Part shown: piece by piece, positions 1 to 64,000 of the stretch | Numbering within the stretch: the stretch's first letter is position 1 | How the letters are laid out: the number at the start of each line of letters is the position of its first letter | Assembly (NCBI RefSeq): GCF_004803505.1 | Contig: NZ_SSWH01000006.1 | Span: 1 to 64,000, forward strand | Source of the DNA: Arthrobacter echini | GTDB lineage: Bacteria; Actinomycetota; Actinomycetes; Actinomycetales; Micrococcaceae | DNA: 64,000 nt | Direction of reading: 5' to 3' | The notes under the pieces: model-generated | What the model saw: the letters and a program-made list of their open reading frames with translations, nothing else | Told to the model about the DNA's origin: nothing | Databases searched by the model: none | Position numbers and translations under genes: made by a program

Positions 1-2
1 CC

Positions 3-83
3 AACACCGGCAAGAACCGGCTCCGCGGCCCCACCTACCAGACCACCATCAGCATCAACATCCTCCCCGACCCAAGTCCTTGA
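3..83 (+). CDS. 3' tail of an unidentified gene (5' part outside window)
   Basis: An open frame enters from the left edge and ends at a TGA at 81-83, giving 26 residues that end in ISINILPDPSP. It converges on glgX, whose stop lies 37 bp further on. I do not recognise the family from so short a tail. Third codon positions are rich in C, as in real genes of this genome, which is the main reason to list it. It could still be a chance open frame. Confidence 0.35.
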   Translation, partial: NTGKNRLRGPTYQTTISINILPDPSP

Positions 84-119
84 CAACCCCACCCACCGCC
101 TAACTACACGGCATTGGCG

Positions 120-2306
120 CTAGGGCGCGCCGGTCTTGTCGCCGACCTCGTTGGCGAGGATCGCCAGCGACGCCGCGACCGAGTGGTCGAGGTCCTCCAC
201 CTCGGAGTGCACCCTGAGGACCACCATCGACTTGGCTTCGACCGAGAGCGTGGCCCCGGCCGGGATCGCCTCGGTGTCGGCGTACCTGCCCGCCGTGTCG
301 ATCACCTCGTCCCAGGACGTACCGTACTCCTCCGGCGGCACGGTGAAATCGACCGCGACGTCGTCGGCGTTGAAGTAGAGCAGGAAGTTGGCGTCGACGA
401 TCCGCTGGCCGCGTGCGTCGCGTCCCTGGATGCCCTCACCGTTGAGGAACACGCCGATGGACCGGCCCACACCGGTGTCCCAGTCCTCGGGTGCCATGAG
501 CTCGCCCGTCGTGTCCAGCCAGACGATGTCCGGCAGCGCCTCGCCCTCGCCGCGGCCCACGGGCCGCCCGTCGAAGAAGCGGCGGCGGCGGAAGGTGGGG
601 TGCTCCGAGCGCAGCCGGTTCACCGCGGCGGTGAATTCGAGCAGCGGCTGGTCCATCTTGTCCCAGTGCACCCAGCTGAGCTCGGAGTCCTGGGCGTAGG
701 TGTTGTTGTTGCCCTCCTGCGTGCGGCCCAGCTCGTCACCGTGCAGCAGCATGGGCACACCCTGCGAGAGCAGCAGGGTGGCGATGAAGTTGCGCTGCTG
801 GCGGGCACGGATCGCAAGGACCTCCGGGTCGTCCGTGGGCCCCTCGACGCCGCTGTTCCAGGAACGGTTGTGCGACTCGCCGTCGTTGTTGTCCTCGCCG
901 TTGGCCTCGTTGTGCTTCTCGTTGTAGGAGACGAGATCGCGCAGCGTGAAGCCGTCGTGTGCCGTGACGAAGTTGATGGACGCGACCGGGCGCCGCATCG
1001 AGTGCTCGTACAGGTCCGCCGAGCCGGTGAGCCGGGACGCGAACTCCCCGATGCTCGAGGGCTCACCACGCCAGAAGTCGCGGACCGTGTCGCGGTACTT
1101 GCCGTTCCACTCGGTCCACTGCGGCGGGAAGTTGCCCACCTGGTAGCCGCCGGGACCCACGTCCCACGGCTCGGCGATGAGCTTGACCTGCGAGACCACC
1201 GGGTCCTGCTGCACGAGTTCGAAGAAGGCCGAGAGCCGGTCCACCTCGTAGAACTCGCGTGCCAGGGCCGAGGCGAGGTCGAAGCGGAAGCCGTCCACGT
1301 GCATCTCCGTGACCCAGTAGCGCAGCGAGTCCATGAGCAGCTGCAGGGCGTGAGGGTGGCCCACATTGAGCGAGTTGCCGGTACCCGTGGTGTCCATGTA
1401 GTACTGCTTGTCGTCCTCCACCAGCCGGTAGTAGGCGGCGTTGTCGATGCCGCGCATCGACAGGGTGGGCCCCAGGTGGTTGCCCTCGGCGGTGTGGTTG
1501 TACACGACGTCGAGAATCACCTCGATCCCCGCCAGGTGCAGCGAGCGGACCATGGCCTTGAACTCCTGGACCTGCTCGCCCTGATCGCCCGAGGAGTTGT
1601 ACTTGTTGTGCGGGGCGAAGAACCCGATGGTGTTGTAGCCCCAGTAGTTCGACAGGCCCTGTTCCTGCAAAGTGCTGTCGTTGACGAACTGGTGCACGGG
1701 CATCAGTTCGATCGCCGTGACACCGAGTTTCTGCAGGTGGGCGATCACCGAGGGGTGGGCGATGCCGGCATAGGTGCCGCGCTGATCCTCCGGGACATCG
1801 GGGTGCAGCTGGGTGAGGCCCTTGACGTGGGCCTCGTAGATCACGGACTGGTGGTAGGGTGTGCGCGGCATGCGGTCCCCGTCCCAGTTGAAGAACGGGT
1901 TCACGACGACCCCGAGCATCATGTGCGCCGCGGAGTCCTCGTTGTTGACGGAGTGCTCGTCCCCGAAGTTGTACCCGAACAGTGCCTGGTCCCAGTCGAG
2001 GTCACCGGCGATCGCCTTCGCATACGGATCGAGGAGGAGCTTGTTCGGGTTGCAGCGGTGACCCTCGGCCGGGTTGTTCTCGCCGTGCACCCGGTAGCCG
2101 TACTTCTGCCCGGGGCTGACCTGGGGCAGGTAGCCGTGCCAGACGTAGCCGTCGACCTCCTTGAGCTCGACCTGCGTCTCGCTGCCGTCGTCGTCGATGA
2201 GGCACAGGACCACGAGATCCGCGATCTCGCTGTACAGCGCGAAATTCGTTCCCGTGCCGTCATAGGTCGCTCCCAGGGGGTATGCGTCTCCAGGCCATAG
2301 TTCCAT
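120..2306 (-). CDS. glgX: Glycogen debranching enzyme GlgX (GH13 family)
   Basis: Hydrolyses alpha-1,6 branch linkages of glycogen limit dextrins or maltodextrins in the cytoplasm. The 728-residue protein has an N-terminal CBM48/isoamylase-type domain (about 10-110), a GH13 barrel and a C-terminal beta domain. The GH13 signatures are visible: DVVYNH at 266-271, the nucleophile Asp343 in GFRFDLAS, the acid/base Glu379 in IAEPWD, and TAHDG with Asp451. The length is usual for GlgX. The ATG start has an AAGGAG-type SD about 7 bp upstream. The next gene upstream on the same strand ends 136 bp away; no glycogen synthesis genes are in view. Confidence 0.93.
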   Translation of the reverse strand: MELWPGDAYPLGATYDGTGTNFALYSEIADLVVLCLIDDDGSETQVELKEVDGYVWHGYLPQVSPGQKYGYRVHGENNPAEGHRCNPNKLLLDPYAKAIAGDLDWDQALFGYNFGDEHSVNNEDSAAHMMLGVVVNPFFNWDGDRMPRTPYHQSVIYEAHVKGLTQLHPDVPEDQRGTYAGIAHPSVIAHLQKLGVTAIELMPVHQFVNDSTLQEQGLSNYWGYNTIGFFAPHNKYNSSGDQGEQVQEFKAMVRSLHLAGIEVILDVVYNHTAEGNHLGPTLSMRGIDNAAYYRLVEDDKQYYMDTTGTGNSLNVGHPHALQLLMDSLRYWVTEMHVDGFRFDLASALAREFYEVDRLSAFFELVQQDPVVSQVKLIAEPWDVGPGGYQVGNFPPQWTEWNGKYRDTVRDFWRGEPSSIGEFASRLTGSADLYEHSMRRPVASINFVTAHDGFTLRDLVSYNEKHNEANGEDNNDGESHNRSWNSGVEGPTDDPEVLAIRARQQRNFIATLLLSQGVPMLLHGDELGRTQEGNNNTYAQDSELSWVHWDKMDQPLLEFTAAVNRLRSEHPTFRRRRFFDGRPVGRGEGEALPDIVWLDTTGELMAPEDWDTGVGRSIGVFLNGEGIQGRDARGQRIVDANFLLYFNADDVAVDFTVPPEEYGTSWDEVIDTAGRYADTEAIPAGATLSVEAKSMVVLRVHSEVEDLDHSVAASLAILANEVGDKTGAP

Positions 2307-2442
2307 CGGGTCTCCTTGGTGTTCTCCTCCGCCGGTGCCCGGTGGGCAGCGGCGGACATGTCAGTCGGCGTCGGGATCTGGTACCCCGGCCGTTGGATCG
2401 ATACCTGGCGTCTGCAGGTGTGGTCGAGTGCCGCGCGGGCGC

Positions 2443-3999
2443 TCACGTCGTCGGCGGAGGCTCCTGCAGGAGGTCCGCGATCACGGCGCCGATATCCGCC
2501 GGCAGGGTCGACACCACGACGGGCCCTCTCCGTGCCGCTCTCCGACCCGCACGACCGTGGATCAGGGCGCCGGCTGCAGCCACTGCCGCCCACAGGTCCT
2601 CGGGTGGCAGACGCAGGCGCTTCGCCGCCCCGTCGTCCTCGGCGAGCGTGGCACCCAGGGCGCCGATGATGCCTGTGAGGGTGTCGCCGGAACCGGCGGT
2701 GGCGAGCCAGGGCGTGGCGTCGCGCTGGACGAAGAGCGCACCGGACGGTGAGGCGATGGTGGTGGCGAAGCCCTTGAGGAGCACGGTTGCTCCGGTCACC
2801 TCCGCGGCGCGCAATGCGAATCTCGCCGGTTCGGCCTCGATTGCGGACCGTTCGGCATCGATGCCGCGGGCGGCGAGGAGCTGCTGCAACTCTCCTGCGT
2901 GCGGGGTCAGGATGACGTGGGGTCCCACGCGCTCGGGAAGCTCGGTCAGGGCTCCGGCGTCGACGACGACGGGGAGTCCGGAGTGCAGGGCGTCCACGGC
3001 ACGCCGCCGCTGGTCGTCGTCGTCCACGGCGCCGGGGCCGACGGCCCATGCCTGTGACCGCGCGTCGGCGATCGATCCCGTGGAGGCCACCACCTCGGGA
3101 TTGTGCTGGTGGATGAGCGCCGCCACGGACTCGGGTCCGAGGTAGCGCACCATGCCCACGCCCGTCGCGAGTGCAGCACCGACCGCGAGGGCAGCCGCCC
3201 CCGGATACCGGGTGGAGCCGGCAGCGATCCCGAGTACCCCGCGCGTGTACTTCTGGTCCCGGGACGTGGGACGGCTGAACAGTGCCGCGACATCGGCGTC
3301 GAGGAGAGTGCGCACCACAGGGGTGAAGGAGGACATCTCCAGCCCGATGTCCACGACATCGAGCTCTCCGGCTGCCTGGGCGCCGTCCCCGAGGAGCAGC
3401 CCGGGCTTCACGGCTCCGAAGGTGACCGTCGCGTCGGCCTCCAGGACAGCTCCGGAGATGCGGCCGTCGTCCACGCCGATACCGCTCGGCAGATCGCAGG
3501 CGACGACGATGGCCGACCGGCTGCCGCGGGCTCCGGCCCGGGCGTGGAACGCCTCCACGAAGTGCAGCGCACTGCCGCGCAAGCCACCGCTGGCGCCGGT
3601 ACCCAGAATGCCGTCGATGACGATGTCGGCGGCGGCAGCGTGGTCGGCGAGCGCGGACGGCTCGGTGGCGTCGTCGAGCCCGACGGCGGTTCCGCCGGCC
3701 CGTTGGAAGGCATCGAGTGAAGGTGCGTGGACGTTGCCGGCCAGGAGGACGGCCGTCACGCCGACGCCACGGCGCAGCAGGCGCTCCCCCGCGTACAGCG
3801 CGTCGCCGCCGTTCTTGCCGCTGCCCGCGAGGACGACGGCGGTGGCGCCGTAGGTGCTCCGTCCTGCCTCGCGCAGCAGCCCCAGCGCCACACCGAACAG
3901 GGCATGGGCTGCCCGCTGCATCAGGGCATCACCCTGCCCGGCGTCGATGAGGGGGGCTTCCGCAGCGCGGACGTCTGCCCCTGAGAAGGCTTCAAGCAT
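2443..3999 (-). CDS. nnr: Bifunctional NAD(P)H-hydrate epimerase / ADP-dependent dehydratase (Nnr)
   Basis: Repairs hydrated NADH and NADPH: an N-terminal YjeF_N epimerase domain interconverts R and S hydrates, and a C-terminal ribokinase-like domain dehydrates the S form using ADP. The epimerase motif KNGGDALYA is at residues 62-70. The dehydratase half shows TPHAGEL and the anion-hole motif GSGDTLTG. The chosen ATG at 3999 gives MLEAFSGADV and 518 residues; a longer frame runs up into acpS but lacks support. It lies 41 bp after acpS on the same strand, a pairing common in actinobacteria. Confidence 0.88.
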   Translation of the reverse strand: MLEAFSGADVRAAEAPLIDAGQGDALMQRAAHALFGVALGLLREAGRSTYGATAVVLAGSGKNGGDALYAGERLLRRGVGVTAVLLAGNVHAPSLDAFQRAGGTAVGLDDATEPSALADHAAAADIVIDGILGTGASGGLRGSALHFVEAFHARAGARGSRSAIVVACDLPSGIGVDDGRISGAVLEADATVTFGAVKPGLLLGDGAQAAGELDVVDIGLEMSSFTPVVRTLLDADVAALFSRPTSRDQKYTRGVLGIAAGSTRYPGAAALAVGAALATGVGMVRYLGPESVAALIHQHNPEVVASTGSIADARSQAWAVGPGAVDDDDQRRRAVDALHSGLPVVVDAGALTELPERVGPHVILTPHAGELQQLLAARGIDAERSAIEAEPARFALRAAEVTGATVLLKGFATTIASPSGALFVQRDATPWLATAGSGDTLTGIIGALGATLAEDDGAAKRLRLPPEDLWAAVAAAGALIHGRAGRRAARRGPVVVSTLPADIGAVIADLLQEPPPTT

Positions 4000-4040
4000 A
4001 GGGTCGAGTTTAGCGGTACGTCGGCGGGAGGGCGGAACGG

Positions 4041-4412
4041 TCAGTGCGCGCACTCGGGCGTTCTGCCCTCCGCGACCACCATCGCCGTCGCGAGGCCGCC
4101 GTCGTGACTCAGGGACAGATGCCAGGACTGGATACCGCGGGCACGGGCGGCGTCCGCGACGGTGTCCTCGACGACGACGGACGGCGCCCCGGCCCCGTCC
4201 ACCTCGATGGTGCAGTGCTGCCAGTTCATGCCCACGGGCGCGCCGAGCGCCTTCGCGATGGCCTCCTTCGCAGCGAAGCGCGCCGCGAGCGAGCGCACGT
4301 TCAGGCTCCGCTCCGACGGGACGAAGAGCCGGTTCCGGAGCGCGGGGGTGCGCTGGAGCTGACGGCCGAACCGCTCGATGTCCACGACGTCCACGCCGAT
4401 GCCGATGATCAT
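4041..4412 (-). CDS. acpS: Holo-[acyl-carrier-protein] synthase AcpS
   Basis: Transfers 4'-phosphopantetheine from CoA to apo-ACP. The protein is 123 residues, the normal size. It opens with [12 protein letters not shown], which carries the Mg-binding Asp, and has [11 protein letters not shown] with the second metal ligand Glu. [13 protein letters not shown] near the C-terminus is the usual third motif. It sits between glmS (45 bp upstream) and nnr on one strand, so the three genes may be co-transcribed. Confidence 0.92.
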
Positions 4413-4457
4413 GCGCGGCGGCCGGTCGCCGGACGCGGGGACGGGGCTGGTCCGGTT

Positions 4458-6404
4458 CTACTCAACCGTGACCGACTTCGCCAGGTTGCGCGGCTGGTCC
4501 ACGTCGTAGCCCTTGGCGCCGGCGAGGGCGAGGGCGAAGATCTGCAGCGGGACGGTGGTCAGCAGCGGCGCCAGCAGCGCCGGGGAGACCGGCACGTAGA
4601 ACACGTGCTCCGAATAGGCTTCCGCCGACGTGTCGCCCTCCTCCGCGATGACGATGGTGACGGCGCCGCGTGCACGGATCTCCTGCACGTTCGAGACGAC
4701 CTTCGCGTGGAGCGAGTCCCGTCCGTGCGGCGAGGGCATGACGACGACCACGGGCTGGCCCTCCTCGATCAGGGCGATTGGGCCGTGCTTGAGTTCCCCG
4801 GCGGCGAAGCCCTCCGCGTGGATGTAGGCGAGCTCCTTGAGCTTCAGGGCGCCCTCCATGGCCACGGGGAAACCGACGTGGCGGCCGAGGAAGAGCACCG
4901 ACTTCGCGTTCGCCATATCGGTGCCGAGCGCCTTGATCTTCTCGGCGTCGTCGAGGATCGCCTGGATCTTGGCGGGGATCTCCGCGAGATCGTCCATCAC
5001 AGCCGCGATCTCGTCCCGGTACTTGTTGCCGCGCAGCTGGGCCAGGTAGAGACCCAGCAGGTAGGCGGCGGTGATCTGCGCCAGGAACGCCTTGGTCGAG
5101 GCCACGGCGATCTCCGGGCCGGCGTGCGTGTAGAGGACGGCGTCGGATTCACGCGGGATCGTGGAGCCGTTGGTGTTGCAGATGGCCACGACCTTCGCGC
5201 CCTGCTCGCGTGCGTAGCGGACGGCCATGAGCGTGTCCATGGTCTCGCCCGACTGCGAGATGGCCACCACGAGCGTCTTCTCGTTCACGATCGGGTCGCG
5301 GTACCGGAACTCGTGGGACAGCTCGACCTCGGTGGGGATCCGGCACCAGTGTTCGATGGCGTACTTGGCCACCTGCCCCGCGTAGGCGGACGTACCGCAG
5401 GCGAGCACCACGATCTTGTCGACCGAGCGCAGGATCGACTCGTCGATGCGCAGTTCGTCGAGCACCAGGTTGCCGGCGGTGTCGGAGCGCCCGAGGAGGG
5501 TCTGGGCGACGGCGTCGGGCTGGTCGTGGATCTCCTTCTCCATGAAGGAGTCGAACCCGCCCTTCTCGGCGGCGGCCGCGTCCCAGTCGACGTGGAACTC
5601 CGTGCCCTGGGCCGGGGCGCCGAGGAAATCGGTGATGACGACGTCGTCGGGCGTGATGGTGACGATCTGGTCCTGGCCCAGCTCGACGGCGCGTCGCGTG
5701 AAGTCGATGAAGCCGGAGACATCCGAGCCGAGGAAGTTCTCACCATCGCCCAGCCCCACGACGAGCGGGGAGTTGCGCCGGCCGGCAACCACCGTGCCGG
5801 GCTGGTCCTCGTGGATGGCGAGCAGGGTGAAGGCGCCTTCGAGCCGCCGGCACGCCTGCTGGAGTGCCTGCGTCAGGACGTCTCCTTCCGCGCCGTCGTC
5901 GATCAGCGTGCGGTAGAGATGCCCGAGGTAGCCCGCGGCGACCTCCGTGTCGGTGTCGGAGACGAAGCTGAGTCCCTGCTCCGTCAGCTCTGCCTTCAGC
6001 TCCGCGTAGTTCTCGATGATCCCGTTGTGGATCACGGCGAGTCGGCCGTCGTCCGCGAGATGGGGGTGGGCATTCTGGTCCGTCGGCCCGCCGTGCGTCG
6101 CCCAGCGGGTGTGGCCGATGCCGGTCAGCGCGCGCGGCAGCGGATCGGCGGCGAGCTCGCCGACCAGATTCGTGAGCTTGCCGGCCTTCTTGCGGGACTC
6201 GATGCCGCCTTCCGAGATGACCGCCACGCCCGCCGAGTCGTAGCCCCGGTACTCGAGGCGCCGCAGGCCCTCCATGACGACGTCGAGCGCGTCATGCTCG
6301 TTCCCGGACGGCACCTGTCCGTTCCGGCCCGTCTCCGGTGACCCGTCAGTAGCCGACGATTCCCAATGGGAGCTCTGCCCCACGTAACCCACAATTCCGC
6401 ACAT
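4458..6404 (-). CDS. glmS: Glutamine-fructose-6-phosphate aminotransferase GlmS
   Basis: Makes glucosamine-6-phosphate from fructose-6-phosphate and glutamine, the first step to UDP-GlcNAc. The start was set at the ATG giving MCGIVGYVG, because Cys2 becomes the N-terminal nucleophile after Met removal; a longer frame would bury it. An N-terminal class II glutaminase domain is followed by two SIS domains (motifs SQSGETMDT and STKAF), total 648 residues. That is longer than usual because about 25 hydrophilic residues are inserted directly after MCGIVGYVG, before [10 protein letters not shown]. It is divergent from coaA across about 60 bp. glmM, a later step of the same pathway, lies 2 kb away. 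Confidence 0.93.
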
Positions 6405-6465
6405 GGCCTCAAGCTTACCGGTGGGTATGTTTGTCCCTGTGCATCCCACCGTGCAGAATCATCGG

Positions 6466-7443
6466 GTGAGCGACAGAAGCACGGGCACCCAGCAGGCTTC
6501 CAACGCTGAATCCTTCACACCGTTCGTCGAACTGGACCGGCCCAGGTGGTCCCGGCTCTCCCACGAGATCGAGAGCCCCCTCAACGTCGAGGACGTACAG
6601 CGGTTGCAGGGCCTGGGCGACGCCCTGAATCTCGACGAGGTCCGCGAGGTGTACCTGCCACTCTCCCGGCTGCTGAATCTCTATACCGCGGCAGCAGGAC
6701 AGCTGCACATGGCGACCAACACCTTCCTCGGCGAGACCACCACCAGGACACCGTTCGTCATCGGCGTCGCGGGCTCGGTCGCGGTGGGCAAGTCGACGAC
6801 GGCGCGAGTGCTCCGTGAGCTGCTGCGCCGTTGGCCCGACACACCGAACGTCGAGCTCATCACCACGGACGGCTTCCTCCACCCCAACGCGGAACTCGAG
6901 CGGCGTGGACTGATGCAGCGCAAGGGTTTCCCGGAGTCCTACGACCGACGACGGCTCCTGCGGTTCGTGAGCGAGGTCAAGAGTGGTGCCGCAGAGGTAC
7001 GCGCGCCGTGGTACTCCCATCTGACCTACGACATCGTTCCCGGCCGCGAGGTGGTGGTACGCCGACCCGACGTCCTGATCGTCGAGGGCCTGAACGTGCT
7101 CGCGCCCGCTCGCCCGCGCTCCGACGGGATCACCGGCCTGGCGTTGAGCGACTTCTTCGACTTCTCCATCTTCGTGGACGCGAAGACCGCCTTCATCAGG
7201 CAGTGGTACATCAACCGCTTCCAGTCCCTGCGCTCCAGCGCCTTCGCGGATCCTGATTCCTACTTCCACCGCTACGCGAATCTCACGGACGACGAGGCCC
7301 GGGACACCGCAACAAGCATCTGGGAACGCATCAACGAACCGAATCTGCTGCAGAACGTCCTGCCCACGCGCGGGCGGGCCCAGCTCGTGTTGACCAAGGA
7401 CGCCGACCACTCCATCCGCCGCATGCTCCTGCGGAAGACCTGA
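6466..7443 (+). CDS. coaA: Type I pantothenate kinase CoaA
   Basis: Phosphorylates pantothenate, the committed step of CoA synthesis. The P-loop [17 protein letters not shown] is clear, followed by [12 protein letters not shown] and KGFPESYD as in bacterial type I enzymes. The GTG at 6466 (VSDRSTG) gives 325 residues and best matches the actinobacterial N-terminus. ATGs at 6403 and 6427 are in frame, but the first would overlap the glmS start codon and leave no room for divergent promoters. The next gene starts 2 bp after the stop, so the two are probably an operon. Confidence 0.93.
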
Positions 7444-7445
7444 CG

Positions 7446-8261
7446 GTGCCCGCCCGACCGCTCGCGGCGGTGCTGCTGGTCCTGGCACTGTCCGCATGTT
7501 CGGCTCAGGCCGGGCCGGCCGGTACCGGGCCGGCGACCGCGGCCCCTACCGCCATGGACGACGGCGCCGCGTCGGAAGAGGCAGGCCCGGGTCCCGATGC
7601 CATCACGGCTCCAGCCGCCCAGGATTCGGCAGAGGCCACCTCCCCTGCGCCCGAACCCCCGGCCACGGCCCCGCACAGCGATCCGGCCGCTGCCGACGTC
7701 GTCGTCAACAAGCAGCGGCCCCTGCAACCGGCCACCTTCGAGCCGGCCGACCTCCGACCACCGGACGTGCCCGCCACGAGTCCGGGCGTCCTGCTCGGGC
7801 CGGACACGGCTGCGGCGGTCGAGAGGATGTTCGCCGCGGCCCGCGAGGACGGCGTCGGCCTGGTCATCGCCAGCGGCTATCGCTCCTACGCCGAGCAGGA
7901 CGTCACCTACCGGCACTGGCTGGACCACTATGGCTCGAGCGCCGATGCCGACGTCGTGTCCGCGCGGCCCGGCTATTCCGAACACCAGACCGGACTAGCC
8001 TTCGACATCGCCCAGGAGGACGGAAGCTGCACCCTCGTCGCCTGCTTCGCCGGGACCGCTGCCGCCCAGTGGGCTGCCGAGCATGCCGCCGAGTACGGCA
8101 TCATCCTGCGCTATCCACTCGGCTACCACACGGTGACCGGCTTCTTCGCCGAGCCGTGGCACTTCCGCTACGTCGGCACTGACGTGGCCCTCGGCATGAG
8201 GGAGGCGGGGCAGCTCACCCTCGAGGAGTACTTCGGACTACCGGGCGCATCGTCGTACTGA
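7446..8261 (+). CDS. VanY/M15B-type D-alanyl-D-alanine carboxypeptidase lipoprotein
   Basis: Predicted exported zinc peptidase trimming the terminal D-Ala of peptidoglycan stems. The 271-residue protein has an N-terminal signal with the lipobox LSAC (Cys at about residue 18). A low-complexity Ala/Pro/Glu linker to about residue 90 follows, then the catalytic domain. Zinc-site motifs of the M15 family are present: SEHQTGLAFDI supplies His and Asp, and EPWHFRYVG supplies the second His. The GTG start is 2 bp after coaA. Substrate specificity is inferred from the family. Confidence 0.85.
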   Translation: MPARPLAAVLLVLALSACSAQAGPAGTGPATAAPTAMDDGAASEEAGPGPDAITAPAAQDSAEATSPAPEPPATAPHSDPAAADVVVNKQRPLQPATFEPADLRPPDVPATSPGVLLGPDTAAAVERMFAAAREDGVGLVIASGYRSYAEQDVTYRHWLDHYGSSADADVVSARPGYSEHQTGLAFDIAQEDGSCTLVACFAGTAAAQWAAEHAAEYGIILRYPLGYHTVTGFFAEPWHFRYVGTDVALGMREAGQLTLEEYFGLPGASSY

Positions 8262-8327
8262 TACAGCTCGGCGGGCAATCCTGATCAGGCCTCCGGTGGC
8301 GCCGCGATGGGACTGACGCCTACCGGT

Positions 8328-8410
8328 TCCGGGGACTTTGCCGGTCCCGGCGGAGTGTCGACCCGCGACACGCCGTCGTGGCGGCGTGGTCAGCGGCCGA
8401 AGTCCCCGGA
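8328..8410. repeat. Nested inverted repeats between convergent genes
   Basis: An 11-bp perfect inverted repeat (TCCGGGGACTT at 8328-8338 and its complement at 8400-8410) encloses two smaller ones: GTGTCG/CGACAC and CACGCC/GGCGTG. The block lies between the convergent peptidase gene and glmM. It may act as a bidirectional termination or RNA-stability structure; there is no U-run. Confidence 0.45.
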
Positions 8411-8468
8411 TTCGATACCGCAGTCCCGGCCATGGTTCATCGATCGGTACGCAGCCGTGATCCACGAA

Positions 8469-8490
8469 CTGTCAGACAGGGGGCTGACAG
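8469..8490 (-). terminator. Hairpin downstream of glmM
   Basis: CTGTCAG (8469-8475) and CTGACAG (8484-8490) form a perfect 7-bp stem with an 8-nt loop, 14 bp past the glmM stop. No clear U-tract follows, so termination is inferred. Confidence 0.4.
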
Positions 8491-8504
8491 ATACCGGCGA
8501 GAAC

Positions 8505-9863
8505 TCAGGCCACCGGGGTCAGCTGGAGGCGGCTCTCCACGATCCCGGCGAGCTGCTCGGCGACACGCTGGGCTGTTCCGAGGTCAGCCGCCTCCACCAT
8601 CACCCGCACCACGGGCTCCGTGCCGGAGGGGCGCAGCAGCACCCTTCCGGTCTCCCCCAGCATCGACTCCGCCTGACGCACGGCGTCCTGCACGCCCTCG
8701 TCCGAGCGGACAGCCGTGCGGTCCACACCCCTGACGTTGATCAGGACCTGCGGCAGCTTCGTCATCACCCCGGTGAGTTCCTTGAGGCTCTTGCCGGTCT
8801 CCGCCATCCGCGCAGCCAGCTGTAGTCCCGTCAGCACTCCGTCCCCGGTGGTCGCATACTCCGCGAAGATGACGTGGCCCGACTGCTCCCCGCCGAGACT
8901 GAATCCTCCCTCGCGCATGCCCTCGAGGACGTAACGGTCCCCGACCCCGGTCTCCCGGAGCGTGATACCCGCCTCACGGAGGGCGATCTTCAGACCGAGA
9001 TTGCTCATCACCGTCGCCACCAGGGTGTCGTCCGTGAGCTTCCCGGATTCCTTGAGCGCCAGCGCCATGATCGCCATGATCTGGTCACCGTCCACCACGG
9101 TGCCTTCATGGTCCACGGCGAGGCAGCGATCGGCATCGCCGTCGTGTGCGATCCCGAGATCCGCACCATGAGCGACGACCGCTGCCTGCAGTTCCCCCAG
9201 ATGCGTGGAGCCGTACCCGTCGTTGATGTTCACGCCGTCCGGCTCGGCACCGATGACGACGATCTCCGCTCCGGCGTTCCTGAACACCTCCGGAGAGCAG
9301 CCACTGGCCGCACCATGCGCGCAGTCCAGTACCACCTTCAGTCCCTCGAGGCGGCGCGGGAGGGTCTGCAGGAGATGGACCACATAGCGGTCCTCGGCAT
9401 CGGCGAATCGCTGGATACGCCCCACGTCCCCTGCGACCGGCCGAAGACGTACGTTCTCCATCTCGTCCTCGATGGCGTCCTCGAGCGCGTCGCTGAGCTT
9501 CTTTCCGCCCCGGGCGAGGAATTTGATCCCGTTGTCCGGCGCGGGGTTGTGCGAGGCGGAGATCATCACCCCGAAGTCGGCCTTCAGATCTGCGACCAGA
9601 AAGGCGGCAGCGGGGGTGGGCAGCACACCGGCGTCGAACACGTCGACGCCGGCACTGGCGAGTCCGGCCTCGACGGCCGCGGCGATGAATTCACCGCTGA
9701 TGCGAGGATCGCGTGCGATGACGGCAGTGGGCCGCCGTCCTCCCTCGACCGCATTGTGGCCGAGCACGACAGCAGCCGCCTGCGCCAGGTGCAGGGACAG
9801 TTCTGCCGTGATCAGACCGTTGGCCAGACCCCGTACGCCATCGGTGCCGAATAATTTGCTCAT
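8505..9863 (-). CDS. glmM: Phosphoglucosamine mutase GlmM
   Basis: Converts glucosamine-6-phosphate to glucosamine-1-phosphate for UDP-GlcNAc synthesis. It opens [12 protein letters not shown]. The phospho-serine loop [15 protein letters not shown] is in place, as are the metal-binding DGDADRC and the C-terminal phosphate-binding [11 protein letters not shown]. The length is 452 residues. Two ATGs are close together (9872 and 9863). AGGA lies 8-9 bp upstream of 9863 but abuts 9872, so 9863 was chosen. It follows the rplM-rpsI operon on the same strand, separated by terminator-like hairpins. Confidence 0.93.
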
Positions 9864-9929
9864 CGTAGACATCCTAAGAGAAGAACATGAGTCAGCCCAG
9901 CAAGGGACACCCTCAGGTTAAAGCACGAA

Positions 9930-9954
9930 GCCCGTCCGAGAGGCCCGGACGGGC
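9930..9954 (-). terminator. Second hairpin downstream of rpsI
   Basis: GCCCGTCCG and CGGACGGGC form a perfect 9-bp stem with a 7-nt loop in the rpsI-glmM spacer. Short T-containing tracts flank it on both strands. It probably backs up the stronger hairpin nearer rpsI. Confidence 0.55.
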
Positions 9955-10052
9955 ATTTGAGCGCCTCCTGCCGAGAACCGCGAGTGGAACCGAGCGGAAA
10001 CTCTGCCCCGGCACGAGCGCGTGGAGCTGGAAGCTGATCCCTGCCGAGGGGA

Positions 10053-10086
10053 CCCGGTGCCGATCGCTCCGGCGATTGGCACCGGG
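10053..10086 (-). terminator. Terminator-like hairpin after rpsI
   Basis: A 15-bp stem with one G-U pair and a 4-nt loop lies 11 bp beyond the rpsI stop. The left arm is CCCGGTGCCGATCGC. It should form a very stable RNA end or termination structure for rplM-rpsI. Confidence 0.65.
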
Positions 10087-10097
10087 GAAGGCAGGAT

Positions 10098-10595
10098 TTA
10101 GCGCTTGGAGTACTGCGGCGCCTTGCGTGCCTTCTTCAGTCCGGCCTTCTTGCGCTCGATCACGCGAGCGTCGCGGGTCAGGAAACCCGCCTTCTTCAGC
10201 GCGGGCCGGTTGTTCTCGCGGTCGATCTCGTTCAGCGTGCGTGCCACGCCCAGCCGCAGTGCGCCGGCCTGGCCGGAGGGCCCACCACCGTGGATGCGGG
10301 CGATGACGTCGTAGGCACCGTCGAGCTCGAGGAGCTTGAACGGGTCGTTGACTTCCTGCTGGTGGAGCTTGTTCGGGAAGTAGTCTGCGAGCTCGCGCCC
10401 GTTGACGATCCACTTGCCCGTGCCGGGAACGAGGCGCACACGGGCGATCGCTTCCTTGCGGCGCCCCACTGCTCCGCCACCCACGGTCAGTGCGGGGCGT
10501 TCCCTGACGGCGGTCTCGACGCTTTCGCTCGACTCCGAGGTGTAGCTGGTGAGCTCCTCTGTCGGTTCGTTCATTTCTTCAGTGTTCTGAGCCAC
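10098..10595 (-). CDS. rpsI: 30S ribosomal protein S9
   Basis: Small-subunit protein whose C-terminal tail reaches the P-site tRNA. The S9 core starts near [17 protein letters not shown]. The protein ends in the invariant basic tail [12 protein letters not shown]. At 165 residues it carries an N-terminal acidic extension of about 40 residues, usual in actinobacteria. The GTG start has AAGGAG just upstream. It follows rplM by 37 bp, the usual L13-S9 pair. Confidence 0.96.
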
Positions 10596-10632
10596 GGTTC
10601 TCCTTGAAACTGTCTAGTGTCGGTGGCCAGGA

Positions 10633-11076
10633 CTACTGGGCGACCTGGGTGATTTCGAATGTTCTGGGCTGCTGCGCGGCGTGGGGGTGCTCTGCTCCGC
10701 GGTAGACCTTCAGCTTGCCGATCTGCTGGGCGGCGAGCGAGTTCTTGGGAAGCATCCCTCGAATGGCCTTCTCCACTGCGCGCTCCGGGTTCTTCTCCAG
10801 GAGTTCGGCGTAGTTCGTGGACTTCAGGCCACCGGGGAAGCCCGAGTGGCGGTAGGCGCGCTTCTGCTCGAGCTTGGCTCCGGTGAGCGCAACCTTGTCA
10901 GCATTGATGATGACCACGAAGTCGCCCATGTCCATGTGAGGGGCGAAGGTCGGCTTGTGCTTTCCGCGCAGGAGAATGGCGGTCTGGCTGGCAAGACGGC
11001 CGAGGACGACGTCGGTTGCATCGATTAGGTGCCATTGGCGATCGATATCGCCTGGCTTCGGGGTGTACGTACGCAC
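10633..11076 (-). CDS. rplM: 50S ribosomal protein L13
   Basis: Early-assembly large-subunit protein. The frame can be extended to a GTG at 11112, but the GTG at 11076 gives [10 protein letters not shown] and 147 residues, the standard length, with GAAGG as SD about 9 bp upstream. The conserved VLGRLAS and [13 protein letters not shown] motifs are present. It is the first gene of the rplM-rpsI operon, with a promoter about 220 bp upstream. Confidence 0.95.
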
Positions 11077-11295
11077 GGTTATGGCCTTCGTTTCTGTTTC
11101 GGTGTCGCTCACGGGAACTCTGGGGCTCTTTCCGCGAACTCAGCTGACTCATGCGTTACCGGAACTCCAGGTGAGGGCTGAAATACGGCCAGTGATCCCT
11201 GGATCTCGGCCTCGTCCCCGGGCCATGTGGTTCTGCAACTGAACCGCACCGATGGGCGAAGATGAATCGAGAAGGGATACGCACGACGACTGCCA

Positions 11296-11325
11296 AGCCT
11301 AGCCTGCTGCCGCCCGCGAGGTCAA
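11296..11325 (-). promoter_or_regulatory. Promoter of rplM-rpsI, with long leader
   Basis: Read on the minus strand, TTGACC (11320-11325), an 18-bp spacer and TAGGCT (11296-11301) make a good vegetative actinobacterial promoter. Transcription would start near 11289, giving a leader of about 210 nt before rplM. The whole stretch 11077-11413 holds no gene. Beyond this promoter I see only weak inverted repeats near 11185-11225. Confidence 0.6.
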
Positions 11326-11413
11326 AATCGTCCTGCGTGCTCCTGACGCCGATTCATCCGCCTGGGTGCTCCTGGTATTCACCATTCAGCGTTCACCCTG
11401 CCCCGGTAGGCCG

Positions 11414-12340
11414 TCACCGTTCCGCCGTCCGCCGGGCGCGTGTGAGCTCCGCCCTGGCACCGACCTCGGCGTCGGGAGGATAGGAGATCTCCTCGAGAAC
11501 CAGTGGATGCGCTGCCGCCAGGATGGACCGCGCATCCTTGACCCGTGCGGCGAGCCTCTCCGCCAACCACGTCGGCGGCTTCTCGCCCGCGCCCACGCGC
11601 AGCGTCGAGCCGATCAGTGCGCGGACCATGCTGTGGCAGAACGCATCGGCCTGTACCTGCGCGGTGATGACGCCGTCCGGACCGCGCACGAACTCGTACC
11701 GCTGAAGCTCGCGGATCGTCGTGGCTCCCTCACGCGCCTTGCAGAAGGCTGCGAAGTCCTGCACGCCCAGCAGGTGAGCTGCCCCGTCGTTGAGCAGGGC
11801 GACGTCGAGTGCCCCCGGATACCAGAGCGTCGTCGTCCGCCGCAGCGGGTCCTGTCCCGCGTCGATGTCCGCGATGGCGTAGCTGTAGCGTCGCCACAAC
11901 GCAGAAAAGCGCGCGTCGAAGGCCTCCGGTACCACTCCGGCGGACCGGACCACGACGGCGGGAACCCTCCTGCGTCCGCTCCGTCCCTGGTCGGCGGTGT
12001 CGTTCAGGATCCGGTTGACGGCTCCGCTCATGCGCCGCAGCAGAGCCCGAGCGGGATCCACGGCGCGACCGCGGGCCACACCGTTCCACTCCGCAGTGGT
12101 CAGATCGACATGCGCAACCTGCCCTCGCGCGTGCACGCCCGCGTCCGTTCGTCCACCGACGGTGAGGCGCGCGGGCCTGCCCAGCACCAGCAGAAGTGCG
12201 TCTTCGAGCACCCCCTGCACAGTGGGCAGGCCGGGTTGACGTGCCCAACCCGAGAACGCGGTCCCGTCGTAGGCGATATCGAGCCGGATACGCAGGAGCC
12301 CACCGTCCCGGCCGGGGAGGGTGGGCTCGTGCGATGTCAT
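11414..12340 (-). CDS. truA: tRNA pseudouridine(38-40) synthase TruA
   Basis: Converts uridines 38-40 of the tRNA anticodon arm to pseudouridine. The 308-residue protein has the catalytic Asp in GGRTDAGVHARGQVAH and the second family block RRYSYAI. FCHSMVRALIGSTLRVG supplies the C-terminal motif. An insertion around residues 105-135 (rich in Arg and Gly) makes it somewhat longer than the E. coli enzyme. It starts 20 bp after rplQ and is the last gene of the infA-rpoA-rplQ unit. Confidence 0.93.
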   Translation of the reverse strand: MTSHEPTLPGRDGGLLRIRLDIAYDGTAFSGWARQPGLPTVQGVLEDALLLVLGRPARLTVGGRTDAGVHARGQVAHVDLTTAEWNGVARGRAVDPARALLRRMSGAVNRILNDTADQGRSGRRRVPAVVVRSAGVVPEAFDARFSALWRRYSYAIADIDAGQDPLRRTTTLWYPGALDVALLNDGAAHLLGVQDFAAFCKAREGATTIRELQRYEFVRGPDGVITAQVQADAFCHSMVRALIGSTLRVGAGEKPPTWLAERLAARVKDARSILAAAHPLVLEEISYPPDAEVGARAELTRARRTAER

Positions 12341-12360
12341 GGTGGACCGGATCCGGGGAA

Positions 12361-13017
12361 CTACTTTTTCTCGTCCTCGGCCGCGTCCACCGCAGTGCTG
12401 TCCTCCACGGTGCCCTCGACGATGACGACATCATCGGTCTCGGCCTCGGAAGTGACCGTGCCGTCCTCGCCCGCAACCTCCTCGGCGGAGTCGGCCGACT
12501 GGGCAGAATCAACCGAGTCAACCGAATCGACCGAATCAGCGGACGGGGCCGAGTCGACCGAATCAACGGAATCCACCGAGTCAGCGGACCGGCTTACGGG
12601 GGCGGCGGCAGGCGCTGCGGCCCGCTCTGCCTCGGCCACGACGGACTGTCTGGCGGACATCGGCTCCAGGACCAGTTCGATCACAGCCATCGGCGCGTTG
12701 TCGCCCTTACGGTTGCCGATCTTCGTGATGCGCGTGTAACCGCCTTCGCGATTGGCCACGGCGGGAGCGATATCGGTGAACAGCTCATGGACAATGCCCT
12801 TGTTGCTGATGACACCGAGAACGCGTCGACGCGAGGCCAGATCTCCCTTCTTCGCGAAGGTGATGAGACGCTCCGCGTACGGGCGCAGCCGTTTGGCCTT
12901 GGTCACCGTGGTGGTGATGCGCTTGTGCTCGAACAGTGAGGCGGCCAGGTTGGCGAGCATCAGGCGTTCGTGCGCCGGACCGCCTCCGAGACGTGGGCCC
13001 TTGGTGGGTGTGGGCAT
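12361..13017 (-). CDS. rplQ: 50S ribosomal protein L17 with repetitive acidic tail
   Basis: Large-subunit protein near the exit-tunnel end. The L17 core (residues 1-120) opens with [20 protein letters not shown] and is normal. Residues 121-218 form a long Ala/Ser/Asp/Glu tail. In it a 15-residue unit ([15 protein letters not shown] at 145-159) is repeated almost exactly at 160-174, matching a 45-bp tandem duplication in the DNA. Extensions of L17 are common in actinobacteria, but this SVD repeat is unusual. It lies 63 bp after rpoA, with a strong hairpin in between. Confidence 0.95.
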
Positions 13018-13038
13018 GATTCTTTCTCCTCATTAGGC

Positions 13039-13070
13039 GTCCCGGCACCGCTCTTGTGCGGTGCCGGGAC
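13039..13070 (-). other. Perfect 13-bp hairpin between rpoA and rplQ
   Basis: GTCCCGGCACCGC (13039-13051) and its exact complement (13058-13070) enclose a 6-nt loop 10 bp after the rpoA stop. No U-run follows and rplQ begins about 22 bp later. An attenuator, partial terminator or RNase processing site is more likely than a full stop. Confidence 0.55.
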
Positions 13071-13080
13071 GGATAGCGTG

Positions 13081-14091
13081 CTAGACCTCTTCGTCGGCGT
13101 AGCCGGCGTCGTCCTCATCGATGGCCGCAGCACGGGCCGCGAGATCGAACCCTGGAGGGGAATCCTTCAGGGACAGACCGAGCTCCACGAGCTTGGCCTT
13201 CACCTCATCGATCGACTTCGCGCCGAAGTTCCGGATGTCCATCAGATCGGCTTCCGAGCGGACCGTGAGCTCACCCACGGAGTGGATGCCCTCACGCTTG
13301 AGGCAGTTGTACGACCTCACGGTCAGTTCCAGATCCTCGATGGGCAGGGCCATGTCCGCGGCGAGTGCCGCATCGGTAGGTGACGGACCGATCTCGATGC
13401 CTTCTGCCGCAACGTTCAGCTCGCGGGCCAGGCCGAAGAGTTCCACCAGGGTGGTTCCCGCCGAGGCAACCGCATCGCGCGGGGCGATGGCATCCTTCGT
13501 CTCGACATCGACGATCAGCTTGTCGAAGTCGGTGCGCTGCTCCACACGGGTGGCTTCCACGCGGAAGGTCACCTTCAGGACGGGCGAGTAGATCGAATCG
13601 ACCGGGATGCGGCCGATCTCGGAGTCCCCCGACTTGTTCTGCGACGCCGAGACGTACCCGCGACCGCGCTCGATCGTCAGCTCGAGTTCGAACTTGCCCT
13701 TCGAATTGAGGGTGGCGATGTGCAGATCGGGGTTGTGGAACTCGACGCCGGCGGGCGGTGCGATATCGGCAGCTGTGACCACTCCGGGCCCCTGCTTGCG
13801 CAGGTAGGCGACGACCGGCTCGTCGTGCTCGGAGGACACGGCAAGATTCTTGATGTTCAGGATGATCTCGGTGACATCCTCCTTCACCCCTGGGACCGTG
13901 GTGAACTCGTGGAGCACCCCGTCGATCCGGACGCTCGTCACTGCAGCGCCGGGAATCGAGGACAGCAGGGTGCGGCGGAGCGAATTACCGAGGGTATAGC
14001 CGAAGCCGGGCTCGAGGGGTTCGATGACGAAACGGGACCGGTTGTCGGCGACGACTTCTTCAGTCAGGGTGGGGCGCTGTGCAATGAGCAC
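13081..14091 (-). CDS. rpoA: DNA-directed RNA polymerase subunit alpha
   Basis: Scaffold for polymerase assembly and contact for UP elements and activators. The N-terminal domain has [22 protein letters not shown]; the C-terminal domain has [12 protein letters not shown] and [15 protein letters not shown]. The GTG at 14091 (MLIAQRPTL) gives 336 residues and is 6 nt from AAAGGA. The ATG two codons upstream abuts that SD and is less likely. The order rpsM-rpsK-rpoA-rplQ is the classic alpha operon, here without rpsD. Confidence 0.97.
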
Positions 14092-14153
14092 GTACATTTC
14101 CTTTCAGGAAGCATCCGCTATATGACACTTCGGAATGGGCGGGACTGCTGGTC

Positions 14154-14208
14154 GGCCTGCTCAGCAGGCCAGAGATGCTACCCCGCCGGAGTGGATCGGA
14201 CCCGATCC
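14154..14208 (-). other. Two small hairpins between rpsK and rpoA
   Basis: GGCCTGC TCA GCAGGCC (14154-14170) and GGATCGG AC CCGATCC (14193-14208) are perfect short inverted repeats in the 153-bp rpsK-rpoA spacer. They could be processing or attenuation sites within the operon. Confidence 0.45.
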
Positions 14209-14244
14209 GCCCCGGCGACGAACAGCATCGGTGCGGCCTGTGAC

Positions 14245-14646
14245 TCAGACGCGACGGCGCTTGGGCGGGCGGACGCCGTTATGTGCGCTCGGGGTGACGT
14301 CCTGGATGGAGCCGACTTCCAGACCCGTGGCCTGCAGCGAACGGATCGCCGTCTCACGACCGGATCCCGGACCCTTCACGAACACGTCGACCTTGCGGAC
14401 GCCGTGCTCCTGTGCACGCTTGGCGGCAGCCTCCGCGGCCATCTGGGCCGCGAACGGTGTGGACTTGCGCGAGCCCTTGAAGCCGACCTCCCCGGCTGAT
14501 GCCCAGGAGATGACAGCTCCACCGGGATCGGTGATGGAGATGATGGTGTTGTTGAAGGTGCTCTTGATGTGCGCCTGTCCGAGCGCGATATTCTTCTTGT
14601 CCTTGCGACGCGGCTTGCGCACCGCTCCACGAGTCTTGGGGGGCAT
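14245..14646 (-). CDS. rpsK: 30S ribosomal protein S11
   Basis: Platform protein of the small subunit near the mRNA exit. It is 133 residues. [15 protein letters not shown] and the conserved KGPGSGRE block are visible, and it ends with the basic PPKRRRV. Length and motifs are standard. It is separated from rpsM by an unusually long repeat-filled spacer of 191 bp. Confidence 0.97.
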
Positions 14647-14694
14647 TGCTTCTCCTACGAAGATATTGAATAGAGCATGGGGCGAATCTCATTC

Positions 14695-14787
14695 GGGCCC
14701 TGGCCACCGAAGGGGCCTCCGCCAGGGAGCCGGCGGGTGGGCCCCTGGCCGCCGGTGGAGTTAGTGGGCGGGCCCCTGATGGCCGGG
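14695..14787. repeat. GC-rich imperfect repeats in the rpsM-rpsK spacer
   Basis: Three related segments beginning GGGCCC(C)TG occur at 14695-14710, 14739-14758 and 14770-14787, with local inverted repeats such as GCCGGCGG/CCGCCGGT. The spacer 14647-14837 holds no ORF with coding character. The function is unknown. Confidence 0.45.
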
Positions 14788-14837
14788 TTCCCTGGCCGGG
14801 CGAGCCTTGGCGAGCCCGGTTAGGGTGCCATTAGGGA

Positions 14838-15215
14838 CTAGCGCCCGACCTTCTTCTTGCCTGCGACCGTACGCTTCGGGCCCTTGCGGGTCCGCGCGTT
14901 CGTCTTCGTACGCTGTCCGCGTACGGGAAGGCCGCGGCGGTGCCGAATGCCCTCATAGCTGCCGATCTCGACCTTGCGGCGGATGTCAGCGGCGACCTCG
15001 CGGCGAAGATCGCCCTCGACCTTGAAGTTGCCCTCGATGTAGTCACGGAGCTGGACCAGTTCCGTGTCGGAGAGATCCTTGACGCGGGTGTTCGCCGAGA
15101 TCCCCGTATCGACGATCGTCTTCTCCGCGCGGGTCCTCCCCATGCCGTAGATGTAGGTAAGCGCGATGACGACCCGCTTTTCGCGGGGAATGTCTACGCC
15201 GGCAAGACGTGCCAT
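14838..15215 (-). CDS. rpsM: 30S ribosomal protein S13
   Basis: Head protein of the small subunit that contacts the P-site tRNA and forms subunit bridges. It begins [19 protein letters not shown], has the helix-two-turns-helix motif around [10 protein letters not shown], and ends in a basic tail with [11 protein letters not shown]. The length of 125 is normal. It follows rpmJ by 163 bp. Confidence 0.97.
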
Positions 15216-15378
15216 AGAGACGGTGCTCCTCTTGTATAACCGGAGGTCTTGAGCAGAACGATTCCGGAACGCATCTTCCGGTCCCCGGCCTCCGAGCCGG
15301 GGGTGTCCGTCCCTCTGCGGGACGCCGTTCTGCCGTTGGTGGTACTACGAGCGAGGGGCAGGCCCCCCGGGAGGCTTC

Positions 15379-15492
15379 TCAGCCCTGGCGCTGCTTGTGG
15401 CGCGGGTTCGCGCAGATGACGAGAACGTTGCCCTTGCGGCGAACCACCTGGCACTTCTCGCAGATACGCTTCACGCTCGGCTGGACCTTCAT
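15379..15492 (-). CDS. rpmJ: 50S ribosomal protein L36
   Basis: Small zinc-ribbon large-subunit protein of 37 residues, found by reading the infA-rpsM gap. It begins [14 protein letters not shown] and ends RHKQRQG. The zinc ligands are Cys11, Cys14, Cys27 and His32, so this is the zinc-containing (C+) form. It starts 21 bp after infA. Confidence 0.95.
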
Positions 15493-15513
15493 GGTGTTCC
15501 TTTGCGTTCGTTC

Positions 15514-15735
15514 TTACTTGTAGCGGTAGACAATACGACCCCGGGTGAGGTCGTACGGGCTCAGTTCCACCACGACCCGGTCCTCGGGAAGGATCCGGAT
15601 GTAGTGCTGACGCATCTTTCCCGAGATGTGAGCGAGAACAATGTGTCCGTTGGCAAGCTCAACGCGGAACATCGCGTTGGGCAGTGCCTCGTTCACAGTG
15701 CCTTCGATCTCAATGACACCGTCTTTCTTGGCCAT
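15514..15735 (-). CDS. infA: Translation initiation factor IF-1
   Basis: Binds the ribosomal A site during initiation. The 73-residue OB-fold protein begins [12 protein letters not shown] and contains [19 protein letters not shown], the standard family core. It is the first gene of the infA-rpmJ-rpsM-rpsK-rpoA-rplQ-truA unit and has its own promoter about 140 bp upstream. Confidence 0.97.
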
Positions 15736-15880
15736 ATCCTCCGCTAACGTCTATGTCCACCGCATGTACGGCAGACCGGTTCAGGTTCTGGCCATCGGCT
15801 CCCGTCCGGAGATACGATCGCCGGTGGAGGTACGCGTAGAGGCCTCAGAAGGGCACAAAAACGCAGACGACCAACAACGA

Positions 15881-15910
15881 ATTCTACGCTACGGCAGCGC
15901 GATAGTTAAA
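15881..15910 (-). promoter_or_regulatory. Promoter of the infA operon
   Basis: On the minus strand TTTAAC (15905-15910), an 18-bp spacer and TAGAAT (15881-15886) form a strong promoter match, with a start near 15874 and a leader of about 140 nt. A GC-rich stretch between map and this promoter may end the secY-adk-map transcript. Confidence 0.6.
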
Positions 15911-15947
15911 TTCCGCCGCGCGCCTCGGGCGGGCCGCACTCTCACGG

Positions 15948-16775
15948 TCACTCTGCGGGCAGCACCGGCCTCACGCCGAGTGGCTCGAGCTGCGATGCAC
16001 CGCCGTCGGGTGCGGACAGTACCCAGATCCCGCCGTCGTGAACGGCTACGCTGTGCTCCCACTGCGACGCCCGTCCGCCGTCCGTCGTGACCACTGTCCA
16101 GTCGTCCTCGAGGACTCGCGTCCCGAGGCCGCCCTGCACCAGCATGGGCTCGATCGCGAGGCACAGACCCTCACGCACTCGCGGTCCGCGGTTCGAACTC
16201 CGATAGTTCAGGACGTCCGGCGCCTGATGCATCTGTGTGCCGATCCCATGGCCCACGTAGTCCTCCAGGATCCCGAGTTCCGCACCCGGCACGGATGCCA
16301 CGTAGTCGTCGATGGCTGCACCGACGTCGCCTACGTGGCGAGCCGAGGCCAGTGCGGCGATACCGTGCCACATGGCGTCCTCCGTCACTCGGGACAGTCG
16401 GACATCCTCCGGTCTGGCAGCTCCGACGATCGTCGTCCGCGCCGAATCCGAGTGCCATCCGCTCACGACGGCGCCGCCGTCTACGGAGAGGATGTCCCCG
16501 TCTGCCAGGACGTAGTCGCCGGGGATCCCGTGCACCACCTCCTCGTTGACCGAGGTGCAGATGCTGGCCGGGAACCCGTGATAACCCAGGAAGTTGGACG
16601 TCGCACCGGCCTCCTGCAGAACGCTCTCGAACACCTCGTTCAGGTACGCCGTCGTCACGCCTACCTCCGCCGCAGCGACCGTTCTGTCCAACGCGTCGGC
16701 AAGAACGAGACCAGCATCCCGCATCACGAGCATCTGGGCGGGGGTCTTGTATTCGATCTTGGGTTGACGGAACAT
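15948..16775 (-). CDS. map: Type I methionine aminopeptidase
   Basis: Removes N-terminal Met from nascent proteins. The 275-residue protein has all five metal ligands of the family: Asp in LSVDGG, Asp in HSDSA, His in GHGIGT, Glu in IEPML and Glu in WEHSV. CTSVNEEVVHGIP is the substrate-binding block. It follows adk by 7 bp. The secY-adk-map order is a classic arrangement. Confidence 0.95.
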   Translation of the reverse strand: MFRQPKIEYKTPAQMLVMRDAGLVLADALDRTVAAAEVGVTTAYLNEVFESVLQEAGATSNFLGYHGFPASICTSVNEEVVHGIPGDYVLADGDILSVDGGAVVSGWHSDSARTTIVGAARPEDVRLSRVTEDAMWHGIAALASARHVGDVGAAIDDYVASVPGAELGILEDYVGHGIGTQMHQAPDVLNYRSSNRGPRVREGLCLAIEPMLVQGGLGTRVLEDDWTVVTTDGGRASQWEHSVAVHDGGIWVLSAPDGGASQLEPLGVRPVLPAE

Positions 16776-16782
16776 GCCAGAC

Positions 16783-17355
16783 CTAGCTCGAGACCTTCAG
16801 TGCACTCATGATGCGCTCGGTGATCTCGTCGATCGGACCTAGTCCATTCACGCGGAGCACGATACCGCGTTCCTCGTAGCGCGAGACGACGACCTCCGTC
16901 TGATCGTGATAGAGACCGAGCCGGTGCCGGATGACCCGTTCGGTGTCGTCGGAACGCCCGTCGAGCTGCGCCCTGCCCAGGAGGCGTCTGACGAGTTCCT
17001 CGTCGTCCGCGGTCAGCTGCAGGACGACGTCGAGCTCCAGTGCGTTCTCGCTGAGGATGTCATCGAGCTCGGCGACCTGCGAGGCCGTCCGGGGATACCC
17101 GTCGAGCAGGAAACCGTCCCGCACGTCCTCGTTCGCGAGCCGGTCCCGCACCATACTGTTGGTGACGCTGTCGGGAACGAAGTCTCCCGCGTCCATGAAC
17201 TCCCGGGCCTGGACCCCCAGCGGCGTCTCACGCCTGACGTTGTCCCGGAAGATGTCCCCCGTCGAGATGGCAGGGACGTCCAGGCGCTCCGAGATCCGGG
17301 CGGCCTGGGTGCCCTTGCCCGAACCGGGCGGGCCAATGATCAGCATTCTCGTCAT
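16783..17355 (-). CDS. adk: Adenylate kinase
   Basis: Balances ATP, ADP and AMP. The P-loop GPPGSGKGTQA is near the N-terminus, followed by STGDIFRDN and DGYPRT. At 190 residues it is the short-lid form common in actinobacteria, without the zinc-binding lid. Its ATG overlaps the secY stop (ATGA). Confidence 0.96.
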   Translation of the reverse strand: MTRMLIIGPPGSGKGTQAARISERLDVPAISTGDIFRDNVRRETPLGVQAREFMDAGDFVPDSVTNSMVRDRLANEDVRDGFLLDGYPRTASQVAELDDILSENALELDVVLQLTADDEELVRRLLGRAQLDGRSDDTERVIRHRLGLYHDQTEVVVSRYEERGIVLRVNGLGPIDEITERIMSALKVSS

Positions 17356-18662
17356 CGCAACAACCCTTCGTAGTGACGCTGCTGGAGCTGAGCGTCGATC
17401 TGCTTGACCGTCTCGAGGCCCACGCCGACCAGGATGAGGATGGACGTCCCGCCGAACGGGAAGTTCTGGTTCGCGCCGATGGAGACCAGGGCGATGAGCG
17501 GGATCAGCGCCACCAGTCCCAGATAGATCGCGCCCGGGAGCGTGATGCGCGAGAGCACGTACTGCAGGTATTCCGCCGTCGGACGTCCTGCCCGGATCCC
17601 CGGGATGAATCCGCCGTACTTCTTCATGTTCTCGGACACCTCGTCCGGATTGAACGTGATCGCCACGTAGAAGTAGGTGAAGAACACGATCAGGAGGAAG
17701 TACAACGCCATGTACAGCGGGTGGTCCCCGCTCGTGAGGTAGTTGGAGACCCAGACGACCCAGCCCGCCGGCGGCGTCCCGTCCTGGGGCGTGTTGAACT
17801 GCGACACCAGGCTCGGCAGGTAGAGCATCGACGAGGCGAAGATGACCGGGATTACCCCGGCCATGTTCACCTTGATGGGGATGTAGGTGCTGCTCCCGCC
17901 GAGAGTGCGACGCCCCACCATGCGCTTGGCGTACTGGACGGGGATGCGGCGCTGGGACTGCTCCACGAAGATGACCAGCGTGACGACCACGATGCCCATG
18001 AGCAGGACGAGCGCGAACACCGTGCCGCCCTGCGTCCGCAGGATCTCACCCAGCGAGGTGGGGAACCCGGCTGCGATCGCCGTGAAGATGAGCAGCGACA
18101 TGCCGTTGCCCACCCCCTTCTCGGTGATGAGCTCGCCCATCCACATGATGAGGCCGGTCCCTGCCGTGAGCGTGATGATCAGCAACACGATGATGATCAG
18201 TGAGTCGTCCGGGATCAGCGGCACCGGGCAGTTGCCGAGCAGTGCTCCTGAGCGGGCGAGGGAGACCAGCGTGGTCGCGTTCAGCAGCCCGAGTGCGATG
18301 GTCAGGTAGCGCGTGTACTGGGTCAGCTTGGACTGGCCCTGGGCGCCCTCCTGGTGCAGTTCCTGGAAGCGGGGAATGACCACCCGGAGCAGCTGCGTGA
18401 TGATGCTGGCGGTGATGTACGGCATGATCCCCAGGGCGAAGATGGACACCTGGAGGAGTGCTCCGCCGCTGAACAGGTTGACGAACTGGTAGAGCCCACC
18501 CTCCGTGTTTCCCAGTGCCAGACAGCTCTGGACGTTGCCGTAGTCGACGCCAGGTGCGGGAATGAACGCACCGAGACGGAAGATGGTGATGATTCCCAGC
18601 GTGAACAACAGCTTGCGCCGCAGATCTGGTGTCCGGAATGCCCGGCCAATAGCGCTCAGCAA
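17352..18662 (-). CDS. secY: Preprotein translocase subunit SecY
   Basis: Channel subunit of the Sec translocon with ten transmembrane helices. The TTG at 18662 gives MLSAIGRAFRTPDLRRKLL and 436 residues, the usual length, with a perfect AGGAGG 4 nt upstream. A longer frame from 18710 lacks support. PYITASIITQLL and ENMKKYGGFIPGIRAG are typical SecY blocks. Unlike the textbook spc operon, a 17-bp terminator-like stem separates it from rplO. Confidence 0.96.
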   Translation of the reverse strand: MLSAIGRAFRTPDLRRKLLFTLGIITIFRLGAFIPAPGVDYGNVQSCLALGNTEGGLYQFVNLFSGGALLQVSIFALGIMPYITASIITQLLRVVIPRFQELHQEGAQGQSKLTQYTRYLTIALGLLNATTLVSLARSGALLGNCPVPLIPDDSLIIIVLLIITLTAGTGLIMWMGELITEKGVGNGMSLLIFTAIAAGFPTSLGEILRTQGGTVFALVLLMGIVVVTLVIFVEQSQRRIPVQYAKRMVGRRTLGGSSTYIPIKVNMAGVIPVIFASSMLYLPSLVSQFNTPQDGTPPAGWVVWVSNYLTSGDHPLYMALYFLLIVFFTYFYVAITFNPDEVSENMKKYGGFIPGIRAGRPTAEYLQYVLSRITLPGAIYLGLVALIPLIALVSIGANQNFPFGGTSILILVGVGLETVKQIDAQLQQRHYEGLLR

Positions 18663-18713
18663 GCGTCCTCCTGAAGATTCTTCGGTCCCGTCGCGGACCG
18701 CACACAACAACCG

Positions 18714-18719
18714 AGTGTA
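18714..18719 (-). promoter_or_regulatory. Possible -10 box for secY-adk-map
   Basis: TACACT on the minus strand lies between the rplO terminator and secY. The best -35 (TTCAAT) is 19 bp away, so the match is weak. A promoter here is expected if the 18768-18813 hairpin terminates transcription. Confidence 0.3.
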
Positions 18720-18767
18720 ACGGTTGGCCGCCGATGCGATTGAACCGGCGCGTTGCCCGGGACGGAG

Positions 18768-18813
18768 AAGGACCCCTGATGCGCTGATCCAGCCCTGCGC
18801 ATCAGGGGTCCTT
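18768..18813 (-). terminator. 17-bp perfect hairpin between rplO and secY
   Basis: AAGGACCCCTGATGCGC (18768-18784) pairs exactly with 18797-18813 around a 12-nt loop. The stem is flanked by AAG/CTT, so it could work in either direction. It probably ends the spc unit after rplO. Confidence 0.7.
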
Positions 18814-18884
18814 CTGCGATATAACGATATGACATGCGGCGCTGCAGACGTTCTCCGGATTTCCGGACTGCGACGCCCGGCGTC

Positions 18885-19379
18885 CTACAGTTCCGTGACG
18901 GATCCGCCCGCTGCGAGGATCTTCTGGGCAGCCGAGGCCGAGAAGGCGTCAGCCGAAACCGTGAGCGCAACCGTGACCTCGCCGGTCCCCAGCACCTTGA
19001 CGGGCTGGTTCTTGCGCACGGCTCCGCGCGCCACGAGTGACTCCACGCTCACCTCGCCCCCGGTCGGGTACAGCTCCGAGAGCTTGTCCAGATTCACGAC
19101 CTGGAACTCCACGCGGAACGGGTTCTTGAACCCGCGCAGCTTGGGCAGCCGCATGTGCAGCGGCAACTGGCCTCCGGCGAAACCGGCCTTGACCTGGTAA
19201 CGCGCTGCCGTTCCCTTGGTGCCTCGGCCGGCGGTCTTGCCCTTGGACGCTTCACCACGACCCACACGGGTCCTGGCCGTCTTCGCGCCGGGCGCCGGGC
19301 GCAGATGATGGACCTTCAGGGCATGGGTGCGCCCGTCCGTTCCCGGAGCGGCCGGAGCCGCTGAGGTGTTCTCTGTCAT
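18885..19379 (-). CDS. rplO: 50S ribosomal protein L15
   Basis: Large-subunit assembly protein. The N-terminal Gly/Lys-rich segment ([19 protein letters not shown]) and the core [17 protein letters not shown] are typical. It is 164 residues, including a short actinobacterial N-terminal extension. Its start overlaps the rpmD stop (TAATG). It is the last gene of the spc unit here. Confidence 0.96.
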
Positions 19380-19600
19380 TAGTTGGTCTCCTCAACCTTC
19401 ACGAGGTGCGGCACCGTGTTGACCATGCCGACCGTGACTGCATCCGCGTCGCGGACCACGGTGTGGCCGATGCGCTTCAGGCCCAGCGAACGCACCGTGT
19501 CCCGGTGGTTCTGCTTGCCGCCGATCACGGACTTGATCTGGGTGATCGAGAGCTTGCCCGAACCCACGCGTACTTTCCTCGGGGTGATTGCAGTCATCAT
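19379..19600 (-). CDS. rpmD: 50S ribosomal protein L30
   Basis: Small large-subunit protein. The conserved [26 protein letters not shown] core is easy to see (quoted here as [16 protein letters not shown] then SLGLKRI). It is 73 residues from the ATG that overlaps the rpsE stop; a second ATG is the next codon. Confidence 0.95.
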
Positions 19601-20328
19601 GCACCTGCCTTCTGCGCCGCGATGGCCCGCAGCATCTGGTGAGATGCGACCTCGTCGAGCGGCAGACCGCGGCGGGCCGCGACCGACTGGGGCTCTTCCA
19701 GGCGCTTGAGGGCATCGACGGTTGCGTGAACGATGTTGATGGCGTTCGCCGAACCGAGCGACTTGGACAGGACGTCATGGATGCCGACGCACTCCAGTAC
19801 CGCACGCACAGGGCCGCCGGCGATGACGCCGGTACCGGGTGAGGCCGGACGGAGCAGAACCACCCCGGCGGCCGCTTCGCCCTGGACAAGGTGAGGAACC
19901 GTGCCGCCGATGCGCGGAACACGGAACATGGTCTTCTTGGCTTCCTCGACACCCTTCTGGATGGCGGAGGGCACTTCCTTCGCCTTGCCGTAGCCGACGC
20001 CGACCATGCCGTTGCCGTCGCCCACCACCACGAGTGCGGTGAAGCTGAAGCGGCGTCCGCCCTTGACGACCTTGGACACTCGGTTGATCGCGACGACGCG
20101 TTCGATGAACTTGTCCTTGTCGTCATTGCGACCGCCGTCGCGGCCGCCACGACCGCCGCGCTCGTTCCGACCGCCGCGCTGCTCGCCGCCACGCGCTGTG
20201 CCGCGCGTATTGGTGCGATTAGCATCACCGGACCCGGTGCCTGTTGCACCTGCTGCCGGAGCTTCCGCCGCCGGCTGCTCTGTAGCCGTATTCACTGGGG
20301 CTTCCTTTGCCTTGATTTCCTCGGTCAC
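19597..20328 (-). CDS. rpsE: 30S ribosomal protein S5
   Basis: Small-subunit protein involved in translational accuracy. The S5 core begins at [20 protein letters not shown] and includes [20 protein letters not shown]. Before it is a 70-residue extension, first Ala/Glu-rich and then Arg/Gly-rich (repeats such as [11 protein letters not shown]), as seen in Arthrobacter relatives. Total 243 residues. It overlaps both rplR and rpmD by 4 nt. Confidence 0.96.
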
Positions 20329-20708
20329 AGTGACAGACCACCCGTCCGTGCACCGTCTGCAATTGCTGCGACGCGGCCGTGGTACTTGTTACCGCCCCGG
20401 TCGAACACGACCGCCTCGATACCGGCGGCCTTCGCGCGCTCCGCGACGAGTTCTCCGACGCGCTTGGCCTTGGCCGTCTTGTCCCCGTCGAACGCCCGCA
20501 GATCGGCCTCGAGCGTGGATGCCGACGCCACGGTCATGCCCTTGGTGTCGTCGACGACCTGCACGAAGACGTGCCGTGCCGACCGGTTCACGACCATGCG
20601 TGGCCTGGCTGCGGTGCCGGAGACGCGCTTGCGTACGCGGAGATGACGGCGGCCGCGCGAGGCGGACCTGCTCTTCGAGCTGCGCTTCTTGTTGATGCTC
20701 AGACCCAT
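20325..20708 (-). CDS. rplR: 50S ribosomal protein L18
   Basis: 5S rRNA-binding protein of the central protuberance, 127 residues. The basic N-terminus, [20 protein letters not shown] and the C-terminal [14 protein letters not shown] are standard. It lies 2 bp after rplF. Confidence 0.96.
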
Positions 20709-20710
20709 GG

Positions 20711-21247
20711 TTACTTACCAGCCTTTCCGACCTTGCGGCGGATGATCTCGCCTGCGTAGCGGATGCCCTTGCCCTTGTAGGGATCGGGCCTGCGCAGCTT
20801 GCGGATGGTTGCAGCGACCTCGCCGACACGCTGCTTGTTGATACCGGACACCGAGAGCTTGGTGGGGCTGTCGACGGTCAGGGTGATCCCCTCGGGCGCC
20901 TCGACGGCGACCGGGTGGCTGTACCCGAGGGCGAACTCGAGGTCGCTGCCCCTGGCCTGGACGCGGTAACCCGTGCCCACGATCTCGAGGTTCTTCCTGT
21001 ACCCCTCGGTGACTCCGACGATCATGTTGGAGATCAGCGTGCGGGTGAGCCCGTGCAGCGAGCGCGATTCACGCTCGTCGTTCGGTCGGGTGACCGTGAT
21101 GATGCCCTCGTCGAGAGAGACTTCGATGGGGCTGGGCACGGTGTGGCTCAGCTCCCCCTTCGAGCCCTTCACGGAGACCACGTTGCCGTCGAGTGCGATC
21201 TCGACACCAGCGGGAACGGTGATGGGGAGACGTCCAATTCGTGACAT
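20711..21247 (-). CDS. rplF: 50S ribosomal protein L6
   Basis: Binds near the sarcin-ricin loop and factor-binding site. It begins [17 protein letters not shown] and ends with the conserved [19 protein letters not shown] block. The length of 178 is usual. It sits between rpsH and rplR in standard spc order. Confidence 0.97.
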
Positions 21248-21265
21248 GTTCTTTTCCCTTTCCCG

Positions 21266-21664
21266 TTACCAGACGTAGGCGAGGACTTCCCCACCCACGC
21301 CCTTCTTGGATGCCTGGCGGTCCGTGAGCAGACCGGAGGACGTGGACAGGATCGCGATTCCGAGGCCCCCGAGAACGTGGGGCAGATTGGTGGACTTCGC
21401 GTAGACGCGCAGCCCCGGCTTGGAGATACGGCGGATGCCGGCGATGGAACGCTGCCGGTCGGGTCCGAACTTGAGGTCCAGGGTGAGCTTCTTGCCCACC
21501 TCGGCCTCCTCTTCCTTCCAGCCGGCGATGTAGCCCTCGGCCTTGAGGATGTCAGCCACGCGGGCCTTCAGCTTGCTGTACGGCATCGACACGGAGTCGT
21601 GGTATGCCGAGTTTGCATTGCGCAGACGCGTCAGCATGTCTGCGACAGGATCTGTCATTGTCAT
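21266..21664 (-). CDS. rpsH: 30S ribosomal protein S8
   Basis: Primary 16S rRNA-binding protein, and in E. coli the autogenous repressor of the spc operon. It begins [18 protein letters not shown] and ends with the conserved [20 protein letters not shown]. It is 132 residues. No rpsN (S14) gene lies between rplE and rpsH, so S14 must be encoded elsewhere. Confidence 0.97.
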
Positions 21665-21751
21665 GTGGGCTCTTGCCCTTCCTCGAAACGGTTTCCCGGT
21701 TCCTGCGGGCGCGTGCTGCGGCGGCAGGAGTGGACCTGAGACGTAGTTGGA

Positions 21752-22336
21752 TTAATCTTCGGATTTGAACGGGAATCCGAGCGCCTTGAGGAGCGCTCGG
21801 CCCTCGGCGTCGGTCTTGGCAGTGGTCACGACGGTGATGTCCATGCCACGGACGCGGTCGATCCTGTCCTGGTCGATCTCATGGAACATCGACTGCTCGG
21901 TGAGACCGAAGGTGTAGTTGCCGTTACCGTCGAACTGCTTGCCGTTGAGGCCGCGGAAATCGCGGATACGGGGCAGTGCCAGGGAGACGAGCCGGTCGGT
22001 GAACTCCCACATCCGATCGCCACGCAGGGTGGCGTGGGCGCCGATGGGCATTCCCTCCCTGAGCTTGAACTGGGCGATCGACTTGCGGGCCCTGGTGACC
22101 TGCGGCTTCTGACCGGTGATGGCGGTGAGGTCCTTGACTGCGCCGTCGATCAGCTTGGAGTCCTTCGCCGCATCACCGACACCCATGTTGACGACGACCT
22201 TCACCAGGCGGGGCACCTGATTGACGTTGGAGTACCCGAACTCCTCCTGAAGACTGGACTTGATCTCCGATGCGTAGCGTGCCTTGAGGCGTGGGAGAGC
22301 TGCTGCTTCTGTGGTACCTGTGGTTTCGACAGTCAT
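21752..22336 (-). CDS. rplE: 50S ribosomal protein L5
   Basis: 5S rRNA-binding protein that contacts the P-site tRNA. It has the core [16 protein letters not shown] and [17 protein letters not shown], and ends in [16 protein letters not shown]. It is 194 residues. Its start overlaps the rplX stop (TAATG). The 87-bp gap to rpsH is where rpsN sits in many genomes; it is absent here. Confidence 0.97.
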
Positions 22337-22710
22337 TACAGATCCTTCCCTGACGACTTGGCCACGCGGATGCGGACCACGCGATCGCGGCCGTCACGCT
22401 GGACGGTCTCGGTGCGGTACCCGACGCGGGTCGGCTTCTTGGTCTCCGGATCGACGACGGCGACGTTGCTGATGTGCACGGGGGCCTCCATGACCTCGAT
22501 ACCACCGGTCGTGGTTCCGCGCTGCGACTGGCCCGCCTTGGTGTGTTTCGTGACCCTGTTGATGCCCTCGACGAGAACGCGGTTGGTCTCCGGGAAGACC
22601 TTCAGCACCTTGCCCTGCTTGCCGCGGTCTCCGCCGCGCTCCTGCTTGGCTCCCGTGATGACCTGGACGAGGTCACCCTTCTTGATCCTGAGCTTTGTCT
22701 TCTGTGCCAT
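22336..22710 (-). CDS. rplX: 50S ribosomal protein L24
   Basis: Assembly initiator near the exit tunnel, with a KOW motif in [25 protein letters not shown]. Written in short form, the motif is [10 protein letters not shown] followed by [16 protein letters not shown]. It is 124 residues and lies 3 bp after rplN. Confidence 0.96.
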
Positions 22711-22713
22711 GGA

Positions 22714-23082
22714 CTACAGCACCTCCGGCGCCAGCGAGATGATCTTCATGAAACGCTTGTCGCGCAGTTCGCGACCGACAGGGCCGAAGATACGGGTACC
22801 GCGCGGGTCGCCGTCGTTCTTCAGGATCACTGCTGCGTTCTCATCGAACTTGATGTAGGAGCCGTCCGCACGGCGGCGTTCCTTCTTGGTGCGGACGATG
22901 ACGGCCTTGACGACGTCGCCCTTCTTCACGTTGCCACCGGGGATGGCATCCTTCACGGTGGCGACGATCACGTCACCGATACCTGCGTAGCGGCGCCCGG
23001 ATCCTCCGAGGACACGGATCGTCAAGATTTCCTTGGCGCCCGTGTTGTCGGCGATCTTCAGCCGCGATTCCTGCTGAATCAC
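22714..23082 (-). CDS. rplN: 50S ribosomal protein L14
   Basis: Forms an intersubunit bridge with 16S rRNA. It begins [20 protein letters not shown], has [22 protein letters not shown] and ends ISLAPEVL. The length of 122 is invariant in the family. It is the first gene of the spc unit, with a leader containing a long inverted repeat. Confidence 0.97.
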
Positions 23083-23160
23083 TCATTACTCCTGTCGTCG
23101 CGCCGGTTCTCTGCTCGAGCCTTGCGGAACGGATATGGGTTGGCCCCGTGATACTGGTAC

Positions 23161-23211
23161 TCGGCACGAGCAGGAGAGGACGAGATCCTCTGCAGGGGAG
23201 AGTCGTGCCGA
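23161..23211 (-). repeat. Two-step inverted repeat in the rplN leader
   Basis: TCGGCACGA (23161-23169) and TCGTGCCGA (23203-23211) enclose AGAGGA/TCCTCT (23175-23191), so a long hairpin can form about 80 nt before rplN. The gene-free stretch 23083-23400 holds this structure, the rpsQ terminator and presumably the spc promoter, which I could not place confidently. Confidence 0.5.
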
Positions 23212-23307
23212 ACAAGATCAGCGGGCTTTTGCCTATGTGCCCGGTGTGCCGATCCCCTCAGGGCATGCGTCAGCCCACCGGACAGACAAGATTCTGATCA
23301 TATCGCG

Positions 23308-23345
23308 GCTGTGCCCCGGATACGAAATCGCATCCGGGGCACAGC
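23308..23345 (-). terminator. Terminator-like hairpin after rpsQ (end of S10 unit)
   Basis: GCTGTGCCCCGGAT (23308-23321) pairs perfectly with 23332-23345 around a 10-nt loop, 55 bp past the rpsQ stop. The loop ends can pair further. There is no clear U-tract. Confidence 0.7.
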
Positions 23346-23400
23346 GCGTGGGAAGAGGTGGTACCGCTCCCCGATCCTGCTCAGTGTCTACTGTTGTCTG

Positions 23401-23712
23401 CTACTTCGCCTTCTCGACGATCTCCACCAGGCGCCACCGCTTGGTGGCCGACAGCGGGCGGGTCTCGCTGATCACGACGAGATCTCCGACACCGGCGGCG
23501 TCCAGCTCGTCATGAGCCTTCACCTTCGAGGTCCGGCGAAGCACCTTGCCGTACAGGCCGTGCTTCACCCGGTCCTCGACCTCGACGACGATGGTCTTCT
23601 GCATCTTGTCCGAGACCACGTAGCCGCGGCGGATCTTGCGGTATCCCCGCGACGACGCGTCATGAACCGCTTTCTCGGGTACTGCGGTCGTCTCGCTCTG
23701 CTGCTCACTCAT
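23401..23712 (-). CDS. rpsQ: 30S ribosomal protein S17
   Basis: Early 16S-binding OB-fold protein. The core runs from [20 protein letters not shown] to [19 protein letters not shown]. The 103-residue protein has a 20-residue N-terminal extension. It overlaps rpmC by 4 nt and is the last gene of the S10 unit. Confidence 0.96.
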
Positions 23713-24053
23713 TTGGCGTCCTCCTCAGAAGCCTCGGTGCCGACGGAGGAGTCATCCTTAGCGGCGGCCTTCCTGGATTTCCGGGTCTTCTCCGCCTTGG
23801 CGGGCGTCGCCTCCTCGACAGGAGCGAGCACCTCGGGACGAATACCCAGTTCACGCTCACGCAGCACCGTGTAGATACGCGCGATGTCGCGCTTGACCGA
23901 GCGGAGCCGGCCATGGCTCTCGAGCTGACCGGTGGCCGACTGGAAGCGGAGATTGAACAGCTCCTCCTTGGCCTTGCGCAGCTCTTCCACCAGACGGTCC
24001 TTGTCGAAGCCGTCCAGCTGGTCTGTCGCCAGTTCCTTTGAACCCAGCGCCAT
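23709..24053 (-). CDS. rpmC: 50S ribosomal protein L29 with C-terminal extension
   Basis: Exit-tunnel protein and docking site for trigger factor and SRP. The L29 core is residues 1-75 ([20 protein letters not shown] and [16 protein letters not shown]). Residues 76-114 are an added Lys/Ala/Glu-rich tail, making it longer than the usual 65-80 residues. Confidence 0.95.
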
Positions 24054-24055
24054 GG

Positions 24056-24472
24056 CTATTCACCACCCTCACGGTGCACGATGCGTGCCTTCAACGGCAG
24101 CTTGTGGATCGCGAGGCGCATGGCTTCGCGGGCTACCTCCTCGGAAACACCGGACAGTTCGAAGAGAACCCGTCCGGGCTTGACGTTGGCCACCCACCAC
24201 TCGGGCGAACCCTTACCGGAACCCATACGGGTCTCGGCGGGCTTCTTGGTCAACGGACGGTCCGGATAGATGTTGATCCAGACCTTGCCGCCACGCTTGA
24301 TGTGACGGGTCATGGCGATACGAGCGGACTCGATCTGCCGGTTGGTGACGTATGCCGGGCTCAGCGCCTGGATACCCCACTCGCCGAAGCTGACCTCCGT
24401 ACCGCCCGTCGCAGCGCCCGATCGACCCGGGTGATGCTGCTTGCGGAACCTTACTCGACGTGGGATGAGCAT
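24056..24472 (-). CDS. rplP: 50S ribosomal protein L16
   Basis: Contacts A-site tRNA and helps organise the peptidyl transferase region. It begins [19 protein letters not shown] and contains [20 protein letters not shown]. It is 138 residues, the standard size. It abuts rpsC and is 2 bp from rpmC. Confidence 0.97.
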
Positions 24473-25306
24473 TTAAGCCTGTCCTCCTTCAGCGGCAGCG
24501 GGAGCTGCTGCGGTCTCGGCGGGAGCCTGGGCTCCCTGCCCCTCGGAGCGCTCCGGCGCCCGACGGCGGCGCTCGCCACCGCGATCCGCGCCGGCCGGGC
24601 CTCGACCCGGACGGTCCGAGCTACGGCCACGCGACGGCGCTGCTGCAGCCTGGGCCGCGAGCTCCTTCGCCGTGACGTCGCCCTTGTAGATCCAGACCTT
24701 CACGCCGATACGGCCGAACGTGGTCTTGGCCTCGAAGAAGCCGTAGTCGATGTTCGCCCGGAGCGTGTGCAGGGGAACGCGTCCCTCGCGGTAGAACTCC
24801 GAACGGCTCATCTCCGCTCCACCCAGGCGACCCGAGCACTGGACACGGATACCCTTGGCGCCGGCACGCTGTGCCGACTGGATGGCCTTCTTCATCGCGC
24901 GGCGGAACGCCACACGCGAAGAGAGCTGCTCGGCGACGCCCTGGGCCACCAGCTGCGCCTCGATCTCGGGGTTCTTGACCTCGAGGATGTTCAGCTGCAC
25001 CTGCTTGCCCGTGAGCTTCTCGAGCTCGCCGCGGATGCGGTCGGCCTCTGCGCCACGACGACCGATGACGATCCCGGGACGCGCGGTGTGGATGTCCACG
25101 CGAACGCGGTCGCGGGTGCGCTCGATCTCGACCTTGGCGATTCCCGCGCGGTCCATGCCCGTGGACATGAGCTGGCGGATCTTGATGTCCTCGCGGACGA
25201 AGTCGCGGTAGCGCTGACCGGGCTTGTTGCTGTCGGCGAACCAGTGTGACCTGTGGTCAGTGGTGATACCGAGTCGGAACCCGTGCGGGTTGATCTTCTG
25301 TCCCAC
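24473..25306 (-). CDS. rpsC: 30S ribosomal protein S3
   Basis: Head protein at the mRNA entry tunnel with helicase role. It begins (GTG) [15 protein letters not shown] and has the KH-domain stretch [19 protein letters not shown]. After residue 215 comes an extension of about 60 residues rich in Arg, Gly, Ala and Pro, typical of actinobacteria. Total 277 residues. It directly follows rplV. Confidence 0.97.
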
Positions 25307-25672
25307 TTAGCGGACCTCCACTTTCTCAGGGGTAGCTACGACAACCGTGATGTGGCTGGTCCGCTTGTTGATGCGGAACGCGCGGCCCTGGGCTCGCGGC
25401 CGGAACCGCTTCATCGTGGGGCCTTCATCAACGAATGCTTCACTGATGATGAGGTTGTCCTCGTCGAAGGCGACGCCGTCACGGTCCGCGCGGACGCGGG
25501 CGTTGGCGACTGCCGACTGGACCACCTTGAAAACCGGCTCCGAAGCAACCTGTGGGGCAAACTTCAGAATAGCCAGAGCCTCGTTCGCCTGCTTACCACG
25601 AACAAGGTTGACGACGCGCCGGGCCTTCATAGGCGTCACGCGGATGTGCCGCGCAATAGCCTTGGCTTCCAT
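25307..25672 (-). CDS. rplV: 50S ribosomal protein L22
   Basis: Lines the exit tunnel with its beta-hairpin. It begins [20 protein letters not shown] and has [19 protein letters not shown]. It is 121 residues with no visible deletion or insertion in the loop, so there is no sign of macrolide-resistance changes. Confidence 0.97.
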
Positions 25673-25708
25673 TGCTTTCCTTCTCTCGTCTTATCCGAAG
25701 AGCAGCGC

Positions 25709-25990
25709 CTAGCGGCGCTTGCCCTTGCGGTCGTCCTTGACATGGCCGCGGAATGTCCGCGTCGGCGCGAATTCGCCGAGCTTGTGCCCGACCATCGATT
25801 CGGTGACGAACACCGGGATGTGCTTGCGCCCGTCATGCACCGCGATCGTGTGCCCGAGCATGTCGGGGACGATCATGGAGCGGCGGGACCAGGTCTTGAT
25901 GACGTTCTTCTTGCCCGATTCGTTCTCGCGTGCCACCTTGACGTACAGGTGCTGGTCGACGAAGGGGCCTTTCTTCAGGCTGCGTGGCAT
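25709..25990 (-). CDS. rpsS: 30S ribosomal protein S19
   Basis: Head protein forming intersubunit bridges, 93 residues. It begins [19 protein letters not shown] and has [22 protein letters not shown], shortened here to the opening and [15 protein letters not shown]. Position after rplB is standard. Confidence 0.97.
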
Positions 25991-26002
25991 GTCTCCAGGC
26001 TC

Positions 26003-26842
26003 CTATCGCTTGTTCTTGCCGGATCGACGGCGACGCACGATGAGTGAATCGCTCTCTTTGTTGGGGCGCCGGGTACGGCCCTCGGGCTTGCCGTTCGGGT
26101 TGACCGGGTGACGACCACCGGAGGTCTTGCCCTCGCCGCCACCGTGGGGGTGGTCGACGGGGTTCATGGCTACGCCGCGCACCGTCGGGCGGATACCCTT
26201 CCAGCGATTGCGGCCGGCCTTGCCCCAGTTGATGTTCGACTGTTCGGCGTTGCCCACCTCGCCGACCGTCGCGCGGCAGCGGACGTCCACGTTGCGGATC
26301 TCGCCGGACGGCAGGCGCAGCTGGGCGAAACGGCCTTCCTTGGCGACGAGCTGCACCGAGGCACCGGCGGAGCGAGCCATCTTGGCGCCTCCCCCCGGAC
26401 GAAGCTCGACGGCGTGGATGACCGTACCGACGGGGATGTTGCGCAGCGGCAGATTGTTGCCCGGCTTGATGTCCGCCCCGGCACCTGCCTCGACGAAGTC
26501 ACCCTGCCGGAGCCTGTTCGGCGCGATGATGTAGCGCTTCGTGCCGTCGACGTAGTGCAGGAGGGCGATGCGCGCCGTGCGGTTGGGGTCGTACTCGATC
26601 TCCGCGACGCGCGCATCGACGCCGTCCTTGTCGTGGCGGCGGAAGTCGATCAGCCTGTACTGGCGCTTGTGTCCACCACCTTTGTGACGCGTGGTGATCT
26701 TGCCAGTGTTGTTACGTCCGCCGTTCTTGGGCAGCGGACGGACCAACGACTTCTCAGGTGTCGAGCGGGTGATTTCAGCGAAGTCGGCGACGCTCGAGCC
26801 ACGACGGCCCGGCGTTGTCGGCTTGTATTTACGGATTGCCAT
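26003..26842 (-). CDS. rplB: 50S ribosomal protein L2
   Basis: Core large-subunit protein needed for peptidyl transfer and subunit joining. It begins [18 protein letters not shown] and contains the signature [20 protein letters not shown], whose His is essential in other bacteria. It is 279 residues, standard. Confidence 0.97.
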
Positions 26843-26873
26843 AACTCAATTCCTCGTTAAAGTGGTCTCCGCC

Positions 26874-27179
26874 CTAGGAGAGCGGACCGCCGAAGATGTC
26901 GATCGAGCCCTCTTTGAGGGACACGATGGCACGCTTGGTGCCCTTGCGCTGGCCCCAGCCGAACTTGGTCCGCTTGCGCTTCCCGATCCGGTTGATGGTG
27001 TTGATGGAGTCGACCTTCACGGAGAAGATCTTCTCCACCGCCAGCTTGATCTCTTCCTTGTTCGACCGGGGGTCGACCAGGAAGGTGTACTTGCCCTCGT
27101 CGATCAGGCCGTAGCTCTTCTCCGAGACGACGGGCGCGATCACCACGTCGCGCGGATCCTTGGCAATTGTGCCGCTCAC
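26874..27179 (-). CDS. rplW: 50S ribosomal protein L23
   Basis: Exit-tunnel protein and docking site for trigger factor and SRP. The core has [20 protein letters not shown] and [17 protein letters not shown]. It is 101 residues from a GTG that overlaps the rplD stop (GTGA). Confidence 0.96.
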
Positions 27180-27796
27180 TGTGCGTCCTCCTCGGAGATG
27201 GCATCGGCAGAGCCGACGAACTGGTCGTACGCGGCCTTGGAGAAGATCACGTCGTCGGAGACCAGCACGTCGTACGTGTTGAGCTGATCGACGTAGAGGA
27301 CGTGAACTGCGGGGACGTTGCGCACGGACAGTGCAGCGACGTCGTTGTCACGCTCGATCACGACGAGCAGGCGAGCCCGATCGGACACCGACCGCAGGGT
27401 CTCGATCGCAGCCTTCGTCGAGGGCCGCTCGCCCTGGACGAGTGACTCGAGGACGTGGATGCGGTTGTTGCGGGCCCGGTCGGAGAGGGCACCGCGCAGG
27501 GCGGCAGCCTTCATCTTCTTGGGCGTCCGCTGGCTGTAATCGCGCGGCGTCGGTCCGTGGACCACACCACCACCGGTCATCTGGGGCTCGCGGATGGACC
27601 CCTGGCGGGCGCGACCCGTGCCCTTCTGCTTGAACGGCTTGCGGCCCGCGCCGCTGACCTCGGCGCGGGTCTTGGTCTTGTGCGTACCCTGGCGGGCGGC
27701 AGCAAGCTGGGCGACGACGACCTGGTGCATCAAGGGCACGTTGGTCTGCGCATCGAAGATCTCCGCGGGGAGATCGACCTGAACTGTGACAGCCAT
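27176..27796 (-). CDS. rplD: 50S ribosomal protein L4
   Basis: Exit-tunnel protein, and in E. coli the autogenous regulator of the S10 operon. It has [20 protein letters not shown] and [15 protein letters not shown]. It is 206 residues. The structured leader upstream of rpsJ would be the natural target if regulation by L4 is conserved, which is inference. Confidence 0.96.
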
Positions 27797-27800
27797 GTGG

Positions 27801-28457
27801 CTATGCTCCCTTCACGGCGGTGCGTACGAAGACGACCTGTCCGCGGGCGCCGGGAACGGCACCCTTGATGAGCAGCAGCGACTTCTCGACGTCCACGGCG
27901 TGGACCCGGAGGTTCAGCGTGGTCTGACGAACGGCACCCATGCGGCCTGCCATTTTCATTCCTCGGAAGACGCGGCTGGGGGTGGATGCACCACCGATGG
28001 AACCGGGCTTGCGGTGGTTCTTGTGTGCACCGTGGGAGGCTCCGACACCGTGGAAGCCGTGACGCTTCATGACGCCCGCGAAGCCCTTGCCCTTGGTGGT
28101 CCCGATGACATCGACCAGCTGGCCGGCGTCGAACATCTCGACGGACAGTTCCTGTCCGAGCGAGTAGGACTCGGCATCGGAGGTGCGCAGCTCCACGACG
28201 TGACGGCGGGGCGTGACACCTGCCTTCTCGAAGTGGCCGGCGAGCGGCCGGGTGACCTTCCGGGGGTCGATCTGGCCGAAGCCGATCTGGACCGCCGTGT
28301 AGCCGTCCGTGTCCTCGCTGAGCAGCTGCGTGATGACATTCGAGTCGGCCTGGATGACGGTCACCGGGACAAGGACGTTGTTCTCGTCCCAGACCTGCGT
28401 CATTCCCAACTTGGTGCCGAGCAGACCCTTGACCTGGCGTGTAAGTGAAGTAGACAT
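27801..28457 (-). CDS. rplC: 50S ribosomal protein L3
   Basis: Early-assembly protein near the peptidyl transferase centre. It has [20 protein letters not shown] and [18 protein letters not shown]-like wording (here [18 protein letters not shown]). It is 218 residues. It lies 16 bp after rpsJ. Confidence 0.97.
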
Positions 28458-28473
28458 GAGTATCCGCTCTCCC

Positions 28474-28782
28474 CTACAGCTTGATTTCGATGTTCACGTC
28501 CGCCGGCAGATCGAGACGCATCAGCGAATCGACGGCCTTGGGCGTGGGATCAATGATGTCGATCAGCCGCTTGTGCGTGCGCATCTCGAAGTGCTCGCGG
28601 CTGTCCTTGTACTTGTGTGGAGACCGGATGACGACGAAGACGTTCTTTTCCGTCGGAAGGGGCACGGGGCCCACGACCGTTGCGCCTGCGCGCGTCACCG
28701 TCTCAACGATCTTCCGCGCTGAAACGTCGATGACCTCGTGGTCATACGACTTCAGCCGGATGCGGATCTTCTGTCCCGCCAT
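28474..28782 (-). CDS. rpsJ: 30S ribosomal protein S10
   Basis: Head protein that also joins NusG in transcription-translation coupling. It begins [19 protein letters not shown] and has [20 protein letters not shown]. It is 102 residues. It is the first gene of the S10 unit and is preceded by a hairpin-rich leader. Confidence 0.97.
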
Positions 28783-28813
28783 GGCGTCTCGACTCTCTCT
28801 CTAACCTGTGGGT

Positions 28814-28965
28814 AGCTGCCTGGGCAGCTCCGGAATCAACCTGCATCTGTGTTCACCGTGCAACGCTTCCCGCGCAGACTGAATCCGGAGATCTCCGGGT
28901 TCCTCACCCTGCTCGGTACCGACCCCCGCGCTCGGGCGTGTCGCTCACCCTGGTCACGAGTGACC
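28814..28965 (-). promoter_or_regulatory. Structured leader upstream of rpsJ
   Basis: Three compact inverted repeats lie in the rpsJ leader: AGCTGCC/GGCAGCT at 28814-28829, a 22-nt near-palindrome at 28881-28902, and GGTCAC/GTGACC at 28952-28965. They occupy most of the gene-free stretch 28783-29169. An S10-operon autoregulatory leader is a reasonable guess, but I cannot match it to a known family by eye. Confidence 0.4.
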
Positions 28966-29038
28966 GACTGCATCCTGATCTGGTCGATTGGACGGATCAC
29001 TGTGGTCCATGGCGGTGGGTCCGATCCCCGCATCAGGC

Positions 29039-29065
29039 ATTATCCTGACCGGGATGCAACCGCAA
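29039..29065 (-). promoter_or_regulatory. Candidate S10-operon promoter
   Basis: On the minus strand GATAAT (29039-29044) is a good -10 box. The best -35, TTGCGG (29060-29065), is only 15 bp away, so the match is uncertain. The leader to rpsJ would be about 250 nt. Confidence 0.35.
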
Positions 29066-29169
29066 ACCGCCTGTCGGCACGTGAACAACTTATCTAGTGT
29101 CGCAGATCGCCGGGTCGATTGCGAACCACGCGTGCCCGGCCCTCGCTCTTCCGGCACCCGTACTCCTGC

Positions 29170-29608
29170 CTACCCGGCGTCACGCCCGCCCGTCCCCGCC
29201 GTGGAGGACCCCGACACGGCGGGAATCGTGGCCGTAGCCGCTGCCGCGCCTTCCCGTCCGAGCGCGACGGCTGCGAGGAGCCGACGGCGGAGCATGCGGT
29301 GCCCGCTGGGCGGCAGGACCGTCCGGGCGGTGCAGAGGATTCCACGGCCCAGCACGGCACCGAGCAGACCCTGCATCGTGACGGTCCCCGGCGTTCCATC
29401 GACGTCCGTCGTCAGCTGCTGGACGAGTGCGGTGGAGAAAAGGGCGACGGCGGGGGCCGCGGCGGCATCGAGCCAGGGCAGGTGGTCCCGGCGGGAGAGG
29501 GCGAAGCCGGCGCCCGTGAGGAGGTTCCGCTCGGCCCTTGCGGGAACCAGCCTGCCCGAAGACGAGCCCGAGGAACCCCGCCGGGGAAACCACCAGTACC
29601 ACTGCCAT
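29170..29608 (-). pseudogene. Frameshifted small membrane-protein gene between tuf and rpsJ
   Basis: Two overlapping frames join into one sensible protein. From an ATG at 29608 one frame reads MAVVLVVSPAGFLGLVFGQA and stays coding to about 29545. The next frame then continues RNLLTGAGFALSRRDHLPWL to a TAG at 29170. In the second frame most codons end in G or C (for example 19 of 20 over 29461-29520), which marks real coding. Removing one base near 29540 would give about 145 residues with three or four hydrophobic segments. It is either a decaying gene or a sequencing indel. I do not recognise the family. Confidence 0.5.
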
Positions 29609-29674
29609 CGAATCCCTACCCGAGAACTCGGGCGTGAGTTCTGAGCTCCGTGTAGGTGCCGGAGCAACAGAGAG

Positions 29675-29716
29675 CGGAAGGGCCCGCATCGCCGATCGGC
29701 GATCCGGGCCCTTCCG
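29675..29716 (-). terminator. Terminator of tuf
   Basis: A 12-bp outer stem (CGGAAGGGCCCG at 29675-29686 with 29705-29716), a C-C mismatch and a 6-bp inner stem capped by GATC lie 39 bp after the tuf stop. Confidence 0.75.
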
Positions 29717-29754
29717 GTGTCACCGGCACGAGCCGGCGTCTGGAACTGCTGGTG

Positions 29755-30945
<1,191 letters not shown>

Positions 30946-31010
30946 GGGTTCCTCCTAGAACGTTTCAGATTTGCTTCCCAGCCGCGCTTTTCGCGACCGA
31001 AACTGTTGCA

Positions 31011-31040
31011 AGTCTACTGGGGGCTTTTGATTTTGATGAA
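31011..31040 (-). promoter_or_regulatory. Candidate tuf promoter
   Basis: On the minus strand TTCATC (31035-31040), an 18-bp A/T-containing spacer and TAGACT (31011-31016) lie about 65 bp before the tuf start. The surrounding stretch is notably A/T-rich for this genome. Confidence 0.45.
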
Positions 31041-31077
31041 ACTGAACTACTCTGCCGGTCGTTGCGGACCGACACCC

Positions 31078-31118
31078 GGGCGGGGACGCCATTCCCTCGA
31101 GGGGTGCCGTCCCCGCCC
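31078..31118 (-). terminator. Terminator of the str operon (after fusA)
   Basis: GGGCGGGGACG (31078-31088) pairs perfectly with 31108-31118. A smaller CCCTCGAGGG palindrome lies inside the loop. It is 26 bp past the fusA stop. Confidence 0.75.
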
Positions 31119-31143
31119 TGTCTCTCCCGTCTCCGGGGTTTCG

Positions 31144-33258
31144 CTATTCGCCGCGGGTCTTCTGGATGATCTCGTCGGCAACTGCCCGGGGGACCTCCGA
31201 GTAGCTGTCGAACTTCATCGAGTAGACAGCGCGGCCCTGGGTCTTCGACCGCAGATCACCGATGTAGCCGAACATGCCCGAGAGCGGGACGTGCGCGGTG
31301 ATGACCTTCACACCGCTCGCGTCCTCCATCGACTGCATCTGGCCGCGGCGGGAGTTGATGTCGCCGATGACCTCGCCCATGTACTCCTCGGGGGTGCGGA
31401 CCTCGACCTCCATCAGCGGCTCGAGCAGAACGGGCTTGGCCATCCGCGCAGCTTCCTTGAACGCCATGCGTCCGGCGATCTTGAACGCCATCTCCGAGGA
31501 GTCGACGTCGTGGTACGCGCCGTCGAGCAGCGTCGCCTTGATACCCACCACGGGATAACCGGCCAGGACGCCGTCGTTGAGCGCATCCTGGATACCGGCG
31601 TCCACGCTCGGGATGTACTCGCGGGGAACGCGGCCGCCTGTGACCTTGTTCTCGAACGAGTACAGGACGCCCTCCTCGACCTCCATCGGTTCGATGGCGA
31701 TCTGGATCTTGGCGAACTGCCCCGACCCACCCGTCTGCTTCTTGTGGGTGTAGTCGTGCTTGGCCACCGTGGACTTGATGGTCTCGCGATAGGCGACCTG
31801 TGGCTTGCCCACATTCGCCTCGACGCGGAATTCGCGCCGCATCCGATCCACCAGGATGTCCAGGTGGAGCTCACCCATGCCCGCGATGATCGTCTGCCCG
31901 GTGTCCTCGTTGAGGGACACCTGGAAGGTGGGATCCTCGGCCGAGAGCTTCTGGATGGCCGTGGAGAGCTTCTCCTGGTCGCCCTTGGTCTTGGGTTCGA
32001 TCGCGACCGAGATCACGGGCTCCGGGAAACTCATGGACTCGAGGACGATCTGGCTCGACGCGTCGGAGAGCGTGTCTCCCGTGGTGGTGTCCTTGAGTCC
32101 GATCGCGGCGTAGATGTGGCCTGCGAAGGCCTCGTCGACGGGGATCTCCTTGTTCGCGTGCATCTGGAAGAGCTTCCCGATGCGCTCCTTCTTGTTCTTC
32201 GTCGAGTTCACCAGTTGCGTACCGGCGGTCACGTGACCGGAGTAGACGCGGATGAACGTCAGCTGACCGAAGAACGGGTGGGTCGCGACCTTGAACGCCA
32301 GTGCCGCGAACGGCTCCTCCGTGGAGGGGGCACGCGTCATCTCCGTCTCCTCGTTCCGCGGATCGTGCCCGACCATCGCGGGCACGTCGAGCGGCGAGGG
32401 CAGGTAGTCGATGACGGCGTCGAGCATCGGCTGGACACCACGGTTCTTGAACGCCGAGCCACACAGGACCGGGTACAGCTCCGAGTTGACGGTCATCCTG
32501 CGGATGCCGGCCTTGAGTTCCTCGATCGAGATCTCCTCGCCCTCGAGGTACTTGTCCATGAGTTCGTCCGAGGACTCGGCGACCGTCTCCACGAGCGTCG
32601 CGCGGTACTGCTCGGCCTTCTCCTTGAGATCGTCGGGGATCTCCTGGATCTCGTAGCTGGCACCCATGGTCACGTCGCCCTTGGAGTCGCCGGGCCAGAC
32701 CAGGGCACGCATGTAGAGCAGATCCACGACGCCGACGAAGTCGTTCTCGGCCCCGATGGGCAGCTGCAGCACGAGCGGCTTCGCCCCGAGGCGGCTGACG
32801 ATGGTGTCGACCGTGTAGTAGAAGTCGGCGCCGAGCTTGTCCATCTTGTTGACGAAACAGATGCGGGGCACTTCGTACTTGTCGGCCTGGCGCCACACCG
32901 TCTCGGACTGCGGCTCGACACCTTCCTTGCCGTCGAACACGGCAACGGCACCGTCGAGGACGCGCAGCGAACGCTCCACCTCGACCGTGAAGTCGACGTG
33001 CCCGGGGGTGTCGATGATGTTGATCTGGTTGTTCTCCCAGAAGCAGGTCACGGCGGCAGACGTGATGGTGATGCCGCGCTCCTTCTCCTGCTCCATCCAG
33101 TCGGTCGTGGAGGCGCCGTCGTGCGTCTCGCCGATCTTGTGGTTGACACCCGTGTAGAACAGGATGCGCTCTGTAGTCGTTGTCTTGCCGGCATCGATAT
33201 GGGCCATGATGCCGATGTTGCGGACCTTGTTGAGGTCGGTAAGCACGTCCTGTGCCAC
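31144..33258 (-). CDS. fusA: Elongation factor G
   Basis: Translocase GTPase. G motifs are [36 protein letters not shown] (seen as DTPGHVDF) and [10 protein letters not shown]. It is 704 residues, standard for bacterial EF-G. It is third in rpsL-rpsG-fusA. Confidence 0.98.
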
Positions 33259-33345
33259 GGTGTCTCCCTTTTTACGAAGATGGAGTTCTGCCGGCCGCGG
33301 AGCCGGGTCGTCCCTGTGGGGGTCGCGACCCGGCCGAGCGCGTCG

Positions 33346-33816
33346 TTACCAGCGGTAGTGTGCGAAGGCCTTGTTCGACTCGGCCATCTTGTGCGTGTCC
33401 TCGCGGCGCTTCACTGCGGCGCCGAGGCCGTTGGAGGCGTCGAGGATCTCGTTCTGCAGGCGCTCGGTCATGGTCTTCTCACGACGCGCCTTCGAGTAGC
33501 CGACGAGCCAGCGCAGAGCCAGGGCCGTGGAGCGACCCGGCTTCACCTCCACGGGTACCTGGTACGTTGCGCCGCCGACGCGACGTGAGCGGACCTCGAG
33601 GGTCGGCTTCACGTTGTCCATGGCCTTCTTCAGTGCCGCCACGGGATCGCCGCCGGACTTGGCGCGAGCACCCTCGAGTGCGCCGTAGACGATGCGCTCC
33701 GCGGTCGACTTCTTGCCGTCCACGAGAACCTTGTTGATCAGTTGTGTGACCAGTGGCGAACCGTAGACAGGATCGAGGACGAGCGGCCGCTTGGGGGCCG
33801 GACCCTTGCGAGGCAT
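33346..33816 (-). CDS. rpsG: 30S ribosomal protein S7
   Basis: Head protein that nucleates 30S assembly, and in E. coli the str operon repressor. It begins [20 protein letters not shown] and has [19 protein letters not shown]. It is 156 residues, 1 bp from rpsL. Confidence 0.97.
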
Positions 33817-33817
33817 A

Positions 33818-34192
33818 TTACTTCTTCTCCATCTTCGCTCCGTAGCGGCTGCGAGCCTGCTTGCGGTTCTTCACGCCCTGGGTGTCCAGAGCGCCGCGGA
33901 CGATCTTGTACCGCACACCGGGGAGGTCCTTCACACGGCCCCCGCGCACGAGCACGATGGAGTGCTCCTGCAGGTTGTGGCCGACGCCGGGAATGTACGC
34001 CGTGACCTCGACACCACCGTTGAGCCGTACGCGGGCAACCTTGCGCAGCGCCGAGTTCGGCTTCTTCGGGGTGGTCGTGTAGACGCGGGTGCAGACGCCG
34101 CGCTTCATAGGGCTGCCCTTGAGTGCGGGAGCCTTGGTCTTGACGACCTTGGGTGTGCGGCCCTTACGGACCAGCTGTTGGATAGTTGGCAC
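33818..34192 (-). CDS. rpsL: 30S ribosomal protein S12
   Basis: Decoding-centre protein. [15 protein letters not shown] and [20 protein letters not shown] are intact, with Lys at the two positions (43 and 88 in E. coli numbering) whose changes give streptomycin resistance, so the allele looks sensitive. It is 124 residues. It is first in the str operon. A -10-like TATGCT at 34369-34374 (minus) is the best promoter candidate in the gap to rpoC, though no good -35 was found. Confidence 0.97.
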
Positions 34193-34430
34193 TTCTGAGT
34201 TCTCCGAACTGTCTAGAGATGATGACGGTCGTTTGCGCCAGACCTACAGACCGAGACCGTTCGCACTTGTCGGCAGGCGTGAAAAAAGGTGGCATTCGAT
34301 GTACACGATCCGTACACCACGGAGATGCGCCCTTGACGGCGCCGATCCTCTGCCAAACAATTGTCCCTAGCATACCAGAGGAGTACAGGCATCCCCGAAC
34401 CGACCGGTCGCGAGGGGATCTCCCTGCCGA

Positions 34431-34471
34431 CGAGAAGTCCCGCGCACCCGAGGGGTGCGCGGGACTTCTCG
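34431..34471 (-). terminator. Terminator of rpoBC
   Basis: A perfect 19-bp stem (34431-34449 with 34453-34471) and a 3-nt loop lie 11 bp after the rpoC stop. The core of the arm is AAGTCCCGCGCACCC. It is the longest uninterrupted terminator stem in the window. Confidence 0.85.
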
Positions 34472-34482
34472 TTCGCGTCGGA

Positions 34483-38373
<3,891 letters not shown>

Positions 38374-38453
38374 AGGGTCCCTGTTCTCTCTTTGTTCTCT
38401 AAATTCGTGAAGTCTTGTGGGGTGCGGCGAAGAGTGCTGGGCGCGTGTCGGGT

Positions 38454-38551
38454 GTCTGGCCCGGCGCCTGGAACGGCGGCAACGAAATTTCCTCGGCCGC
38501 GGACGGCCTCCGAAATATTAAAGCCGCCTTCCTCCAGGCGCCGGACCAGAC
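38454..38551 (-). other. 98-nt hairpin between rpoB and rpoC
   Basis: GTCTGGCCCGGCGCCTGGA (38454-38472) pairs with 38533-38551 over 19 positions with one G-U. Inside, GGCGGC/GCCGCC, ATTTC/GAAAT and GGCC/GGCC can extend the stem, so nearly the whole spacer folds on itself. It lies 16 bp after rpoB and 80 bp before rpoC. Confidence 0.65.
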
Positions 38552-38567
38552 TTGATCCGGATGTCGC

Positions 38568-41500
38568 CTAGACCTCTTCGACAGAGCTCGGCTCGGCCCG
38601 TGAGAGGTCGATGCCCAGTTCCTCCGCGGCCCGGAAGACTTCTTCATCCGAGTCACGCATTTCAATCGTGGTGCCGTCGGTGGAAAGGACTTCCACGTTC
38701 AGGCAGAGCGACTGCATTTCCTTGATCAGTACCTTGAAGGACTCGGGGACACCCGGCTCGGGGATGTTCTCGCCCTTGACGATGGCCTCGTACACCTTGA
38801 CGCGTCCGTGGATGTCGTCCGACTTGATGGTCAGGAGTTCCTGCAGCGTGTACGCCGCTCCGTAGGCCTCCAGGGCCCAGACCTCCATCTCACCGAAGCG
38901 CTGGCCACCGAACTGCGCCTTACCGCCCAGCGGCTGCTGGGTGATCATCGAGTACGGTCCCGTGGATCGCGCATGGATCTTGTCGTCCACCAGGTGGTGG
39001 AGCTTCAGGATGTACATGTAGCCCACGGAGATCGGGTCCGGGAACGGCTCGCCGGAGCGTCCGTCGAACATCCGCGCCTTGCCGGTCTCACCGATCAGGC
39101 GATCGCCGTCACGGGTGACGTTGGTGGAACCGAGCAGGCCGACGATCTCGTCCTCGGTGGCGCCGTCGAACACCGGCGTCGCCACGGTGGTGGACGAGAC
39201 CTCCCGGGGCAGATTCGGCAGGTTCCGGACCCAGTCCGGCTCGCCCTCGATCTTCCAGCCCTGCTTGGCCGCCCAGCCCAGGTGGATCTCGAGCACCTGA
39301 CCGACGTTCATCCGGCCCGGCACACCCAACGGATTCAGCACGATGTCGACCGGCGTACCGTCCTCGAGGAACGGCATGTCCTCGACGGGCAGGATCTTCG
39401 AGATGACGCCCTTGTTGCCGTGGCGTCCGGCGAGCTTGTCACCGTCCGTGATCTTGCGCTTCTGTGCCACGTAGACGCGGACCAGCTGGTTCACGCCCGG
39501 AGGCAGCTCGTCGTCGTTGTCACGGTCGAAGATGCGCACACCGATGACGGTTCCCGACTCACCGTGGGGGACCTTCAGCGAGGTGTCGCGCACCTCACGG
39601 CTCTTCTCGCCGAAGATGGCGCGGAGCAACCGTTCCTCGGGGGTCAGCTCCGTCTCGCCCTTCGGCGTGACCCGGCCCACGAGGATGTCGCCGGCCTCGA
39701 CCTCGGCCCCGATGTAGATGATGCCGCGTTCGTCGAGTGCGCCGAGCACCTCCTCGGAGACATTCGGGATGTCACGCGTGATCTCCTCGGCCCCGAGCTT
39801 GGTGTCGCGGGCGTCGACCTCGTGCTCCTCGATGTGGATCGAGGTCAGGACGTCGTCGGAGACGATGCGCTGCGAGAGGATGATCGCGTCCTCGAAGTTG
39901 TGACCCTCCCAGGACATGAATGCCACGAGCAGGTTCTTGCCCAGTGCCAGCTCACCCTGGTCAGTGGACGGACCGTCGGCGATGATCGTGTTGTACTCGA
40001 CGCGATCACCCTCGCCGACCAGGACGCGCTGGTTGTACGCGTTGCCCTGGTTGGAGCGGGCGAACTTCATGATCGAATAGTTCGTCTCGGTACCGTCGTC
40101 GTTCAGGACGCTGACGAGGTCGGCGGACACTTCCTTGACGACGCCCGCCTTCGTCGCGGTGACTGCGTCGCCGGCGTCGACGGCTGCGTTCTTCTCCATT
40201 CCCGTGCCCACGAGGGGACGCTCGGAACGGAGCAGGGGAACAGCCTGGCGCTGCATGTTCGCACCCATGAGTGCGCGGTTGGCGTCGTCGTGCTCGAGGA
40301 ACGGGATCATCGCCGTGGCGACGGAGACCATCTGCCGCGGCGAGACGTCCATGTACTCGACCTCATCCGGCTCGACGAGCACGGGCTCACCCGAACCACC
40401 GCGGGTGCGTACGAGCACCATGTCCTCGGTGAAGGTGTTCCCGGCGTCCAGTGGCGCATTCGCCTGGGCGATCAGGCGCTCGACCTCGTCATCGGCCGTC
40501 AGGTAGTCGATCTGGTCGGTGACCACTCCGTCGACGACCCTGCGGTACGGGGTCTCGATGAAGCCGAAGGCGTTGATACGACCGTAGGAGGCCAGCGAGC
40601 CGATCAGACCGATGTTCGGACCTTCAGGGGTCTCGATGGGGCACATGCGTCCGTAGTGCGAGGGGTGGACGTCGCGGACCTCCATACCGGCGCGGTCGCG
40701 TGAGAGACCGCCCGGACCCAGCGCGGACAGGCGGCGCTTGTGCGTCAGCCCGGCGAGCGGATTGTTCTGGTCCATGAACTGGGACAGCTGCGAAGTGCCG
40801 AAGAACTCCTTGATCGCTGCCACGACGGGCCGGATGTTGATCAGGGTCTGGGGGGTGATGGCCTCGACGTCCTGGGTGGTCATCCGCTCACGGACCACGC
40901 GCTCCATGCGCGAGAGCCCGGTGCGCACCTGGTTCTCGATCAGCTCACCGACGGCGCGGATACGGCGGTTGCCGAAGTGGTCGATGTCGTCCACCTCGAC
41001 GCGCAGTTCGACGTTCTCGCCGTCACGCTTGCCGGCGAGGGTCTTGTCGCCCGCGTGCAGTGCGACGAGGAACTTGATCATGGCGACGATGTCGTCGATG
41101 TTCAGGACCGACGCATCATCGTCCGTGAGGCTCTTGTCGATGCCGAGCTTCCGGTTGATCTTGTACCGGCCGACCTTCGCGAGATCGTAGCGCTTGGGAT
41201 TGAAGTAAAGATTGTCGAGCAGCGTCTGGGCCGCCTCGACCGTGGGCGGCTCTCCCGGGCGCAGCTTGCGATAGATGTCGAGGAGTGCATCTTCCCGCGT
41301 CTCCGTCGCGTCCTTCTCCATGGTGGCGCGGATCGAGTCGTACTGCCCGAACTCCTCGAGGATCTGCCCCTCGGTCCAGCCCAGTGCCTTCAGGAGCACC
41401 GTGACGGACTGCTTGCGCTTGCGGTCGAGGCGCACACCGACCTGATCACGCTTGTCGATCTCGAGTTCGAACCAGGCACCGCGCGAGGGGATGATCTTCG

Positions 41501-42077
41501 CGCTGAAGATGTCCTTGTCGCTGGTCTTGTCGGCAGTGCGCTCGAAGTAGGCACCCGGTGAACGGACGAGCTGCGAGACGACGACGCGCTCGGTCCCGTT
41601 GATGACGAAGGTTCCCTTGTCGGTCATGAGCGGGAAGTCGCCCATGAACACGGTCTGCTGCTTGATCTCGCCCGTGTTGTTGTTCATGAACTCGGCCTTG
41701 ACGTACAGGGGCGCAGAATAGGTCGCATCGCGATCCTTGCACTCGGCCACCGTGTACTTGGGATCGGCGAACTCGGGCTCCGAGAAGCTCAGGGACATGG
41801 TGCCCTGGAAGTCCTCGATCGGGGAGATCTCCTCGAAGATGTCGGCCAGGCCGGACGTGGTGGCCATGCCCTGGATCCCGTTCTCCAGCGCTTCCTCGAC
41901 GCGAGCCTTCCACTGCTCGTTGCCGATGAGCCAGTCGAAGCTGTCCGTCTGGAGGGCGAGGAGATTCGGAACATCAAGCGGTTCGTGAATCTTTGCGAAT
42001 GAGAGCCGGGGTGCGACGCCGTCGGCGTCGACCTGGCTGGTAGCGGTTGCATTATTAGAGGTGCTCGAGGCGACCAA
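38568..42077 (-). CDS. rpoB: DNA-directed RNA polymerase subunit beta
   Basis: Catalytic subunit of RNA polymerase. The TTG at 42077 gives MVASSTSN and 1169 residues, matching relatives, with GGAAGGA 6 nt upstream; a GTG five codons earlier overlaps that SD. The rifampicin region ([20 protein letters not shown] then [13 protein letters not shown]) carries the usual Asp, His and Ser, so no resistance change is seen. It ends [11 protein letters not shown]. Upstream is crtI rather than the usual rplL. Confidence 0.98.
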
Positions 42078-42274
42078 GAGGGATCCTTCCACAGACCGTC
42101 AGGCTTGTCAGCGCTTCCGCCTCGGCACCGCCACCGCAGTATGCTGCAGGGATCTCAGTGCCTACCTGAACTGCCCACGTGTATCCCAACCAGGAGGCCA
42201 GATCGAACGACGAGAGCAGAGCAAAGCCCACCGCTATATGAAGGCTGAGGTTTAGAGGGAAGACGCAAAGATCT

Positions 42275-42304
42275 ACATTACGGGAAGAACCTGCAGATGT
42301 CCAA
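42275..42304 (-). promoter_or_regulatory. Candidate rpoBC promoter
   Basis: On the minus strand TTGGAC (42299-42304), an 18-bp spacer and TAATGT (42275-42280) lie in the 248-bp crtI-rpoB gap, giving a leader of about 190 nt. A promoter is needed here because rpoB is detached from rplJL. Confidence 0.5.
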
Positions 42305-42325
42305 TAACCTGTATCCGCTGCGCCG

Positions 42326-43990
42326 TCAAGCCCCGCGCGCTCCCTGGGGAGCCCGCCGGCGTGGCGCTGGCTCGGGCAGTGGCCCCGTACTGACGTCTCC
42401 GCGCAGCCGCTTGACCACCAGTTCCGCGCTGATCAGGCACATCGGAATACCTATGCCGGGGATCGTGGAGCTGCCCGCGTAGAGAAGATTCTCGACCCTG
42501 GCGCTCCTGTTCGAGCCGCGGAAGAAGGCACTCTGGCGCAGGATGTGCGCCGGTCCCAGCGACGTACCCCGCCACGCGTTGAGGTCGTCCGCGAAATCCT
42601 GCGGTCCGTAGCTGCGGCGTACCACGATGCGATCAGCGAGATCCGGGATCCCCGCCCATGCGGAGATCTGACCGATCACCTCGTCGGCGAGCACTTCGAC
42701 CCGCGCGTCTCCCCCGCCCTCCAGGCCGCCCCTGCCGATGCTCACGTCGGCGGGGATGGGCACGAGCACGAAGACGTTCTCGTGCCCGGCCGGCGCCACG
42801 GAATCATCGGTCGCGCTGGGCCGGCAGACGTAGAGCGACGCCGGCGAGGGTACGGAGGTCTCCTTGCCGAAGATCCGGCCGAAGTTCTCACGCCAGTCGG
42901 AGGTGAACAGCAGCGTGTGGTGTTCGAGCTGCGGCAATTCGCCCCGCACCCCGAGGTACAGCAGCAGGGCGCTCGGGCCCGGCACACGCTTCTGCCAGTA
43001 CTTCTCCGGGTACGTCTGCAGCTCACCGGGGAGCAGCGCGGTCTCCGTGTGGTGGAGGTCCGCCGCCGAGACCACGAGGTCGGCGGGGACGAAGGCCTGC
43101 TTCCCCGCCGCGCGGTACGTCACGCCCCTGACCACCGCTGAACGCCGGTCCAGCGGTGATCTCCCCGGTGTGCGGGCACTGGTGTCGATGGACACGACGT
43201 CGGCGCCGGTGCGGATCTCGACGCCGGCCTCCACCGCGACCCGGCGCATCGCCTCGATGAGGGTGGTGAAGCCGCCCATCGGGTAGAGCACGCCGTCGTC
43301 GAGGTCGAGGTGGCTCATCAGGTGGTACATGCTCGGCGCCTCGAAGGGTGAACTACCGAGGAAGACCGCGGGATAGCCGAGGATCTGCCGGATCCGGGGA
43401 TCCCTGAACCGCTTCTCCACGAAGGAGTTCAGGGACTGCAGCAGCAGTGAGCCGATCCGGGGCAGTTGTCGGAGCACATCGGGCCGGAGGAACGGGGCGA
43501 AGGACTCGAAGGTCGAGTACAGGAAGCGCTTCTTCGCCATCTCGTAGGCGTCCTCGGCCGAATCGAGGTACGCCGAGAGCTGCTCGCCGGCGCCGGCCTC
43601 CATCGATTCGAAGAGCTTCGTGACGGCCTCCCGCTCCGCGGGGACATCCACCGTGTCCAGGCCCTCCTGGAAGATCACGCGGTATCCCGGGTCCAGCTTC
43701 CGGAGATCGAGCTGCTGCGCGGCGCTCGTGCCCATGAGCTTGAAGAAGTGGTCGATCACCTCGGGCATCAGGTACCACGAGGGTCCCGTGTCGAAGCGGA
43801 AGCCGTCCTGCTCCCAGGAGCCCGCCCGGCCGCCCACCTCATCGCGCTTCTCGAGCAGGGTCACCCGGTGGCCCTCCCGCGCCAGCAGGGCCGACGTCGC
43901 CAGTCCCCCGATCCCGGCGCCGATCACGACGACCTCTTTCGCGCCTGGTCCCGTGCCCGCCGGGTTCCGTTCGGGCTGCTCTGCTCTCAT
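42326..43990 (-). CDS. crtI: Phytoene desaturase CrtI
   Basis: FAD-dependent desaturase converting phytoene to lycopene. The N-terminal dinucleotide fold VVVIGAGIGGLATSALLARE (Gly residues at 24-29), followed by EKRDEVGGRAGSW, is typical. The C-terminal block YAGSSTIPGIGIPMCLISAE is the carotenoid desaturase signature. It is 554 residues. Its ATG overlaps the crtB stop (ATGA), so crtE-crtB-crtI is a tight operon. Confidence 0.93.
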   Translation of the reverse strand: MRAEQPERNPAGTGPGAKEVVVIGAGIGGLATSALLAREGHRVTLLEKRDEVGGRAGSWEQDGFRFDTGPSWYLMPEVIDHFFKLMGTSAAQQLDLRKLDPGYRVIFQEGLDTVDVPAEREAVTKLFESMEAGAGEQLSAYLDSAEDAYEMAKKRFLYSTFESFAPFLRPDVLRQLPRIGSLLLQSLNSFVEKRFRDPRIRQILGYPAVFLGSSPFEAPSMYHLMSHLDLDDGVLYPMGGFTTLIEAMRRVAVEAGVEIRTGADVVSIDTSARTPGRSPLDRRSAVVRGVTYRAAGKQAFVPADLVVSAADLHHTETALLPGELQTYPEKYWQKRVPGPSALLLYLGVRGELPQLEHHTLLFTSDWRENFGRIFGKETSVPSPASLYVCRPSATDDSVAPAGHENVFVLVPIPADVSIGRGGLEGGGDARVEVLADEVIGQISAWAGIPDLADRIVVRRSYGPQDFADDLNAWRGTSLGPAHILRQSAFFRGSNRSARVENLLYAGSSTIPGIGIPMCLISAELVVKRLRGDVSTGPLPEPAPRRRAPQGARGA

Positions 43991-44886
43991 GCCGTCCTCT
44001 CCTGCGCGACGAGTCCCGGCACCGCGCGACCGGTGAAGGCTTTCGCCATGATGCGGATCTTGACCGGGTTGGGTACCCGGATGCGTGCTCTGAGGAGTTC
44101 CTCGGCGGGTGTCCGCCGCAGCCTCAGCGCGAGTTCGGCGAACAGAGCCTGCGCGAGCGAGACGGCCCGGCGCGCGGTCGGAGGCAACCCCGGCAGCGCA
44201 GCAGCCGAGATGCGCAGGTCCTCGTCGATCTCGTCCAGCAGACGGAGCTTGTCCGCCTCGGAGAAGCTCGTGGGGCTGATACCGGGGAAGTAACTGCGTC
44301 CCAGCGTGGAGAAGTCCTCCGCGAGATCGCGCAGGAAGTTGATCTTCTGGAAGGCCGCGCCCAGATGCCGGGCGCCATCGATCAGGACGGCCTCCCCCTC
44401 ACGTCCCACCGGGCGCTTCACGAGGAAAGCCCGCAGGCACATCAGGCCCACGACCTCCGCAGAGCCGTAGACGTAGAGGTCGAAGGATTCCTGGGTGTGC
44501 TCGTTCCGCGTGAGATCGGCGCGCATGGAGGCGAAGAACGGTCGCGTGAGCTCGGTGCCGATGCCGGTCGAGCGCGCCGTGACTGCGAAGGCGTGGACCA
44601 CGAGGTTCGTACTGTAGCCGGTACGAAGTGCCGTTTCGGTGTCACGCTCGAGATCATCCAGGAGTGCCGCCACCTCGCTCGCCGACAGACCCGCACCGGC
44701 TGCTGCGCCGTCGACGATCTCATCGGCGATACGCACCAGGGCGTAGACCGCTTCGATGTGGCCGCGCGTGGTCCGGTCCAGGATCCGCGCGGCCATGCCG
44801 AAGGAGGTCGAATAGATCCGGATCACCTCAGCGGAGGTCTTCAGTGCAGCAGCGCTGTAACGCTGCAGCGAGTCGTCGAGGTTCAC
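43987..44886 (-). CDS. crtB: Phytoene synthase CrtB
   Basis: Condenses two geranylgeranyl diphosphates to phytoene. Both Asp-rich motifs are visible: DEIVD at residues 55-59 and DLAED at 187-191, with YSTSFGMAARIL near the N-terminus. It is 299 residues. The GTG start lies immediately before the crtE stop, so the genes abut. Confidence 0.93.
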   Translation of the reverse strand: MNLDDSLQRYSAAALKTSAEVIRIYSTSFGMAARILDRTTRGHIEAVYALVRIADEIVDGAAAGAGLSASEVAALLDDLERDTETALRTGYSTNLVVHAFAVTARSTGIGTELTRPFFASMRADLTRNEHTQESFDLYVYGSAEVVGLMCLRAFLVKRPVGREGEAVLIDGARHLGAAFQKINFLRDLAEDFSTLGRSYFPGISPTSFSEADKLRLLDEIDEDLRISAAALPGLPPTARRAVSLAQALFAELALRLRRTPAEELLRARIRVPNPVKIRIMAKAFTGRAVPGLVAQERTA

Positions 44887-45954
44887 TCAGCGCACCCTGT
44901 CCACAACGGCGGAGACGACAGGATCGAGGGCGGCCCGCAGTGCGGAGGGCACGGCATCGGATTCCAGATGGGTACGCGCCCGGCGGGCATAGTCGGCAGC
45001 AAGATGCGCCGAGTAGTCCTTGGCCCCGGAGTTCACGAGGATGCGTCGAACGTAGTCGGCCTCCGCCGCGGACATCTGCGGATCACCGACCAGGGCGGAG
45101 ATGCTGTCCCACTCCGGGCGCGCGGAGACGAACGACATCAGGGCCGTACGCTTGCCCTCACGCAGGTCCCCCCAGTTCGTCTTGCCCGTACGGGTCTCGT
45201 TGCCGAAGACGCCGAGGATGTCGTCGGCGATCTGGTAGGCGATCCCGGCGTCGCGCCCGAACTCGCCCAATCTGGTGATCACGTCCTCCGAGCCACCCGC
45301 GAGCACGGCTCCGGCCTGCAGCGGGCCTTCGAAGGAGTAGACGGAGGTCTTCAGCCGCGCCATGTGCACGATGTCCTCGAGCGGCGGCATGGCGGCGTCG
45401 AGCGAGGTCTCGATGTCGAGGAACTCCCCTGCCGCGGAGGCGAACACGGCCTCGTCGAGGATCTCGCTTAGGCGGCGCCGGACACCGGAGGGAGCCTCGA
45501 CGCGTTCCAGCAGCCGGTGGGCATTGGACAGCGCGAGATCACCCGCGATGACGGCAGCGGAGAAGCCGACGTGGCGTGCACCTGCGGGATCCATGCCCGC
45601 TCTCTCCGCGATGAACCGGTACCGACCGGACACATTGGGGATACCGCGGCGGACGAAATCCCGGTCGATGACGTCGTCGTGGACGATCAGTGCCGTGTGC
45701 AGCAGTTCGAAGGCCGCACCGAGCTCCGCGGCGTTGTCGACATCGGTGCCGCCGAGCATCCGGTAGGCGGACATGACGAGCCGGGGGCGGAAGCGCTTCC
45801 CTCCGGCCGTGCACTGCTCCAGGGTCTGCCACAGGCCGTGGTAGCCCTGGCTGATCTTCTCCGCGCGCAGCTTCGACTCCTCGAAGAAGCGCGCCAGAGC
45901 ACCCTCGACCTCCTCCAGCCCGACAGGCTCGACCAGCAGGGTGTCCATGTCCAT
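44887..45954 (-). CDS. crtE: Geranylgeranyl (polyprenyl) diphosphate synthase
   Basis: Elongates isopentenyl units to the C20 precursor of phytoene. The first Asp-rich motif is DDVID (93-97) after LIVH; the second is DDILG (244-248) in YQIADDILG, where most relatives end in D. GGKRFRPRLV is the substrate-binding block. The ATG at 45954 gives 355 residues; a longer open frame runs antisense through idi and is not real. No SD precedes the start. TTTACT ends 6 nt before the ATG, so the mRNA may be leaderless. Confidence 0.9.
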   Translation of the reverse strand: MDMDTLLVEPVGLEEVEGALARFFEESKLRAEKISQGYHGLWQTLEQCTAGGKRFRPRLVMSAYRMLGGTDVDNAAELGAAFELLHTALIVHDDVIDRDFVRRGIPNVSGRYRFIAERAGMDPAGARHVGFSAAVIAGDLALSNAHRLLERVEAPSGVRRRLSEILDEAVFASAAGEFLDIETSLDAAMPPLEDIVHMARLKTSVYSFEGPLQAGAVLAGGSEDVITRLGEFGRDAGIAYQIADDILGVFGNETRTGKTNWGDLREGKRTALMSFVSARPEWDSISALVGDPQMSAAEADYVRRILVNSGAKDYSAHLAADYARRARTHLESDAVPSALRAALDPVVSAVVDRVR

Positions 45955-46000
45955 AGGTAAAGTAAACAACGGATAGGGCGTCGCTGACGAAGAGATCGGG

Positions 46001-46012
46001 CCGTCCGGACGG
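46001..46012. promoter_or_regulatory. Perfect 12-bp palindrome in the crtE-idi divergent promoter region
   Basis: CCGTCCGGACGG lies in the 81-bp space between the divergent crtE and idi starts. Its position suits an operator for coordinated control, but no regulator gene is nearby. Confidence 0.3.
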
Positions 46013-46035
46013 ACGAGCAACGAGAAGGTGGCACG

Positions 46036-46635
46036 ATGACGAGCGAAGCACGGCCCGGCGCACAGGGCGGGACCGACGAGGACGGCGGCGCCGAGGTCGT
46101 GGTCCTGCTCGCCGAGGACGGAACGCCGATCGGCACGCAGGACAAGGCCACGGTGCACACGCACCACACCCCGCTCCACCTCGCGTTCTCCACCCACGTC
46201 TTCGACGAGGCGGGGCGGATCCTGGTGACGCGGCGTGCCCTGGACAAGAAGGCCTGGCCGGGCGTGTGGACGAACTCCTTCTGTGGTCATCCTGCGCCCG
46301 GGGAGGACGTCGAGGACGCCGTACGACGTCGGGCCGCCCAGGAGCTCGGCTTCTCCGTCCGCGAAATCAGGACCGCGCTCCCCGACTTCAGGTACCGGGC
46401 GGTCGACGCCTCGGGCATCGTCGAGAACGAGATCTGCCCCGTCTACACCGCGGTGGCCGAGAAGCCGGTGTCCCCCGTGCCGGAGGAGGTCATGGACGTC
46501 CAGTGGGTGGATCCTGCACAGCTCGTCGCAGCCGTCGCTGCGACACCCTGGGCCTTCAGCCCCTGGCTCACCCTCCAGCTCCCACTGCTGTACCCGCAGG
46601 GAGCCGGCGGCCCGGGACCGCGGGACGCCGCCTGA
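46036..46635 (+). CDS. idi: Isopentenyl-diphosphate delta-isomerase, type I
   Basis: Interconverts IPP and DMAPP. The Nudix-fold protein has the catalytic Cys in NSFCGHP and Glu in ENEICPVY, with THHTPLHLAFSTHVFDEAG as the N-terminal metal-binding stretch. It is 199 residues. The ATG is preceded by GAAGGTGG. It diverges from crtE-crtB-crtI and would feed that pathway. Confidence 0.93.
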   Translation: MTSEARPGAQGGTDEDGGAEVVVLLAEDGTPIGTQDKATVHTHHTPLHLAFSTHVFDEAGRILVTRRALDKKAWPGVWTNSFCGHPAPGEDVEDAVRRRAAQELGFSVREIRTALPDFRYRAVDASGIVENEICPVYTAVAEKPVSPVPEEVMDVQWVDPAQLVAAVAATPWAFSPWLTLQLPLLYPQGAGGPGPRDAA

Positions 46636-46725
46636 GCTCCGGACGCCCAGCGCCCTGCCGGGTGAAGCGCTGGTCGGGAAGGCATCTAGTCTTGTAGCAT
46701 CCACCGACGGAAAGAGAGATTCGCC

Positions 46726-47925
46726 ATGGCGACACCCACGCCATCCCCCGACGACGTCGTGATCGTCGGCGGAGCACGCACACCGCTCGGGCGCCTGAAC
46801 GGGCAGCTCGCCTCCTTCACGGCCGTCGAGCTCGGCTCGCGGGCGATCACCGGGGCGCTGGAGCGCTCGCGAGTGGAAACAGCGGCCGTCGATGCCGTGA
46901 TCATGGGCCACGTGGTCCAGGCCGGCTGCGGGCAGAATCCCGCCCGGCAGAGTGCCGTGATGGCGGGGATCGGCTGGAGCGTCCCGGCCGTGACGCTCAA
47001 CAAGGTCTGTCTCTCCGGCCTGACCGCCGTGATAGACGCCGCGCGCCTCATCCGCAGCGGTGAGGCGCGCGTGGTGGTCGCCGGAGGCCAGGAGTCGATG
47101 ACCCGCGGACCGCACCTCCTGCCGGGATCCCGTCAGGGGTGGAACTACGGGTCCATCCAGGCCCTGGACTCCGTGGCCCACGACGGTCTCACCGACGCCT
47201 TCGACCACGAGTCGATGGGAGCCACCACGGAGCGAGGGAACGTCCGCCTCGAGATCGACCGCACCTCGCAGGATGCCGTCGCTGCCGCCTCGCACCGGCG
47301 CGCGGCCGAAGCCACCGACAGTGGCGTCCTGGCCCGGGAGATCGTCCCGGTCACGGTGAAGCAGCGCAGGGGCGACGACGTCGTCCTCACCGCCGACGAG
47401 GGTATCCGCCCGACGACGACGGTCGAGTCACTCGCGAAGCTGCGACCGGCCTTCAGCCCGGACGGTGCGATCACGGCGGGCAACTCCTCGCCCCTGTCCG
47501 ACGGCGCCGCGGCGCTCGTCATCACCACGCGAGCCTATGCGGAGGAGGAAGGGCTCGATCTGCTGGCCGTGGTGGGCAGGCCCGGCCAGGTCGCCGGACC
47601 CGACAACTCACTCCACTCCCAGCCGTCCGAGGCCATCAAGCAGGCACTCGCCCGCGCGGAGTGGACGGCCACGGATCTCGATTTCATCGAGATCAACGAG
47701 GCCTTCGGCTCGGTCGCGGTACAGTCCCTGCAGGATCTGGACTACCCGCTGGACAAGTGCAACATTCACGGGGGGGCGATCGCCCTGGGTCATCCCATCG
47801 GCGCCTCGGGCGCCCGCCTCGCACTGCACGCCGCGATGGAACTGGAACGTCGGGGTACCGGACGATCAGCCGTCAGCCTCTGCGGCGGTGGGGGTCAGGG
47901 AGAGGCACTGCTGCTCTGGCGCTGA
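46726..47925 (+). CDS. Acetyl-CoA C-acetyltransferase (thiolase)
   Basis: Biosynthetic-type thiolase joining or cleaving acetoacetyl-CoA. The nucleophile Cys95 is in LNKVCLSGL, GHPIGASGARLA carries the active-site His, and LCGGGGQGEALL the second Cys. It is 399 residues. It follows idi by 90 bp on the same strand; a -10-like TAGCAT at 46695-46700 may give it a separate promoter. No other mevalonate-pathway gene is in view, so a link to isoprenoid synthesis is only suggested by position. Confidence 0.9.
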   Translation: MATPTPSPDDVVIVGGARTPLGRLNGQLASFTAVELGSRAITGALERSRVETAAVDAVIMGHVVQAGCGQNPARQSAVMAGIGWSVPAVTLNKVCLSGLTAVIDAARLIRSGEARVVVAGGQESMTRGPHLLPGSRQGWNYGSIQALDSVAHDGLTDAFDHESMGATTERGNVRLEIDRTSQDAVAAASHRRAAEATDSGVLAREIVPVTVKQRRGDDVVLTADEGIRPTTTVESLAKLRPAFSPDGAITAGNSSPLSDGAAALVITTRAYAEEEGLDLLAVVGRPGQVAGPDNSLHSQPSEAIKQALARAEWTATDLDFIEINEAFGSVAVQSLQDLDYPLDKCNIHGGAIALGHPIGASGARLALHAAMELERRGTGRSAVSLCGGGGQGEALLLWR

Positions 47926-47962
47926 GCCGCCTGCCACTTCGGGCCGGTACGACGACAGAAGA

Positions 47963-47993
47963 AAAGCCCCGCTTCCTGGCGAAGCGGGGCTTT
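47963..47993. terminator. Bidirectional terminator between thiolase gene and rplL
   Basis: AAAGCCCCGCTTC (47963-47975) pairs exactly with 47981-47993 around a 5-nt loop, with an A-run on the left and a T-run on the right, so both converging transcripts get a U-tailed hairpin. Confidence 0.88.
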
Positions 47994-48050
47994 CCTCTGC
48001 GTTGCGGTGCTCTGCGCTGTGACGCGGACCGCCGGAATCGCGGGGTACTG

Positions 48051-48431
48051 CTACTTGAGCGTGACGGTGGCGCCGGCAGCCTCGAGGGACTCCTTGGCCT
48101 TGTCCGCAGCTTCCTTCGTGGCGCCCTCGAGAACAGCCTTGGGCGCGCTGTCGACGACGTCCTTGGCTTCCTTCAGGCCCAGCGAGGTGAGCGCGCGGAC
48201 CTCCTTGATGACTGCGATCTTCTTGTCGCCGGCAGCTTCGAGGATGACGTCGAACGCCGTCTGCTCCTCCTCGACCGCCTCGCCTGCACCGCCGCCTGCG
48301 GGGCCTGCGACTGCGACTGCAGCGGCAGTGACGTCGAACGTCTCCTCGAACAACTTCACGAAGTCGGAGAGTTCGATGATCGACAGTTCCTTGAAAGCTT
48401 CGATGAGCTCTTCGTTGGTGAGCTTCGCCAT
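48051..48431 (-). CDS. rplL: 50S ribosomal protein L7/L12
   Basis: Stalk protein recruiting translation factors. The start was set at [18 protein letters not shown], giving 126 residues. An Ala/Gly hinge (residues 40-55) joins it to the C-terminal domain ending GATVTLK, with [17 protein letters not shown] in between. It is followed not by rpoB but by a terminator and a convergent thiolase gene. Confidence 0.97.
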
Positions 48432-48488
48432 GGGTGGCGTCCTTCCTTCAGTGGTGCACGGCACCTTCGGTGTGTGGACCGAGGAGAA

Positions 48489-49133
48489 CTAGTTCTCCTC
48501 GGGTGCTGCAACTCCCTCGGCGGGCGCCTCGGTGGCGGTGTCCGCCGGCGCGGCGGCGTCGTCCTGAGTGGCTGGAGCGACGGCCTCTGCCGCCGCTTCG
48601 GCTTCCTCGGTGGGAGCCGGGGCGTCGTCCGCTGCCGGTGCAGCGCCGCCCGCCTCCTCGAGCTTGACGCGCAGTGCGTCGACGGTGCGTGCCAGGGCGG
48701 ACATGGGAGCCTTGAGGACCCCTGCCACCCGCGCGAGCTGCAACTCGCGCGACTCCAGAGCTGCCAGGGCGGCGACGGCTGATGCGTCGAGGGCCTTGCC
48801 CTCGAAGATGCCGGTCTTGATGATGAGCTTCGGGTTGGCTTTCGCGAAATCCGTGAGGCTCTTCGCCGCAGCTACGGCGTCACCCTTGATGAAGGCGATC
48901 GCGGTGGGTCCGGAGAGCTGGTCATCGAACGCGTCGATGCCGGCCTCCTTCGCCGCGATACCGGTCAAGGTGTTCTTGACGACGGAGAACTTCGTGTCGG
49001 CTCCGAGGGAGCGACGCAGTTCCTTGAGCTGAGCAACAGTGAGCCCGCGGTATTCGGTCAGGACAGCAGCGGTGGAATCCTTGAAATCGGTAGTGATCTC
49101 GTCCACTGCGGAAACCTTTGTCGGCGTTGCCAT
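48489..49133 (-). CDS. rplJ: 50S ribosomal protein L10
   Basis: Stalk base that anchors L7/L12 dimers. The ATG at 49133 (MATPTKVSAVDEI) has GGAGG upstream; the longer frame runs through the L10 leader and is rejected. Core motifs are VLTEYRGLTVAQLKELRR and VVKNTLTGIAAKEAG. Residues 175-214 are an Ala/Pro/Glu-rich tail. It is 214 residues. Confidence 0.96.
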   Translation of the reverse strand: MATPTKVSAVDEITTDFKDSTAAVLTEYRGLTVAQLKELRRSLGADTKFSVVKNTLTGIAAKEAGIDAFDDQLSGPTAIAFIKGDAVAAAKSLTDFAKANPKLIIKTGIFEGKALDASAVAALAALESRELQLARVAGVLKAPMSALARTVDALRVKLEEAGGAAPAADDAPAPTEEAEAAAEAVAPATQDDAAAPADTATEAPAEGVAAPEEN

Positions 49134-49174
49134 AACCCTCCTTCCGGGGATTGTGCGCCGGTCGTTCCCGCTCC

Positions 49175-49275
49175 AACAAAAAACGCCCCGCGCAGATGCA
49201 CGGGGCTTGGTTCCCATTCGTGGGACACGGATGGGAGGAGCTTCGTTCACCTGCGTAGGCCGCCCCAGAAGGGAG
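49175..49275 (-). ncRNA. L10 (rplJ) leader with attenuator
   Basis: On the minus strand the leader contains CCTACGCAGGTGAACGA, resembling the L10-binding kink-turn region of ribosomal L10 leaders. A stem GCCCCG...CGGGGC (49185-49206), extendable to 10 bp, follows and is trailed directly by GTTTTTTG. That is a textbook rho-independent terminator about 40 nt before rplJ. Excess L10 or L10-L7/L12 would be expected to control read-through. Confidence 0.65.
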
Positions 49276-49364
49276 CTTTCGGATCCTTCTCCTTCTTCGA
49301 CGTGGAACGCTGCTGCGCCCCACGGGAAGCGGAGGTGGATCGACCGACGGTCTTTGGTAGTCCA

Positions 49365-49393
49365 AGCGTACGGGAGCGGCCCGATCCGGCAAA
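49365..49393 (-). promoter_or_regulatory. Promoter of rplJ-rplL
   Basis: On the minus strand TTTGCC (49388-49393), a 17-bp spacer and TACGCT (49365-49370) give a start near 49358 and a leader of about 225 nt. With the L10 leader and the rplA terminator this explains the gene-free stretch 49134-49499. Confidence 0.6.
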
Positions 49394-49459
49394 ATCGGCC
49401 GACAGCAGGAATCGATCTGCCGGGACGGATCTCCGGCGGCCGGTGATGGACACGAAGAA

Positions 49460-49483
49460 GCCCCGCGGGTGGAACCGCGGGGC
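49460..49483 (-). terminator. Terminator of rplK-rplA
   Basis: GCCCCGCGG and CCGCGGGGC form a perfect 9-bp stem with a 6-nt loop, 16 bp after the rplA stop, followed on the minus strand by TTCTTCGT. Confidence 0.7.
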
Positions 49484-49499
49484 CTCGCCGACGGAGGTC

Positions 49500-50204
49500 C
49501 TAGCCTGCGAACACCTTCGTGACGTTCGGGTCGACCGGAATGCCCGGGCCGAACGTGGTCGACACCGTTGCCTTCTGGATGTACCGACCCTTCGACGCGG
49601 AGGGCTTGAGCCGGAGGATCTCCTCGAGGGCGGCGGCGTAGTTCTCGCCCAGCTTCTGCTCGTCGAAGGACACCTTGCCGATGATGAAGTGCAGGTTCGA
49701 GTGCTTGTCGACGCGGAAATCGATCTTCCCGCCCTTGATGTCCGTCACTGCCTTCGTGACATCGGCCGTGACGGTCCCGGTCTTCGGGTTCGGCATCAGG
49801 TTGCGCGGACCGAGGATCTTGCCCAGGCGCCCCACCTTGCCCATGAGGTCCGGCGTCGCGACGGCTGCGTCGAAGTCGGTCCAGCCGCCGGAGACCTTCT
49901 CGATCATGTCGTCGGAACCGACGAAGTCGGCACCTGCGGCGATGGCCGCTTCTGCCTTCTCGCCGGTCGCGAACACCAGTACCCGTGCTGTCTTGCCGGT
50001 GCCGTGGGGAAGGTTCACGGTGCCGCGGACCATCTGGTCCGCCTTACGGGGATCCACTCCAAGACGGAAGGAGACCTCTACCGTCGCGTCGAAGGTCGAG
50101 GGGTTCGTGTCCTTTGCGAGGTTCACGGCCTCGATGGGCGCGTACTGCCTGCCCTCATCGATCTTCGCTGCGGCTCCTCTGTATGCTTTGCTGCGCTGTG
50201 CCAT
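49500..50204 (-). CDS. rplA: 50S ribosomal protein L1
   Basis: L1-stalk protein moving the E-site tRNA. The ATG at 50204 gives [11 protein letters not shown] and 234 residues with AAGGAGAA upstream. [19 protein letters not shown] is the family signature. It follows rplK by 134 bp. Confidence 0.96.
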
Positions 50205-50338
50205 CTGCTTGTTCTCCTTATGCAGTCGTGGTCGTCGGACCGCGCTCGGCCCTGCCACTGACCCGGGACGCCGGAACGCCGCGTGTCGTGAATGGTTGTG
50301 CCCTGACCGGCGACGCCGGCAGAGCAGGGGTGGGGCTT

Positions 50339-50770
50339 CTAGCCCTCGACCGTGATACCCATGGAACGGGCCGTCCCGGTGATGATCTTCGCTGCGCCTG
50401 CGACGTCGTTGGCGTTGAGATCTTCCATCTTCGTGGTGGCGATCTCCTCGACCTGGGCGCGGGTGAGCGTGGCGACCTTCACGGTATGGGGAGTGCCCGA
50501 TCCCTTGGCGACTCCTGCCGCCTTCTTGATCAGCTCCGCTGCCGGCGGCGTCTTGGTGATGAAGGTGAACGAGCGGTCCTCGTACACAGTGATCTCCACG
50601 GGGATGACATTTCCGCGCTGGGATTCCGTGGCGGCGTTGTAGGCCTTGCAGAATTCCATGATGTTGACACCGTGCTGGCCAAGGGCGGGACCGATGGGAG
50701 GGGCCGGGTTGGCGGCTCCTGCATTGATCTGCAGCTTGATGAGGCCGGTGACCTTCTTCTTGGGGGCCAT
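50339..50770 (-). CDS. rplK: 50S ribosomal protein L11
   Basis: Binds the GTPase-associated rRNA. The ATG at 50770 gives [15 protein letters not shown] and 143 residues. [20 protein letters not shown] is the thiopeptide-binding Pro-rich N-domain, unaltered. The longer frame from 50836 is not supported. Confidence 0.97.
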
Positions 50771-50827
50771 GAAAGGGTCCTTCTCTTGCAGTGCGTTATC
50801 TCCGGACAGGAGCGTCCTGAGGATGGT

Positions 50828-50880
50828 GGCCGTCATGGCGTGACGGCCCTTGCGATGCCGTCCGGCCGAGCCGGCCGGAC
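50828..50880 (-). terminator. Two tandem hairpins between nusG and rplK
   Basis: GGCCGTCA/TGACGGCC (50828-50848) and GTCCGGCCG/CGGCCGGAC (50860-50880) lie just after the nusG stop. Both stems are perfect, with loops of 5 and 3 nt. They may separate secE-nusG from rplK-rplA or set mRNA ends. Confidence 0.55.
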
Positions 50881-50892
50881 GACGTCGAAGCT

Positions 50893-51822
50893 TTACTGGA
50901 TCTTGGTGACCTGGCTGTAGGACAGGGTGACCGGCGTCTCGCGCTCGAAGATGGACACGAGGACCACGAGTTGCTGTGATTCGTGCTTGATCTCGGAGAT
51001 CGTCGCCGGGAGGGTCTCGAACGGACCCTCGTTCACGGTCACGGATTCGCCAACCTCGAAGTTGACCGTCGCAGGTGTGAACTGCGGCTGCACGGGCTTG
51101 CCCGACTCCGCGTCCAGGTGGACGATCGTGTGCTCGAGCATGGAGAAGACCTCGCCCAGGCTCAGCGGCACAGGGTTGTGGGCGTTGCCGACGAACCCGG
51201 TGACGCCCGGGGTGTGCCGCACCGCGCCCCAGGACTCATCCGTCAGTTCCATGCGGACCAGGACGTACCCGGGGATCCGTACGCGGTTGACGAGCTTCCT
51301 GGTGGTGTTCTTGATCTCGACGACTTCCTCCATCGGCACCTGGATCTCGAAGATGAAATCTTCCATGTCCAGGGTCTGGATGCGCGTCTCGAGATTGGCC
51401 TTCACGCGGTTCTCGTATCCTGCGTAGGAGTGGATGACGTACCAGTCACCCTCCTGCCGACGCAGTTTCGCCCTGAAGTCGGCTACCGGATCCTCCGCGG
51501 GGCGCTCGTCGTCGCTCGCCCCGGAACCTTCCTCCGCGGTGTCCGACACCGCGCCATCCGCGTCGTCCTCGGTGGCGTCGCCCATGTCGTCCACTGCCGG
51601 CTCGGTGGCTGCCGCGGTGTCCGTGTCGATGTCGGTGTCCGTCTCGTCTGCTGCAGTGGCTTCCGCGTCGTCGGAGGCAGGTACTGCGTCGTCGGATCCT
51701 GTTGCGGATCCGTCAGCAGGCACGTCCGATCCCGGAGCCGACTCGACCCCGTCCCGTACGTTTTCCTCGTTCTCCAGACCGTTCTCGGAAGTGATCTGCG
51801 ATTCGAGTTCTTGCTCGGACAC
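50893..51822 (-). CDS. nusG: Transcription termination/antitermination protein NusG
   Basis: Binds RNA polymerase and couples it to S10 or Rho. The NGN domain starts at [19 protein letters not shown] (about residue 126) and the KOW domain is [19 protein letters not shown]. The first 120 residues are a very acidic Asp/Glu/Ala/Thr extension, common in actinobacteria. It is 309 residues. A 98-bp gap separates it from secE. Confidence 0.96.
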
Positions 51823-51920
51823 CTAGCCCTGCTTTCTGACATTCTTCGGAAGTTGTCTTGCTTGTCTGTTGTGCACCCACCGCGTCTGCTGGTGTAACGG
51901 GATACTCGACGGAGAATTCC

Positions 51921-52178
51921 TCAGCTGTCGCCGAAGACCCACACCGCGCCCGCGCCGAACAGCAGATCCAGCGCAGTGACGAGGAGCATCATGATGACCA
52001 GGAAGATCAGGACGGTGATGGTGAAGCGGACCAGTTCGCGGCGCGTCGGCGTGACGACTTTCGCGAGTTCGGCGAAGACCTGCCGGACGAACAGGATGAT
52101 CCGTCCGAAGAACCCGCGCCGGGGACCTTCCTTGTCCTGAGGTCTTCCCCTGGAGCTGCTCGCAGCAGTGTCGGTCAC
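51921..52178 (-). CDS. secE: Preprotein translocase subunit SecE
   Basis: Clamp subunit of the Sec translocon. The GTG at 52178 (VTDTAASS) has GAGG 7 nt upstream and matches relatives; the ATG four codons earlier has no SD. The signature FVRQVFAELAKVVTPTRREL precedes a single transmembrane helix (LIFLVIMMLLVTALDLLFG). It is 85 residues. Confidence 0.93.
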   Translation of the reverse strand: MTDTAASSSRGRPQDKEGPRRGFFGRIILFVRQVFAELAKVVTPTRRELVRFTITVLIFLVIMMLLVTALDLLFGAGAVWVFGDS

Positions 52179-52332
52179 CGTCAACCTCATCTATCTGTGT
52201 GGTACTCCGGCCGGGGCCACCGCACGGCGTCCCGACTGATCGTGTCTACCGCCGACCGCGGATGCGACCGCGCCGGATCTTCGTGATCTGTTTCTGCCGC
52301 ATCCTCGCCTTGTGAACCGCGAGGACCACGCG

Positions 52333-52405
52333 CAGGGCAGACAGGACTCGAACCTGCAACCTGCGGTTTTGGAGACCGCTGCGCTACCAATTGCGCCACT
52401 ACCCT
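52333..52405 (-). tRNA. trnW: tRNA-Trp (anticodon CCA)
   Basis: Read on the minus strand: acceptor arm AGGGTAG with CTGCCCT, D arm GGCGCAATTGGTAGCGC, anticodon stem GCGGT/ACCGC around CTCCAAA, and T arm with GGTTCGAGTCC. It is 73 nt with discriminator G; the CCA end is not encoded. Placement just before secE is common. Confidence 0.95.
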
Positions 52406-52503
52406 TCGATCAGCAACATCGCCGACCACCACCAGTGCTGCACCGACTCCGGACGGCCCCTGCCAGGGCACGGTCCATCATGGCGATCCAACACCGAGGA
52501 TCA

Positions 52504-52533
52504 AGTCTACGCACTGGGGGGCCGAACGTCGAA
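52504..52533 (-). promoter_or_regulatory. Candidate promoter of tRNA-Trp (and perhaps secE-nusG)
   Basis: On the minus strand TTCGAC (52528-52533), an 18-bp spacer and TAGACT (52504-52509) lie about 100 bp before the tRNA. Read-through into secE-nusG is possible. Confidence 0.45.
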
Positions 52534-52630
52534 CCGGTCGACCACGCCGCACGGCCGGGTCCAGGACTGCGGTATGCCCCGGTGACACCTAAGCTGAGGG
52601 TATCCATGGAACCTCACTGAACGGGACCCG

Positions 52631-53866
52631 ATGAACGTGACGACCGATGACTCCATCCGCGCAGCGCTTCCCCGGATCTCCGGCAGGATCGCGTCCATCG
52701 CCGAGTCCGCGACCCTCGCGGTCGATGCGAAGGCGAAGGCCCTGAAGGCCGCCGGTCGCCCGGTGATCGGGTTCGGCGCAGGCGAGCCCGACTTCCCGAC
52801 GCCCGACTACATCGTGGATGCCGCCATCGACGCCGCCCGGCAACCGCGATTCCACCGTTATTCCCCCGCCGCCGGCCTTCCGGAACTGAGGGAGGCGATC
52901 GCGGCGAAGACCATGCGCGACTCGCAGTACGAGGCCGACCCGGCTCGGGTCCTGGTGACCAACGGCGGCAAGCAGGCGGTGTACGAGGCTTTCGCGGCGC
53001 TGCTCGATCCGGGGGACGAGGTCCTGGTGCCCACCCCGTACTGGACCACGTATCCCGAAGCCATCCGCCTGGCGGGAGGAGTGCCCGTGGAGGTCTTCGC
53101 CGGCCCCGAGCAGGGGTACCTCGTCACGGTGGATCAGCTCGCTGCCGCGCTGACACCGCGCACCAAGGTGCTCCTCTTCGTCTCGCCGTCGAACCCGACA
53201 GGGGCCGTCTACGGCCCCGATGCCGTTCGCGAGATCGGCGAATGGGCCGCAGCACGTGGTCTGTGGGTGCTCACGGACGAGATCTACGAGCACCTGACGT
53301 ACGACGACGTCCCCTTCACCTCGATCGCAACGGCTGCGCCGTCGCTGGGTGACAGGCTCGTCATCCTCAACGGCGTCGCGAAGACCTACGCCATGACGGG
53401 CTGGCGTGTGGGCTGGATGATCGGGCCGAAGGACCTGATCAAGGCGGCGACCAATCTGCAGTCGCACGCGACCTCGAACGTCTCCAACGTGCCGCAGATG
53501 GCCGCCCTGGCTGCGGTGTCCGGGCCGCTGACCGCCGTCGACGAGATGAAGGTGGCCTTCGATCGGCGGCGTCGGGCCATGGTCGCAGGGCTCAGCGCGA
53601 TCGACGGCGTCGAGTGTCCCACTCCCCACGGTGCCTTCTACGCCTATGCGGATGTCCGAGGCCTCCTCGGCCGCAATTTCGACGGCGTGCGTCCCGCGAC
53701 GTCGGCCGAGCTGGCCGCGCTGATCCTGGAGAAGGCAGAGGTCGCCGTCGTTCCCGGGGAAGCCTTCGGCCCGAGTGGCTACCTCCGGCTGTCCTATGCC
53801 CTCGGGGACGAGGATCTCGCAACGGGCGTGGGCCGGCTGCAGGAGTTCCTGGGCTCAGCCCGCTGA
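52631..53866 (+). CDS. Class I pyridoxal-phosphate aminotransferase (aspartate aminotransferase type)
   Basis: Transfers amino groups between aspartate and 2-oxoglutarate, judged by closest family resemblance. The PLP lysine is Lys251 in [22 protein letters not shown] (185-191) and Asp216/Tyr219 in LTDEIYEH bind the cofactor, and the C-terminal RLSYA supplies the carboxylate-binding Arg. It is 411 residues. It lies 58 bp before nuoA on the same strand and may be co-transcribed, with no obvious functional link. Confidence 0.9.
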
Positions 53867-53924
53867 GGAGCGTCGATGGGCTCGGGGAAGTCCGCTGACG
53901 CCGACTGCACATCAGGAGGCCCGC

Positions 53925-54275
53925 ATGTCCGCGTATCTCAACATCCTGCTCATGCTTTTCGTCGCACTTGTCGTCGCCGGGTGCCTGTACGGTGCGGCGC
54001 GGCTCGTCGCTGTTGCCCGTGAGCCCCTGACCAGCCTGCCGTTCCAGTCCGGCTGGGAACCGTCCGAGCACGCACTGTCCCGCTACCACGCGCGGTACTA
54101 TCCCCTCGCGATGCTCTTCCTGGCGTTCGACGTCGAGATGCTCTTCATGTACCCGTGGGCGGTCATCGTCGCCGACGCCGGGATCGGCGCCGTGATCGAG
54201 ATGTTCGTCTTCCTCGGCGTCCTGATGGCCGGCGTCGTCTGGGCATGGCGCGAAGGGGCGCTGCGGTGGACCTGA
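53925..54275 (+). CDS. nuoA: Complex I-like membrane subunit NuoA
   Basis: Small subunit with three helices that in complex I sits at the junction of the arms. The ATG at 53925 is 5 nt after a perfect AGGAGG and gives 116 residues. Family features are kept: FQSGWEP, RYYPLAMLFLAFDVEMLFMYPWAV with the acidic pair, and WAWREGALRW at the end. It opens an operon that has all membrane subunits but not the peripheral arm. Confidence 0.92.
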   Translation: MSAYLNILLMLFVALVVAGCLYGAARLVAVAREPLTSLPFQSGWEPSEHALSRYHARYYPLAMLFLAFDVEMLFMYPWAVIVADAGIGAVIEMFVFLGVLMAGVVWAWREGALRWT

Positions 54276-55570
54276 TGTCCGCCGTCGCCCGCATGGCTGC
54301 TCGACGTCCGCACGTGCTCGTCGTCGAGGTCCCCGGATGGGCCCTCACCCGGATCAGCGCCGAACGCGAGCTGCGTCGTCGGGGCTGGGTACGCGCGGAT
54401 GCACCGGCGGACTCCGACATCCTGCTCACCTGCGGGCTACCGGGCCCGGAGTTCGGCGAGGTCCTCGACCGCGTCTGGGACCAGCTCCCCGGCCCGAGGG
54501 TACGGGTCGACGCAATGGATCCGGACCAGGTCCTCGCGGTGCTGGACAGGTCCGTGCAGGCGCTCCTGGACGGCGCAACCCAGCGCGACGACGCCGACGC
54601 CCGGACCGCAGCGGCCGCTGGACCGTCGAGTGACCACGACCACGACCACGACCACGGATCGGATCAGGAGACCGAGGAGACCGAGCCGGAGTCTGCTGCT
54701 GACGGTGACGGCGACACGTCCCACGAGGACGGCGACCAGGGGGACACGGCGCACGAGGACACGGACCACGGCGGCATGGACCACGGTGAGGACGACCAGG
54801 CAAATATGAATCATGGGGGCATGGACCACAAGGGGATGTCTCACGGGGACGGCGACCAAGCGGACATGGACCATGCGGGCATGGACCACGGCGACATGGA
54901 CATGCCGATGCCCGGCGGGATCGGCCTGGCCGAGGGGGGGACCGACAGGGACGGCCTCGATCTGGATGTCCTGCATGTCTCGCTCGGTCCGGTGCTTCCG
55001 CATTGGCCGGCAGGATTGGTGGTCCGCTGCTCGCTGCAGGGCGACGTCGTCACCGACGCCTCCGTGGAACTCCTCCGTGCCGCCGATCCAGGCGTGGAGC
55101 AGCTTCATGGGGACGCAGGGATGATGCGTAGTTCTCCTGGGTTCACGAGTGCCCGGACCTGTGACCAGGCGGCCGGCCTGCTGTCCCTCCTGGGGTTCGA
55201 GCGCATGGCGGCACGGGCTGAGCGGCTTCGTGATGCGGTGCTGGACGGAACGCCACCCGATCAGGTCGCCGCGGACGTGGCGCACCTCGGCCGGCACATC
55301 CGTCGGTCGCGGGTGCTTCGTTGGTCCCTGGAGGATCTCCCCGGAGCCCGCGAGCGGTTGCTCGCCATGCTGGGCGCGGCCGAGACGAACCTGGGCAGTG
55401 CGGCCGACGCGGTCACCGCCGTCCGCTACTCCCCCACCGCCGGGACGGCCGGCGTGGAGCAGATCCCCGGGCTGATCACGGGTCTCGATGTCACCGCCGC
55501 GCGGCTCGTGGTCGCCTCATTGGGACTGGACACGGCACCGGTGGCACTGGCAGGCTCCGACCGTGACTGA
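54266..55570 (+). CDS. Fused, degenerate NuoB/NuoD-like protein with His/Met/Asp-rich linker
   Basis: Residues 1-105 resemble NuoB by eye: ADSDILLTCG then VLDRVWDQLPGP (67-77) parallels the NuoB ADVMIVAG and RRVWEQMPDP blocks. None of the four cluster-N2 cysteines is kept. Residues 121-216 are a linker with about 13 His and 9 Met in motifs such as GGMDH and MDHGDMDMP. From residue 235, LHVSLGPVLPHWPAGLVVRC matches the NuoD N-terminus (LGPQHPSTHGVLRL) without its histidines; LLSLLGF...RAERLRDAVL and the final residues also echo NuoD. The central NuoD part is missing. GTG at 54266 has GAAGGGG 7 nt upstream; ATG at 54275 is the alternative. It lies between nuoA and nuoH. No redox function is expected. 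Confidence 0.75.
   Translation: MDLMSAVARMAARRPHVLVVEVPGWALTRISAERELRRRGWVRADAPADSDILLTCGLPGPEFGEVLDRVWDQLPGPRVRVDAMDPDQVLAVLDRSVQALLDGATQRDDADARTAAAAGPSSDHDHDHDHGSDQETEETEPESAADGDGDTSHEDGDQGDTAHEDTDHGGMDHGEDDQANMNHGGMDHKGMSHGDGDQADMDHAGMDHGDMDMPMPGGIGLAEGGTDRDGLDLDVLHVSLGPVLPHWPAGLVVRCSLQGDVVTDASVELLRAADPGVEQLHGDAGMMRSSPGFTSARTCDQAAGLLSLLGFERMAARAERLRDAVLDGTPPDQVAADVAHLGRHIRRSRVLRWSLEDLPGARERLLAMLGAAETNLGSAADAVTAVRYSPTAGTAGVEQIPGLITGLDVTAARLVVASLGLDTAPVALAGSDRD
54626..54913 (+). repeat. Low-complexity His/Met/Asp coding repeat
   Basis: Repeats of GACCAC (four in a row from 54632) and of GGCATGGACCAC-like units encode DHDHDHDH and MDHGGM-type motifs. The repeat is in frame within the NuoB/D-like gene. 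Confidence 0.85.
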
Positions 55571-56495
55571 GGGCATGGTGCAGGTAGGGCCGCTCGGTGC
55601 CCTCACCGCCGCCGTGCTTCTCGGGGTCGTCGCGGTCCTGGCCGCGGCGTTCGACGGGACGCTGGGTGCGCGGCTGCAGGGCCGGCGGGCCTTCTCGGGC
55701 GTGACCGCGCCGCTCTGGGAGGCCGCTCGCCTCCTGAGGCAACGGCGCCGGACGATCGTGGCCGCGGATTCCCTGCTGTGGCGTATCGGCGTGGTGGGGC
55801 TGCTCGTCGTGGCGCTGCTGAAGGTCGTCGTCGTTCCGCTCGGATGGTGGACCGTCGCAGATCTTTCCATCGGCATGGTGTGGTTCAACGCCATGGATGT
55901 GATGGTGTGGGCCCTGGTGTGGCTGATCGGATGGGGAGCGAACAGCGCCCACGCACTCATCGGCGGGTACCGGTTCCTCGGGCAGGCACTGTCCTACGAA
56001 TTGCCGCTGATGTTCGCCCTGACGGGGCCTGCCATCGCTGCAGGCAGCCTGCGGGTGGGGGATGTCGTCGCGGCGCAGCAGGACCTGTGGTTCGTGGTCT
56101 GGATGCCCGTGGCCTTCCTTGTCTTCTGCGCAGGCGTCGTGGCGTTCTCCGTCTGGGGCCCCTTCGGTGCTGCCGCAGGTGAGGACATCGCCGGCGGTGT
56201 CCTCGCCGAGCTGTCGGGCGTCGACCGTCTGCTGGTGCTGGCAGGCCGGTATGCGCTGCTGAGCGCCGGCGCGGGATTCGTCGTCGCACTCTTCCTGGGT
56301 GGCGGGTCGGGTCCTCTTGCTCCTGCGTGGGTGTGGACGCTCGTGAAGACCCTGGCCGTGCTCGCGGCTCTCATCGGGGTACGGCGGCTCCTGCCCGTGG
56401 TGCGCCCGGATCGACTCGCGGAGGTGGCCTGGATCGTCGTCCTGCCCGCGGTGCTGCTCCAACTTCTTCTCGTCGGTGTGATGGTGGTGCTATGA
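55563..56495 (+). CDS. nuoH: Complex I-like membrane subunit NuoH
   Basis: In complex I, NuoH forms much of the quinone chamber and starts the proton path. This one is 310 residues from the GTG at 55563, with about eight helices. The block SAHALIGGYRFLGQALSYELPLM keeps the Glu of SYE(I/L)P. The cytoplasmic loop usually reading PFDLPEAESELVAG is altered to FGAAAGEDIAGGVLAELSG, and the ERK(V)xxRxQxRxGPN loop is reduced to ARLQGRRAF. So the quinone-site loops have diverged. It overlaps its neighbours on both sides. Confidence 0.88.
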   Translation: MTEGMVQVGPLGALTAAVLLGVVAVLAAAFDGTLGARLQGRRAFSGVTAPLWEAARLLRQRRRTIVAADSLLWRIGVVGLLVVALLKVVVVPLGWWTVADLSIGMVWFNAMDVMVWALVWLIGWGANSAHALIGGYRFLGQALSYELPLMFALTGPAIAAGSLRVGDVVAAQQDLWFVVWMPVAFLVFCAGVVAFSVWGPFGAAAGEDIAGGVLAELSGVDRLLVLAGRYALLSAGAGFVVALFLGGGSGPLAPAWVWTLVKTLAVLAALIGVRRLLPVVRPDRLAEVAWIVVLPAVLLQLLLVGVMVVL

Positions 56496-57061
56496 GTGTC
56501 GTTCTCGATGGCGTCTTCTGGCTCCTGGCGGTCGTGTCCGTCGCCTCCGGTATCGCCGTGTTCCGGGTGGACTCCATGGCCCGGGCCACCTATGCCCTGG
56601 CGGTGTCCTTCGTGGCGGTCGGCGCCATGCTGCTGCTGCTGAATCTCGAGTACATCGGGGTGATCACCATCCTGATGATGGTGATGGAGATGGCGATCAT
56701 GGGCATCTTCATGATCATGTTCATGGGCATGAATCCGGCCCTGATGCCGATGAGCATGGTGCACAACAAGGTGGGTTCGCTGGTCCTGGCCGTCGGAGTG
56801 TTCGTCGTCCTGGCCGGAGGCGCGTTGCTCATCGACTGGCCCGATCGCCGAGGTGCACCCGCAGGCGATCTCACCCGCTCCCTGGGAGAGGCCATCATGG
56901 GCTCGAAGATGCTCGTCATGCTCACGGTCAGCCCGCTGCTGTTCGCCACGCTCGTGGCTGCCCTGGTCCTGGCCAACCCGCGTGGGCGCTACGACAGGTT
57001 CGGTGATGACCTGCGCGCCGGGACACCGAGCGGGCCCGCGAGGGAAGGGGACGACTCGTGA
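56492..57061 (+). CDS. nuoJ: Complex I-like membrane subunit NuoJ, Met-rich
   Basis: A 189-residue protein with about five helices. The third helix region, normally containing a Tyr-Gly-Ala pi-bulge, reads ITILMMVMEMAIMGIFMIMF and continues into MGMNPALMPMSM, giving an exceptional cluster of Met with one Glu. It overlaps nuoH (ATGA) and nuoK (GTGA); because it directly overlaps nuoH, there is no room for nuoI. Confidence 0.88.
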   Translation: MSVVLDGVFWLLAVVSVASGIAVFRVDSMARATYALAVSFVAVGAMLLLLNLEYIGVITILMMVMEMAIMGIFMIMFMGMNPALMPMSMVHNKVGSLVLAVGVFVVLAGGALLIDWPDRRGAPAGDLTRSLGEAIMGSKMLVMLTVSPLLFATLVAALVLANPRGRYDRFGDDLRAGTPSGPAREGDDS

Positions 57062-57360
57062 CCCTGGATACCGTTCTGGTGGTGGCGGCGGGTCTGTTCT
57101 CCGTCGGGGTCTACGGCGCGCTGTCCCAGCAGGTCGTCGTGATGGTGATGATGGGACTGGAGCTGATGCTCAACGGCGTGATCCTCGCCGCTGCGGGCCT
57201 CTGGTGGTTCCTCGCGCCTGCCCCGGACGGACAGGTCCTCCTGTTGGTGGTCATCGCGGCGATGACCGTGGAGATGGCGATGGGCTTCGCGGTCGCGACA
57301 CTGCTCAACCGGTCCCGGCAGTCCGACATGACCGACATGGCAACGGATCTGAGCGGATGA
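57058..57360 (+). CDS. nuoK: Complex I-like membrane subunit NuoK
   Basis: A 100-residue, three-helix subunit related to MrpC. Both membrane glutamates typical of NuoK are kept, one in MMGLELMLNGV and one in AAMTVEMAMGFAV. The C-terminus is slightly longer than usual. It starts with GTG overlapping nuoJ. Confidence 0.9.
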   Translation: MTLDTVLVVAAGLFSVGVYGALSQQVVVMVMMGLELMLNGVILAAAGLWWFLAPAPDGQVLLLVVIAAMTVEMAMGFAVATLLNRSRQSDMTDMATDLSG

Positions 57361-59288
57361 GCGCACTGCTGTGGACCCTGGTCGGCCTGCCTGCGCTCGC
57401 AGGGACGCTGCTCTGCCTGGGCGGGCGCCGCCTGACGAGGATCGCCGCTCCGCTCTCGGTCACCGTCGTCGCACTCATCACTGTGCTGTCCGTGCTGGCA
57501 GCAGTACGGCGTCCGGCCCTGGAGCTTCCCTTCATCACGGGTGCCGGCTTCGGCCTCGCCGTCGATCCGCTGTCGGCGGTGGTCCTCCCGACGGTGGCGC
57601 TCGTGGCGCTGCTGGTCCTGGTCTTCGCCTCGACCCGCGACATCGCCGGCGAGGTGTCGCCACCGACGCGATTCCACGGCCTGATGCTGATCTTCGTCGC
57701 AGCGGTGGTGGTGACCGTCACCGCGACCACCCTGCCCGCCCTGTTGTTCGCCTGGGAGGTGATGGGCGCGATGTCCTACGCCCTGATCGGCTTCCGCCGG
57801 CAGGACCAGGACCGGGTATCGGCAGGGCTGACAGCCTTCCTCACCACCCGCACCGCCGACCTCGGGCTCTACGGCGCGACGGCGGCGGCCCTGGCAGCAG
57901 GAACGGGCGCCGCGTTCGTGGAGCTGCCCGCTGCCGAGGAAGGCTGGAGGCACGTGATCGCTGCGGGCGTCCTCCTGGCGGCGCTCGGCAAGGCAGCCCA
58001 GTTGCCGTTCAGCTTCTGGCTCTCCCGCGCCATGGAGGGACCGAGCCCGGTCAGCGCCCTGCTGCATTCGGCGGCCATGGTGGCCATGGGTGGCTACCTG
58101 CTGCTGCGCGTGGCACCCCTGCTGCAGGTGACGGGCTGGGCCGGAGCGGTCACGGCGTGGGTGGGGGTCCTGACCGCCCTGGTCCTGGGGGTCGTCGCCC
58201 TCGCGCAGAAGGATCTCAAGCAGTTGCTGGCCGCCTCGACGGCGGCGCAGCTCGGTTTCGTGGTCCTCGGGGCCGGTCTCGGCGCCGTCGCGGGAGGAAC
58301 GGCACACCTGATCGCCCATGCAGCCACGAAGGCCCTCCTGTTCCTCGTCGCCGGCGCCTGGCTGTCGGCGCTGGGGACCAAGAAGCTGCGCGCCCTGCGG
58401 GGTGCGGCACGCCGGTGGCCCTTGGTCGGCGTCGCGTTCACTCTCGGGGCCCTGAGCCTCGCAGGCGTGGCGCCGCTCGCACTCTGGTCGACCAAGGACG
58501 CGGTACTCGCTGCCGCGCGGGAAGCATCGCCGGGGTTGTACGTCATCGGCCTGATCGCCTCGGCGCTCTCGGCGGCGTACGCGGGCAAGGCACTGGTCAT
58601 CGTCTGGCGCCGTCCCCGACCGGCGACGTCCCTCAACTACGACACCGAGGAACAGGGCTCACGGCGTATCGGGCTCTGGGAGGAGATCCCCCTGCTCGTC
58701 CTCGCGGCCGGAGCCACCGTCCTCGGAGTCCTCGCCCTTCCGCCCGTGGGTACGACGCTCCGGGTCTTCCTGGGGGACGAAGGCTCGTCCACGGCCTCCT
58801 GGTGGGAGCTGGTGCTCTCCGCCGTCCTCGCCCTGGCCGTCCTGCTCCTCGTGGCCCGCGTCGGTGTACCGGAGCCACGCTGGGCAGCTCGATGGTTCGG
58901 CCTCGAGCGCGCAGCGCACGTGCTCGTCGTGGCTCCGGTGCTCTCCCTCGCCAGGGCGCTGGCACGGTTCGACGACCATGTGGTGGACCGAGGGTTACTG
59001 CACGGAGCAGCCCTGGTCGCACGCACCGCGCGGGGCGCCGCGCACGTCGACGACACGCACGTCGATCGCGCAGTGACGGCGACCTCCAGGGGCACAAGCG
59101 CTGCCGCGGTCGCGCTGGAACGGGCCGATACCGGCGGGATCGACGCCGTGGTGCGCGCCGTCGGCCGTGGTGCCCGCCGTCTCGGGGCCCTGGCCCGGAG
59201 ACCGCAGACCGGTCAGGTCCACCAGTACTACGCCCAGGCCGCCGTGTTCCTCGCGGCGGCACTCATCCTCCTGCTCCTCGTGAGGTGA
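57357..59288 (+). CDS. nuoL: Complex I-like antiporter subunit NuoL
   Basis: Antiporter-like subunit of 643 residues. The Glu of TM5 (LLFAWEVMGAMSYALIGFR), a Lys in AALGKAAQLPFSFWL and the AMEGPSPVSALLHSAAMV block are kept, so the half-channel residues look intact. The region after about residue 520 is divergent and hydrophilic before a last helix (AAVFLAAALILLLLVR). Whether it forms the usual long lateral helix is unclear. ATG overlaps nuoK. Confidence 0.92.
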   Translation: MSALLWTLVGLPALAGTLLCLGGRRLTRIAAPLSVTVVALITVLSVLAAVRRPALELPFITGAGFGLAVDPLSAVVLPTVALVALLVLVFASTRDIAGEVSPPTRFHGLMLIFVAAVVVTVTATTLPALLFAWEVMGAMSYALIGFRRQDQDRVSAGLTAFLTTRTADLGLYGATAAALAAGTGAAFVELPAAEEGWRHVIAAGVLLAALGKAAQLPFSFWLSRAMEGPSPVSALLHSAAMVAMGGYLLLRVAPLLQVTGWAGAVTAWVGVLTALVLGVVALAQKDLKQLLAASTAAQLGFVVLGAGLGAVAGGTAHLIAHAATKALLFLVAGAWLSALGTKKLRALRGAARRWPLVGVAFTLGALSLAGVAPLALWSTKDAVLAAAREASPGLYVIGLIASALSAAYAGKALVIVWRRPRPATSLNYDTEEQGSRRIGLWEEIPLLVLAAGATVLGVLALPPVGTTLRVFLGDEGSSTASWWELVLSAVLALAVLLLVARVGVPEPRWAARWFGLERAAHVLVVAPVLSLARALARFDDHVVDRGLLHGAALVARTARGAAHVDDTHVDRAVTATSRGTSAAAVALERADTGGIDAVVRAVGRGARRLGALARRPQTGQVHQYYAQAAVFLAAALILLLLVR

Positions 59289-60781
59289 CCGTGCTCAGTC
59301 TCGTCATTTTCCTGCCCCTTGCCGCAGCGCTCGTCCTGGCGGTCGTCCCGGGCATCCCGGATGCTGTGGCCCGCTGGGCATGGGTGGCGGTCACGGCCGT
59401 GGAGGTGGTCCTCGTCGCCGTCCTGTGGGCCGGCTTCGAGCGGCCGGGAGACGGTGGTGTGGCCTTCGAGGAGCAGGTGGCGTGGATTCCCACGGTCGGC
59501 AGCAGCTATCACGTGGGCGTGGACGGATTGTCCCTGCCGTTACTGGCACTGACAGCGGTGGTGTTCCTCGCCTGCGCCGTCCACGCGGTCGCGGAGCGGG
59601 ACCGCCCGAGACCCCAGTCCGCCCTGTTCCTGTTCCTGCAGACCTCGTGCCTCGGCGTGTTCGCGGCGCAGGATCTCATCCTGTTCTTCCTGTTCTTCGA
59701 TCTGTCGATCGTGGGTATGTACTTCGTGATCGCGGGCTGGGGTCACGGCAATGCCGCAGCGTCGGCCCTGAAGTTCTTCCTCTACACCTTCCTGGGGTCG
59801 CTGGCCCTGCTGCTGGGCTTCATCGGGCTCTATCTCTTCTCCGAACCGCGGACCTTCGACATGGTCGAGCTTGCAGAATCGGCGCCCCTGGACGGCAACC
59901 CCGTGGCCGGGGGGTTCGTCCTCGGCGCCATCCTGCTCGGACTGGCCATCAAGACTCCCACCTTCCCCTTCCACACCTGGCTCCCACCCGCGCACACGGA
60001 CGCCCCGGCCATCGGCTCGGCGGTCCTCGCCGGGATCCTGCTGAAGCTCGGCACCTACGGTTTCGTGCGCATCGCGATGCCCATGCTCCCGGCCGCCTGG
60101 CGGGACTGGGCGTGGGTCATCGTCGTCGTCGGAATCGTCTCCGTGCTCTACGGAGCACTGGTGGCTCTGGCCCAGACCGATCTCAAACGGATGATCGCCT
60201 ACACCTCGGTGAACCACATGGGCTACGTGGTCCTCGCTGTCGGCGCGGCGGGCGTGGCCGGAGGAACCGACACGCAGGCACGCGAACTGGCGGTCACCGG
60301 CGCGCTGACGCAGATGGTGAGCCATGGCCTCATCACCGCGGCCCTGTTCCTGCTCGCGGGAGTGCTGCGGGCCCGTGCCGGGACCTATCACATGAGTGCC
60401 TTCGGAGGCCTCGCCTCGGTGGCCCCGAGGTTCGCGGTGCTGTTCGCGGTCGGTGCGTTCGCCTCGCTCGGGCTGCCGGGATTCAGCGGGTTCATCGCCG
60501 AGTTCCAGATCTTCGCCGGCGCCATCGGAGCGGTCCCCTGGACCGCGCTGGCACTGCCGGGCATCCTGCTCACAGCGGCGCTGTTCCTGCTCGCCACCCA
60601 GCGTCTGCTGACCGGGGAGGTTCGGGAGAAGGCGGTCGGTTTCACGGATCTGCGCGCGTCGGAGGTGCTCTCCATCGGGCCCCTGCTGCTGCTCTCACTG
60701 CTCATCGGCGTGTTCCCCCGCCCGCTGCTGGAGCTGATCGAACCGGCTGCCGCGGTCGTCGTCGATCTCGTCGGACGATGA
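59285..60781 (+). CDS. nuoM: Complex I-like antiporter subunit NuoM
   Basis: Antiporter-like subunit of 498 residues. Two channel lysines are kept (GLAIKTPTFPFHTWLPPAHT and LLKLGTYGF). The essential TM5 glutamate is replaced by Asp139 in LFFLFFDLSIVGMYF. The GTG at 59285 overlaps nuoL; a GTG two codons later is possible. Confidence 0.92.
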   Translation: MTVLSLVIFLPLAAALVLAVVPGIPDAVARWAWVAVTAVEVVLVAVLWAGFERPGDGGVAFEEQVAWIPTVGSSYHVGVDGLSLPLLALTAVVFLACAVHAVAERDRPRPQSALFLFLQTSCLGVFAAQDLILFFLFFDLSIVGMYFVIAGWGHGNAAASALKFFLYTFLGSLALLLGFIGLYLFSEPRTFDMVELAESAPLDGNPVAGGFVLGAILLGLAIKTPTFPFHTWLPPAHTDAPAIGSAVLAGILLKLGTYGFVRIAMPMLPAAWRDWAWVIVVVGIVSVLYGALVALAQTDLKRMIAYTSVNHMGYVVLAVGAAGVAGGTDTQARELAVTGALTQMVSHGLITAALFLLAGVLRARAGTYHMSAFGGLASVAPRFAVLFAVGAFASLGLPGFSGFIAEFQIFAGAIGAVPWTALALPGILLTAALFLLATQRLLTGEVREKAVGFTDLRASEVLSIGPLLLLSLLIGVFPRPLLELIEPAAAVVVDLVGR

Positions 60782-60794
60782 CGCCGGGAATGCC

Positions 60795-62276
60795 GTGGAC
60801 GCTGTGAATGCCGGCATGAGCATGGAGGCGGACTTCGCGGCCCTCCTGCCGGAACTCTTCCTCCTCGCCGGGGCCGTCACGGCGCTGCTGACCGGGTCCT
60901 TCCTGCCCAGGGACAGACAGAGTCCGACCCGCCTGATCGGGATCATCGCTCTGCTCGGTGCTGTGGTCAGTACGGGAACGGGTCTGTCCGCGGGATCCCG
61001 CACGGTGTTCGAGGGCAGCTTCTCCCTCGACACCCCGACCACCATCGCGCGGCTGATCATCTGCACCGCGACGCTGCTCGTCATCTGTCTGGGCGCCGAC
61101 GAACTCCGCGGCAGTCCGCGGGAGAGCGAGACCTATGCACTGATGCTGCTGTCGACCCTGGGCGCCCTGGTGATGGCAGGCACCGACGACCTGCTGATCC
61201 TCGCCGTCGCATACCTGCTCGCCAGCATCCCGCTCTACGCCCTGATCGGCATGGGCCGCTCCCCGCGAGCAGCCGAAGCAGCGCTGAAGACCTACCTGCT
61301 GGGCGCCTTTTTGGGCATCGCCCTGCTCCTGGGCATCACCATCCTCTACGCCCTCGCCGGAGCGAGCAGCTACGATCAGCTGCGCGCCGGGCTGGCGGAC
61401 GCGCCGTCGGGCGCCATCGCTGCCGGGCTCCTCGGTGTGCTGGCAGGGATCGCGTTCAAGGCCGGGGCAGTACCGGGGCATTTCTGGGTGCCGGATGCCT
61501 CTCAGGGTGCCGGTGTCGCCGTCGCTGCCTTTTTGACGACCGTACCGAAGATCGGGGCGCTCGTCGCCGCGTACCGGCTTCTCAGCACGCTGCCGGACTC
61601 GGTCGACGCGCCCCTGGTGATCGCGGTGCTGGCCGCCGCGAGCATGACCATCGGCAACTTCGCGGCGTTCTCCCAGACGAATGTCCGGCGCCTGCTGGGC
61701 TGGTCCACGGTCAGCCAGGCCGGGTACCTTCTGGTTCCCGTGGCCGTCGCCGGGGCCAGTGACCTGGCACTGCCGTCGCTGCTGTTCTACCTGGGCGCCT
61801 ACGCGCTGTCGAACATCGGTGCGTTCGCCGTCGTCGCCGCCACCGGGCATGACGAAGTCGGGCAGTACCGGGGCCTGGCGCGGAGGAGTCCGTGGCTGGC
61901 CGGTGTGCTCGTGGTGAGCCTGCTGAGCCTGGTCGGCACACCGCCCACGGTCGTGTTCGTCGGCAAACTCACCACCTTCGCCGCGGGCTGGGACGGCGGA
62001 CTTGCGTGGCTGGTCGTGGTCGCGGCCCTGAATACCGTGGCGAGCCTGTTCTACTACCTGCGCTGGCTCGCTCCCATGTTCCAGGGGGCGGAGTTCCAAC
62101 GGGCGGCCACCGAGTCGACAGAACCCTCGACGCCGGACCAGCAGGCAGGCGACACCGTGGGGGTGAGGCGGTGGCCGGCAACCGTCGCGGTGCTCAGCGG
62201 AGGACTCGTGGTGGCGGGCGGGGTGGTGGCAGGCCTCGTCTGGCCGGCGCTCGAGGGAACGCTGGCCGGCCTGTAA
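60795..62276 (+). CDS. nuoN: Complex I-like antiporter subunit NuoN
   Basis: Antiporter-like subunit of 493 residues from GTG at 60795; an ATG at 60816 is an alternative. Lysines in AFKAGAVPGHFWVPDASQG and TTVPKIGAL are kept. In the TM5 segment, DLLILAVAYLLASIPLYALIG has Leu where NuoN usually has Glu. It is the last gene of the operon, followed by a GC-rich hairpin. Confidence 0.92.
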   Translation: MDAVNAGMSMEADFAALLPELFLLAGAVTALLTGSFLPRDRQSPTRLIGIIALLGAVVSTGTGLSAGSRTVFEGSFSLDTPTTIARLIICTATLLVICLGADELRGSPRESETYALMLLSTLGALVMAGTDDLLILAVAYLLASIPLYALIGMGRSPRAAEAALKTYLLGAFLGIALLLGITILYALAGASSYDQLRAGLADAPSGAIAAGLLGVLAGIAFKAGAVPGHFWVPDASQGAGVAVAAFLTTVPKIGALVAAYRLLSTLPDSVDAPLVIAVLAAASMTIGNFAAFSQTNVRRLLGWSTVSQAGYLLVPVAVAGASDLALPSLLFYLGAYALSNIGAFAVVAATGHDEVGQYRGLARRSPWLAGVLVVSLLSLVGTPPTVVFVGKLTTFAAGWDGGLAWLVVVAALNTVASLFYYLRWLAPMFQGAEFQRAATESTEPSTPDQQAGDTVGVRRWPATVAVLSGGLVVAGGVVAGLVWPALEGTLAGL

Positions 62277-62301
62277 CCGGCCCGTACGTGGAGCGGGCCG
62301 G
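62277..62301. terminator. Hairpin after nuoN
   Basis: CCGGCCCG (62277-62284) and CGGGCCGG (62294-62301) start immediately after the nuoN stop and end 54 bp before the stop of the convergent response-regulator gene. It may serve both transcripts. Confidence 0.6.
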
Positions 62302-62355
62302 ACGTTGCCGATACAGGTACGGGCTACTCCCGTCGTGGGCGGAAGGGGCAGGCGC

Positions 62356-63033
62356 TCAGAGGAGACGTCGCTCCGTGGCCCAGCGCGTGAGTTCGTGGCG
62401 CGAGGAGAGCTGCAATTTGCGGAGCACGGCCGAGACGTGCGTCTCGACGGTCTTGATCGAGATGAAGAGCTCCGTCGCCGTCTCGCGGTAGCTGTAGCCA
62501 CGCGCTATCAGGCGCATGACCTCGAGTTCGCGGCCCGAGAGACGGTCGAGTTCGTCGTCGACGGCGACGGCGGCAGTGCCGAACGCATCGAGGACGAACC
62601 CGGCGAGCCGGGGCGAGAACACGGCGTCCCCCGAGGCGATGCGCTGCACGGCGTCGGTGATCTCCGGCCCGGAGATGGTCTTCGTGACGTAACCGCGAGC
62701 GCCCGCACGGATGACGGCGACGACGTCCTCCGCGGAGTCGGAGACGCTCAGGGCGAGGAAGCGGGACGTGGTGGCGAACGCGGCGCAGCGGTGGATGACC
62801 TCCGCCCCGCCTCCCCCACGGCCGCCCGGCAGATGGACGTCGAGGAGGACGACGTCGGGCCCGGTGGCCCGGATCACCACCTCCGCCTCCTCGACCGTCG
62901 CCGCCTCGCCGACCACGCTGATGACGTCACCGAGAGTCGCGCGGAGACCGGAGCGGAAGATGGCGTGGTCATCGACGATCACCACGGACACGCGTGGCGG
63001 CTCTGCCCGGTGCGTTGATTCCCTGCTGGTCAT
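62356..63033 (-). CDS. NarL/FixJ-family response regulator
   Basis: A 225-residue two-domain regulator. The receiver domain has the acidic pair DD (21-22), the phosphorylation site Asp65 in VVLLDVHLPGG and Lys118. The LuxR-type helix-turn-helix spans about 165-222 (LSGRELEVMRLIARGYSYRE...TVETHVSAVLRKL). The ATG at 63033 overlaps the stop of the kinase gene, which fixes the start; a longer frame is antisense-like extension. Target genes are unknown. Confidence 0.92.
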   Translation of the reverse strand: MTSRESTHRAEPPRVSVVIVDDHAIFRSGLRATLGDVISVVGEAATVEEAEVVIRATGPDVVLLDVHLPGGRGGGGAEVIHRCAAFATTSRFLALSVSDSAEDVVAVIRAGARGYVTKTISGPEITDAVQRIASGDAVFSPRLAGFVLDAFGTAAVAVDDELDRLSGRELEVMRLIARGYSYRETATELFISIKTVETHVSAVLRKLQLSSRHELTRWATERRLL

Positions 63034-64000
63034 CCGGTGTCCTTCCTGCTCCCTGCGAGTCCGGAGGCCTTGTCCGGCAGGTCGTTGCCGCTGGTCCGGG
63101 GAAGCCGGAGGTGCACCTCCGTGCCGTCGGGTCCGGTCCTCAGGTCCGCTGAGCCTGCATTGCGCTGCATCCTGCTGTGGATCGACTCGCGTATTCCCGC
63201 GCGGTCCGCCGGCACCCGGTCGGGGTCGAAACCTGCTCCGCGGTCGCGCACGAACACGTCGATGCTGTCCGCGCGCGCCTCGAGATACACCGAGACCGCG
63301 ACGTGGGCGTGCTTCGCCGCGTTGAGCATCGCTTCCCGGGCCGCCTGCGCGAGCGCGTCCTCGCCGGGTCCGAGGAGCGCGTCTCCGACGGCCACCACCG
63401 CCACGGGGTGTCCGTACAGATCCTCGATCTCCCCTGCCGTCACGCGAAGGCGCTCGGCGAGACTCCCCGGATCCCGGGTCGGATCCGCGAACAGCCACTG
63501 GCGCAGTTCACGCTCCTGCGCCCGCGCCAGGCGCAGCACGTCCGCCTCCGAGTCTGCCCTGTTCTGGATCAGTGCGAGGGTCTGCAGGACGGAGTCGTGG
63601 AGGTGGGCTGCGATCTCGGCACGCTCCGTCTCCCGCACGCGGGAGGCCCGCTCGGTCTCCAGATCACGCCAGAACTTCAGTCCCCAGGGCGCCAGGACCA
63701 GACCGACGCCGGTGAGCACTGCGATGACGGCAACCAGGGTGGTCATGGTCAGTGACAGGGAATTGCTGCTCGAGAGCGCTACGAGGACCCCCGCGACCAC
63801 GAGGACGATACCCGCCAACAGGCGGAAGCCCCATCCACCCTTTGCCCCGTGTGCCTGGCTCATCACCCGGGCGCGCCGCGCCTCGTCCAGCTGGGACCAG
63901 GCCAGAGCGGCGCCGATGACCACCACGGAGACCGGAAGGAGGAATCCCCAGTCGGCCTCCACGCCGAGCAACTGGGCCAGGAGTGCAGCCGCCGCGATGA
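63030..64000 (-). CDS. Sensor histidine kinase, HisKA_3 family (5' end outside window)
   Basis: Partner of the response regulator above. The frame is open to the window edge, so the N-terminus is missing. Visible parts are three or four membrane segments, the H-box EIAAHLHDSVLQTLALIQ with the phosphorylated His, the N-box EAMLNAAKHA and the G-box DRGAGFD. The stretch ALAWSQLDEARRAR is typical of kinases with an N-terminal PspC domain, so such a domain probably lies just outside. Envelope stress sensing is a family-based guess. Confidence 0.88.
   Translation of the reverse strand, partial: IAAAALLAQLLGVEADWGFLLPVSVVVIGAALAWSQLDEARRARVMSQAHGAKGGWGFRLLAGIVLVVAGVLVALSSSNSLSLTMTTLVAVIAVLTGVGLVLAPWGLKFWRDLETERASRVRETERAEIAAHLHDSVLQTLALIQNRADSEADVLRLARAQERELRQWLFADPTRDPGSLAERLRVTAGEIEDLYGHPVAVVAVGDALLGPGEDALAQAAREAMLNAAKHAHVAVSVYLEARADSIDVFVRDRGAGFDPDRVPADRAGIRESIHSRMQRNAGSADLRTGPDGTEVHLRLPRTSGNDLPDKASGLAGSRKDTG

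What the first reader, a model, noticed from the sequence alone, without database searches (positions are those of the whole stretch)
53925..62276. Complex I membrane arm without a peripheral arm, encoded as one operon
The genes read A, B/D-like fusion, H, J, K, L, M, N with 4-nt or similar overlaps. No nuoC, E, F, G or I is present, and the overlaps leave no space for them. The tight coupling and intact reading frames argue for selection, not decay. Without NADH-oxidising or Fe-S subunits, the complex cannot work as NADH:quinone oxidoreductase unless those subunits are encoded elsewhere. It may be an ion transporter or antiporter, or use another electron donor.
Basis: partly seen in the sequence, partly recalled or inferred. 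Interest (0 to 1): 0.9.

Follow-up and report, generated by a model that had tools for sequence, protein, structure and literature searches.

The report
Copper-linked machine from respiratory complex I
Some soil, sea and other bacteria carry the membrane half of the respiratory enzyme complex I without its electron-carrying half; its genes often sit with copper-defence genes, in some behind a copper-sensing switch, and are lined with copper-loving methionines, so it is probably a copper transporter and not a respiratory enzyme.

Summary
Observation confirmed: eight intact genes, nuoA-BD-H-J-K-L-M-N (53925-62276). The genome (99.99% complete) has no NuoB, C, D or F family match. The order recurs across Actinomycetota and in marine Proteobacteria, so it is not decay. 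BD is a cofactor-less NuoB domain, a disordered Met/His/Asp-rich linker and a domain folding like NuoD. The operon is in print as a 'partial nuoAHJKLMN' marine-adaptation proton pump, with the gene after nuoA left 'hypothetical'.

New here: a copper link. Copper genes (CsoR, CopZ, CopA, multicopper oxidase) lie within 7 kb in 63 of 125 non-redundant loci against 3 of 40 control regions. The CsoR operator TACCC-N5-GGGTA precedes nuoA in 24 of 120 against 1 of 692 control ORFs. This genome has five such sites: one precedes a second, mobile copy of the operon, four are by copper-type genes. Proteobacterial copies sit by CueR/CopA/CopZ or copper oxidase/CopB. Seventeen methionines in NuoJ/K/A are shared by both phyla and absent from seven complex I rows.

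Best reading: a proton-driven Cu(I) transporter, probably an exporter. The copper link is strong; transport and direction are inferred. The window copy itself has no copper neighbours and lacks the operator its relatives have.

The parts
53925..54275 (+). nuoA-like gene; family-specific M72, M75 beside D69/E71
   Evidence: PF00507 E 4e-27; residues
54275..55570 (+). BD: degenerate NuoB domain (about 1-118), disordered Met/His/Asp-rich linker (about 121-206), NuoD-fold domain (about 216-418); no invariant Cys
   Evidence: hhalign to NuoB E 6e-6; AF2 mean pLDDT 80 whole and 85.6 for the C-terminal domain; Foldseek NuoB and 49-kDa hits; conservation
55563..56495 (+). nuoH-like gene (310 aa); Ecoli E157 and E228 kept, E216/E218/E241 lost
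   Evidence: PF00146 E 6e-44; residues
56492..57061 (+). nuoJ-like gene (189 aa) with 15 Met columns conserved in at least 90% of 56 rows (M62-M89 ladder), plus E66 and H91
   Evidence: PF00499 E 5e-12
57058..57360 (+). nuoK-like gene (100 aa); E35, E72 kept; family-specific M29, M31, M69, M73
   Evidence: PF00420 E 5e-12
57357..59288 (+). nuoL-like antiporter subunit (643 aa); Ecoli E144/K229/K399 kept
   Evidence: PF00361 E 5e-50
59285..60781 (+). nuoM-like antiporter subunit (498 aa); Ecoli K234/K265/E407 kept, E144 as D
   Evidence: PF00361 E 2e-66
60795..62276 (+). nuoN-like antiporter subunit (493 aa); Ecoli E133 is Leu in 56 of 57 rows
   Evidence: PF00361 E 4e-51
53867..53924 (+). 58-bp aspC-nuoA gap; three close relatives have a longer gap with a CsoR operator at -156/-157, absent here

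Best explanation
The operon encodes a complex I-derived membrane machine that serves copper homeostasis. Shown: a conserved eight-gene unit without redox subunits, copper neighbours in about half of loci, CsoR operator or CueR context in two phyla, and family-specific methionines in NuoJ/K/A. Inferred mechanism: cytoplasmic Cu(I) is caught by flexible metal-binding tails (the Met/His/Asp-rich linker of BD in Actinomycetota, a His-rich C-terminal tail of NuoJ in the Proteobacteria seen), enters the A/J/K/H module and crosses the membrane along the methionine ladder of NuoJ TM3 and the Met/Glu pairs of NuoK and NuoA. Energy comes from protons through the antiporter-like subunits L and M (N is altered), coupled along the lysine chain as in complex I. 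BD sits where the quinone module sat, as a redox-dead cap that gates the module or receives copper from CopZ. Likely direction: export from the cytoplasm. My odds by step: copper homeostasis function about 0.85; proton-coupled Cu(I) translocation about 0.5; export about 0.45.
For: (1) Neighbours: CsoR, CopZ, CopA or multicopper oxidase within 7 kb in 63 of 125 non-redundant loci vs 3 of 40 control regions, p 6e-7; first test 25 of 46 vs 3 of 40. Clustering all ORFs without chosen references gives DUF305, P-type ATPase, multicopper oxidase, F510_1955, CopZ and CsoR as the most frequent non-operon neighbours. (2) Regulation: CsoR operator upstream of nuoA in 24 of 120 loci vs 1 of 692 control ORFs; 10 of the 24 have none of those four copper genes within 7 kb. 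The consensus is experimental (PMC3902906, passages). (3) Own genome: five such sites in 3.18 Mb; one precedes nuo copy 2, two precede csoR-copZ-copA, one is by a copZ, one by DUF305. (4) Second phylum: the operon or its remnant lies beside copper genes in 6 of 7 proteobacterial plasmid records viewed. (5) 17 Met sites (J 11, K 4, A 2) in at least 52 of 56 actinobacterial and 3 of 3 proteobacterial rows, 0 of 7 complex I rows; L, M, N not Met-enriched. (6) M63, 67, 70, 74, 78 lie on one helix face. (7) Residues of L, M, K and A used for protons in complex I (roles recalled) are kept. (8) 12 of 29 strong carriers in an order sample have NuoD, 17 do not: it exists apart from complex I.
Against: 52 of 125 loci have neither such a copper gene within 7 kb nor the operator; the window copy is one: no copper hit in window 43001-64000 or 19 kb beyond. 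The BD linker is only 9 and 25 aa in L103 and L104. Met/His/Asp motifs also suit Ag, Zn or Ni. Nothing was measured. NuoN lost Ecoli E133 and NuoH part of its acidic loop, so coupling may be weak or different. Literature ties the operon to seawater and osmotic growth. The copper reference search is loose (E 1e-6; it includes distant oxidases and other metal ATPases), though equally so in controls; controls are 40 regions I chose, and loci are related by descent. Some copies are broken.
Confidence: 0.55

Rival explanations
1. Copper-gated proton or Na+/H+ antiporter: copper binding to BD or NuoJ switches a proton or sodium flux that defends pmf or pH during copper stress; copper itself does not cross.
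For: Antiporter residues of L and M kept; copper regulation and neighbours; published link to seawater growth (PMC6676996 section 18; PMC3314556 passages).
Against: A sensor site would not need a methionine stripe along NuoJ TM3 plus Met in K and A.
Confidence: 0.22
2. Copper redox enzyme: copper on BD or NuoJ exchanges electrons with quinone or a thiol partner, and the arm pumps protons from that reaction.
For: DsbA, CcdA, ResB or cytochrome c genes are neighbours in several loci; own copy 2 has ResB and a CcdA-like gene.
Against: No invariant Cys in BD; by eye the NuoD GPQHP motif reads GPVLP; Ecoli NuoJ Tyr59 is Met in 57 of 57 rows.
Confidence: 0.1
3. Marine/osmotic adaptation proton pump (published view): a partial NDH-1 that keeps a proton or sodium gradient in seawater.
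For: Gene-content comparisons in Salinispora, Streptomyces and Kocuria (passages and one section).
Against: No NuoB, C, D or F in this genome to drive a redox pump; plasmid carriers include soil, glacier and sputum isolates; it does not explain the copper context. The Kocuria and Streptomyces papers themselves mention copper genes or copper-mine strains.
Confidence: 0.08
4. Decaying remnant of complex I.
For: Redox parts lost; some copies are broken: two Martelella plasmids and a Pseudarthrobacter plasmid by transposases, nuoH of L085 split by about 1.4 kb and L232 without BD and H between A and J.
Against: dN/dS 0.07-0.39; full order in 20 of 20, 23 of 26 and 72 of 80 loci; antiporter residues kept.
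Confidence: 0.02

Closest known systems
'Partial NDH-1 / nuoAHJKLMN' operon of Salinispora, Streptomyces and Kocuria flava (PMC3314556, PMC4018334, PMC6002675, PMC6676996)
   Same: By the papers' description the same layout: nuoA, a hypothetical gene, then H, J, K, L, M, N (PMC6676996 section 18); scattered in Actinobacteria with nearest clades in Proteobacteria, mostly marine (PMC3314556 passages).
   Different: Read there as a proton pump for seawater; the hypothetical gene is left without homologues. A copper link, the BD identity and the Met ladder were not in the passages I saw. I did not compare those papers' sequences directly.
Respiratory complex I (NDH-1)
   Same: Membrane arm A, H, J, K, L, M, N; antiporter lysines and NuoK glutamates.
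   Different: NuoB, C, D, F not found; a cofactor-less BD fusion in place of the quinone module; NuoJ/K/A methionines; NuoH loop and NuoN changed.
Mrp-type Na+/H+ antiporters
   Same: Complex I-like antiporter subunits without redox chemistry (recalled).
   Different: Has NuoH and NuoA and a BD cap, which Mrp lacks (recalled); copper context.
Second reduced operon in another family of the order (L165, L166: A, B, NuoC-like, H, later J-N)
   Same: Sister of this family in a NuoM+H+K tree, support 1.0.
   Different: Keeps a NuoB; outside the clade.
CusA and CTR-type methionine-lined copper transporters
   Same: Would work alike: a methionine path for Cu(I) (recalled).
   Different: Unrelated folds; analogy only, not membership.

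Membership tests
Respiratory complex I (NADH:quinone oxidoreductase) | Membrane-arm subunits A, H, J, K, L, M, N | tested here: met
   Pfam above cut-off for all seven
Respiratory complex I (NADH:quinone oxidoreductase) | NuoF (NADH/FMN site) in the genome | tested here: not met
   PF01512: 0 matches in own genome
Respiratory complex I (NADH:quinone oxidoreductase) | NuoE, NuoG, NuoI in the genome | not tested
   Not searched
Respiratory complex I (NADH:quinone oxidoreductase) | NuoB with the four Cys of cluster N2 | tested here: not met
   No PF01058 in own genome; no invariant Cys in BD
Respiratory complex I (NADH:quinone oxidoreductase) | NuoC and NuoD | tested here: not met
   No PF00329 or PF00346 in own genome
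Respiratory complex I (NADH:quinone oxidoreductase) | Quinone-site His motif of NuoD | tested here: inconclusive
   GPVLP where NuoD has GPQHP, matched by eye; hhalign aligned only the C-terminus
11-subunit complex I (without NuoEFG) | NuoB, C, D, I present | tested here: not met
   B, C, D absent from own genome; NuoI not searched
Mrp antiporter | No NuoH or NuoA homologue (recalled) | tested here: not met
   NuoH and NuoA are present; MrpE/F/G not searched
CsoR regulon | TACCC-N5-GGGTA operator upstream (window copy) | tested here: not met
   No exact match in the window, two one-mismatch matches far away
CsoR regulon | TACCC-N5-GGGTA operator upstream (own copy 2, and family) | tested here: met
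   Copy 2 at -255; 24 of 120 loci of the family
Copper transporter | Measured Cu(I) binding or transport | not testable with these tools
   Needs protein

The most novel reading that the evidence does not exclude
Evolution turned the proton-pumping arm of respiratory complex I into a redox-free, proton-motive-force-driven Cu(I) pump, with a methionine ladder in the very helix (NuoJ TM3) whose twist gates complex I, a dead quinone module as copper-receiving cap, and spread between phyla on copper-resistance plasmids. It would be a new class of metal transporter and a natural test bed for how complex I couples its quinone site to its antiporters.
Probability: 0.45. Interest if true: 0.95.

Novelty: new variant of a known kind. 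Interest (0 to 1): 0.87.

Why it matters
It lies on plasmids of environmental and clinical Actinobacteria, and its subunits are mostly annotated there as NADH-quinone oxidoreductase, which misleads metabolic models. A copper role replaces an untested marine-pump reading by one that a gene deletion can test. If transport holds, it is the first case known to me of a complex I scaffold moving a transition metal, and it isolates the membrane half of complex I from redox chemistry, which bears on the open question of how complex I couples.

Tried and rejected
Tried and led nowhere: the first genome-contig scan, with BD alone, confirmed no relative, probably because its patterns came largely from variable parts; the NuoJ alignment worked. 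hhalign of the NuoD-like domain against NuoD is weak (probability 1.7%, E 0.029, C-terminus only); the NuoD claim rests on the predicted fold, where Foldseek gives no E below 0.01 and rmsd mostly 8-14 A, but nearly all of the best 50 are NuoD-type chains. Pfam and NCBIfam gave no family above cut-off for BD; NCBIfam's NuoB subfamily matched 17 of 20 members weakly. First complex I comparators L165-L169 were mostly not full operons; I replaced them by L260-L265. In one search the length filter left 3 NuoJ comparators; one search used 7, with long C-terminal tails cut. Considered and rejected: inorganic-carbon uptake (no DabA-like or carbonic anhydrase family among the operon's genes); decay.

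Results against or beside the reading: NuoF-family matches exist in 24 of 149 family genomes, not the window's, and in 7 of the 21 BD-matching ones (G029, 045, 056, 069, 076, 113, 115); I did not identify them. Of 13 of 16 actinobacterial plasmid records viewed, 7 have CopA, CopZ, CsoR or multicopper oxidase annotated in the stretch (two of the 7 near-identical), and four hold an incomplete or broken operon (L116, L118, L120, L121). Of 8 records I viewed 7. Dropped rows: L051 (weak BD match) had no operon hits; L107 left out of A5; 140 loci merged to 125; truncated L108, L109 stayed in the 46. In one search, 43 of 347 genomes matched: I count 29 as strong, 14 as weak matches at model positions about 42-79 (one at 7-88), probably ordinary NuoB.
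Full report
OBSERVATION. The window holds eight intact, tightly spaced + strand genes, A-BD-H-J-K-L-M-N. Seven match complex I membrane-subunit families; the second gene, BD, matches no Pfam family. The genome (3.18 Mb, 41 contigs, 99.99% complete) has no NuoB, C, D or F family match; NuoE, G and I were not searched. None of 149 sampled genomes of the same family has NuoD. NuoH is found in 19 of 149, all among the 21 that match BD. NuoF-family matches occur in 24 of 149, including 7 of the 21 BD-matching genomes but not the window's; what they belong to I did not find out.

NOT DECAY. The full order A-BD-H-J-K-L-M-N is seen in 20 of 20 same-family loci, 23 of 26 order-level loci (the other 3 are at contig ends) and 72 of 80 named loci. 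Exceptions: nuoH of L085 is split by about 1.4 kb, and L232 lacks BD and H between A and J. dN/dS between window and a same-genus genome (L032) is 0.07-0.22 for the membrane subunits and 0.39 for BD. Of 29 genomes in an order-wide sample with strong BD matches, 12 also have NuoD and 17 do not, so the unit exists with and without complex I.

WHAT BD IS. About its first 118 residues are a NuoB relative: hhalign against seven NuoB sequences gives E 6e-6, probability 85%, and the profile matches Thermus Nqo6 in the PDB at E 2e-5. No cysteine is invariant in BD, so the N2 iron-sulphur site is gone. The C-terminal domain is predicted to fold like NuoD: AlphaFold2 pLDDT 85.6; nearly all of the best 50 Foldseek hits are 49-kDa/NuoD-type chains, probability up to 1.00, TM-score by query length mostly 0.5-0.6, but no E below 0.01 and large rmsd. 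Sequence profiles alone do not show it. Between them lies a disordered linker, rich in Met, His and Asp (mean 40%, mean length 73 over 39 rows, L107 misparsed), but only 9 and 25 aa in two members.

COPPER NEIGHBOURHOOD. On plasmids the operon often sits with csoR-copZ-copA, multicopper oxidase, DUF305 and similar genes: 7 of 13 actinobacterial records viewed have CopA, CopZ, CsoR or multicopper oxidase annotated in the stretch. I tested chromosomal and other loci against 40 regions of the same genomes (one only 5.3 kb): CsoR, CopZ, CopA or multicopper oxidase in 25 of 46 operon loci against 3 of 40 (Fisher p 2.5e-6), and 38 of 80 named loci. After merging near-identical loci: 63 of 125 within 7 kb against 3 of 40, p 6e-7. 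Without choosing references, clustering all ORFs of 139 operon loci (duplicates included) against the 40 controls ranks, after the operon's own genes and one cluster that reads the strand opposite nuoJ, a DUF305-type protein (44 vs 2), P-type ATPase (34 vs 2), multicopper oxidase (29 vs 1), F510_1955 (28 vs 0), CopZ type (27 vs 0) and CsoR type (25 vs 1) (cluster names by eye, with members of L031/L283 checked in Pfam for DUF305, HMA, ATPase and CsoR). An earlier count said 159 loci; 139 is right.

COPPER REGULATION. The CsoR operator of Streptomyces lividans is a TAC-X9-GTA inverted repeat with G-tracts, e.g. ATACCCCCTAGGGGTA (PMC3902906, passages). TACCC-N5-GGGTA lies within 300 bp upstream of nuoA in 24 of 120 non-redundant loci against 1 of 692 control ORFs (p 3e-20), and in none of the first 1.9 kb of six complex I loci; 10 of the 24 have none of the four copper genes within 7 kb. 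The window's genome has five such sites in 3.18 Mb (reversed-pattern control: 1): one upstream of nuoA copy 2, two upstream of csoR-copZ-copA, one by a copZ, one near a DUF305 gene. Copy 2 thus looks like part of a five-site CsoR regulon.

TWO COPIES. Copy 2 (contig C8; L031) lies in a mobile-looking stretch: ResB, CcdA-like, F510_1955-like, DUF305, operator, nuo operon, ion channel, transposase, then copA-copZ-csoR. It is 99.994% identical over 16.4 kb to Arthrobacter echini P9 (L172), although the chromosomal nuo region of the same two genomes is only 82-87% identical: recent transfer. The window copy sits after aspC as in three close relatives (L032, L170, L171). They carry the operator at -156/-157 in a longer aspC-nuoA gap; the window's gap is 58 bp and has no operator, and no copper gene was hit in window 43001-64000 or in C38 63000-82900. 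So the window copy is the one whose copper control seems lost, perhaps relieved by copy 2 (inference).

SECOND PHYLUM. A NuoJ search of plasmids found marine Proteobacteria. Acuticoccus and Roseivivax carry nuoA-hypothetical-H-J-K-L-M-N beside cueR, copA, copZ and copper oxidases; Halomonas KO116 beside a copper-resistance multicopper oxidase and copB. Two Martelella plasmids have cueR, copA, copZ and multicopper oxidase with the operon cut by a transposase after part of the hypothetical gene. Copper genes are annotated in 6 of 7 records viewed; Vreelandella shows only hypothetical proteins there. A NuoM+H+K tree of 40 rows joins 3 proteobacterial with 28 actinobacterial operons (support 1.0) apart from complex I. 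This is an independent group, in several cases with a different copper regulator.

METHIONINE LADDER. NuoJ of this family has 15 Met columns conserved in at least 90% of 56 rows, and Met is 9.2% of NuoJ; L is poorer in Met than its complex I relatives (1.4% vs 3.5-4.6%), and M and N are no richer. Seventeen sites (J M29, 62, 63, 67, 70, 74, 78, 80, 87, 89, 140; K M29, 31, 69, 73; A M72, 75) are Met in at least 52 of 56 actinobacterial rows (58 of 58 for A) and 3 of 3 proteobacterial rows and in 0 of 7 complex I rows; J E66, J H91 and A H55 behave alike. M63, 67, 70, 74 and 78 lie within 80 degrees on an ideal helix. M63 replaces Ecoli NuoJ Tyr59, in the helix whose alpha/pi change gates complex I (role recalled). 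The K and A methionines lie near the conserved carboxylates. Where the hypothetical protein lacks a metal-binding tail (Proteobacteria), NuoJ ends in a His-rich tail instead.

MECHANISM. Antiporter residues of L and M and the NuoK and NuoA acids are kept; NuoH lost part of its acidic loop and NuoN Ecoli E133 (residue roles recalled). Together: a proton-coupled machine without redox chemistry, with a Cu(I)-type path in A/J/K. I commit to proton-driven Cu(I) translocation, most likely export because of the resistance-type neighbours. Shown: genes, order, neighbours, operator, methionines. Inferred: copper binding, transport, direction, role of BD, membrane topology.

LITERATURE. The layout is in print as 'partial NDH-1' marine adaptation genes (PMC3314556, PMC6002675, PMC4018334, PMC8622039: passages; PMC6676996: section 18 and passages); the gene after nuoA is called hypothetical without homologues. 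Searches of an open-licence library listed no paper that I could see linking it to copper; I saw listings and starts of abstracts only, and subscription papers are mostly not held. PMC12361115 (passages) counts incomplete complex I sets without naming this one there.

Noticed in passing
G000:C8 (L031, L282, L283): Second nuo copy on a segment 99.994% identical over 16.4 kb to Arthrobacter echini P9 (L172), with csoR-copZ-copA and a transposase on the same contig: recent transfer between species.
   Followed up: yes
window 53867-53924: A CsoR operator present in three close relatives is missing here; the aspC-nuoA gap is only 58 bp.
   Followed up: yes
L266-L268, nuoJ: Proteobacterial NuoJ has a His-rich C-terminal tail where Actinobacteria have the BD linker: the metal-binding tail seems to have moved between subunits.
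   Followed up: partly
L165, L166: Another reduced operon (A, B, a NuoC-like ORF, H, later J-N) is the sister group of this family in the tree; its function is also unclear.
   Followed up: no
many loci, e.g. L031:3962-5861: DUF305 and F510_1955-like (BNR-repeat) proteins recur beside the operon; candidate secreted copper-handling proteins.
   Followed up: no
24 of 149 family genomes: NuoF-family matches without NuoD in the same genomes; possibly other NAD-linked dehydrogenases, not identified.
   Followed up: no
plasmid records CP070277.1 and NZ_CP066787.1: A plasmid labelled Dysgonomonadaceae has the same length (166348) as a Martelella plasmid and the same BD match; perhaps a mixed culture or mislabelled record.
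   Followed up: no
L267: In Halomonas KO116 the operon is followed by ergothioneine genes egtB-egtD.
   Followed up: no
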